A stretch of 35,987 nucleotides of DNA from contig NZ_FNAR01000025.1 of assembly GCF_900101985.1 (NCBI RefSeq), positions 1-35,987 on the forward strand, given 5' to 3'. The notes below the pieces were generated by a model. That model saw nothing but the letters and a program-made list of their open reading frames with translations. It made no database searches and had not been told where the DNA came from. Origin of the DNA: Bhargavaea beijingensis. GTDB taxonomy: Bacteria > Bacillota > Bacilli > Bacillales_A > Planococcaceae. Numbering within the stretch: the stretch's first letter is position 1; each line of letters starts with the position of its first letter. Below are positions 1 to 35,987 of this stretch, one piece after another. The translations under genes and the position numbers were made by a program.

Positions 1-378
1 AGTTTCATTATCCGTCTCCGCCAGCCCCCATTCCATTAGGGAAAGACCTATCGGAGGGCGGGATTTCCCTTTATCGAGCGGTGAAAAGCGGAATTTTGCA
101 GGCGGGGCAGAATTGTCAGGAAGATAACCGGGGGGCCGGTCTTGTGGCAAGTCGCGGGGCCATGTGACAAGTCTGCAGTTCACGTGGCAACTTCGGAGTC
201 CATGTGGCAAGTCTGCAGTTCATGTGGCAACTTCGGAGTCCATGTGGCAAGTTTGCAGTTCATGTGGCAACTTCGGAGTCCATGTGGCAAGTCGCAAGTC
301 TATGTGGCAAAGTCAGAACCCTTATTGCAAATCGCCTCCCCAAGTTGCACCCTCCCGCCCATTCTGCGCAACTGGCAA
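1..378. other. Gene-free left edge with repeat array
   Basis: I find no credible coding region here. Plus-strand open frames run through 142-803 in all three phases, but they are made of the 20-bp tandem repeat (20 is not a multiple of 3, so every frame stays open) and then run antisense through modC. Positions 37-50 read TAGGGAAAGACCTA, one base off a TAGGG-N4-CCCTA palindrome. Positions 38-44 (AGGGAAA) and 65-71 (TTTCCCT) could form a weak hairpin. What lies left of the window is unknown. Confidence 0.6.
141..360. repeat. 20-bp tandem repeat array
   Basis: Nine units of exactly 20 bp occupy 141-320 in perfect register, with two decayed units to about 360. Each begins with a core like CATGTGGCAA. 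Two variants alternate: CATGTGGCAAGTCTGCAGTT (for example 201-220) and CATGTGGCAACTTCGGAGTC (for example 221-240), so the effective period is also 40 bp. The middle units (181-280) are almost identical and the flanking ones diverge, as expected for slippage or unequal crossing-over. No spacers of unique sequence are present, so this is not a CRISPR array. Function is unknown. Confidence 0.93.
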
Positions 379-411
379 TAAAAAAAGCCTCCCTTCTTCA
401 AAGGGAAGCTT
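379..411 (-). terminator. Rho-independent terminator of modABC
   Basis: On the minus strand an 11-bp stem (401-411 with 385-395, one G-U pair) is followed by a run of U (379-386). The modC stop codon at 398-400 lies in the loop, so the left arm is encoded by the last codons of modC. Confidence 0.85.
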
Positions 412-1057
412 CAGGTATCGGGAGTTCGGTCATGCGGCCTTTTTCGATCCGGACGATGCGGTCCGCGGTGCGGCAGGCTTCGTCCATGCTGTGGGTGACC
501 ATGAGTACGGGGATCTGCCAGTCATCATGGATGCGCATCAGTTCGTTCCGGCAGCGCAGCCGGGTTTCGTCGTCGAGCGCGGAAAACGGCTCGTCCAGCA
601 ATAGCAGTTCCGGTTTCATCGCGAGCGCGCGGGCGAGTGCCGTTCGCTGCTTTTCGCCGCCGGAGATTTCATGCGGGTACTTGTCCATGAGCGGCCGGAT
701 GCCGAGCAGCTCCGTGAGTTCCCTGACATGGGGCGGCTCGGGCTGGCCGGGAAGCCCGAACAGGATGTTTTCACGCACGGTCATATGGGGGAAAAGCGCG
801 TAGTCCTGGAACAGGTAGCCGACGCGGCGGTCCTGGATGCGGAGCGGTTTCCGCCCTTTTTCCGCAAATACGCGCCCGCCGAGTTCAATCCGACCGGCGT
901 CAGGCGCGACCGTTCCGGCAAGGCAGTTCAGGAACGTCGTCTTGCCCGAGCCGGAAGGGCCGACAATCGCGACGATTTCCCGGTCCATTGCAAACTCCGC
1001 ATGCAGGTCAAATTCCGGCAGTTTTTTGGTGAATTCCGCTTTCAGCACCCCGCTCAC
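398..1057 (-). CDS. modC: Molybdate ABC transporter ATP-binding protein ModC
   Basis: This 219-residue protein is the ATPase that drives molybdate uptake with ModB and ModA. The Walker A motif GPSGSGKT is at about residues 33-40, the Q-loop Gln at 84, the signature ISGGEKQR at 131-138, and the Walker B LLLLDEP at 152-157. It lacks the C-terminal MOP/TOBE molybdate-sensing domain found in the roughly 350-residue ModC of Escherichia coli, so it probably does not sense oxyanion itself. The start overlaps the end of modB by 4 nt (ATGA type), which implies translational coupling. The substrate is inferred from the linked ModA and ModB; tungstate is possible. Confidence 0.93.
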   Translation of the reverse strand: MSGVLKAEFTKKLPEFDLHAEFAMDREIVAIVGPSGSGKTTFLNCLAGTVAPDAGRIELGGRVFAEKGRKPLRIQDRRVGYLFQDYALFPHMTVRENILFGLPGQPEPPHVRELTELLGIRPLMDKYPHEISGGEKQRTALARALAMKPELLLLDEPFSALDDETRLRCRNELMRIHDDWQIPVLMVTHSMDEACRTADRIVRIEKGRMTELPIPEASL

Positions 1058-1737
1058 TCCCTTCCCCGTCTTCTGGCTGTCTTCCGGCGCCAGCCGTTCA
1101 GCCAGGTGATGGCGGCAAGGCCAAGCAGCGTGATGAGGACGACCCAGAATATCGCCTCTCCTATGATGCCCGCCTCATAGGAAAAATAGATGGCAAGAGG
1201 AACGGTGACGGTCTCCCCCGGGATGAACCCGGCAATCATGAGCGTTGCCCCGAATTCCCCGATGCCACGGGCAAATGCCAGGACAAGCCCTGCCAAAATG
1301 CCCGGCCAGGCAAGCGGGAACGTGACTTTCCGGAAAATCCGCCATTCGCTGACGCCCATCGTGCGCGCGACGTTTTCCCATCTCGGGTCGACCTTCTCGA
1401 ACGCCGCCTGCACGCTCTGATACATGAGGGGCAGCGACACGACGAACGAAGCAATCACCGCGCCAATCCAGGTAAAGACGACCCGGATGCCGAACCAGTC
1501 CTCGAGCAGGCGGCCGGCGGGACCGTTCACGCCGAACAGCATGATGAGCCCGAATCCGACAACGGTCGGCGGCAAAACGAGCGGCAGCAAGATCAGCGCC
1601 TCGGCCGCGCTTTTGCCCGGGAATTCCCGGCGCCCCATGAACCGGGCGAGGGCAATTCCCGTGACCGCCGCAAGCAGCGTGGACAGCAGGGCGACGCGGA
1701 GCGACAGGGCGAGCGGCGAAAGGTCCGGGACCGTCAC
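1054..1737 (-). CDS. modB: Molybdate ABC transporter permease ModB
   Basis: This 227-residue inner-membrane permease of the MetI-like (BPD_transp_1) superfamily forms the transport channel. Several hydrophobic segments are visible, beginning with LRVALLSTLLAAVTGIALA (about 13-31) and LILLPLVLPPTVVGFGLIM (about 48-66). The EAA-type coupling loop is near residues 145-165 (ENVARTMGVSEWRIFRKVTF precedes a conserved PLA-PG stretch). Length and the LPLVLPPTVVGF motif are typical of ModB. It overlaps modA upstream and modC downstream by 4 nt each, so the three genes form one transcription unit. Confidence 0.93.
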   Translation of the reverse strand: MTVPDLSPLALSLRVALLSTLLAAVTGIALARFMGRREFPGKSAAEALILLPLVLPPTVVGFGLIMLFGVNGPAGRLLEDWFGIRVVFTWIGAVIASFVVSLPLMYQSVQAAFEKVDPRWENVARTMGVSEWRIFRKVTFPLAWPGILAGLVLAFARGIGEFGATLMIAGFIPGETVTVPLAIYFSYEAGIIGEAIFWVVLITLLGLAAITWLNGWRRKTARRRGRE

Positions 1738-2498
1738 TTGCCGCCCTCCGGCAGCGAGAAGCCGTAGTCTTCGATGACCCGCCGTCCTTTATCGCCTGTC
1801 AGCAATTGAAGAAATTCCCGGGCCGCGTCCGGATTTTCCGCCTGTTCAGCAATCCCAGCCGGATAAACGATCCGGGTCTCTCCGGGCGGAAGTTCGCCGA
1901 CAACTTCCACTTTGTCTGAAATCACTGCATCCGACATATAGATAATGCCGAAGTCTGTATTGCCGCTTTCCGCGTATGTCAGCACCTGCCGCGCGTCTTT
2001 GCCGTACACCAGGCGCCCGTCCAGCATGTCCCACAAGCCGGATGTGGAAAGGGATTCCTTCGTATAGAGTCCTAGCGGCACGCTGTCCGGCTGACCGACG
2101 GCGATGTTGCCTTCGGGGTTCCGCAACACGTCCGCGATATCTCCTTCAACCGTGTCTGCCGAAACGAGGACCAGCCGGTTTCCCGCGAACGGGATGATGG
2201 TGTCTTCATCTATGTAGCCGGCGTGAGCCGCCTTGTCCATGTCTTCATTGCTGGCCGACAAAAACAGGTCGAACGGCGCCCCCTGCTCGATCTGGGTCCG
2301 GAGCTTCGCCGAGGATCCATAATTGATGACAAGTTCGGTGTCGGGATGCGACTCCCTGAACTCAGGTTCCAGTTCCCCGATTGCATCCATCAGGCTTGCG
2401 GCGGCAGAAATGCGCAGCGGCTTTTCCTCATCCGCCCCCGATGCCCGGCAGCCGGTCAAAAGCACGGCGGCCGCGGCAAGCGCGATGATCTTCTTCAT
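1734..2498 (-). CDS. modA: Molybdate-binding lipoprotein ModA
   Basis: This 254-residue extracytoplasmic solute-binding protein captures molybdate for ModBC. The N-terminus is a lipoprotein signal: Lys-Lys, a hydrophobic core, then the lipobox LTGC with Cys17 as the expected lipidation site. The mature part has family motifs such as ISAAASLMDAIGEL, NYGSSAKLRTQIEQGAPFDL and, near the end, YPAGIAEQAENPDAAREFL. The start is supported by AAGGGGGGACGGGC immediately upstream. A promoter (TTGACA, 17 bp, TACTTT) lies at 2521-2549. It is the first gene of modABC and is divergent from the hemerythrin gene. Confidence 0.94.
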   Translation of the reverse strand: MKKIIALAAAAVLLTGCRASGADEEKPLRISAAASLMDAIGELEPEFRESHPDTELVINYGSSAKLRTQIEQGAPFDLFLSASNEDMDKAAHAGYIDEDTIIPFAGNRLVLVSADTVEGDIADVLRNPEGNIAVGQPDSVPLGLYTKESLSTSGLWDMLDGRLVYGKDARQVLTYAESGNTDFGIIYMSDAVISDKVEVVGELPPGETRIVYPAGIAEQAENPDAAREFLQLLTGDKGRRVIEDYGFSLPEGGK

Positions 2499-2520
2499 GC
2501 CCGTCCCCCCTTTTCTTTAA

Positions 2521-2549
2521 AAAGTAGTCGAGCACGTCCTCCTTGTCAA
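2521..2549 (-). promoter_or_regulatory. Predicted modA promoter
   Basis: On the minus strand, TTGACA (2549-2544) is followed by a 17-bp spacer and TACTTT (2526-2521). The -35 is perfect and the -10 is weak. A 14-bp palindrome lies 7 bp upstream of the -35. Confidence 0.6.
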
Positions 2550-2556
2550 ACCCTCT

Positions 2557-2570
2557 CAGGGAATTCCCTG
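2557..2570. promoter_or_regulatory. Palindromic operator 1 (NreC-like)
   Basis: CAGGGAATTCCCTG is a perfect 14-bp palindrome just upstream of the modA -35. It contains AGGG-N4-CCCT, the core of the TAGGG-N4-CCCTA site described for the staphylococcal NreC regulator. The identity of the binding protein is inference. Confidence 0.55.
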
Positions 2571-2597
2571 TATCCCCGGCAAATCTCCCCCGTCTTC

Positions 2598-2610
2598 CGG
2601 GAATTCCCTA
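2598..2610. promoter_or_regulatory. Palindromic operator 2 (NreC-like)
   Basis: The sequence CGGGAATTCCCTA contains a 10-bp perfect palindrome with the same GGGAATTCCC core. It is centred 40 bp from operator 1 and lies where the -35 of the hemerythrin promoter would be (a -10-like TATACT is at 2621-2626, with no recognisable -35). This placement suits an activator-dependent promoter. Confidence 0.5.
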
Positions 2611-2655
2611 TTTCCTATGCTATACTGGTAGAAAAGTCTGAAAGGGTTGACAACT

Positions 2656-3081
2656 ATGCCGGGACCTGCTTTAAAACAACTTCATGCCCATCACGCAATC
2701 CATCAGGGTGCGCTTACGGGCGCGATCCAGAAAACCGATGAAGTCAAACGTCTGTTAAAAGCCGGTGAGGACGAGGTCGCGAAAATGGCGGCCGACCATC
2801 TCCTCGAATATTGGGAAACCCGCATCATCGCCCATGCCGATGCCGAGGAAGATGGATTCTACCAGGAAATGGTCGGCCTGCACCCGGAGCTGGAGCCCGC
2901 GGTCACCCAGCTGACACGCGATCACGACCTGCTGAGAACCATCGCAACGGACATCAAGAAGATGCTCTCGAATCATGGTCTGACCCAGGATGTCATTCAG
3001 CAGTTTGAGGCGCTGATCGTGGTCAATGACATCCACAGCCGTGATGAAGAACGCATGCTTCTGGACGAGCCGAACCGATGA
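2656..3081 (+). CDS. Hemerythrin HHE domain protein
   Basis: This is a 141-residue four-helix bundle protein of the hemerythrin-like HHE cation-binding family, expected to bind a non-haem di-iron centre. Candidate ligands are His16, His60 and Glu64 (in HADAEED), His90 (RDHDLL), and His127 and Glu131 (HSRDEE). Such proteins bind O2 or NO or store iron; which applies here is not visible. I chose ATG at 2656 over TTG at 2647 because AAAGGG (2641-2646) is 9 nt from the ATG but abuts the TTG. Its last bases overlap the next gene by 4 nt. Divergence from modA across shared palindromes suggests co-regulation with molybdenum uptake, which would fit anaerobic nitrate or NO metabolism. Confidence 0.85.
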   Translation: MPGPALKQLHAHHAIHQGALTGAIQKTDEVKRLLKAGEDEVAKMAADHLLEYWETRIIAHADAEEDGFYQEMVGLHPELEPAVTQLTRDHDLLRTIATDIKKMLSNHGLTQDVIQQFEALIVVNDIHSRDEERMLLDEPNR

Positions 3082-4919
3082 AGGCCCAAGAGCGGATGGC
3101 TGCCGCCAAGCGCAATGACCCGTGCCCGTGCGGCAGCGGCAAGAAATACAAAAAATGCTGCGGAGCCGAAAAGGACCGCGAGCGGCTCGAACAGGAAATC
3201 GACCAAGACATCGGTTGCGTCCTGGAAGGCTTTTTCGCCGCTCATCCGACCCCTTCCGAACTGCAGGAGCTGACCGCGATGCGGCGTGATGAAGGAAAAG
3301 TGCTCGCTTCTCTCCACGGCGAGGAAGAGGCCGGCATGATCCTCGGCGACCTGTACTTTTTCCAGAAGCGGGCCGATATCTGGAACGATTACATCCGGAA
3401 GGCAGCTGAAAAAGAGACCCGTGAAAAAGTCAGGTCAGTACTGGAAGGCTTCCGGGATCCCCTGCTCCTCGCTCTTCTCGTGATAGAGGCGGACTTCCAC
3501 ACAATTCATGTTGAGGACGTGCTGTCGGGAGACACCTTCCACCTTGTCGCCGGGCCGACTATCCGTGCTAGCGTGGGCGATGTGCTGATCGGCTTTTTCG
3601 TGAAGGATGAAAGAGCCGCAGGGCGTCTGATGCCGCTCAACAGCCTCGTCACCGCGGAAGGCGCGGAAAATGAGACGATAGAAAAACTGCAGCAGGCCGC
3701 TTCCGGGAAAGACACCCGGTCGTTTTTCCGGGAGCATCCCCTTGCCGCCTACAGGTTGTTCGGCCACGTCATCGAGGAAACGGCTCTCCCGGAAAGCATC
3801 TCCGCTGCTACAGAGGCGCTGGAGCGCTTCATGATCGATGAAGACCTGAAAGATGACCGCATCGTCGAAGGGTTCTTCCACTATCTCGGCAACAAGGGGG
3901 ACGTTCCGGAAGGCGCCGTTGCAGGGGCTGTCTGGCACGGCATCCGTTCCGGCGTATTTGGCCTCAACTGGTCGCTGGCTGAGACAGCCGGCCGTTTCGG
4001 TGCGGAACCGGACACCGTTCAAGGTTTCGCACAGGAGTTTGGCCGTTTTATGGATGAGGCAGCGGCTCAGGAAGACGCCGAGGCTCCCGTCTATGCCCTT
4101 GGTGCCGGCACCGATCCGATGCCGGCGGAGTTTAGCAACTGGCAGATGTATATGCACCTGAAGGACGCTGAAGTCACAGACGAAAAGGCGCTCAGGCGGC
4201 TCATGGAAGTCTACGAAGACCATCCATACATGCCGCGTTCCGCCAAAGAGGAAGCGCAGGTCCGCGCCTATGAAGCCTATCTCGCAAAAGATCCGGAACT
4301 GCGCAGGGAAAAGGCCCTTGAAGCTCTGCAGCTTGACCCTGAAAACGCCGACGCACTCATGCTTCAGGCAGAGCGGACAAAAGACCAGGACGAGCAACTG
4401 GCCCTTCTGCGCCGGTCTGCCGCTTCCGCTGAAAGGCAGTTTGAGCCCGACATGGAGATTGCCTGGGGATATGTGCCAAACCGGCAATACCTGCGCGCGC
4501 GATTCCAAATCGCTGTCCGGCTCTGGGAAGAGGGGCGGATGGAAGAAACATTCGATGAACTCTATATCCTCCTCCAGCTGAATCCGGGAGACCATCAGGG
4601 AGCGCGCTATGTCGCCTTGTCGGCCCTGGTTACCCTCGGGCGGCTGGACGAAGCGGAGAGCCTGATTGCCCACTATGAAGAGCCCGATGCGGACAATGCC
4701 TTTTTTGCCTGGTTCCGGTGGGCAATTGAACGGAAAAAGAACTTGCTTTCCCCAGCAGCGGAAGGCGCATTCCGAATCGCCGAAGAGCAGAACCCTTACG
4801 CCGTTAAATATGTACGCAACAGGCCGGAGCGCGACCCGTATCCGACAAGCGCGGCGTTCACGCCCCGCTCACCCGAAGAGGCGCGGCTCATCTGGACGCT
4901 GCTTGATAAGACCCTGTAA
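3078..4919 (+). CDS. SEC-C metal-binding motif protein with TPR-like region
   Basis: This 613-residue protein starts with a SEC-C zinc-binding motif: DPCPCGSGKKYKKCC at about residues 14-28, with Cys16, Cys18, Cys27 and Cys28. In SecA and YecA the same motif binds zinc and contacts SecB or ribosomes. The remainder is a long, acidic helical region. Around residues 395-560 it looks like degenerate tetratricopeptide repeats (for example KALEALQLDPENADALMLQA and a later LLQLNPGDHQGARYVALSAL). It has no signal peptide or membrane segment. It overlaps the hemerythrin gene (ATGA), so they are probably translated together. The specific function is unknown. Confidence 0.75.
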   Translation: MKAQERMAAAKRNDPCPCGSGKKYKKCCGAEKDRERLEQEIDQDIGCVLEGFFAAHPTPSELQELTAMRRDEGKVLASLHGEEEAGMILGDLYFFQKRADIWNDYIRKAAEKETREKVRSVLEGFRDPLLLALLVIEADFHTIHVEDVLSGDTFHLVAGPTIRASVGDVLIGFFVKDERAAGRLMPLNSLVTAEGAENETIEKLQQAASGKDTRSFFREHPLAAYRLFGHVIEETALPESISAATEALERFMIDEDLKDDRIVEGFFHYLGNKGDVPEGAVAGAVWHGIRSGVFGLNWSLAETAGRFGAEPDTVQGFAQEFGRFMDEAAAQEDAEAPVYALGAGTDPMPAEFSNWQMYMHLKDAEVTDEKALRRLMEVYEDHPYMPRSAKEEAQVRAYEAYLAKDPELRREKALEALQLDPENADALMLQAERTKDQDEQLALLRRSAASAERQFEPDMEIAWGYVPNRQYLRARFQIAVRLWEEGRMEETFDELYILLQLNPGDHQGARYVALSALVTLGRLDEAESLIAHYEEPDADNAFFAWFRWAIERKKNLLSPAAEGAFRIAEEQNPYAVKYVRNRPERDPYPTSAAFTPRSPEEARLIWTLLDKTL

Positions 4920-4924
4920 ATGAA

Positions 4925-4970
4925 CGAATCCCGCAACGCCATGCCAGGCCTTGCGGGATTCGCTTTTTTT
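4925..4970 (+). terminator. Terminator after SEC-C gene
   Basis: A perfect 12-bp stem (4925-4936 with 4951-4962) with a 14-nt loop is followed by a U run at 4964-4970. It lies in the convergent gap to the DUF4003 gene and may also act on the other strand. Confidence 0.92.
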
Positions 4971-4980
4971 CATGCACCGG

Positions 4981-5970
4981 TCAGGAGCCACCGTCTCCTC
5001 CGCCCCCGGCGGCTGCCGCGGCAGCCGCCGCGGCTGCGCCGCTCGATGCCATGATCGCCTGCTGGGCGCGGAGCACCTGCTCCACGGATGCGGCGATGCC
5101 GACATGGGCTGCCTGCTCTCCTGTCGTCAGTTCCATGAGTACCGACTGGATGGCGGCGGACAGCGCCATTTCTTTGTACCAGCGGAACAGTTTCATCTCC
5201 GAAAGCACTTTTGCCGTTTCTACAATGCACTCCACTTGGGGTTGTTCCACGTGGAACACGGTGAGTAATCCGATTGCCGGATAGTGGATTGGCTTAACCT
5301 TCAGCCCCTCCGCCTTTAGCCGGCCGCGGATTTCAGAAGCTTTTTCCACCCGGTTTTCATCATAGGCGGCATTGCCGTAAGTGATCGTCTGGGACATCCA
5401 CTGCAGCTCGTTCCCGAACCGGAAGCCACACATCTTTAAATCCTGATAATAGCGGTGCATGATGTCTGCCAGCTCCGATGGACGGTCCGCCTGGCCGCCG
5501 AGCAGCACGGCGAAAGTGTAGTCGTCATCTGATGTCAGGAATCGGTGCCGGCGCTTCATTTCATCGTAAAGCATCTTCCCGGCAATCGCTTCGCGGCGGA
5601 CCTCCCCCTCCTCATCCGGAAGCAGCGTCGCTGCCAGATAGGAGTGGATCGTGTTTCTGAATCCGAGTTCGCGGAGAATCTCCTGTTTTTCGAACAGATT
5701 TTCCGCCAACTCCTGCGCACCTTCACCCGACGCGTCCAGCAGCGCGGAGATCAGAGGGTGGAACTGGCCCCGTACCGGAGAAAAGAGGCCGGAACGCTTT
5801 TTCAGTGCATCGGCGACTTCCCGGAGTCTCCGCGCATCAAGTTCTTTATCACCCATTGCGTAGATCCCCGCAATCGACAGCAGTACCCGCTTGTCGACCG
5901 TCCAACTGAACAGGTTCACGAGTTTCGGATAGATCGTCTCATAGCGATTCTTGATCATGGTCGCTTCCAT
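4981..5970 (-). CDS. DUF4003 family protein
   Basis: This 329-residue soluble protein resembles the DUF4003 family of Bacillales, whose function I do not know. It is mostly helical and has no signal peptide. Features include a DARRLREVADALKKRSGLFS segment and a middle region, RHRFLTSDDDYTFAVLLGG. Start: ATG at 5970 has AGAGGGGTGA well spaced upstream; the in-frame GTG at 5979 lies inside that ribosome site. The C-terminus is odd: about nine or ten alanines followed by a Gly-rich tail (residues about 307-329), a flexible low-complexity end encoded by a GC-rich GCN/GGN run at 4984-5040. It is convergent with the SEC-C gene and separated from trpA by its own upstream region. Confidence 0.75.
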   Translation of the reverse strand: MEATMIKNRYETIYPKLVNLFSWTVDKRVLLSIAGIYAMGDKELDARRLREVADALKKRSGLFSPVRGQFHPLISALLDASGEGAQELAENLFEKQEILRELGFRNTIHSYLAATLLPDEEGEVRREAIAGKMLYDEMKRRHRFLTSDDDYTFAVLLGGQADRPSELADIMHRYYQDLKMCGFRFGNELQWMSQTITYGNAAYDENRVEKASEIRGRLKAEGLKVKPIHYPAIGLLTVFHVEQPQVECIVETAKVLSEMKLFRWYKEMALSAAIQSVLMELTTGEQAAHVGIAASVEQVLRAQQAIMASSGAAAAAAAAAAGGGGDGGS

Positions 5971-6040
5971 TCGGCTCACCCCTCTTCACTGGTATACGGA
6001 CTGGCGCTGCAAGAGTTTCGACTTTTTAGCCCGTTCCAAC

Positions 6041-6052
6041 GTGAATATTCAC
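6041..6052. promoter_or_regulatory. 12-bp palindrome upstream of DUF4003 gene
   Basis: GTGAATATTCAC is a perfect 12-bp palindrome about 70 bp upstream of the DUF4003 start. It could be an operator. I cannot assign a regulator, and a chance occurrence is possible. Confidence 0.3.
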
Positions 6053-6133
6053 ATGCCGCCAGGGAAATATCAGCATCCCTCTCCGAAAGATCACCAACCT
6101 CCGGCGAATGATCACCAACAGGTGATGCAGCTG

Positions 6134-6164
6134 AAAAAGGACATCCCGCTCACCCGGGATGCCC
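6134..6164 (-). terminator. Terminator of the trp operon
   Basis: On the minus strand a 10-bp stem (6155-6164 with 6139-6148, one G-U pair) with a 6-nt loop is followed by UUUUUC, just downstream of the trpA stop. Confidence 0.88.
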
Positions 6165-6172
6165 TCCAACCA

Positions 6173-6961
6173 TTATTCCGCCGCCACCGCGATGTTTTTT
6201 GCGGAGCTGATCAGCTCTTTAATCAATTCCCTGTCTTCGCGGTGCAGGGCGTCGACGATGGCGCTGCCGACGATGACGCCGTCAGCCGTGCGGCCGAAAT
6301 CCCGGACCTGGTCCGGCGCCGAGATGCCGAAGCCGGCGAGAACGGGGATCGTTGCCATCTCTTTGAGCTGCTCCAGTCGGCTGTCAGTCGTGCCGCCGAA
6401 GCTGTCGCGGACGCCGGTGATGCCGTCGACAGTGACTGCGTAGATGAACCCTTCCGCAGCTTCCGCGATTTTCCGGATGCGTTCTTCCGGAGCGGACAGC
6501 GGGATCAGTCGGATCAGGTCGATGCCGTTCATCCGGAGGCAATCCTCGAGCGGCTCGCTTTCCTCGAACGGGACATCCGGCACGATGACGCCGGCAATAC
6601 CGGCCTCCTGGCAGTCGTTTGCAAATCCCGCCATGCCGTAGCTGAGGACTGGATTCAGGTAAGTCATGAAGATGATCGGGATGTGTACGTCGTCACGAAT
6701 CACTTTTACTTCTTCAATGACCGCCTTGAGCGTCGTGCCCGCCGCAAGTGCGCGGAGGCCCGCTTCCTGGATGACCGGTCCGTCGGCGGCCGGGTCGGAA
6801 AACGGGATGCCGAGTTCCACTGCCGTCGCGCCCGCTTCCTGCAAAAACAGGAGATCCTCCTTGAGGCGCCCGAGCCCCCCGTCGCCCGCCATGATGTACG
6901 GGACAAATGCGCAGCCTCCGGATTCGCGTGCCTCAAGGATCGCTTTTGTAATCTCAGACAT
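6173..6961 (-). CDS. trpA: Tryptophan synthase alpha chain
   Basis: This 262-residue TIM-barrel enzyme cleaves indole-3-glycerol phosphate to indole and glyceraldehyde 3-phosphate, and indole passes to TrpB. The catalytic Glu is in [16 protein letters not shown] (about 47-62), which also holds the catalytic Asp. The phosphate-binding end [10 protein letters not shown] and the downstream GSAIV match the family. Length is normal. The gene overlaps trpB by 8 bp and is last in the operon, followed by a terminator. Confidence 0.97.
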
Positions 6962-8180
6962 GTCCGTTTCCTCCCTTCAGCGCATCGCGCACGGTCATGA
7001 CATCCTTGTCGCCGCGCCCGGACAGGCAGATGACGACGATTTCGTCAGAAGACATGCCGGATGCAAGTTCCACCGCGTAATGCACGGCGTGTGAGCTCTC
7101 GAGCGCGGGCAGGATGCCTTCCTTACGGCTGAGCATCTTCAGCGCCTCCAGGGCCTGTTCGTCCGTGACCGACGTGTAGGTCACACGCCCCGTATCGCGG
7201 AAGTGCGAATGCTCAGGGCCGGCACCCGGATAGTCGAGACCAGCCGAGATGGAATGGGCCTCATTGATCTGGCCCGCCTCATCCTGAAGGAGGTACATGA
7301 AGGCGCCGTGCAGCGCGCCCGGTCGGCCGCCTGTGAGGGCTGCCGCATGTTTGCCTGTTTCAATGCCGCTCCCCGCAGCCTCGACGCCGTAGAGGGCGAC
7401 CTCCGTGTCGTCTACGAACGGGTGGAACATGCCGATCGAGTTGCTGCCGCCGCCGACGCAGGCGACGACCGCATCCGGCAGGCGCCCTTCCTTCTCCAGG
7501 ATCTGGTGCCGGGTCTCGACGCCGATCACCCGCTGGAAGTCCCTGACGATTTCCGGGAACGGGTGCGGCCCGAGTGCAGAACCGATGACATAGTGTGTGT
7601 CTGAGACATTCGCCACCCAGTAACGGAGTGCCTCATTGACCGCGTCCTTCAGCGTGCCGGAACCCTGGTCGACGGAGACGACGGATGCGCCCAGCAGTTC
7701 CATCCGGAAGACGTTCAGCTCCTGTCGCCGGATGTCCTCTTTGCCCATGAACACGAGGCACTCCATGTCGAGCAGCGCGCACGCGGTCGCGGTGGCCACG
7801 CCGTGCTGTCCCGCTCCGGTCTCCGCGATGATCTTCGTTTTGCCCATCCGCTTGGCAAGAAGCGCCTGACCGATCGCATTATTGATCTTGTGCGCGCCGG
7901 TATGGTTCAGGTCTTCACGCTTTAGGTAGACTTTTGCACCGCCCGCGGCTTCCGTCAGACGTTCTGCGAAGTACAGCGGGTTTTCACGCCCCACGTAGTC
8001 CTTCAGGTAGTGATCCAGCTTTTCCACAAACTTCGGATCTTCCTTCGCATCCCGGTATGCCGTCTCGAGTTCAAGAAGCGCCGGCATGAGCGTTTCGGGG
8101 ACGAAGCGGCCCCCGTATTCCCCAAAGCGCCCGGCTTTATCGGGTGCTTGGTATATGTTCTTTTCTTTTGTATTCACCAT
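6954..8180 (-). CDS. trpB: Tryptophan synthase beta chain
   Basis: This 408-residue pyridoxal-phosphate enzyme joins indole and L-serine to give tryptophan. The PLP lysine lies in [14 protein letters not shown], and the phosphate-cradle [10 protein letters not shown] is present. The PLP ring contact region CLSGRGDKD is near the C-terminus. Length and motifs are those of the TrpB1 type that pairs with TrpA. It overlaps trpA by 8 bp and shares one base with the trpF stop codon, so it is tightly coupled. Confidence 0.97.
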
Positions 8181-8797
8181 CAGGCCTCTCCCCTTTCCTT
8201 CACGGCACGGATAAATCCTCGGATCAGCTCCGGGTCTTTCCGTTTTTCCCGTTCCACGCCGCTCGATACGTCGAGCGCAAACGGCATTGTCTGCCTGACC
8301 GCCTCCGCGGCATTGCCGGCGTTGAGCCCGCCGGCGATGATTGTCCGTTCCCGCGGAATGCCGGCGTCGGCAAGAAGCGACCAGTCAAACACATTTCCGC
8401 TGCCGCCCCGGAAGTCGGTGCCCGGCGCGTCGAACAGATAGTAATCCACGTCAAATCGGGCCGCACGGCGGACGTCCTCCGCCGTCCGGACGGAAAATGC
8501 TTTGATCGACGGCAGGCCGATTTCCCGGATCTGTTCCGGTGTCTCGTCGCCATGATACTGCACATAATCAAGCGGGACATTCCGGAAGACGGTGCGGAGC
8601 TCCTCCGAATCCGGATTCACGAAGACGCCAACTTTCTTGACGTTCTCCGGTACCCGGGCCGCGAGTTCTGCCGCCCATTTCATATCGATCCGCCTCCGGC
8701 TCGGAGCGAAGACGAACCCGATGGCATCCGCCCCCGCGTCAACGGCGGCTCTGACATGCTCGGCTTCCATGAGCCCACAGATTTTCACTTTTGTCAT
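8180..8797 (-). CDS. trpF: Phosphoribosylanthranilate isomerase
   Basis: This 205-residue TIM-barrel enzyme performs the Amadori rearrangement of N-(5-phosphoribosyl)anthranilate to CdRP. The N-terminal [11 protein letters not shown] carries the catalytic Cys, and the catalytic Asp lies in DYYLFDAPG. The phosphate-binding end ([10 protein letters not shown] and ALDVSSGVE) is intact. It overlaps trpC by 4 nt. Here TrpF is a separate protein, not fused to TrpC as in enterobacteria. Confidence 0.96.
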
Positions 8798-9582
8798 GGC
8801 CGGAGCACCCCATCCGCTTCGCGATAGGTGCGGATGGCCGCACCCGGGTCGCCGCTCCGCATGAGCGACTCACCGACGAGGATGGCATCCGCGCCGTTTT
8901 CGCGGACGCGTGCGGCGTCCTCCGCCGACATGATCCCGCTTTCGGAGACAAGATACCGTCCTGGCTTTTTGCCGGCACGCGCTGTAAGCCGCGCCGTGTT
9001 GCCGAGGTCGACGCTGAATGTCTTCAGGTCGCGGTTGTTGATGCCGATAAATGCCGGGTCCAGTTCAAGCGCGCGGTCCATTTCTTCCTCGTCATGCACT
9101 TCGACGAGGACATCGAGCCCCGCCGACTTGGCATAGGCGTGCAGTTCACGGAGCCGCTCCTGAGGCAGCGCCGCCACGATCAGGAGGACCACGGAAGCAC
9201 CCGCCTGGAGCGCCCGGTCGATCTGCAGCTCATCGATGACAAAGTCCTTGCAGAGGATCGGAATCCGGACGGCTTCCGCCACCGCGGCCAGATCTTGATA
9301 GGAACCTTTGAAAAAGGCCTCTTCGGTCAGGACGGAGATGCAGGAAGCACCCGCCTGTTCATAGCGCAGTGCCTGCTCGGCCGGGTCCGCGTCCGCGTTG
9401 ATGATGCCTTTTGACGGGGAGGCCCGCTTGACTTCGGCGATGACCCCGAGGCCGTCCTTGGCGTCAAATGAATCCGACAAACGCGGCCTACTGTACCGGA
9501 TCGCCGGCGTGGCCGGGATTTCTTCCCTCAGGGAGGGGAGTCGTTTCCGTTTTTCTTCAAGAATATCGTCCAAGATCGTCAT
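8794..9582 (-). CDS. trpC: Indole-3-glycerol phosphate synthase
   Basis: This 262-residue TIM-barrel enzyme closes the indole ring by decarboxylating CdRP. Family motifs are seen in order: VIAEVKRASPSKG (catalytic Lys), PILCKDFVID (catalytic Lys), VEVHDEEEMDRAL, IGINNRDLKTF and VSESGI near the end. Length is normal. It overlaps trpF and trpD by 4 nt each. Confidence 0.97.
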   Translation of the reverse strand: MTILDDILEEKRKRLPSLREEIPATPAIRYSRPRLSDSFDAKDGLGVIAEVKRASPSKGIINADADPAEQALRYEQAGASCISVLTEEAFFKGSYQDLAAVAEAVRIPILCKDFVIDELQIDRALQAGASVVLLIVAALPQERLRELHAYAKSAGLDVLVEVHDEEEMDRALELDPAFIGINNRDLKTFSVDLGNTARLTARAGKKPGRYLVSESGIMSAEDAARVRENGADAILVGESLMRSGDPGAAIRTYREADGVLRP

Positions 9583-10607
9583 GGCGTGACCGCCTCCTTT
9601 GCCTGCTGGTGGAACCGGATGACGGATTCCAGCTTTTCCATCGCTTTTCCGGACAGAATGATGTCTTTTGCAAGTTCAACGCCTTCCTTGGCTGTTTCCG
9701 CGCGTCCTGCGGCAAACAGGCCGATACCCGCATTGAATGCGACGGCATCGAATTTCGGGCCGCGGGCGCCGCCGAGGACCGAGCGGAGGATTTCCGCGTT
9801 TTCCCGGCCGTCCCCTCCCTTAAGGGCGGACAATGGTGCGGACTCGAGTCCCACGTCTTCAGCTTCGAGCGTGAACGGGATCAGGTCGCCGTTGTCCAGC
9901 AGCACGAAGTCATTCGGTCCCGCAAGAGAGGCCTCATCCATGCCGCCGGCTCCGCAGACGACGATCGCGCGCTTGCGTCCTTGCATCCGGAGAACCGACG
10001 CATAGTTCATCGTGAAGTCTTTCCGGCTGATGCCGGTGAACTGCGATGCCAGCGGGACCGGGTTCGTCAGCGGACCCGTCAGGTTGAAGATCGTGCGCCG
10101 CCCGAGCCGTGCCCGGATCTGTCCGATGCGCTTCATTTTCGGATGGAGACGAGGCGCAAAGAGAAAAGCGATGCCTTCTTCGCGCAGCTGCCTGACCGCC
10201 TCTTCCATGTCCTGTTCAAGCCCGAGGCCGAGCGCTTCCAGCACATCGGAGCTGCCCGACCGGCTGGAGATTTTCCGGTTGCCGTGCTTTGCGACCGGAA
10301 CGCCTGCTGCGGCCAGGACGAATGCCGACGTCGTGCTGATGTTGAAGCTGTCCGAACCGTCGCCTCCCGTCCCGCAGTTGTCGGTGTAAGGCGCTTCCGG
10401 GAGTTCCGGGACAATTGCCATGCCGCGTGTCACCTCGGCAAGCGCCGCCACCTCGTAGGCTGTCTCTCCCTTGTCGGCAAGTGCCGCGAGGAATTCACCG
10501 ACCTCTTCTTCTTTTGTGCGCTCGTCAAACATGAACAGCGCGGCCTCCGTCATTTCCTCGTAGCTCAGATCGTTGCCGTTCCGTACTTTCTGTGTGAACT
10601 CTCTCAT
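9579..10607 (-). CDS. trpD: Anthranilate phosphoribosyltransferase
   Basis: This 342-residue enzyme transfers phosphoribose from PRPP to anthranilate. The PRPP-binding signature GTGGDGSDSFNIST is at about residues 80-93. KHGNRKISSRSGSSDVLEALG follows, and FLFAPRLHPKMKRIG covers the substrate site. A ribosome-binding site (GGAG, 5 nt from ATG) supports the start at 10607. There are 32 bp between trpG and this gene, the largest gap in the operon. As expected for a Gram-positive operon, it is not fused to a glutamine amidotransferase. Confidence 0.97.
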   Translation of the reverse strand: MREFTQKVRNGNDLSYEEMTEAALFMFDERTKEEEVGEFLAALADKGETAYEVAALAEVTRGMAIVPELPEAPYTDNCGTGGDGSDSFNISTTSAFVLAAAGVPVAKHGNRKISSRSGSSDVLEALGLGLEQDMEEAVRQLREEGIAFLFAPRLHPKMKRIGQIRARLGRRTIFNLTGPLTNPVPLASQFTGISRKDFTMNYASVLRMQGRKRAIVVCGAGGMDEASLAGPNDFVLLDNGDLIPFTLEAEDVGLESAPLSALKGGDGRENAEILRSVLGGARGPKFDAVAFNAGIGLFAAGRAETAKEGVELAKDIILSGKAMEKLESVIRFHQQAKEAVTP

Positions 10608-10639
10608 CTCTGCTCCACTCTCCTCTGCTCTCTATCGTG

Positions 10640-11260
10640 TTAAAGTCCGGGAATCCGCTCGGGTCCCGATGCATTCTGTTTATTGAAGGCCTTGGCTTCT
10701 TCCAGGAAAGCGGCAAGCAGCCGCTCCCCCTTTTCCGTTCCGACCGACTCCGGATGGAACATGAGCCCGTAGACCGGATGCCGGTCATGCCGCACAGCCA
10801 TGACTGTGTTGTCGTCCATCGAATAGGCGTCCGCGTGCAGCACTTCCGGCAGCGCCCCTTCGTCAAGTGCCGCCGAGTGGCAGCACATCACGCGGAGCGG
10901 CTGGGGAAGATAGGCGAACAGTCCGCCTCGCTTGTGCCGAACCATGGCCGGCTTGCCGTGCCGGATTTGGGTACGCCGGCTTTCCTCTTCTCCATAGGCG
11001 GCCGCGATGATCAGCTGGCCGAGGGAAACGCCGAGTATCGGGACATCCGCCCCGAACTCCCGGACGATCCCGACCGATTCCGGCCAGTTTTCCGGACTCC
11101 CCGGTCCTGATGACAGAATGATCGCCGACGGGCCGAAGCGCTCGACCTTCGACAGTGTCGCAGCCTTGGCGTCCAGGATGCCGATGTCCTCACCGAGCAC
11201 GGCGAGGGCGCCGGACAGGTTCTGGGTGAAAGAGTCTTCATGATCGATCAGCAAAATCAT
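10640..11260 (-). CDS. trpG: TrpG-like amidotransferase subunit lacking catalytic Cys
   Basis: This 206-residue protein sits where TrpG, the glutaminase subunit of anthranilate synthase, belongs. The class I amidotransferase fold is recognisable: MILLIDHEDSFTQNL at the start, LSSGPGSPE (oxyanion-loop region) at 49-57, and FHPES with the His169/Glu171 pair near the end. The nucleophile elbow, normally GVCLGHQ, reads GVSLGQL. Ser79 (codon TCC, 11026-11024) replaces the catalytic Cys, Gln82 replaces His, and Leu83 replaces the glutamine-binding Gln. The usual YHSL is altered to CCHSA and the Gln of VQFHPE is Met. I infer that glutamine hydrolysis is lost or very weak. It overlaps trpE by 4 nt and remains full length, so it is not a decaying pseudogene by frame. 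Confidence 0.85.
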   Translation of the reverse strand: MILLIDHEDSFTQNLSGALAVLGEDIGILDAKAATLSKVERFGPSAIILSSGPGSPENWPESVGIVREFGADVPILGVSLGQLIIAAAYGEEESRRTQIRHGKPAMVRHKRGGLFAYLPQPLRVMCCHSAALDEGALPEVLHADAYSMDDNTVMAVRHDRHPVYGLMFHPESVGTEKGERLLAAFLEEAKAFNKQNASGPERIPGL

Positions 11261-12627
11261 TTGACCACCTCCGTGAGCGAACGGGCTTTGTTTTCCGTCT
11301 CCTTGTATTCGAGCTCAGGCCGGGAATCGTGGACGACCCCGGCACCTGCCCGTACCGAAGCGATGCCGTCCTGGATAAAGAAGGTCCGGATGGCGAGCGC
11401 CATGTCCATGTTGCCGTTAAAACCGATGTAGCCGACAGATCCCCCATACAGGCCTCGCAGCGACGGCTCCAACCGGTCGATCAGCGCCATCGCCCTGCCC
11501 TTCGGTGCGCCGGTCACCGTACCGGCCGGCAGGCATGCCCGGATGGCATCGAACGCATCCGCCCCCTCCTTCAGCTGCCCTTCCACTTCGGAAACGAGAT
11601 GCATGACGTGCTCATAGCGGACGACTTCCTGGTAGGCGGTCACCTTGACCGTCCCCGGCACAGCGGTTTTCGCGATGTCATTGCGCCCGAGGTCGACAAG
11701 CATGTCGTGTTCGGCCAATTCTTTCGGGTCTGCGAGCAGTTCCGTCTCGAGCGCCCGGTCTTCTTGCCGGTCTTTTCCCCGGCGGCGGGTGCCGGCGATC
11801 GGGTTCATCGAAAGGATGCCGTCCTTGGCCTTCACGACACTTTCCGGGGAAGTCCCGACGATGACCGTCTCTTCCAGGTCGATGATGTACATGTACGGCG
11901 ACGGGTTGCGCCGGCGGAGCCGGCGGTACAGGCCAAACGGGCTGCCGGAAAACGGTGCGCTCAGTTCCCGTGACAGGACAACCTGGTACAGCTCGCCTGC
12001 CTCGATGGCATCAATCCCCTGCCTTACGGCTTCTTCAAAAGCTTCTTTTTCGGTATCCGATGTGAACTCGCCGAGCGTGAAGGATATTGTTTCCGGCTCA
12101 CCGCCGGAGAGTATCTGGGACTCGATCCGGTCAAGCTCATCATCTGCCGGTCCGTCCCCGAGATCGGTGCGGACAATCGAGACCGTGCCCTCCAGATGGT
12201 CGAAGACGATGACCGTACTGTAGACGTTAAGAAGCACATCAGGCCCTGATCCGCCGTTTACTTTATGTTCTCCCGCACCGTATCCGATCGCCCCGACGGC
12301 GCCTCCCGCAAACGGGAAGGCTTCCGGAGACGCGACCCTCGGCAGCAGCCGCTGGAGCAGCCCGAGTGGCTCGCCCTCGTGACGGAACACCCTGCCCGTC
12401 CTGCAGTTCCATTCTTCAAGGACACGGCCTTCTGCGCGGTACGTCTTCACCGGATCCTGCCCGATATAGGAATAGCGCCCCGGCCCGTCATGCGCGCCCG
12501 AGCTTTCCAGCATGAATTTCCTCTGCCCTTTCAGCCTTCCGAATACGGCGACCGGCGTAAGCGCATCCGCCGCGATCCTCCTGACAGCCACCCTTCCGGT
12601 TCCTTTTTGTTCTCTGACTGTGCTCAT
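11257..12627 (-). CDS. trpE: Anthranilate synthase component I
   Basis: This 456-residue chorismate-utilising enzyme converts chorismate and ammonia to anthranilate. The feedback-site motif near the N-terminus reads FMLESS (LLES in classical TrpE), so tryptophan inhibition is likely. The catalytic half is intact: PIAGTRRRGKDRQED, AEHDMLVDLGRND, PAGTVTGAPKGRAM and RAGAGVVHDS. It is about 50 residues shorter than many TrpE proteins, mainly at the N-terminus. RBS: AGGAGCTGAGCAGAG before ATG. It is the first gene after the T-box leader. Confidence 0.96.
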   Translation of the reverse strand: MSTVREQKGTGRVAVRRIAADALTPVAVFGRLKGQRKFMLESSGAHDGPGRYSYIGQDPVKTYRAEGRVLEEWNCRTGRVFRHEGEPLGLLQRLLPRVASPEAFPFAGGAVGAIGYGAGEHKVNGGSGPDVLLNVYSTVIVFDHLEGTVSIVRTDLGDGPADDELDRIESQILSGGEPETISFTLGEFTSDTEKEAFEEAVRQGIDAIEAGELYQVVLSRELSAPFSGSPFGLYRRLRRRNPSPYMYIIDLEETVIVGTSPESVVKAKDGILSMNPIAGTRRRGKDRQEDRALETELLADPKELAEHDMLVDLGRNDIAKTAVPGTVKVTAYQEVVRYEHVMHLVSEVEGQLKEGADAFDAIRACLPAGTVTGAPKGRAMALIDRLEPSLRGLYGGSVGYIGFNGNMDMALAIRTFFIQDGIASVRAGAGVVHDSRPELEYKETENKARSLTEVVK

Positions 12628-12649
12628 CTCTGCTCAGCTCCTCTTTTTG

Positions 12650-13005
12650 GGGAAAATAAAAAGTCCCCCGCAACAGGCACAGCAGTCCTGTTGCGGAGGA
12701 CGGAAAAAATCCGCGTTGCCACCTCCGGTTGGGGCAGATCGCCCCCTCTCGGCCATGCCGCAGACTGCGGCATGCTCCCTTAACGCGGGAAGGTCGTCCG
12801 CCGGGCTGTGGCCGCGGCGGCTCTCGTAAGTCCATTCGCATGCGGGGCGCTCCGGCTTCCACCTGCCGCCGGCTCTCTTGGCCGCCTGGCGCATGCTACT
12901 CCTCTTACTCTGCAATTTCTCTGCTATGCTATGCTGTGCTCTGCTTTTTGATCCAAGGGCGATGCCGCTCCCGGCACCTTCTGCCCCAGCCGGACTAAAA
13001 AGTTA
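12650..13005 (-). ncRNA. T-box riboswitch (tRNA-Trp), trp leader
   Basis: The minus-strand leader has all the hallmarks of a T-box. The conserved T-box AGGTGGCAACGCGG is at 12724-12711. The specifier loop GAATGGAC (12837-12830) places UGG, the Trp codon, at 12834-12832. The Stem I distal motif GGTGGAAGCC lies at about 12864-12855. The antiterminator bulge UGGC (12721-12718) would pair with a GCCA 3' end, matching the G discriminator base of bacterial tRNA-Trp. A terminator hairpin follows. Uncharged tRNA-Trp would stabilise the antiterminator and turn on trpEGDCFBA. The exact 5' end is inferred from the promoter. Confidence 0.96.
12655..12701 (-). terminator. T-box terminator/attenuator hairpin
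   Basis: On the minus strand a 15-bp stem (12687-12701 with 12663-12677, with G-U or near pairing) is followed by UUUUUAUUUU. Its 5' arm (CCTCCG) can instead pair with CGGAGG next to the T-box to form the antiterminator. Confidence 0.93.
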
Positions 13006-13011
13006 TCACTC

Positions 13012-13040
13012 ATCTTACATTGTTTAGAATTGAGCGTCAA
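13012..13040 (-). promoter_or_regulatory. Predicted trp operon promoter
   Basis: On the minus strand, TTGACG (13040-13035), a 17-bp spacer and TAAGAT (13017-13012) form a good sigma-A promoter. The inferred transcription start near 13005 gives a leader of about 375 nt before trpE. Confidence 0.8.
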
Positions 13041-13111
13041 GTTAAATTAAGCCAATAAGTGCTCCGAAGCGGAACCTGCGGCATTACCCACAATCGTGAG
13101 CCTTCACCGGA

Positions 13112-14599
13112 TCAATCCAGCTCCGCGATGGCTTCCGCAATCTCATCCTGGATCGGGGTGACGGAGTCCGCCAGGTAATTGTTGAACAGGATGGAGAAGA
13201 TGTATTCCTCCCCGTTTTCCGCGGTCACGTAGCCGGACAGCGTTGAGACGCCGGTCAGCGATCCGGTCTTCGCTTTTACATTCTCAGCCGCCCCGGTGCC
13301 CTTCATGCGGTTGCGGAGCGTGCCGCCGGTCATCCGGTCCGGATGACCCGCGACAGGAAGCGACTTGAGGAAGACCGGGAACCATGGCTCGGTCTGGACT
13401 TTGTAAAGAAGGACGGACAGTTGCTCCGCAGTCACAAGGTTTTTGTGCGACATGCCGGAACCGTCGCGCAGACGCATGCCGGCCGGGTCCAGTCCGTACC
13501 CCGCGAGCACGTCCTCCATCACGCCAAGTCCTGCATCCCACGAGCCTTCACCCGCAGCCGCGCGGCCCATTTCCTTCACAAGCACTTCCGCATGGCCGTT
13601 ATTGCTGAGCTTCATGAATGGGATGTACAGCTCACTGAGCGGCATCGATTTCTTCGAGGCGAGGGTTGCCGCGCCTTCAGGGGTTGCCCCTTCGGCCAGC
13701 TTCCCGGAAATCGTGATGCCCTCCTGTTTAAGGGCCTGTTTGAACAGATCAAGCGCGTACATCGTCGGATCCTCGACTGCCGTCCATGAACGGGAAGCAG
13801 TCGCGCCGACCGGAATCGTGCCCTTGATCACGATGTGATTCGTCCCGTGCTCGCGGGTGATGGAAATCGATTTCTTCCCGTCTTTGGCGACCGTCTCTGC
13901 CCGGTTATCGATCGTCACCGATTCAGTGAACGGATCGAGCGTCACTTCCGCCTCCGCACCCGCTTCCTTGGCCGGGTTGACGTTCACAATGACCGTGCCT
14001 GCGTCATAGTCGGTGTTCGGCGAAGCGGTCAGCGCCGACACGCCGGCTCCGGTATAGTTGTGCTCATCGGACCAGTTCAGGTCCTCCGACAAAAGCACAT
14101 CATCAAACCAGCTGTCATCCGCAATCAGGTTGCCGTGGACTTTCTTGACGCCCTTCGCCTTCACATCCTTTGCAAACTGTGCAAAATCCTCCTTGAGAAG
14201 CGTCGGGTCGCCTTTGCCCCGAAGGTACAGATCACCGCGCAAAACGCCGCCCGGATTCAGCTTGCCGGTATGGAGGACATCTGTCGTGAACCGGTGGTCC
14301 GGACCGAGCACTTCAAGCGCCGCGACCCCAGTCAGGATTTTCATGTTGGAGGCTGGATGAAGCAGCAGGTCATCCGTATGGCCGTAAACGGTCTCTCCCG
14401 TCGATGCCTTTGTGACATTTACTCCGAATGTGGCGCCGTCCAGCCTCGGGTCTTTGAGGATTTCGTTCAGTGCGTTGCCGAGCACAGCATCGTCTTCTGT
14501 CGCGACAGCGGGCTGCAGGCCGGGTGCGGTGCCTGCGGGAATGAGAAGAAGTGCGGAAAGCGTCATTGCGGAGAGCCATTTTTTCTTCGTAGCCGGCAT
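13112..14599 (-). CDS. PBP4-type D-alanyl-D-alanine carboxypeptidase
   Basis: This 495-residue class C penicillin-binding protein (peptidase family S13) trims D-Ala from peptidoglycan stem peptides outside the membrane. The N-terminus has Lys-Lys-Lys and a hydrophobic stretch ending around residue 33, a signal peptide. The three catalytic motifs are visible: SNMK (Ser84, Lys87), SNN (332-334) and KTG (444-446). The insertion between the first and second motifs, about 240 residues, is typical of DacB/PBP4. It lies just upstream of the trp promoter on the same strand, separated by about 70 bp, and does not look functionally linked to it. Confidence 0.95.
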   Translation of the reverse strand: MPATKKKWLSAMTLSALLLIPAGTAPGLQPAVATEDDAVLGNALNEILKDPRLDGATFGVNVTKASTGETVYGHTDDLLLHPASNMKILTGVAALEVLGPDHRFTTDVLHTGKLNPGGVLRGDLYLRGKGDPTLLKEDFAQFAKDVKAKGVKKVHGNLIADDSWFDDVLLSEDLNWSDEHNYTGAGVSALTASPNTDYDAGTVIVNVNPAKEAGAEAEVTLDPFTESVTIDNRAETVAKDGKKSISITREHGTNHIVIKGTIPVGATASRSWTAVEDPTMYALDLFKQALKQEGITISGKLAEGATPEGAATLASKKSMPLSELYIPFMKLSNNGHAEVLVKEMGRAAAGEGSWDAGLGVMEDVLAGYGLDPAGMRLRDGSGMSHKNLVTAEQLSVLLYKVQTEPWFPVFLKSLPVAGHPDRMTGGTLRNRMKGTGAAENVKAKTGSLTGVSTLSGYVTAENGEEYIFSILFNNYLADSVTPIQDEIAEAIAELD

Positions 14600-14767
14600 G
14601 GGACATCCCCCTTAAGAATGAGTTTGAATCAGTTTATCAATAACATTCTGAATTCTCCATCTTATGTTTGACTTATTTTCTTCTTGCATGTGCGGGAGAA
14701 AAGTCCTGCGTGCAGACTAAGCCCCGGCCGTTTGGGTATAGTGGATATAGTGAAAGGAGGCGGTAAC

Positions 14768-16126
14768 ATGGTTGCTGATATTCGTCCCGAACAGCTGACC
14801 ATCGCCCTGATCCGGCAGCTGAAGGCAGGCGACCGGACGGGTTTTTCAAAGCTGTTTTTGGATTTGCGCCCCTATGACCAGGCGGTGCAATATACGGAAA
14901 TTCCGAAAAAGCATCACCAACTGATCCTGGAATGGCTTGACCTCGCGACTATTACGGAGATGCTTCCGTATCTGAAGCCCGACGACCAGATCGAATTCAT
15001 CCGGTCACTCGACCCCGACAAGGCGATTCCGGTGCTTGATATGATGCAAAATGATGACCTTGCAGCCATGCTGACGGATCTTGAGCCGGAGGAGATTGAC
15101 CGGCTGACCGGCCAGATGCTCAAGGAAGAGGCGGAAAGCGTCCGGAAAATCCTCGATTATCCGGTGGAGACGGCCGGCCGCATCATGACCAACCGGTATG
15201 TCTGGGTGCATGAGGACTATACGGTCGGGCAGGCGGTCGAAAAGCTGAAAAACTACAGCGACTACGCGGAATACTTGAACTATACATATGTCATCAACAG
15301 CAACAAGCAGCTCATCGGCGTCTTGTCGTACCGCCAACTGCTGCTGACCGATGCGGACACGCCGGTCAGTGACATCATGTACCGCCGCGTCATTTCGGCG
15401 AATGCGCGGACAGACCAGGAAGATGTGGCCAAGCAGTTTGCGCGATATGATTTCGTCGCAATCCCAGTCACGGATGATGACAATGTCCTTGTCGGGATCA
15501 TTACTGTGGACGACGTGATCGATGTCATCGTCCAGGAAGCGGACGAGGATATCGAGATGCTGATGGCGAGCGGTAAGCAGATCGACTTCCGGACCAAACC
15601 ACTGACGGCCGCCATGAGGCGACTGCCGTGGTTGATCCTGCTTCTCTTTATCGGTCTCGTATCGGGAAGCATCATCAGCGGATTCGAGGACACGCTCAGC
15701 CAGGTGGTCGCCCTCGCATTCTTCATGCCGCTGATCGCCGGGATGACAGGGAACACCGGGACGCAGTCACTGTCGATCATCGTCCGCGGCCTTGCAACGG
15801 AGGACCTGGATCTGAAGACGGCCATCAAAGTCGTTTTACGGGAACTCCTGGTGGGGGTCATCATCGGAATCGTCTGCGGTGTGCTCATCTCGATCATTGC
15901 GTATATCTGGCAGGGCAGCTTCGTTCTCGGCATCGTCGTCGGGTCGTCGCTGATTATCACGCTCATCATCGGGACGCTCGCGGGCACGGTCATCCCGCTT
16001 GTCCTCAGCCGTTTCAAGTTCGATCCGGCGGTGGCAAGCGGCCCCCTCATCACGACCGTCAACGACATCCTGTCGCTCCTGATCTACTTCGGGATTGCGA
16101 CCATGTTCCTGAACTACCTGACTTGA
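14768..16126 (+). CDS. mgtE: Magnesium transporter MgtE
   Basis: This 452-residue Mg2+ channel has three parts. The N-terminal helical MgtE_N domain (about 1-130) contains repeats like LLPYLKPDDQIEFIRSLDPD. A pair of CBS domains (about 131-255) follows, then a C-terminal membrane domain with five hydrophobic segments from about residue 285. The membrane part has the characteristic GMTGNTGTQSL motif. I chose ATG at 14768 because AAAGGAGG lies 7 nt upstream; an in-frame extension to 14684 lacks such a site. I see no M-box riboswitch in the short upstream region, so gating by the cytosolic domains is the evident control. Confidence 0.96.
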   Translation: MVADIRPEQLTIALIRQLKAGDRTGFSKLFLDLRPYDQAVQYTEIPKKHHQLILEWLDLATITEMLPYLKPDDQIEFIRSLDPDKAIPVLDMMQNDDLAAMLTDLEPEEIDRLTGQMLKEEAESVRKILDYPVETAGRIMTNRYVWVHEDYTVGQAVEKLKNYSDYAEYLNYTYVINSNKQLIGVLSYRQLLLTDADTPVSDIMYRRVISANARTDQEDVAKQFARYDFVAIPVTDDDNVLVGIITVDDVIDVIVQEADEDIEMLMASGKQIDFRTKPLTAAMRRLPWLILLLFIGLVSGSIISGFEDTLSQVVALAFFMPLIAGMTGNTGTQSLSIIVRGLATEDLDLKTAIKVVLRELLVGVIIGIVCGVLISIIAYIWQGSFVLGIVVGSSLIITLIIGTLAGTVIPLVLSRFKFDPAVASGPLITTVNDILSLLIYFGIATMFLNYLT

Positions 16127-16136
16127 GAACAGCAAG

Positions 16137-16182
16137 AACCGCTGGCCGCCCATCACGGGGGGCTCAGCGGTTTTGTCTTTTT
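16137..16182 (+). terminator. Terminator of mgtE
   Basis: The stem AACCGCTG (16137-16144) with CAGCGGTT (16165-16172) and further internal pairing is followed by a U-rich tract, TTGTCTTTTT. Confidence 0.85.
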
Positions 16183-16226
16183 GTCGTCTAGAGCAGGGAA
16201 GCAGCAGACATCCTCTACAAATGCTG

Positions 16227-16673
16227 TCAGCTGCTTTCATCTTGATCGTTCTTGGCAATCAGGAGTTCAATCAGGCCGTTCAGCCGTTCAAGATCGGGCG
16301 ACGGCTGCCGGTCCAGTTTCTGTGTTAACTCGTCGATCTGCTGTTGCATCTGGACCAGCTGCTGTTGCCTCTGCTGTTCCTGCTGGTCGGACAGCAGTTG
16401 TTTCAGATCATCCAGCTGTTGCTGGAATTGCGCATTTTGCTGGTCCTGCTGCATGGAATCGATTCGGTCTTCCTCGATTGCAATGGCGGCACCGATGGTT
16501 GCAATGATATCTCCGAATATGGTGATGATGCCGCCCAAGATTCCTATTGCTGCTCCCCGGCTGACCGATGAGCTGTCTGGCGGACTGACCCCTTGGCCGG
16601 ATTGATTTTGTTGGCTTGGCGGGTACTGAAGGCCTCCGCCACCCTGATAGGGAGGTCCCTGCCACATGTACAT
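16227..16673 (-). CDS. Gly-zipper membrane segment plus Gln-rich coiled coil protein
   Basis: I do not recognise this small protein (148 residues from the MYMW start). It has a Gly/Pro/Gln-rich N-terminus (about 1-40). Then comes one hydrophobic stretch with small residues, GAAIGILGGIITIFGDIIAT and beyond (about 45-71), and finally a Gln-rich coiled coil from about 72 to 138 (QQLDDLKQLLSDQQEQQRQQ region). One transmembrane helix or a gly-zipper bundle anchoring a coiled coil is the likely architecture. Starts at 16673 or 16667 are both possible: GGGGGG lies 0 or 6 nt upstream, and GGAAGGG lies further upstream. The C-terminal coil is highly repetitive in CAG/CTG codons. Confidence 0.6.
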   Translation of the reverse strand: MYMWQGPPYQGGGGLQYPPSQQNQSGQGVSPPDSSSVSRGAAIGILGGIITIFGDIIATIGAAIAIEEDRIDSMQQDQQNAQFQQQLDDLKQLLSDQQEQQRQQQLVQMQQQIDELTQKLDRQPSPDLERLNGLIELLIAKNDQDESS

Positions 16674-16802
16674 CCCCCCGGTTCCCTTCCCTTTTGTGTC
16701 CGTTTCTCCATTATCATATGAACCGGACGCGCGGAATGGACCCTTCTGCCGCACCTATCCTAACCTCTTACGGCGTATTTGCGTATCACCGGCCTTCATT
16801 CA

Positions 16803-17489
16803 TCACCGTTCGTAACGGACAAACCAGCCGTTGCCATCCTCCACCATGGCGGTCCCGGCCCAGCCGTCTGCAAGCAGCGCCTGCTGTCCGGCAATGTCAT
16901 CCATCGGGATTTCCCGGGATTCCGTCCGCTGATGCTCCTGCGTCTTGAGGTCTTTAAAGAAAACATACCGGAGCTTGCCGCCATATTTCTCCTTGAGCGC
17001 GCGGACTTCAAGGCCGTGTTTGAACTTGTCCTTCAGGCTCGGGATGTTACCCGGCATGACTGTCGAGCAGACGTAGCGGTGCTTGTCCGGGTCAACACGC
17101 TCCATCAGCACGAGCCCCATCAGTGTCTGGAGCGAAAAGCCCCGCCACTTTGGTGACACGGCGGATATCTCCTGATAGATGACCTTGCCGATCTCTTCCT
17201 CCGGCACGCCGACATCACGGCCGAGCCCTTCGTGGTCGTTGTCGGGAACAAGCATCGCGCGCCAGGCGATCATCTCCCCGTCTGTGTACACCCCGATCAT
17301 CTCCCCGTTGCCATCAAGGATAAAGCGGAACTCCTCCTCTGTCAGCGGCTGGAGACGCTCTTTTACTTCAAGCGCTTCGATGACTTCTTCCTGCAGTGTA
17401 AGAATCTCCGGCAACTGCCCTGTGAAGAGTTTGCGCATTTCGATGGGTTGTCCGTTTTTCAGTTCTCCTTCAAAGATGATGTTCTCCAT
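16803..17489 (-). CDS. GNAT-like acetyltransferase family protein
   Basis: This 228-residue soluble protein has the layout of a GNAT N-acetyltransferase. A strand-turn-strand DGNGEMIGVYTDGEMIAWRA (about 59-78) is followed by a motif-A-like stretch ISAVSPKWRGFSLQTLMGLV (about 109-128). The substrate is unknown and the match to the acetyl-CoA loop (RGxGxG/A) is imperfect (WRGFSLQ), so the assignment is moderate. ATG at 17489 has a good ribosome site (GGAAGGCAGGGATCGGG). A possible further upstream in-frame start lacks one and would overlap the divergent VOC gene. Confidence 0.6.
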   Translation of the reverse strand: MENIIFEGELKNGQPIEMRKLFTGQLPEILTLQEEVIEALEVKERLQPLTEEEFRFILDGNGEMIGVYTDGEMIAWRAMLVPDNDHEGLGRDVGVPEEEIGKVIYQEISAVSPKWRGFSLQTLMGLVLMERVDPDKHRYVCSTVMPGNIPSLKDKFKHGLEVRALKEKYGGKLRYVFFKDLKTQEHQRTESREIPMDDIAGQQALLADGWAGTAMVEDGNGWFVRYER

Positions 17490-17530
17490 CCCGATCCCTG
17501 CCTTCCTTTCTCCATCGTACTTTACAAAGG

Positions 17531-17558
17531 TTGTCCTGAAAAGTATCTTTGGGATAAT
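17531..17558 (+). promoter_or_regulatory. Predicted promoter of VOC gene
   Basis: TTGTCC (17531-17536), a 16-bp spacer and GATAAT (17553-17558) precede AGGAAGGGG and the ATG at 17579. Confidence 0.5.
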
Positions 17559-17578
17559 CATAGGAAGGGGTTGGGGAA

Positions 17579-17950
17579 ATGGGAAACATGACAATCGGCC
17601 AAATCGGCCTGCCGGCGGAAGATATCGGGCGGGCGGTTGCATTTTACTCTGAAAAGCTTGGCCTGCCGCTCTGGTTCGAGACGGACCGGATGGCGTTTTT
17701 TGACTGTGGCGGCGTCCGGCTCATGTTGACGGTTCCGGAGCACGATGCCTTCGCGTCAAACGGTTCGGTCATCTACTTTCATACGGACGACATCCATTTG
17801 CGCGCGAAGGAACTGCAGGAAGCCGGCGTCCCGTTCATGGGCGAGCCGCATAGGGTCGCCAAGATGGAAGGCAAGGAAACGTGGATGGCGTTTTTCGCGG
17901 ACACCGAAGGCAATCACCTTGCACTCATGAGTGAAGTGCCGGCGCCATAA
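17579..17950 (+). CDS. VOC (glyoxalase-like) family protein
   Basis: This 123-residue protein has the vicinal oxygen chelate fold. An N-terminal unit (IGLPAEDIGRAVAFYSEKLG) is followed by a second half ending DTEGNHLALMSE, the usual D-x-x-G-N/H-x-x-x-L/E ending. Such proteins include glyoxalases, dioxygenases and antibiotic-binding proteins. The substrate cannot be read from sequence. The gene is single, with its own promoter and terminator. An alternative start at 17588 (internal ATG) is possible. Confidence 0.85.
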   Translation: MGNMTIGQIGLPAEDIGRAVAFYSEKLGLPLWFETDRMAFFDCGGVRLMLTVPEHDAFASNGSVIYFHTDDIHLRAKELQEAGVPFMGEPHRVAKMEGKETWMAFFADTEGNHLALMSEVPAP

Positions 17951-17955
17951 TCCGT

Positions 17956-17989
17956 ACACCGGACAGGAGATCCCTGCCGGTGTTTTTTG
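17956..17989 (+). terminator. Terminator of VOC gene
   Basis: ACACCGG-A-CAGG pairs with CCTG-CCGGTGT (one bulged A) and is followed by TTTTTT. Confidence 0.88.
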
Positions 17990-17997
17990 TTCAAACC

Positions 17998-18025
17998 AAA
18001 AAAAGAGCCGGATCCTCTCCGGCTC
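17998..18025 (-). terminator. Terminator of ATP-grasp gene
   Basis: On the minus strand GAGCCGGA (18025-18018) pairs with TCCGGCTC (18012-18005), followed by a run of U (18004-17998). Confidence 0.85.
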
Positions 18026-18035
18026 AGAAAATCGG

Positions 18036-19247
18036 TCACCACTGATTATTTTTATATTTCCTGTAATAGTTGATCTGGCGCGCCAGCATATAGAACGGGC
18101 GCTTGCGGTTCTTGTCGCCTTTGTAGAACAGCGGGTTGCCCCACTTTCCTGCGCGGAGCAGCCGGCGCACTTCCTGGTTGATCTCCGGATTGTCGACGAA
18201 AGTCTTCAGGACAATTTTCGGTACGACGGAAAATAGGAACTCGGTATTCAGGTAGGTCAGTTCTTTTTCCTTCCCGCGGATCAGGTCATCGACCAGGTAG
18301 CGGGCCATGTTGTGGCCGGTGGCCGTTGTGTAATAGCTGGAACGGCCTTGGCGGATGTTCACTTCGAACACTTTGAACTTGCCGTCGCGGACATCGTATT
18401 TCAGGTCGAAGTTGGCGAAGCCCCGGTAGCCGACTGCCTCGAGGAATCGCTGCAGCTTCTGCATGAGTTCTTTATCGTAGCGGGTGATGAGCGCCGTGTA
18501 GTTCCCGATCGCGGTGACGGTGTGCTCCTGAAGCACGACCTGCGCAAGCGTTCCGAGCTCGGCCTTTCCTTTCGAGTTCACGTAAAACACGGAGTCCCAC
18601 ATGAACGTGTCATCACCGGGAATGAAATCCTGGATGATCAGGTCTTCCTTGTAGCCGGAAGCGGTCACCTTGTCGATCACGGCCAGAAGCTCTTCGGGTG
18701 TTTCCACGCGGTAAACCTTTTGCTGGCCGTCGAACTTGTTCTTGTAATACTCGACGCCGTTACTCGGCTTGACGATGGCCGGATACCGGATGTCTGTGTT
18801 GAACTCACCCTGTTCACGGCAGCTATAGAAATATGTATCCGGCGTATCCAGGCCGTGCTCGTCGCAAAGCCGGTAGAAGTTTTTCTTCACGAGCAGGTTG
18901 TTCATCAAGTCTTCGGATATGTAGTTGAACACATACCACTGACGCAGCTTCTCCTGGTTTTCGATGATCAGGCGGACATATAAGTCATTCGTTCCGACAA
19001 GCAGCAGCTGCCGCCCGTCTTTTTTGTACTTTTCGGCCACTCGCCCGAGAATCGAAGTGAACGCATTGCTGTCCCCAAGGGCGGAATCGTATTCGATCAC
19101 CTGGGGGATGGTGCTCATGTTGGTGAAGCCCATTGGCTCCTTCCCGACCAGGACCGGGTGGATGCCGTACTCCTCATGAAATGAGATCGACATATTGTAC
19201 GCGTTTATATCGGTGCCCACGATGACGGGCAGGAAGTTGTGTAGCAT
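18036..19247 (-). CDS. ATP-grasp carboxylate-amine ligase
   Basis: This 403-residue ATP-grasp protein resembles the uncharacterised carboxylate-amine ligases related to D-aspartate ligase. It should activate a carboxylate as acyl-phosphate and join it to an amine. Visible parts are YPAIVKPSNGVEYYK (ATP-binding strand and Lys, about 155-169), DLIIQDFIPGDD (hinge), and the Mg-binding end KYDVRDGKFKVFEVNIRQGR, where Glu and Asn of EVN are the expected metal ligands. The C-terminus is very basic (about 365-403). I chose ATG at 19247, preceded by GGAGG with 5 nt spacing, over a TTG 16 codons upstream. The substrate is unknown. Confidence 0.8.
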   Translation of the reverse strand: MLHNFLPVIVGTDINAYNMSISFHEEYGIHPVLVGKEPMGFTNMSTIPQVIEYDSALGDSNAFTSILGRVAEKYKKDGRQLLLVGTNDLYVRLIIENQEKLRQWYVFNYISEDLMNNLLVKKNFYRLCDEHGLDTPDTYFYSCREQGEFNTDIRYPAIVKPSNGVEYYKNKFDGQQKVYRVETPEELLAVIDKVTASGYKEDLIIQDFIPGDDTFMWDSVFYVNSKGKAELGTLAQVVLQEHTVTAIGNYTALITRYDKELMQKLQRFLEAVGYRGFANFDLKYDVRDGKFKVFEVNIRQGRSSYYTTATGHNMARYLVDDLIRGKEKELTYLNTEFLFSVVPKIVLKTFVDNPEINQEVRRLLRAGKWGNPLFYKGDKNRKRPFYMLARQINYYRKYKNNQW

Positions 19248-19470
19248 GATGTCCTCCAAATTTATGTATTGCGGCCCTTTCAGGAAGATATTCAAGCCGC
19301 TATATATGTGGGAATGCAGCCGGAAACCTGCCGCATTCCATAGTAAAGATAACCGGGGGGACAGGGCAATATGCCATCCTTCCCAATCGTCCTGTTCCCA
19401 ATTATAAAATCATACCAAAAACTGCGGACGGATGTCCCTTTCCAGCCTGTGCATGCTATCAAACAACAAT
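19248..19470 (-). promoter_or_regulatory. Leader/promoter region of ATP-grasp gene
   Basis: A perfect TATAAT lies on the minus strand at 19406-19401, implying a leader of roughly 145 nt. The leader contains an inverted repeat, GGAATGCGGC (19339-19330) with GCTGCATTCC (19320-19311), 9 of 10 pairs and a 9-nt loop. No U tract follows, so it is not a simple terminator. No known riboswitch class is evident to me. Confidence 0.45.
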
Positions 19471-19498
19471 CCCCGGGCCGCCCTGATATGGCCCGGGG
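19471..19498 (-). terminator. Terminator of pncA
   Basis: CCCCGGGCC (19498-19490) pairs with GGCCCGGGG (19479-19471) on the minus strand; ATTGTTGTTTG follows. Confidence 0.85.
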
Positions 19499-19506
19499 AA
19501 ATTGGC

Positions 19507-20052
19507 TCAGACGACTCTCGCGCCAAGCGTGTTCGTGAAATGTTCCAGCGCCCACTCATGTCCTGCAGGGTTAAAGCTGGCCACTGCATCTTTATGGACG
19601 GTGATGGAAAAGCCCTTGTTGTACGCATCCACCGCGGTATGGAGCACGCAAATGTCCGTACAGACGCCGACGATGTGCAGCTCGGTGATGCCACGCTCCC
19701 GAAGCTTGATTTCCAGGTCCGTCCCGGCAAACGCACTGTAGCGGGTCTTGTCCATATAATGGACGTTTTTGTTGTCCCGATTGGCTTCGAATACCGAGTG
19801 GAGCTCACCGTACAGGTCCCGACCTTTTGTGCCGGCAATGTTGTGCGGCGGGAACAGCCGGTTTTCCGGATGGCATGCATCGCCCTCTTCATGCCGGTCG
19901 ATTGCGAAAACGACGTAGTCGCCCTGCTCCAGGAATTCCTTGGTCAGCCGCACAATTTCCCTCTCGATCGCCTGCCCTGGCTTGCCGCAGGTCAGCTTTC
20001 CGTCATCCGCGACAAAATCGATCGTGTAATCCACATTCAGCAAAGCCCTCAT
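19507..20052 (-). CDS. pncA: Nicotinamidase PncA
   Basis: This 181-residue isochorismatase-fold amidohydrolase converts nicotinamide to nicotinate in NAD salvage. It closely resembles the Bacillus subtilis PncA (YueJ) sequence as I remember it: the catalytic Asp in NVDYTIDF (Asp8), metal-binding DRHEEGDACHPEN, the KTRYSAFAGTDLE segment with the catalytic Lys, and the nucleophile Cys in GVCTDICVLHTAVDAYNKGF. I start at ATG 20052 (MRALL), 7 nt from AAGGGG; upstream in-frame codons are extra. An inverted repeat just upstream (20070-20087) is a likely operator. Confidence 0.95.
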   Translation of the reverse strand: MRALLNVDYTIDFVADDGKLTCGKPGQAIEREIVRLTKEFLEQGDYVVFAIDRHEEGDACHPENRLFPPHNIAGTKGRDLYGELHSVFEANRDNKNVHYMDKTRYSAFAGTDLEIKLRERGITELHIVGVCTDICVLHTAVDAYNKGFSITVHKDAVASFNPAGHEWALEHFTNTLGARVV

Positions 20053-20069
20053 TTCCATGCCCCTTCCGT

Positions 20070-20087
20070 TAATCGTATTTACGATTA
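20070..20087. promoter_or_regulatory. Operator-like inverted repeat at pncA
   Basis: TAATCGTATTTACGATTA has 8-bp perfect arms and a 2-bp centre, 17 bp upstream of the pncA start codon. It directly follows -10-like sequences (TATGATAAT on the minus strand). It does not match the NiaR (GACA-N-TGTCA) or NrtR sites I know. It shares TCGTA/TACGA with Zur boxes but has a shorter centre. Confidence 0.55.
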
Positions 20088-20130
20088 TCATATCAGGGAA
20101 GCCCTTCACCTGTCATGACACAGCCAAACA

Positions 20131-20158
20131 AGAAAATCCCTGCCGACGGGGCAGGGAT
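20131..20158 (-). terminator. Terminator of CoA-transferase gene
   Basis: ATCCCTGCC (20158-20150) pairs with GGCAGGGAT (20144-20136) with a 5-nt loop, then TTTCTTG on the minus strand. Confidence 0.88.
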
Positions 20159-20166
20159 GGGTGAGT

Positions 20167-21690
20167 TTATTTCACTTCGACCGTTTCCTTGTTCATCTTC
20201 ATCGTGCCGTGCTCGGCAAGATGCTGATGCCAGGAAAATGCCTTCTCGAGGATGTGAGGCGTCTGGCCGCCGCGCTCGAGCGCTTCCTGATAGTACGCCC
20301 AGAGCTGCTTCTTGTAGTCGGGATGCACACAGTTTTCGATGATGAGCGGCACACGTTCGCGCGGTGCAAGGCCGCGGAGGTCCGCGTAGCCTTGTTCTGT
20401 GACCACGACATCGACGTCATGCTCGGTATGGTCGACGTGCGAGACGAACGGTACGATGCTCGAGATGTTGCCGCCTTTGGCAACAGACTTCGTGACAAAG
20501 ATGGCAAGGCGCGCGTTTCGGGCAAAATCGCCTGACCCGCCTATGCCGTTCATCATCTTCGTTCCCGAAACGTGCGTGGAGTTGACGTTTCCGTAGATGT
20601 CGAACTCAAGCGCCGTATTGATCGAGATCAGGCCGAGCCGGCGGATCACTTCAGGATGGTTGGACAATTCCTGGGGGCGCATGATCAGCTTGTCGCGATA
20701 CTGTTCAAAGTTGCCGAACACTTTCTTCATCTTCTCGTCGGAAAGGGTGATTGAGCAGCACGAAGCAAGGTCGATCTTACCGGCATCAATCAGATCGAAC
20801 ACTGCGTCCTGGAGAACTTCCGAATAGACTTCAAGGTTCTTGAACTCGGAATCGATCATGCCGTGAAGAACGGCATTCGCCACGCTGCCGATGCCCGACT
20901 GGAGCGGGGCTAGCGTTTCATCGAGACGGCCAAGCTCGATTTCCTTGCGGAGGAAGTCGAGAAGGTGATCCGCCATGATTTTTGTTTCCTCATCAGGCTG
21001 GACGATCGTGGATGGTGAGTCCGCCTGCTCGGTAAAGACGATTCCGCGAATCAGCTCCGGATCGACTTTGATGCCCTGCGCGCCGATGCGGTCACCCGCT
21101 TTTTCAATCGGAATTGGGCCGCGCGCCCCCTGCTTATCCGGCTCATAAATATCATGGATGCCTTCAAGAAGCGGTGTCTGCGCAAGGTTGATTTCTACAA
21201 TGATGTTTTTGGCATGGGTGGCAAAAAGGGACGAGTTGCCGACCGACGTTGTCGGGATGATGGTGCCGTCTTCCTTGACCGCGACCGCTTCAACAATGGC
21301 GAAATCGATCGGACCCATCACTCCCGAGCGAACCAGTTCGGCTGTATGCGAAAGATGTTGGTCAACGAAGAACATATCGCCGGCATTGATGCTTTTGCGC
21401 ATCGTCGGATCCGCTTGGAACGGGAGCCGCTTGTTGACGATGCCTGCTTCGGCGAACAGCGTGTCGACATCGGACCCGAGGGATGCTCCAGTGAACACAT
21501 TCACTTTGAAGCCGTTTTCTTTCGCACGCTCGACCAATGCAAACGGAACCGCTTTCACATCACCTGCGCGGGTGAATCCGCTAAGGCCGAGCGTCATTCC
21601 ATCCCCAATCCAGGAAGCTGCTTCCTCAGGCGTCACTACACGATTGCGCAACGCTTCATTTTCAATGCGATCAAGCTGAATGTTAGTCAT
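20167..21690 (-). CDS. Succinate/acetate CoA-transferase (acetyl-CoA hydrolase family)
   Basis: This 507-residue class I CoA-transferase belongs to the Ach1/AarC/ScpC family, which moves CoA between succinyl-CoA or propionyl-CoA and acetate. Family motifs include GLSGFTRAGDVKAVP near the N-terminus and LQSGIGSVANAVLHG. YSEVLQD is where the catalytic Glu that forms the glutamyl-CoA intermediate is expected, and GIGGSGDFARNA follows. RGLAPRERVPLIIENCVHPDYK lies near the C-terminus. It would recycle acetate in central metabolism. The upstream region has a TATACT -10 with no good -35 and a cre-like site. The neighbouring LytTR gene, read toward it, is a candidate regulator. Confidence 0.92.
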   Translation of the reverse strand: MTNIQLDRIENEALRNRVVTPEEAASWIGDGMTLGLSGFTRAGDVKAVPFALVERAKENGFKVNVFTGASLGSDVDTLFAEAGIVNKRLPFQADPTMRKSINAGDMFFVDQHLSHTAELVRSGVMGPIDFAIVEAVAVKEDGTIIPTTSVGNSSLFATHAKNIIVEINLAQTPLLEGIHDIYEPDKQGARGPIPIEKAGDRIGAQGIKVDPELIRGIVFTEQADSPSTIVQPDEETKIMADHLLDFLRKEIELGRLDETLAPLQSGIGSVANAVLHGMIDSEFKNLEVYSEVLQDAVFDLIDAGKIDLASCCSITLSDEKMKKVFGNFEQYRDKLIMRPQELSNHPEVIRRLGLISINTALEFDIYGNVNSTHVSGTKMMNGIGGSGDFARNARLAIFVTKSVAKGGNISSIVPFVSHVDHTEHDVDVVVTEQGYADLRGLAPRERVPLIIENCVHPDYKKQLWAYYQEALERGGQTPHILEKAFSWHQHLAEHGTMKMNKETVEVK

Positions 21691-21735
21691 CGTATAATCA
21701 ACCTCTTCTGAAAGTTTTAGTTGGAATTAGGAGCA

Positions 21736-21741
21736 AGTATA
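21736..21741 (-). promoter_or_regulatory. -10 element of CoA-transferase promoter
   Basis: TATACT on the minus strand, 46 bp before the start codon, with no recognisable -35 (positions 21759-21764). This is typical of a promoter needing an activator. Confidence 0.4.
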
Positions 21742-21764
21742 AATTTTCTTATTTTCATTATTCC

Positions 21765-21778
21765 CTAAAACGCTTTCA
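21765..21778. promoter_or_regulatory. Candidate cre (CcpA) site
   Basis: TGAAAGCGTTTTAG on the minus strand matches TGWAANCGNTNWCA at all but the last two positions. It sits next to the expected -35, upstream of the -10 of an acetate-metabolism gene, where CcpA is known to activate ackA and pta in Bacillus subtilis. Confidence 0.5.
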
Positions 21779-21852
21779 AGGAAGTGGTTTTTGGTCAGAA
21801 AAGCCGGTTTCATGGTTTACCCACAGAAAAATGTGACTAAAAAAGGACAATT

Positions 21853-22497
21853 TTAGTATCCTAAAATCTTCCTGAAATAACTGGAATAGGATTGACTCAC
21901 CGGCACGCGATCCCCATTGTTCATCTCCAGCAGGAACGTCGAATGGGAGTCCGGATAGATTTCCCTGATATGATGCACGTTCACGATAAAGGAGCGGTGG
22001 CAGCGGACGAACATATCTCTCGGAAGGACATACTCGAATTCTTGGAGAGTGTTTTTGTGGGTGCCCGTCAGGCCTTCCGTGACAACCTGCGTTTTGCGGT
22101 CTTTGACTTCAAAGTATTTGACATCCCCAAACGGAACCGGCTTCCAGCCATCTTCAGTTTTGACAGTGACGACCGATTTGCCTTCCGTATAGGTCGGATA
22201 AACAGCGAGCACCGTTCCCTGCAGTTCTCCGTCCTTATGAAATGGTACGGCCATGCCATGGTACGGAATCCCGAACACCTGGCGGTCGATGAATTCGGAT
22301 TCCTTTTGCCCCGAGGAAAGCGCCTTGTGTGCGATTGTGCCATCTTTCACCGGATCACCCTGCCTGATTTTCAGATCGACCCGCTTGCTCGGCCGGTAAT
22401 AAATATATCGTTCGGTATCGGTGACACCGATTGAAATCTCATCAGAGAACAGTTCCCCCAATACATCCAGCAGTTCTTTTTCTGTAAACTTTTCCAC
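21853..22497 (-). CDS. LytTR-family transcriptional regulator
   Basis: This 214-residue regulator has a C-terminal LytTR DNA-binding domain (about 110-214). Diagnostic stretches are VKYFEVKDRKTQVVTE, FVRCHRSFIVNVHHIREI and the final NNGDRVPVSQSYSSYFRKIL. The N-terminal half (about 1-105) is not a response-regulator receiver (no phospho-acceptor Asp pattern). It looks like a small sensory domain of PAS or similar type (YIYYRPSKRVDLKIRQGDPV region). I start at GTG 22497, preceded by GGAAGGTGA at good spacing, not the ATG at 22515. Its position upstream of, and in line with, the CoA-transferase gene suggests that it controls it. Confidence 0.85.
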   Translation of the reverse strand: MEKFTEKELLDVLGELFSDEISIGVTDTERYIYYRPSKRVDLKIRQGDPVKDGTIAHKALSSGQKESEFIDRQVFGIPYHGMAVPFHKDGELQGTVLAVYPTYTEGKSVVTVKTEDGWKPVPFGDVKYFEVKDRKTQVVTEGLTGTHKNTLQEFEYVLPRDMFVRCHRSFIVNVHHIREIYPDSHSTFLLEMNNGDRVPVSQSYSSYFRKILGY

Positions 22498-22611
22498 TCT
22501 GTCACCTTCCTCCATTTTTCACTGTTCCCATTATTATAACGAAAACAGGCTGTGCCGCCTATCATGCCGATTTTGTTAGACATTCTGTATGGTCATTCTG
22601 TTTGTGCGAAA

Positions 22612-22662
22612 TTTAAAAGCCCCCGGAATCCCCGAACCAAATCGGTCGCGTGATTTCCGGGG
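22612..22662 (-). terminator. Terminator of flavin reductase gene
   Basis: CCCCGGAAATC (22662-22652) pairs with GATTCCGGGG (22630-22621), then GCTTTTAAAT on the minus strand. Confidence 0.75.
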
Positions 22663-22695
22663 AGCAGGCCGGCGTTGCTGTGTCGGCTAAGGGCT

Positions 22696-23187
22696 TCAGT
22701 CGTAGAACGATTCGGGAATCGCATCGAATTTTCGGCGGTGGTAGAGAAGCGGTTCTTTTCCGTGGTTGTCGATATGCTTGACTTCTCCGATTAGTATCCG
22801 GTGGTCGCCGCCCCCGGCTGTCGTGTGCATGCTGCAGTGGAGGACGCCGGCAGCGCCTTTGATGATCGGCAAACCATCCGCCGACCTCTCCCAGTCGCAG
22901 TTTTTGAATCGGTCGATGCCGTGGCTTGCGAAAAGGGCGCACATTTCCGCCTGGTCCGCCGCCAGGATATGAACCGCGAACTGCTTGGCGTTCGTGAATA
23001 TATCGTAAGTGGAGACCCGTTTGTCAATCGACCACAGAATCAGCATCGGATCGAGCGACACGGACGCGAACGAATTGACCGTCATTCCGACGGGCGTTCC
23101 ATCCGGCGCCGTCGCTGTAATGACCGTTACGCCGGTCGGGTAATTCCCCATCACTTGTTTGAAGTCATTTACTTTATCCATGTTCAT
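22696..23187 (-). CDS. Flavin reductase domain protein
   Basis: This 163-residue FMN-binding protein belongs to the flavin reductase-like (FlaRed) family, which supplies reduced flavin to monooxygenases. Typical motifs are the early NYPTGVTVITA and GMTVNSFASVSLDPMLILWS, with GDHRILIGEVKHID (the GDH signature) near the end. Three ATG codons (23196, 23187, 23181) are in frame within five codons; AGGA before 23187 and GAGGTGA before 23196 make the exact start uncertain. No partner oxygenase is adjacent. Confidence 0.88.
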   Translation of the reverse strand: MNMDKVNDFKQVMGNYPTGVTVITATAPDGTPVGMTVNSFASVSLDPMLILWSIDKRVSTYDIFTNAKQFAVHILAADQAEMCALFASHGIDRFKNCDWERSADGLPIIKGAAGVLHCSMHTTAGGGDHRILIGEVKHIDNHGKEPLLYHRRKFDAIPESFYD

Positions 23188-23291
23188 TCCTATCATTCAC
23201 CTCTTTTCCTGGTGGTGGGCTTGCAAGATTTCCATACAGCCCCACTATATCAGAACCGTCTAACAGTTTTCGACATGAATGCTCCTCTGTC

Positions 23292-23909
23292 TCACTTGGA
23301 ACGGTCAAATCGCCAGATCGAGAATCGTTCATTGGGGTTTTTCTCTGCGAGCTCCGGCACAAGTACGTCCTTTACATGAACAAATGGGGAATGGTTTTCG
23401 AGGTGGCTGAGGTAATCGAGTGTTGGGTAGTAGAGGATGAGATCGACGGTCCTCGGACACTCTTCCATCGACTCCAGAATGTTCGAGAGCACTTTGGCAA
23501 ACAGGCTGACGGAAAACGGATTAAAGAAATAAAAGACATCATCAATGGGGTTCACCCGGTATTCTTCAGCCCGGCTGCGGATAAAGGTGACAGAGCCCCT
23601 CAGGCGGTTCTTCTTCTTTATCATATACAGGTCCCGGTTTTCGAGTGCATCCAGATAAAGCTGGCCGTCCATCTCCACACCGGTCACGAATGTGCCGGTC
23701 CGATGATTGATGTAAAAGGCCGTCCGTCCCTTGCCGCAACCGAAGTCGACAACGGAACTCGTCTTGCTGATCCGGTATTCTTCAACGAGGGCCTCCAGCC
23801 CCTCGTATGGAGTCGCCTCGTACCGGTTGTCATGGATGGAGCGCAGCCCCCAGTCCTGGATGCCTGCGGTCCGGATGCCCAGCAGCCGGTCTGTTTCATG
23901 TTCGTTCAT
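23292..23909 (-). CDS. Class I SAM-dependent methyltransferase
   Basis: This 205-residue protein has a Rossmann-type methyltransferase core. Motif I, VVDFGCGKGRTAF, lies at about residues 53-65, followed by the acidic strand end GVEMDGQLY and a motif-IV-like region, DDVFYFFNPFS (FNPF resembles NPPY of N-methyltransferases). The substrate is unknown. I chose ATG 23909 because GGAGG lies 7 nt upstream; the 24 in-frame codons before it have no such site and overlap the next gene. It follows the DinB-like gene by 61 bp and may belong to the same transcript. Confidence 0.82.
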   Translation of the reverse strand: MNEHETDRLLGIRTAGIQDWGLRSIHDNRYEATPYEGLEALVEEYRISKTSSVVDFGCGKGRTAFYINHRTGTFVTGVEMDGQLYLDALENRDLYMIKKKNRLRGSVTFIRSRAEEYRVNPIDDVFYFFNPFSVSLFAKVLSNILESMEECPRTVDLILYYPTLDYLSHLENHSPFVHVKDVLVPELAEKNPNERFSIWRFDRSK

Positions 23910-23970
23910 CTGAATGCCTCCAATAAAAGAACTCACCCGCCATTCGTGGATGAGTTTATTATATCGTACG

Positions 23971-24498
23971 TTATTGTCCAAAAGTCTTTGCCCGATATGC
24001 CTCTGATTGACCTTTCGGGATGCTGAGAGTTACCCAGCTTTCCCCCCTCAGCATCTTGGCGATGTAGACAATTTGGCCGATGTGGGACGCGACGTGGCTC
24101 AGGTGGCGTTCCATCGCTTCGATTACGGTGTGGCGCTCCCCGCGGATGTAGAGTTCCACCAACAGATCATCTTCATCAAGGCTTTCCAATGCCCTGAATA
24201 ACGTATTCCATCCGATTTCGGAAAGTTCCTTCAGTTCATCCTTTGTGACCGGCACGGTTTCAAATTCCCCGTCCCGGTTGCGGTCGGGCTTCTCCCCGTC
24301 GGTTGTGAAAAAGTCGGTCCACCTGGAGATCATGTTCCCTGACAGATGGCGGACAATCACTGCCACACTGTTGGATTCCGGTGCCGGCACATGATGGAGC
24401 TCCTGTTCATTAAGCTGGGCGACTGCCCGGTCCCCGAGATCCTTCAGCTGATTGAACCTGCCACGGACAGCTTTCAGATATTCTTGCCCCATGCTCAT
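23971..24498 (-). CDS. DinB-like (DUF1572) family protein
   Basis: This 175-residue four-helix protein of the DinB/YfiT-like superfamily matches DUF1572. The usual metal-binding histidines fit H51 (RHLSGNMISRW) and the pair in HLSHVASHIGQIVYIAK (about 131-147). Relatives include bacillithiol transferases, but function here is not known. The start is supported by GAGGAGGGAATGTA. It is 12 bp downstream of the VOC gene and co-directional. Confidence 0.85.
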   Translation of the reverse strand: MSMGQEYLKAVRGRFNQLKDLGDRAVAQLNEQELHHVPAPESNSVAVIVRHLSGNMISRWTDFFTTDGEKPDRNRDGEFETVPVTKDELKELSEIGWNTLFRALESLDEDDLLVELYIRGERHTVIEAMERHLSHVASHIGQIVYIAKMLRGESWVTLSIPKGQSEAYRAKTFGQ

Positions 24499-24510
24499 TA
24501 CATTCCCTCC

Positions 24511-24942
24511 TCAATCGATGATGAGCATGTCCTGCTCGTCAAACTGCCAGTTGGGTCCGTATGCGACTTCCCATACATAGCCGTCCGGATCCGAGAAATA
24601 TCCGGAATAACCGCCCCAGAAAACCCGCTCCGGCTTCTTCAGAACCTTCCCTCCGGCCTGGCAGGCCTGTTCCATGACGGCGTCCACTTCCTCTTCCGAC
24701 TTGGCGTTATAAGCAATTGTCATGCCGGAAAATCCGCTTTTTGTCTGCGGGCCAGCCGCATCGATGTCCTTTTCCAACTCTTCCAGCGGATAAAGTGCAA
24801 GGCGGGTGCCTCCGTTCTTGAAGAACACGATGCCGGGATTGTCTTCCGTGACCGATGTCTCAAATCCGAGACCGTCCCGGTAAAAACGGAGCGAGGCCGT
24901 CATGTTGCTGACCCCAAGCGTCAGCAGATTGATCCGATTCAT
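24511..24942 (-). CDS. VOC (glyoxalase-like) family protein
   Basis: This 143-residue vicinal oxygen chelate protein has NLLTLGVSNMTASLRFYRDG at the N-terminus and DPDGYVWEVAY at the end, the paired beta-alpha-beta modules. The substrate is unknown. ATG 24942 follows GGAGGGGACTTG and overlaps the serine hydrolase stop by one base (TGATG), so the two are translationally coupled. Confidence 0.87.
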   Translation of the reverse strand: MNRINLLTLGVSNMTASLRFYRDGLGFETSVTEDNPGIVFFKNGGTRLALYPLEELEKDIDAAGPQTKSGFSGMTIAYNAKSEEEVDAVMEQACQAGGKVLKKPERVFWGGYSGYFSDPDGYVWEVAYGPNWQFDEQDMLIID

Positions 24943-25988
24943 CAAGTCCCCTCCATTATATGAAGATGCTCCTCAAAGGCTTCCATCATCGGATACGCAC
25001 CTTGCGACTTGTTTGAGACCGCCGTAAACACTGCTCCTGAAGACGGATAAATGGCGGAGTGGAAGCTGACGCCCGGGTCGTAGCCCATGACGTGAATCCG
25101 CTCGGCACGGCCATCTGCCATATCGACCCACACCCCGTATCCGTAGCCATCACCATCCTTATCGGCTGCGTGCCGGGTGAGCATCCGGGCGGTCAGTTCT
25201 TCCCCGAGCAGACGCCTTCCAAGTAGCGCATCCCAAAATTTGTGCATATCCGGCACGGTCGTGAACGCTCCTCCGTCGGAACCGCCCTGAACCGGAAGCG
25301 AGTAGACATTCGTCCGCCACGTGCCGCCCTCTTCGTCAATATAACCGGTGGCCGTGTTGTTCGGCAGGCGGTCAAACGGCCAGTAGCCGGAGTCCGTCAT
25401 GCCGGCACGGTTAAAGACCTTCTTCTCCACGTAATCGGTGAACCTCATGCCGCTCACCTGCTCGACAATCAGTCCGAGCAGGATATAGCCGGCATTGTTG
25501 TAGTGGAACCGCTCGCCGGGCGCGAACATCATGCTTCCGTCGCGGAAGAGCGGAAGAAAGTCCTTCAGATTGCGGACCATGTACATCGGGAGCTCTTTCC
25601 ACAACTCCTCGAAATCTTCCATGACGGCTTCATCGAAGTAGTCAGGCACCCCTGACGTATGCGTCAGCAGCTGATGGACGGTAATGGTTTGGTCAAACTG
25701 CGGGAAAGCTTCAATCAGACATTCCGCCAATGTCGATTCGAGCGTGAGTTTCCCCTCTTCCACGAGCTGGAGAACCGCGACCGCCGTGAACACCTTGCAG
25801 CCGGACGCGATGCCGAACTTCGTATCATAGCGGTTCTCCCGTTCCCCCGAGCGGTCTGCAAGCCCCCAGGCAAGTGTCCGGAGTCCACCATCTCCCGTCT
25901 GTGCCGCCACCGCTCCGGAGAACCCCTTTTCTCCAGCTGCGGCATGAAGCAGGTGATCCAGCGTTTCTTTCATCGATCCTGTTCCCAT
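24942..25988 (-). CDS. Serine hydrolase, class C beta-lactamase/PBP-like family
   Basis: This 348-residue protein has the beta-lactamase fold of the AmpC/esterase EstB group. The SxxK motif is SGCK (Ser62, Lys65) and the YxN motif is YNN (163-165). The third motif is replaced by HVMGYDPG (about 295-302), as in many esterase or peptidase members. It has no signal peptide, so it is probably cytoplasmic and more likely an esterase or D-aminopeptidase type than a beta-lactamase. It begins a cluster of four co-directional genes. The start at 25988 is preceded by GGGGGATTTGGG. Confidence 0.88.
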   Translation of the reverse strand: MGTGSMKETLDHLLHAAAGEKGFSGAVAAQTGDGGLRTLAWGLADRSGERENRYDTKFGIASGCKVFTAVAVLQLVEEGKLTLESTLAECLIEAFPQFDQTITVHQLLTHTSGVPDYFDEAVMEDFEELWKELPMYMVRNLKDFLPLFRDGSMMFAPGERFHYNNAGYILLGLIVEQVSGMRFTDYVEKKVFNRAGMTDSGYWPFDRLPNNTATGYIDEEGGTWRTNVYSLPVQGGSDGGAFTTVPDMHKFWDALLGRRLLGEELTARMLTRHAADKDGDGYGYGVWVDMADGRAERIHVMGYDPGVSFHSAIYPSSGAVFTAVSNKSQGAYPMMEAFEEHLHIMEGT

Positions 25989-26101
25989 CCCAAATCCCCC
26001 GTTCTTAAGTTACGGATCTTGCTCTATTCGACAGGAGAAGCAGAATGCCCTTGCCGGAACGCCCAAAAATGAATCGCACCGGATGAAGGGTTGCGACACG
26101 T

Positions 26102-26704
26102 TCAGATCCATCCATTCTCCTCCGCTTTCCGGATGGCCTCGATTTTATTCTTCGCATCCAGCTTCCTGAGTGCCTCGGACATATAATTCCTTACGGTACC
26201 GGGGGACAAATACAGTTCTCCCGATATTTCTTTAGCCGTCTTTCCCTCTCCGGAAAGAGCGAGCACTTCCTGCTCCCGATCGGTCAGCGGGTTTTCCGAT
26301 CGGTAAGCATGGAAGACGAGCTCCGGCGCATAGGCCTGGCCGCCGTTGACGATTGTCCGAATAGCCGATGCCAAGTCATCAACTGACCCGTCTTTCAATA
26401 GATATCCCCGGACGCCCGCCTTCATAGCACGTTCAAAATAGCCTGGCCGGGCGAAGGTCGTCAGGATGATGGCTTTCGCCGAATTCCCTTCCGCTTGTAT
26501 CCTTTCCGCCACTTCTAGCCCGGACATGACCGGCATCTCAATGTCGAGCAGACAAATGTCCGGCTTCAGTGCCCGGATCTGCCGGAGAGCCTCTTCCCCG
26601 TCTGACGCCTGGCCGATAACTTCCATATCTTCTTCATAAGCGAGCAACGACCCGAGTGCACCCCGGAGCAGCCGCTGATCTTCCGCCATGACAATGGTGA
26701 TCAC
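26102..26704 (-). CDS. NarL/LuxR-family response regulator
   Basis: This 200-residue protein has a receiver domain (phospho-acceptor Asp54 in CLLDIEMP, acidic pair near residue 8, Lys in LLKDGS) and a C-terminal LuxR helix-turn-helix (about 138-195: PLTDREQEVLALSGEGKTAK). It is the partner of the kinase encoded just upstream, which it overlaps by 4 nt. The arrangement with the ABC transporter matches YvfU of Bacillus subtilis; LiaR and DesR are also similar. The likely target is the adjacent ABC operon. Confidence 0.92.
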   Translation of the reverse strand: MITIVMAEDQRLLRGALGSLLAYEEDMEVIGQASDGEEALRQIRALKPDICLLDIEMPVMSGLEVAERIQAEGNSAKAIILTTFARPGYFERAMKAGVRGYLLKDGSVDDLASAIRTIVNGGQAYAPELVFHAYRSENPLTDREQEVLALSGEGKTAKEISGELYLSPGTVRNYMSEALRKLDAKNKIEAIRKAEENGWI

Positions 26705-27831
26705 GTCTTCACCTCTTCCCGTTCAGTCGTCCGTCCGAGCACCGGGAGCACAATCCGGATGTCCGTCCCTCCGTCGGCCGTCCCGGCAATATCCAACGTC
26801 GCCTCGATGAGCCCCAGCCTCTCCCTTATACCCGTCAGCCCATTGCCGAACCGGGTACCGCCCAGGCCGATGCCATCATCATACACCCGAATGTCCAGCC
26901 GGCCCTTCTGTTCTATAAAGGAAACCGTGCAAACCGATGCTCCACTGTGCCGGACGATGTTCGTCGTCAGCTCCTTCAGGCACATCCCGATCATGTTCTC
27001 CTGCACCGGCGGCAACACAGGCAGGTCACCGCTACCTTCCAGACGGAACTCCACATCTGCTGTGCCGAGCGCCTCCTCCATCTCCGCCAACGCTTCAGAC
27101 AGTCTGACTTCCCGCATCTCGGAAACAAGCGTCCGTACCTGGGCAAGCGCTGCACGGGTTGTGCGCTCCATCGTTTTGGCTTCTTCCTTTGCGCGAGCGG
27201 GATCACGGTCGACGGCGCGCTGGACTAGCTGGCTCTGCAAGCTGAGAAGGGACAGTGTGTGGCCGAGCGTATCGTGCAGATCGCGCGCAATCCTCACCCG
27301 CTCTTCCCGTTTGATCAATGCGGCGATCTGCTCATTGGCCTCCTCGAGCCGTTCGGCAAGCTCTGCCTTTTCAAGGTGGGACCGAAGTGCGAACGGAGAC
27401 AGAAGCATGACGATGGCAAATGGCAGAAACAACAGGCCATTCCATACGCCTTCCGTCATTGTAAAGAAGAGGAGCATGGCTACCAGGAAAAGTGCAAACC
27501 CACCAATCGCCCTCCTGAACTGCTTCTCTTCGTCATACCAGGCAAGAAAATTCGCCGGGAAAAACCCGAGAAACAGATTGTAGGGATTATAAAAAAGGGA
27601 CAGGGCAGCGATGATGCCGACCAGAATTAAGAGCCAGACCGTATACAACCGGTCCGACTGAGCCTGATAAAGTTGCCGGTACGTCACGAGAAAAAGCAGC
27701 AACAGCCCGTAGCCGATTGCCGCCTTCCACCCGTCTTCCTCCAGCATGTACAGCAGTGGGAAGACGAGATAAACGAGAAAAACATAGGGCAGAACCCCGA
27801 ATTTTTCCGGGAAAAGTTTAAAACCTTTCAT
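26701..27831 (-). CDS. Sensor histidine kinase (HisKA_3 type)
   Basis: This 376-residue kinase has an N-terminal block of about five transmembrane segments (residues 12-150). A coiled-coil linker leads to the phospho-acceptor His186 in IARDLHDTLGH, followed by a HATPase domain with NIVRHSGA and YDDGIGLG (about 300-340). No extracellular sensing domain is present, so it likely senses the membrane or works with the transporter, as proposed for DesK-like and transporter-linked kinases. I take ATG 27831, which overlaps the permease stop in an ATGA; a longer in-frame extension (to 28176) is antisense-like, non-homologous sequence overlapping the permease. Confidence 0.9.
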   Translation of the reverse strand: MKGFKLFPEKFGVLPYVFLVYLVFPLLYMLEEDGWKAAIGYGLLLLFLVTYRQLYQAQSDRLYTVWLLILVGIIAALSLFYNPYNLFLGFFPANFLAWYDEEKQFRRAIGGFALFLVAMLLFFTMTEGVWNGLLFLPFAIVMLLSPFALRSHLEKAELAERLEEANEQIAALIKREERVRIARDLHDTLGHTLSLLSLQSQLVQRAVDRDPARAKEEAKTMERTTRAALAQVRTLVSEMREVRLSEALAEMEEALGTADVEFRLEGSGDLPVLPPVQENMIGMCLKELTTNIVRHSGASVCTVSFIEQKGRLDIRVYDDGIGLGGTRFGNGLTGIRERLGLIEATLDIAGTADGGTDIRIVLPVLGRTTEREEVKT

Positions 27832-28571
27832 GTCCGCATCGCTTCCTGTCTGTTTCGGATCAAGATGGCCAGTGCCATAAAGAGCAGAAGGTACGCCGTC
27901 AAGATCGCCATATCCCTCCATTCCGGTGCATGACCGCGGATGATCTCCCACGCGCCGTTCCCGTAGGAATAGGCCGGGAGCCACTTGCCGACTGCTTGGA
28001 GCATTTCCGGCAACACTTCCATCGGCATCCACATGCCTCCGGTGATTGCTAGCCCAAGGTAAATAAGGTTGCTGACGCCGGATGCCGTATCGACTCGGCG
28101 CATCGCACCAATCAGGACGCCGAGCGCAAGAAACGGCAACGAGGCGAGAAGGATCCACACCCCGCCCAAGACCCATTCTGCCGGGCTCAACCTGACTCCG
28201 TTGATCAAGTAGCCTGCGAAGAAGATGAACAGAATGGAAAACACATGGACCGCCGACTGCCCGGCCATCTTCGAAGCAAAATAGGCAGCTGGCGGGAGGG
28301 GTGTGGTCGATAAGTAGATCGACCAGCCTTGAGTCCGCTCTTCGACGAGCCGGATACCGAGAGTCATGATGGAACTTCCCATCACACTAAATGCAGCGAT
28401 CGACATGAGGAAGTGCGCATCCCAAAGCCCCTGGTCCGGCATGTCAGTATTGAAGACGTTCGTGAACACGAAATAAAACACAAGGGGCATGAACAGCGAC
28501 CAGAACACAAAGTACGGGTTGCGGAAGATCCGCTTGATCTCCGAGCGTGTCTGCAGCAGGAACAATTTCAT
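27828..28571 (-). CDS. ABC-2 type transporter permease
   Basis: This 247-residue membrane protein with about six hydrophobic segments belongs to the ABC-2 family. Motifs include an N-terminal region, EIKRIFRNPYFVFWSLFMP, and a later GLAITGGMWMPMEVLPEML, typical of drug or lantibiotic exporter permeases such as YvfS and NatB. The start directly abuts the ATPase stop (TGAATG), and its own stop overlaps the kinase start. It likely exports an antimicrobial or membrane-active molecule; the substrate is unknown. Confidence 0.9.
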   Translation of the reverse strand: MKLFLLQTRSEIKRIFRNPYFVFWSLFMPLVFYFVFTNVFNTDMPDQGLWDAHFLMSIAAFSVMGSSIMTLGIRLVEERTQGWSIYLSTTPLPPAAYFASKMAGQSAVHVFSILFIFFAGYLINGVRLSPAEWVLGGVWILLASLPFLALGVLIGAMRRVDTASGVSNLIYLGLAITGGMWMPMEVLPEMLQAVGKWLPAYSYGNGAWEIIRGHAPEWRDMAILTAYLLLFMALAILIRNRQEAMRT

Positions 28572-29474
28572 TCACACCACCCCCTCTTCTGTGCGCGTGA
28601 GTTCGGTAAATGCATCTTCCAGGCGGCCCTGGCCGATTGTGATATCGGACGCTCCGATGTCTGCCGTGACGAGTGCATACAGCAGGCGGTCGGTGTCGTC
28701 GGTCACAAGTTCGATCCGCTCCATGCCGAGGTCCATGCTGAGCACGTTCGGCAGGCTCCGGAGCCGTTCTGCCGACACCTTATCAGGCAGCTTGAAGCTG
28801 ACCGTCTTCCGGAGCAGCTGACCCTTGACCTGCGCCGGGCTTCCGTCTGCGATCAGCCGGCCGCGATTGAATAACAGAATGCGCGAAGCCACATCATCTG
28901 CCTCCTGCAAATAGTGCGTCGAGAAGATGACCGTCTTACCTTGCGCGGCCAAGTCCTTCACTGTCGTCCAGAACCGTGCACGTGCACCCACATCCATGCC
29001 GACAGTCGGCTCGTCGAAAAACAGCAGATCCGGATCGCCGGCCAGGGCAAGCGCAAAGCTGACACGGCGCTTTTGTCCTCCTGACAGCTTCTCCGCCCGC
29101 TTCTTTAAATCCTCCTCCGACAAGCCAGTCAGTCGGAGCAGGTCCCGGAGCGGCATCGGATTCCGGTAATACCCCCGGATCAGCTCCAACACTTCCCTGA
29201 CCTTCATGGCATCCATAAGACTGACATCTTGAAGCATGACACCGATCCGCTCTCTCGCTTCCTTTGAACCTGGGGCATTCCCGAATAATTCTGCACTTCC
29301 GCCGTCCGGTTTCAAAAGGCCGAGCAACATATGCATCGTCGTCGACTTCCCTGTCCCATTCGGCCCCAAGATCGCCGCCACCTCACCACGGCCGACTGAA
29401 AAACTGACCCCGTCGACCGCTGTCATCCCCTTAAACCGCTTAGTGATTCTGTCCACATTCAAGACCGGCTCCAT
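28572..29474 (-). CDS. ABC transporter ATP-binding protein
   Basis: This 300-residue ATPase partners the permease just downstream. Walker A is GPNGTGKST (about 38-46), the signature LSGGQKRR (about 134-141) and Walker B LLFFDEPTVGMD (about 155-166). A C-terminal accessory domain of about 85 residues (from about 215) is typical of drug-export ATPases of the CcmA/NatA group. It is the first gene of the transporter/two-component operon, with GGGGGTGCATT before ATG. The set resembles yvfRSTU. Confidence 0.92.
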   Translation of the reverse strand: MEPVLNVDRITKRFKGMTAVDGVSFSVGRGEVAAILGPNGTGKSTTMHMLLGLLKPDGGSAELFGNAPGSKEARERIGVMLQDVSLMDAMKVREVLELIRGYYRNPMPLRDLLRLTGLSEEDLKKRAEKLSGGQKRRVSFALALAGDPDLLFFDEPTVGMDVGARARFWTTVKDLAAQGKTVIFSTHYLQEADDVASRILLFNRGRLIADGSPAQVKGQLLRKTVSFKLPDKVSAERLRSLPNVLSMDLGMERIELVTDDTDRLLYALVTADIGASDITIGQGRLEDAFTELTRTEEGVV

Positions 29475-29579
29475 AATGCACCCCCGTTTGATTTAATGCC
29501 TGGTTCCATTGTAAGTACGGGGCGAAGGAAAAATCAGTGCAGGGTGTCATGGATCAGGGTGACAAAAGTCATGCCATGT

Positions 29580-29608
29580 AAAAAACGGCATTCTATTCAA
29601 GAATGCCG
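29580..29608 (-). terminator. Terminator of fosB
   Basis: CGGCATTC (29608-29601) pairs with GAATGCCG (29593-29586) and a U run follows on the minus strand. Confidence 0.88.
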
Positions 29609-29618
29609 CAGCCGATTA

Positions 29619-30038
29619 CTATTCATAAAACTCCATATGCGCCTTTTCCTGCTTATAATAGTCCAGCCGATCTTGCAGGGTTCCCGTATGATATTCAAAC
29701 TTGTGGCCATCCGGATCGGTGAAATAAACCGACTGCTTGTCTTGTTCTTTCCTGGGGCGGCCCGGCAAGATGTTCACGTTCTGCGCCTTCAACCGGTCAA
29801 CCATGTGGTCAAAGTCTGACTCATCGATTGAAAAAGCGATATGGGTGTAGGAACGGTGGATTTCTTCGCGAGGAATCTCCTTCTCCACATTCAATGCGAG
29901 CCATAAGCCATTCAACTCTAAATAAGCAGTGTTCCTGCCCTTTGCCAACGGCCTGGCGCCCAATACATGCTGGTAGAAGTCCACAGAACGATCCAGATCA
30001 GACACCGAGAACAATAAATGATTGATTCCCTTAATCAT
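29619..30038 (-). CDS. fosB: Fosfomycin-inactivating metallothiol transferase FosB
   Basis: This 139-residue VOC enzyme opens the epoxide of fosfomycin by adding a thiol, usually bacillithiol in Bacillota. The three metal ligands of the family are present at His7, His66 and Glu115. The C-terminal stretch GHKFEYHTGTLQDRLDYYKQ is nearly that of Bacillus FosB. A perfect Shine-Dalgarno GGAGGTGA precedes the ATG. It is 13 bp downstream of an APH-like gene, giving a likely two-gene resistance operon. FosX (hydrolase) is less likely by length and sequence. Confidence 0.95.
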   Translation of the reverse strand: MIKGINHLLFSVSDLDRSVDFYQHVLGARPLAKGRNTAYLELNGLWLALNVEKEIPREEIHRSYTHIAFSIDESDFDHMVDRLKAQNVNILPGRPRKEQDKQSVYFTDPDGHKFEYHTGTLQDRLDYYKQEKAHMEFYE

Positions 30039-30051
30039 TCTTTCACCTCCG

Positions 30052-30960
30052 CTATCCCAATTGATTCAGTTCACGGATATACCAGTCCGTGATCCGGTTC
30101 TGCAGCTTGATCGCCTGCAGATTCCCTTCTTCTGTATACCAGCAGGCGGACATGACGGTCATCGCAATGCAAGCTCGGAGCAGTTGTTCCCGACTGACCG
30201 GAAGTTGCTCCAGCATGACTTCGATACGAAGGCTGAGCACATCTTCCACCGGCTTTCCTTCCAGCCGGTTGTACAGGAACGGCACCAAATCACATGCCGG
30301 ATCACCTGCATAGCCATGAGGGTCGATCGTCATCCAGCCGCGCTCCGCATCAAGCAGAATGTTTTGGTGATGCAGGTCACCATGCAACAGTTCCAACTCT
30401 CCATTTGTCTCCAGCCACTTGAAGCAGCGTTCCGCGAGCTGGACATGCCGATCCGGAACTGCCCCACCGTACGGGTGCGCTAATCTGTATGTCTTGAATG
30501 CCGCTCGGCCCATTTCTCCCACTGGCCGAAAAGTAGGGTTTTGCGGGAGAGGCTGCCGGATACGCCGCCACACCTCGCAAAACCGCTCCGTTGACTGACG
30601 TTCATCCTTCACTTCCGTAAGCATCGTCCCCGGAGACAGACGCTCAAGCAGCTGCACTCCGTCTTCGGGAACCCCCTTCAGCAATGCCGCACAACCTTCT
30701 CCGCGATATACTTCGGTGGTCCGTATTTCATACAGGCTATCATCGTTCGGCACGCTGATTTTGAGGACGGCGGGCGTGCCGTCGGCGCAGGTGACGAACA
30801 GGACATAGTTGTAGGAAAGATTTGGCACTGGCCCCTCAACTGTCAGCTTCCACTCCTGACAATAGTGACTGATGAGATCGCTCAGCCCCTCCAGATAATG
30901 GCGACCGGCCTCACCGAAGGCAGCATCTATTTTCTTTTGAAATGATGCAGGCCATTGCAT
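30052..30960 (-). CDS. Aminoglycoside phosphotransferase, APH(6)-like
   Basis: This 302-residue kinase-fold protein resembles streptomycin 6-phosphotransferases of the aminoglycoside/hydroxyurea resistance kinase family. The ATP-binding Lys is in PAVLKIS (Lys67), the catalytic loop is LLHGDLHHQN with Asp195, and the Mg-binding IDPHGYAGDPACDL has Asp213. The overall layout follows APH(6): FxxxW early and NNVLFLV-like strand NYVLFVTCADG. Real substrate not proven; chromosomal relatives are often cryptic. Upstream of fosB in the same operon. Confidence 0.87.
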   Translation of the reverse strand: MQWPASFQKKIDAAFGEAGRHYLEGLSDLISHYCQEWKLTVEGPVPNLSYNYVLFVTCADGTPAVLKISVPNDDSLYEIRTTEVYRGEGCAALLKGVPEDGVQLLERLSPGTMLTEVKDERQSTERFCEVWRRIRQPLPQNPTFRPVGEMGRAAFKTYRLAHPYGGAVPDRHVQLAERCFKWLETNGELELLHGDLHHQNILLDAERGWMTIDPHGYAGDPACDLVPFLYNRLEGKPVEDVLSLRIEVMLEQLPVSREQLLRACIAMTVMSACWYTEEGNLQAIKLQNRITDWYIRELNQLG

Positions 30961-30988
30961 GGTGCGCCCCCCTTTTCCTCCATGGTAA

Positions 30989-31016
30989 CAAAAAAAGCCC
31001 CCGGATATCGGGAGCT
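30989..31016 (-). terminator. Terminator of secreted-protein gene
   Basis: AGCTCCCG (31016-31009) pairs with CGGGGGCT (31003-30996) with one G-U pair; U run 30995-30989 on the minus strand. Confidence 0.8.
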
Positions 31017-31028
31017 TAACCAGTTTGA

Positions 31029-31610
31029 TCAGATGGAACCGTAGTAAATCTGGCCGCCGTCAAGGTCGATCACTTTCAGCATGTTCGTGTGCTTGATAAA
31101 GATGGACTTGTACTCCACCTGGCCATTGGCATCTTTGAACAGGATGATGCGCTTGCCGTAGTTGTCTTCGACAACATCAGATGTCAGGCCATCCGTATTG
31201 ATGATGGATTCAATTTTGGCGGTTTCGGGATATTGGCTGATTGTATCGCCTGCAGGCTGAGTCGTCGCATCTTCCTGCACTGTTTTCAGCTGGCCATAAT
31301 AAAGCTGGCCGCCTCGCAAATTCATCACCTTGACCGTGTTTTGCTGCTTGAAGAACACCGACTTGTACTGAGTCTGTCCCTGTTTGTTTGAATAGGTTGC
31401 AATGCGCTTATAGGGATTGTCTTCTACAATCCGGCCGTCCGGTTCATATCCGATCACGTCTGCCACCGTCGCATATTCTTCAAGGCTGCTGACCGATTGG
31501 TAGGTATACGCTGCTTCTGCTTTGTCCGCCCAGAATAGTTCGGCCGACCCGATTCCCGCTCCTGCAATCATAGCGGCACTGAATGCTGCTTTCAAAACTT
31601 TGTTCTTCAT
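31029..31610 (-). CDS. Secreted protein with internal duplication
   Basis: I do not recognise a family. The 193-residue product has a Sec signal peptide (Lys residues, hydrophobic 7-22, cleavage expected after AEA at 31-33). The mature part is two related copies of about 63 residues. Residues 45-107 contain VEDNPYKRI, QYKSVFFK and GGQLYYG; residues 129-191 contain VEDNYGKRI, EYKSIFIK and GGQIYYG. Spacing between these landmarks is the same in both. Start: ATG 31610 with AAGGAGAGGATCAG. Longer in-frame extension is excluded because the signal peptide begins here. It looks like an extracellular, beta-rich repeat protein. Confidence 0.75.
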   Translation of the reverse strand: MKNKVLKAAFSAAMIAGAGIGSAELFWADKAEAAYTYQSVSSLEEYATVADVIGYEPDGRIVEDNPYKRIATYSNKQGQTQYKSVFFKQQNTVKVMNLRGGQLYYGQLKTVQEDATTQPAGDTISQYPETAKIESIINTDGLTSDVVEDNYGKRIILFKDANGQVEYKSIFIKHTNMLKVIDLDGGQIYYGSI

Positions 31611-31744
31611 CTGATCCTCTCCTTCTCTCTCTTGGTCTACTCTTAATCTATCCCCGATTTCTGTGAAAGCGGTGAGAAGACGATTAAAATTCCCAAAGAA
31701 TGGTTTGCGTGCCTGTATGGCAGATATGAACAAGGCAATCGGTT

Positions 31745-31797
31745 TTCCTTCCAGCCCGTTTAGCGGGCGGTCACTCCGCTGAGCTACCCGCGATCAA
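31745..31797 (-). other. tRNA-like fragment
   Basis: The minus strand reads GCGGGTAGCTCAGCGGAGTG followed by ACCGCCCGCTAAACGGGCTG. The first part looks like a tRNA acceptor 5' arm plus D stem (GTAGCTCAGCGG). The second resembles an anticodon stem-loop (GCCCG-CTAAA-CGGGC). The D loop is too short, the anticodon loop is 5 nt, and no T-arm or CCA end follows. At most this is a decayed tRNA or a chance hairpin. Confidence 0.3.
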
Positions 31798-31885
31798 TCC
31801 TGGCCTCCTTTCTGAACATGTCAATGATCCGATCTTTAAATTCCTCCGGCGACTCTGTCTGATGATCCGAATGTCCATGAACCAT
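31784..31885 (-). CDS. Doubtful 33-residue ORF
   Basis: A frame encoding 33 residues (includes the stretch ESPEEFKDRIIDMFRKEARI) starts at ATG 31885 with AGGAAGGA only 1-2 nt away. It could be a remnant of a longer gene or a small protein. There is no homology I can name, and it ends in the tRNA-like fragment. Low confidence. Confidence 0.2.
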   Translation of the reverse strand: MVHGHSDHQTESPEEFKDRIIDMFRKEARIDRG

Positions 31886-31902
31886 TTCCTTCCTGACCCG
31901 GA

Positions 31903-31914
31903 TAGTACGTACTA
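31903..31914. promoter_or_regulatory. 12-bp palindrome
   Basis: TAGTACGTACTA is a perfect palindrome upstream of the LysE-type gene. Possible operator, regulator unknown. Confidence 0.3.
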
Positions 31915-31973
31915 CGAATGAATATTTTCTGCATAAAAAATAAGATAATCTCTAAATATCGCGCATATCTTAT

Positions 31974-31985
31974 ACAATATATTGT
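31974..31985. promoter_or_regulatory. 12-bp palindrome near LysE-type promoter
   Basis: ACAATATATTGT is a perfect palindrome about 85 bp upstream of the LysE-type start. Possible operator, though such AT palindromes also arise by chance. Confidence 0.3.
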
Positions 31986-32069
31986 CTGAAAACACTTTCA
32001 TATCCATATTCCGTTAAAACCCAGTTATAATTATTCAAGATAATACATAACGGAAGGAAGGTTTTTCAG

Positions 32070-32690
32070 ATGGACGGACTCCTTGGATACATTACAATTG
32101 CGGCGATGATCGTCATTATGCCGGGTGCGGACACGATTCTGCTTGTCCGCAATACCCTGAGCCACGGGACGAAGGCCGGCCGGTATTCAACGTTGGGCAT
32201 GGCGACGGGCCTGCTGTTCTGGACGCTCATCGCGGTGCTTGGGCTTGCCGTTGTGATTGCGAAGTCTGTTGTGCTCTTCACGATCATCAAGTACCTTGGG
32301 GCCGCCTATCTGATTTTCCTCGGCATCAAAAGCCTGTTTGCGAAAAGTCTTTTTTCCGTGGAGGAACTCGAATCAGACGCTTCCGCGGGGACGAAATCTT
32401 ACCATAAGGAATCATTCAGGCAGGGCCTTTTCAGCAACATCTTCAATCCAAAGACTGTGATCGCCTATGTGACGATTATGCCTCAATTCATCAGCCTGGA
32501 CGGCAATGTGCCGGAACAGCTGATCATCCTTGGCCTGATCCTGACAGGGCTTGCGGTCGGATGGTTTTTCACTCTTGTGTTCATCATGGACCATGCAAAA
32601 CGCTGGCTGAACAATGCCCGCTTCCAGAACGGCTTCATGAAGGCGGCAGGCGCACTTCTCGTCGGCTTCGGCATCAAGACGGCACTTTAA
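32070..32690 (+). CDS. LysE/RhtB family amino-acid exporter
   Basis: This 206-residue membrane protein has about six hydrophobic segments and the LysE signature near the N-terminus: IVIMPGADTILLVRNTLSHG (about 14-33), followed by GMATGLLFWTLIAVLG. FNPKTVIAYVTIMPQF lies in the middle. Such carriers export amino acids (lysine, threonine, homoserine and others) or similar solutes; which one is not visible. Start: GGAAGGAAGG 8 nt before ATG. It has a strong terminator downstream. Confidence 0.92.
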   Translation: MDGLLGYITIAAMIVIMPGADTILLVRNTLSHGTKAGRYSTLGMATGLLFWTLIAVLGLAVVIAKSVVLFTIIKYLGAAYLIFLGIKSLFAKSLFSVEELESDASAGTKSYHKESFRQGLFSNIFNPKTVIAYVTIMPQFISLDGNVPEQLIILGLILTGLAVGWFFTLVFIMDHAKRWLNNARFQNGFMKAAGALLVGFGIKTAL

Positions 32691-32704
32691 TTCAATCGAT
32701 CATC

Positions 32705-32738
32705 CGGCAAGGGGTTCCGCCCTTGCCGATTTTCTTTA
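32705..32738 (+). terminator. Terminator of LysE-type gene
   Basis: CGGCAAGGG (32705-32713) pairs with CCCTTGCCG (32720-32728), then ATTTTCTTT. Confidence 0.88.
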
Positions 32739-32762
32739 TACTGGAAAAAAGGGGTAGCCAGG

Positions 32763-33035
32763 ATGGGGTGGCTCAATTTCGTTTCGTTTTTGGTATTGGC
32801 GTTGGTGTCGGGGGCCATTGCGGCTGTGATCTGGACAACAGTCTATTTGAATAGCCGTCGGAATGGATGGGTGCTGCTGGCTGTCCTTGTGTTTCTCGGC
32901 GTCAGTCAGATGATCAACGCATTTCAACTCTCTTTCACAGCCGGTCTGCTGATGTTGGTGATCTATGCCGCCCTTGCCCTCCTGTCAATCCGTCGGATCA
33001 GCAAAGGACAAACAAAAAAGACATCGGGGAATTAG
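32763..33035 (+). CDS. Small membrane protein
   Basis: This 90-residue protein has three hydrophobic segments (about 5-29, 35-53 and 58-77) and a basic tail ending RRISKGQTKKTSGN. It has no family I can name. The start has GGGG with AGCCAGG before ATG. The N-terminal segment has small residues and a single W; no active-site motif is visible. It is convergent with bioB and separated by a bidirectional terminator. Confidence 0.6.
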   Translation: MGWLNFVSFLVLALVSGAIAAVIWTTVYLNSRRNGWVLLAVLVFLGVSQMINAFQLSFTAGLLMLVIYAALALLSIRRISKGQTKKTSGN

Positions 33036-33058
33036 CGTCATCCCCTGATGTCTTTTTT
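33015..33058. terminator. Bidirectional terminator
   Basis: AGACATCGGGGA (33019-33030) pairs with TCCCC-T-GATGTCT (33041-33052, one bulged T), flanked by A6 on the left and T6 on the right. It can serve both the small membrane protein gene and bioB. The right side of the stem begins inside the last codons of the plus-strand gene. Confidence 0.85.
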
Positions 33059-33068
33059 CGATTTACCT

Positions 33069-34058
33069 TCAGACCGGCTCCGCCATTTTGGGCATCTCGA
33101 TTTCAAATCCGAGGTCTTGGAGCATTTTAAAGTCGCTGTTTTCTTCCTGGCCCTCCGTCGTCAGGTAATCGCCCACGAAGATGCTGTTGGCGGCATACAG
33201 GCCCAGCGGTTGGAGAGAGCGGAGATTGACTTCCCGTCCTCCGGATATGCGGATTTCCTTAGTCGGGTTAAGATAGCGGAAGAGGGCAAGCACCTTCAGG
33301 CAATAGCGCGGATTCAGTTCGTCCGTGCCTTCCAGCTTTGTCCCGTCGATCGCATGGAGGAAGTTGACCGGAATTGAGTCTGCATCCAGCGCGCGCAACG
33401 ACCGGGCGATATCGATGACGTCTTCTTTTGTTTCCTTCATGCCGATGATGGCCCCTGAGCAAGGAGACATACCGTTGCGTTTCGCCATCTCGACAGTGCC
33501 CACCCGGTCTTCATAGGTATGCGAAGTCGTAATGAAGTCGTGGTGGCGCTCGGACGTATTCAGGTTATGGTTGTACCGGTCGACGCCCGCTTCCTTGAGC
33601 CTGGCTGCCTGCTCGTCTTTCAAAATCCCGAGGCAGGCACATACTGTCAGTCCATACATTTCCTTGATCTTTTCGACAGCCTCGCTGACGACACGTACGT
33701 CTTTCGTCGTCGGGCCGCGGCCGCTAGCTACGATACAGTACGTGCCGGCCTTGTTTTCGTATGCCCTTCGTGCGCCTTCGAGGATTTGTTCCTTCGTGAT
33801 GAACGGATACTTCTCGATCGGCGCGGTGGAGTCCCTGGACTGTGCGCAGTAGCCGCAGTTTTCAGGGCAGTAGCCGCTTTTTGCGTTGATGATCATATTC
33901 AGCTTCACTTTTTTCCCGTAATAATGTTTCCGAATGGTAAACGCCCCGTTCAGGAGCGGCAACAGTTCATCGTCGTCCGACTCGAGAATCGCCATGGCCT
34001 CCGTATCCGTCAGCACTTTCCCCTCAATCACTTTTTCTGCAAGCGTCTGCCAGTTCAT
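33069..34058 (-). CDS. bioB: Biotin synthase
   Basis: This 329-residue radical SAM enzyme inserts sulfur into dethiobiotin to make biotin. The [4Fe-4S] motif is CPENCGYC (Cys64, Cys68, Cys71). Other family marks are YNHNLNTSERHHDFITT (dethiobiotin binding), CSGAIIGMKET, and RISGGREVNLRSLQPLGL with the Arg ligand of the second cluster. The start overlaps bioY by 4 nt (ATGA), so it depends on bioY translation. No other bio genes are adjacent, so the remaining steps may be elsewhere or dethiobiotin may be imported. Confidence 0.97.
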   Translation of the reverse strand: MNWQTLAEKVIEGKVLTDTEAMAILESDDDELLPLLNGAFTIRKHYYGKKVKLNMIINAKSGYCPENCGYCAQSRDSTAPIEKYPFITKEQILEGARRAYENKAGTYCIVASGRGPTTKDVRVVSEAVEKIKEMYGLTVCACLGILKDEQAARLKEAGVDRYNHNLNTSERHHDFITTSHTYEDRVGTVEMAKRNGMSPCSGAIIGMKETKEDVIDIARSLRALDADSIPVNFLHAIDGTKLEGTDELNPRYCLKVLALFRYLNPTKEIRISGGREVNLRSLQPLGLYAANSIFVGDYLTTEGQEENSDFKMLQDLGFEIEMPKMAEPV

Positions 34059-34672
34059 CTCATTTCCCCCTTATTTGATTGGATCGGAATGATTTTCAAC
34101 ACTTTCTGCATCCGGAAAGCGAAAAATCCGGCCAGGACGGCGAGCAGGATGTCCTTCGGCAGCGGCGGCAGCATCCAGGCCCAGGCCATCCAGTAAGAAA
34201 ATCCTTCCGGCGCGCCAAACCACAGGCTATAGGCCGCATACATCCAGTTTGTCCCGAACAGATAGTTGATCACTGTTGCGACAAGTGCCGCGATGACAAA
34301 TGATTTGAGCGTCCCCTTGCGCTCAACGATTTTCCCCGCTACATAGGCAATCAGGATAAACGAGACGATAAAGCCGAATGTCGGTGACACAAGTGATGAG
34401 GCGCCTCCGCTGAACCGGGCAAAGACCGGTGCCCCGGCAAGGCCGATCAGCATATACACCGTGCAGGCCACAGCCCCTTTCCGGCTGCCGAGGATCAATC
34501 CTGCCAGGACGGCAAAAAATGTCTGGAGTGTGATCGGCACGCCCCCGACGACGAGGAACGGCGCAAACGATGTGATATTGGCCCCGATCATCATCAGTGT
34601 CGCGAACAGTGCGCAATGGACGAGGTCAAGCGGATGCCATCGTGACCGGGATCTGGTTACGGTTGCTTGCAT
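34055..34672 (-). CDS. bioY: Biotin transporter BioY (ECF S component)
   Basis: This 205-residue membrane protein has six hydrophobic segments. BioY features include FLVVGGVPITLQTFFAVLAGLILGSRKGA (GG-x-P-ITLQTF signature) and GAPVFARFSGGASSLVSPTFGF near the middle. It binds biotin (or a precursor) as the S component of an ECF ABC transporter. It is preceded by a good promoter and two BirA-like boxes, and is coupled to bioB. An N-terminal basic tail, MQATVTRSRSRW, precedes the first helix. Confidence 0.96.
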   Translation of the reverse strand: MQATVTRSRSRWHPLDLVHCALFATLMMIGANITSFAPFLVVGGVPITLQTFFAVLAGLILGSRKGAVACTVYMLIGLAGAPVFARFSGGASSLVSPTFGFIVSFILIAYVAGKIVERKGTLKSFVIAALVATVINYLFGTNWMYAAYSLWFGAPEGFSYWMAWAWMLPPLPKDILLAVLAGFFAFRMQKVLKIIPIQSNKGEMR

Positions 34673-34691
34673 GATTCATTCCCCCCGATAT

Positions 34692-34724
34692 ATAGTTAAC
34701 CAAAAAATAAATATTGTTAACACA
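34692..34724. promoter_or_regulatory. BirA operator (box 1)
   Basis: GTTAACC (34695-34701) and TTGTTAACA (34714-34722) form the classical GTTAAC-N15-GTTAAC biotin operator of Bacillota. It lies just downstream of the bioY -10, where bound BirA would block transcription. Confidence 0.85.
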
Positions 34725-34727
34725 AAT

Positions 34728-34757
34728 ATCATAGAGAAAGAAACAACCTTAAGTCAA
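34728..34757 (-). promoter_or_regulatory. Predicted bioY promoter
   Basis: On the minus strand, TTGACT (34757-34752), an 18-bp spacer and TATGAT (34733-34728). Confidence 0.7.
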
Positions 34758-34781
34758 CCTGTTATTTTATTTGGTTGACTT
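34751..34781. promoter_or_regulatory. BirA-like operator (box 2)
   Basis: AAGTCAACC (34751-34759) and GGTTGACTT (34773-34781) are perfect 9-bp arms. GTCAAC and GTTGAC are separated by 15 bp, exactly as in box 1. It covers the bioY -35 and is centred 58 bp from box 1. One base per half-site differs from GTTAAC. Confidence 0.65.
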
Positions 34782-34837
34782 ATTTCTGCTTGTGCCCGGC
34801 ACTTTTCTTCCGATAAGATACAGACAGGTGATGACAA

Positions 34838-35617
34838 ATGAAAACGAAAATCTATAGGAATGACCGGGTGCTTGCCGGCATGACGATAAAGGATCCGGCC
34901 CGTCCGGAATCCAACAACATGGCGCTTCATGCGTGTGAAAGTCCGGAGAAGATCATGGAGAACCGGCGGGCACTTGCAGACTGGGCCGGCGTACCGATTA
35001 CACGGTTCGTGTTTGCCGGCCAGACGCACAGCGACCGGTTCCACAAAGTGACCTCAAATGACTTCGGCCGGGGAGCTGACCGTGCCGATACCGCGATACC
35101 GGATACCGACGCGCTTTACACCGATGAACCGGATGTGCTGATCGGCAGCTTTACTGCGGACTGCGTGCCGGTCATCTTCTCCCACAAGCAGACCGGCCTG
35201 ATCGGAGTGATCCACTCCGGCTGGCAGGGAACCGTAAAGGAAATCACGCCAAAGCTGTTCAGTCATCTTCTCGATGTGGAAGGCTGCGACCCCAACGGCT
35301 TTCACGTCCAGCTCGGCGCTGCACTCAGCCAGGAGAAATTCGAGGTGGACCGGGATGTGTACGAAAAGTTCCGGACGCTCGGCTATGCCGATGATTTCAT
35401 CGAGTACAATGAAACAACCGGGAAATGGCATATCGATAACCAGAAAACGGTGGAAAAGCAACTTCTGCTTACAGGCGTCCCGTCGGAGCAGATCAACATC
35501 GACCGGACATGCACGTTCAAAAGCCCCGGCGGCTTCTCGTACCGGGAAGATAAAAAGGCTGGGCGGCATTTGAGCTTTGTTGTGAGGACCGCAGACAGGG
35601 CAGAGACAGGTGAGTAA
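34838..35617 (+). CDS. Laccase-domain (PgeF/YlmD family) protein
   Basis: This 259-residue protein belongs to the multicopper polyphenol oxidase-like family (PgeF/YlmD, DUF152). Family members act as purine nucleoside phosphorylases or enzymes on purine nucleosides, or as laccase-like oxidases. The conserved metal-binding residues are His64 in AGQTHSDR, Cys109 in FTADCVPV and His126 in IHSGWQGT. Length is normal. The start has AGACAGGTGATGACAA before ATG. It is divergent from bioY; a promoter near 34775 overlaps BirA-like box 2 but has no clear -10 at standard spacing. Confidence 0.9.
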   Translation: MKTKIYRNDRVLAGMTIKDPARPESNNMALHACESPEKIMENRRALADWAGVPITRFVFAGQTHSDRFHKVTSNDFGRGADRADTAIPDTDALYTDEPDVLIGSFTADCVPVIFSHKQTGLIGVIHSGWQGTVKEITPKLFSHLLDVEGCDPNGFHVQLGAALSQEKFEVDRDVYEKFRTLGYADDFIEYNETTGKWHIDNQKTVEKQLLLTGVPSEQINIDRTCTFKSPGGFSYREDKKAGRHLSFVVRTADRAETGE

Positions 35618-35644
35618 ATCAGTGCCGGACATATTTAAGCAGAA

Positions 35645-35670
35645 AAAATGCACCCTCAGGGGTGCATTTC
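35645..35670 (+). terminator. Terminator of laccase-domain gene
   Basis: ATGCACCC (35648-35655) pairs with GGGTGCAT (35660-35667), then TTTC. Confidence 0.7.
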
Positions 35671-35678
35671 AGACTGTA

Positions 35679-35721
35679 GACAAAACGGACCTAAAAGAAA
35701 TCTTTTTGGGTCCGTTTTGTC
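35679..35721. repeat. Long inverted repeat at IS end
   Basis: GACAAAACGGACC (35679-35691) and GGTCCGTTTTGTC (35709-35721) form perfect 13-bp arms. The interior AAAAGA-AA-TCTTTT extends the hairpin to about 20 pairs. On the minus strand it ends in TTTTGTC and can act as the transposase terminator; on the plus strand it would shield the transposase from read-through. Confidence 0.8.
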
Positions 35722-35776
35722 ATTTTCGTGGATATTTCGCATGTTTTTTCCCATCCCCCCTTGGAATGACCGGCCG

Positions 35777-35987
35777 TCAGGCCGGTTCCGGTGACTCCCA
35801 GGTCCAGCAGGCCAATCTTTTCAGATTTAAGGCAGCAAAAGTAAGCATCGCCTGCATGGACATTTTTTCCTTCCCGCGAAGGGTTGTCCATCGCATGCCA
35901 CACTTCTCCTTGGCATCTCCGAAACCGCGCTCTACGGTCTCTTTCCGCCTTGCATAGATTTCTTTGTTCTCCGGGGTGAGCCGAATG
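35777..35987 (-). CDS. IS1182-like transposase, C-terminal part
   Basis: The C-terminal 69 residues of a DDE transposase are encoded up to a TGA at 35777-35779; the 5' part lies beyond the window. In the correct frame, residues such as ENKEIYARRKETVERGFGDA and a later KCGMRWTTLRGKEK are seen, with the end NLKRLACWTW. The Glu in KETVERGF is the expected third catalytic residue of the DDE triad. The overlapping open frame 35691-35903 is out of phase and not the gene. Confidence 0.85.
   Translation of the reverse strand, partial: IRLTPENKEIYARRKETVERGFGDAKEKCGMRWTTLRGKEKMSMQAMLTFAALNLKRLACWTWESPEPA

Follow-up and report, generated by a model that had tools for sequence, protein, structure and literature searches.

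Bacillus subtilis possesses an amphibolic PabA, i.e. a glutaminase subunit of the folate pathway that also pairs with TrpE and thereby supplies ammonia. For the aminodeoxychorismate synthase (ADCS) of Escherichia coli, consisting of PabA and PabB, the accessible part of PMC7617670 describes a salt bridge between aR30 and bE119, which is needed for activation of the glutaminase and not for assembly. Reversing the charge of either bridge partner left only residual glutaminase activity and affected assembly little, while alanine at bD308 or bR311 abolished assembly. According to the same text, Tyr127 of PabA touches bD308, and its exchange in Y127A weakened assembly without glutamine; the Tyr127 side chain also contacts the catalytic water near the substrate carbon, and zinc was bound in E. 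coli PabA through C79, H128, and H168. TrpE without TrpG can form anthranilate from chorismate and ammonia at high ammonium, as stated in the available portion of PMC10464499. In human CPS1, Ser294 replaces the cysteine of the glutaminase-like domain and ammonia is used, and factors besides this serine can also block the use of glutamine (PMC4655335, available text).

In this study, we analyzed the trpG gene of Bhargavaea beijingensis in a window, meaning the whole stretch of 35,987 nucleotides of contig NZ_FNAR01000025.1, and compared it with related loci. The nearest named relatives of the window were Bhargavaea massiliensis, B. cecembensis, B. ginsengi, and Bhargavaea sp. CC-171006, and the genus set comprised eight Bhargavaea genomes including the source genome. 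The operon order trpE-G-D-C-F-B-A, described before in a sequence-only reading, was found intact with trpE and trpG as part of it, and consists of the following genes:

11257..12627, minus strand: trpE, synthase subunit, with a 4-base overlap with the trpG start (Pfam, TIGR00564)
10640..11260, minus strand: trpG, glutaminase-like anthranilate synthase subunit with dismantled active site (Pfam, TIGR00566)
9579..10607, minus strand: trpD (Pfam and TIGR scans)
8794..9582, minus strand: trpC (named by operon order; same order in relatives)
8180..8797, minus strand: trpF (named by operon order; same order in relatives)
6954..8180, minus strand: trpB (named by operon order; same order in relatives)
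6173..6961, minus strand: trpA (named by operon order; same order in relatives)

The complete reading frame stated for trpG was also confirmed, i.e. 206 codons are open on the minus strand at 10640-11260, and translation of the plus strand of the same stretch contains stops. By sequence, the protein is a member of the TrpG/PabA family, since its scores exceeded the cut-offs for both the GATase domain (PF00117; 126.1 bits, cut-off 22.8) and TIGR00566 (128.6 bits, curated cut-off 121.05). The fold is kept in an AlphaFold model (pLDDT 90.4, pTM 0.89), for which PabA from E. coli ADCS was the best PDB match, with a TM-score of 0.86 by query length. Residues were mapped on the E. coli PabA and PabB sequences (NC_000913), with residue roles taken from the accessible part of PMC7617670. 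The active site of the window TrpG is composed as follows:

11171..11173, minus strand: Asp30, in place of the conserved Arg (aR30 of E. coli PabA, in salt bridge with bE119; residue mapping)
11108..11110, minus strand: Ser51, in place of the conserved Pro in the PGPG loop (residue mapping and window read)
11024..11026, minus strand: Ser79 (TCC), at the position of the nucleophile Cys (Ser in 8/8 Bhargavaea, Cys in 22/22 other family loci)
11012..11014, minus strand: Leu83, in place of the conserved Gln (residue mapping and window read)
10880..10885, minus strand: Cys126-Cys127, in place of the conserved Arg-Tyr and followed by the retained His128 (TGCTGC in 8/8 Bhargavaea)
10754..10756, minus strand: His169, the kept His of the triad (residue mapping and window read)
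10748..10750, minus strand: Glu171, the kept Glu of the triad (residue mapping and window read)

Reading of the window thus gave the elbow motif GVSLGQL with Ser79 encoded by TCC at 11026-11024, as had been reported from the letters, and Ser79, His169, and Glu171 stand where an active glutaminase carries its Cys-His-Glu triad. The loss of the conserved Gln of the glutamine site, likewise proposed before, is common to all eight Bhargavaea genomes (Q83L). The exchange of His82 for Gln had been counted as a further loss, which did not hold up, as Gln is present at this position in 10 of 22 canonical TrpGs of the family and in PabA of the source genome. Gln83, which we take to bind glutamine in TrpG/PabA proteins, Tyr127, and the aR30-bE119 bridge, all related to binding or activation, are replaced throughout the genus by Leu83, Cys127, and Asp30 or Ala30, together with a missing Glu in TrpE.

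To the family comparison, 261 genomes contributed, of which 191 gave a match, and loci from 30 of these were read, i.e. the eight from Bhargavaea and 22 from two other genera. The motifs G[VI]SLGQL and MCCHS were found in TrpG of 8/8 Bhargavaea, and the replacements C79S, P51S, Q83L, R126C, and Y127C as well as the loss of R30 (Asp in seven, Ala in one) are shared by all of them. In addition, L130 (PabA map, E. coli numbering) is absent, and G52, L80, H128, H168, E170, and S171 (PabA numbering) are retained. The 22 other TrpGs of the family were all canonical with Cys and RYHS, and so were three extra family loci from other genera. TrpG and PabA of E. coli and PabA of the source genome are canonical at sites 79, 83, 51, 126, and 127. 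Ten GATase matches were obtained in the source genome, eight of which were checked with an elbow motif search; the motif was found in five, namely TrpG and four others that all carry Cys, and three were not caught by it. The alignment of trpG from relatives, which had been proposed as a check, hence showed the Ser form genus-wide in Bhargavaea and Cys in each of the 22 loci from other family members.

The TrpGs of the seven Bhargavaea relatives are 64-98% identical to the window TrpG, two of them at 64-69%. Ser79 is encoded by TCC in two, TCG in five, and TCT in one of the eight genomes, and because three different Ser codons occur within the genus, the residue was kept while its codon changed. 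For a sequencing or assembly error we found nothing in favor, and the same residues in eight genomes with differing Ser codons leave it a negligible probability, in agreement with the earlier argument against such an error. The change in TrpG is real and conserved, and it is wider than first described. As the eight genomes descend from one ancestor, it counts as one evolutionary event. When 398 genomes from the class were searched with a profile (E <= 1e-58), seven gave a match, i.e. two Bhargavaea, three family members already counted, and two others with canonical residues, so that no donor of a Ser-type TrpG was seen and horizontal acquisition was left without a candidate in this sample. 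Of 80 loci from a viral collection, 79 were readable in frame and 22 distinct ones served for alignment depth only; they were excluded from the count of Ser forms because the search pattern included CLG. Among the matches listed for the openly licensed literature, there was no account of a Ser-type TrpG or of tryptophan synthesis in Bhargavaea.

Glutaminase activity had been judged unlikely from the elbow, and C79S plus the further changes in the pocket support this prediction. Nevertheless, TrpG might still hydrolyse glutamine via Ser79 or via a relocated nucleophile, Cys127 or Cys126. The sequence Cys126-Cys127-His128-Ser129 is invariant in 8/8 genomes with His169 and Glu171 kept, and a Cys at 127 would sit near the reaction, since the residue at this position of E. 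coli PabA contacts the catalytic water through its side chain (PMC7617670, accessible part). On the other hand, Q83L, P51S, the loss of R30, and the loss of the TrpE Glu take away elements connected with the binding of glutamine and with activation, and for human CPS1 the replacement of Cys by Ser is given as the explanation for the lost use of glutamine (PMC4655335, available text). We therefore regard residual glutamine hydrolysis as unlikely.

The partner subunit was also found to be altered, at the following site:

12271..12276, minus strand: trpE residues 118-119, site of the missing segment equivalent to bE119 (alignment gap of 6-7 residues)

The description of trpE as normal consequently has to be revised. 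Its chorismate-binding domain is complete (PF00425, 309.5 bits) and motifs such as PIAGT, HVMH, and GAPK are present, but a conserved segment is missing and the TIGR00564 score is 470.7 with a cut-off of 517.7. This cut-off was missed by all three Bhargavaea TrpEs scanned (B. ginsengi 474.2, genome G006 464.2), and six other TrpEs of the family scored 547-589, all above it. The Glu equivalent to bE119 and its neighbors are missing from TrpE in 8/8 Bhargavaea. Arg30 of TrpG and this Glu of TrpE are present in 22/22 family pairs, the set covered by the Glu mapping with the three extra loci left out, and in TrpE/TrpG of E. coli. The placement of the gap can be moved by a few residues, and in six of the eight TrpEs the GEHK after it contains a Glu, a position without Glu in G006 and G003; an Asp at TrpG position 30 would not pair with a Glu. 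PabBC of the source genome carries Asp instead of Glu in the bE119 column. The residues for assembly, i.e. bD308 and bR311 in TrpE and aS171 in TrpG (E. coli ADCS numbering), are kept in 8/8 genomes, and G207 and Y210 of TrpE are kept as well. A point against kept assembly is the loss of Y127, which supports assembly in E. coli. Overall, the residue pattern in Bhargavaea is that expected if assembly were retained and glutaminase activation abandoned. Since the stems of the genus are long for both proteins (TrpE 1.76 and TrpG 1.38 changes per column up to the midpoint root), some of the paired changes may reflect general divergence.

A separate PabA had been suggested as a possible ammonia source, and a search of the genome for an intact pabA had been proposed. 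A canonical PabA (GxCLGQQ) is indeed encoded in the source genome at contig C8:17804-18358, beside a fused pabBC and away from the trp genes. Within the genus, pabA, and likewise pabBC, was found in only five of the eight genomes (G000, the source genome, and G001, G002, G004, G007); neither pabA nor pabBC was found in G003, B. ginsengi (G005), and G006. The assembly of G003, probably faulty in the trpD-trpC and trpA regions, where it contains runs of N and duplicated stretches, was given little weight. In B. ginsengi CGMCC 1.6763, the gene upstream of pabA and the one beyond pabBC are separated by about 320 bp of a single contig, and G002 holds both pab genes at this place:

11844-12161, B. 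ginsengi locus: site of the missing pabA-pabBC between conserved flanks (flank comparison with G002)

No other glutaminase of the TrpG/PabA type was found by our searches in B. ginsengi and G006. The genomes lacking pab keep TrpE and one further enzyme, presumably isochorismate-synthase-like, whose gene appears as two matches in G003. Thus, pairing of the folate-pathway PabA with TrpE as in B. subtilis, for which the canonical PabA in 5/8 genomes including the source genome speaks, fails as a general mechanism: no PabA was found beside the Ser-type TrpG in 3/8 genomes, with clean absence in B. ginsengi, TrpE of 8/8 lacks the Glu by which E. coli PabB activates its glutaminase, and in the source genome pabA sits with pabBC apart from the trp genes. 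We consider this route quite improbable.

Dihydropteroate synthase is present in all eight genomes. In B. ginsengi, its presence together with the missing pabA-pabBC constitutes a p-aminobenzoate gap in folate synthesis, and because dihydropteroate synthase is kept in 8/8, the species lacking pab presumably take up p-aminobenzoate.

It was also considered that trpG is heading for loss, with an impaired anthranilate synthase and cells living on external tryptophan. The catalytic residue is gone, and in the three deeper pairs the dN/dS of trpG exceeds the trpE or trpD value by a factor of about 1.4-2. For the nine pairs calculated out of 28 possible ones, with a simple counting method, dN/dS of trpG was 0.045-0.134 in six close and 0.220-0.296 in three deeper Bhargavaea pairs, that of trpE 0.054-0.082 and 0.149-0.153, and that of trpD 0.039-0.113 and 0.151-0.171, respectively. 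Hence trpG is slightly freer than its neighbors, yet clearly under purifying selection. Within the genus, 17 of 20 pocket positions are invariant vs 96 of the 170 remaining positions among the first 190 residues (Fisher p 0.015), and family-invariant sites were lost at 7 of 18 positions in the pocket vs 10 of 53 elsewhere (Fisher p 0.11, not significant), with both pocket lists picked after seeing the data. A pseudogene was rejected on the basis of zero stops in 8/8 genomes, purifying selection, and invariance of the pocket. The operon is complete in the window and in seven of the eight loci compared, and in the eighth, the faulty assembly G003, trpA was matched only in part; in B. ginsengi and G006 all seven trp genes have full length.

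Upstream of trpE, a regulatory leader was detected:

12693..12921, minus strand: T-box leader of the trp operon (77.1 bits, E 5e-17; Rfam gathering score 93)
12896..12941, minus strand: (G/U)AG repeats (8 triplets), a candidate TRAP site that overlaps the T-box on its 5′ side

The triplet following GAA in the T-box is UGG (Trp) at 12834-12832. A T-box before trpE was also present in B. ginsengi (91.1 bits) and G006 (86.8 bits); all three scores are below the Rfam gathering score of 93, with E-values of 5e-17 or lower. UGG after GAA recurs in the G006 leader and is visible for B. ginsengi in its named locus, and a similar leader is visible in five named loci. The 100 nt at 12970-12871 contain 11 (G/U)AG triplets vs a shuffle mean of 4.6, and 8 of 2000 shuffles were as high, with simple shuffles and a stretch selected after inspection. 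At 12693-12941 (minus strand), the trp leader of the window seems to join a Trp T-box with overlapping TRAP-type (G/U)AG repeats, and the TRAP protein is encoded in 8/8 Bhargavaea genomes. For B. subtilis, PMC4027176 and PMC11255114 (accessible parts) describe the action of TRAP on the trp leader and a T-box by which anti-TRAP is raised. The combination of a complete operon and leaders of this kind speaks for a functional tryptophan pathway without proving it. The complete operons, the T-box in the three leaders scanned, TRAP in all genomes, a trpG dN/dS of still 0.05-0.30, and a pocket more invariant than the rest of the protein together make an operon on its way to losing trpG very improbable. 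Elsewhere in the window, a frame of 419 codons at 18036-19295 (minus strand) matched ATP-grasp families only weakly, with 20.5 bits for PF15632 and 19.4 bits for PF02786, neither of which reached its cut-off.

The reading we probably have to prefer is a genus-wide anthranilate synthase that uses ammonia, with TrpG as a structural pseudo-glutaminase; it is the best one because TrpE alone can use ammonia at high ammonium and CPS1 provides a precedent. The trp operon of the genus would encode an anthranilate synthase no longer using glutamine, in which TrpE converts chorismate and free ammonia to anthranilate. TrpG would stay bound as a non-hydrolysing structural subunit, possibly to stabilise TrpE or to give the entrance for ammonia its shape. 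Both the use of free ammonia by TrpE and a structural role for TrpG had been put forward at the outset, and both appear plausible from the residues compared here. The ammonia supply of the cell would have to be sufficient. For the ammonium transporter AmtB, no match was obtained in 5/8 Bhargavaea including the source genome (matched in 3/8), and only 2/8, the source genome not among them, have a long glutamate synthase frame (about 1500 codons). As AmtB and the long glutamate synthase are both absent from the source genome, a life with plentiful ammonia, e.g. on amino acids, might be assumed. The absence of AmtB fits such an ammonia-rich life, yet does not ensure the supply.

Simple loss does not explain, as judged from the alignments, why Cys126-Cys127-His128 with His169 and Glu171 is invariant in 8/8 genomes. 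His and Glu of the triad, the oxyanion residues Gly52 and Leu80, and also His128 persist in a pocket that shows no decay, so that a ligand may still be bound there. The Cys pair adjoins His128, the other His is kept, and there is the precedent of zinc in PabA, from which a metal or redox site can be drawn; that the former glutaminase pocket became such a site, or a new nucleophile site, gating or sensing ammonia for TrpE is a rather doubtful but conceivable proposal.

Compared with PabA and TrpG of E. coli, the Bhargavaea TrpG is alike in fold, length, place in the operon, the His and Glu of the triad, the Gly and Leu of the oxyanion site, and the Ser for assembly, and differs in its Ser nucleophile position and the replacement of Gln83, Pro51, Arg30, Arg126, and Tyr127 in 8/8 genomes. 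TrpE shares the chorismate-binding domain with anthranilate synthase component I (TIGR00564) and differs by the missing segment equivalent to bE119. The likeness to the amphibolic PabA/TrpG of Bacillus subtilis consists in the pabA of 5/8 genomes, the difference in that none was found in 3/8. As in human CPS1 (PMC4655335, available text), a class I glutaminase-like domain is kept with Ser for Cys, and use of ammonia is proposed for Bhargavaea. CPS1 is one large protein of the urea cycle, whereas the dead unit of Bhargavaea forms a subunit of its own and serves bacterial tryptophan synthesis, and beyond CPS1 the partner TrpE lost the activating contact, too.

If this reading is true, Bhargavaea would have an anthranilate synthase independent of glutamine that is ancestral and common to the whole genus. 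The two halves of the contact that activates the glutaminase appear to have disappeared jointly, and the assembly contact was kept. This would be natural support for separate interface residues for assembly and for glutaminase activation, as described for E. coli aminodeoxychorismate synthase in the accessible part of PMC7617670. The genomes lacking PabA would allow testing of ammonia use without a second glutaminase of the TrpG/PabA type, and the change known from CPS1 would extend to bacterial tryptophan synthesis.
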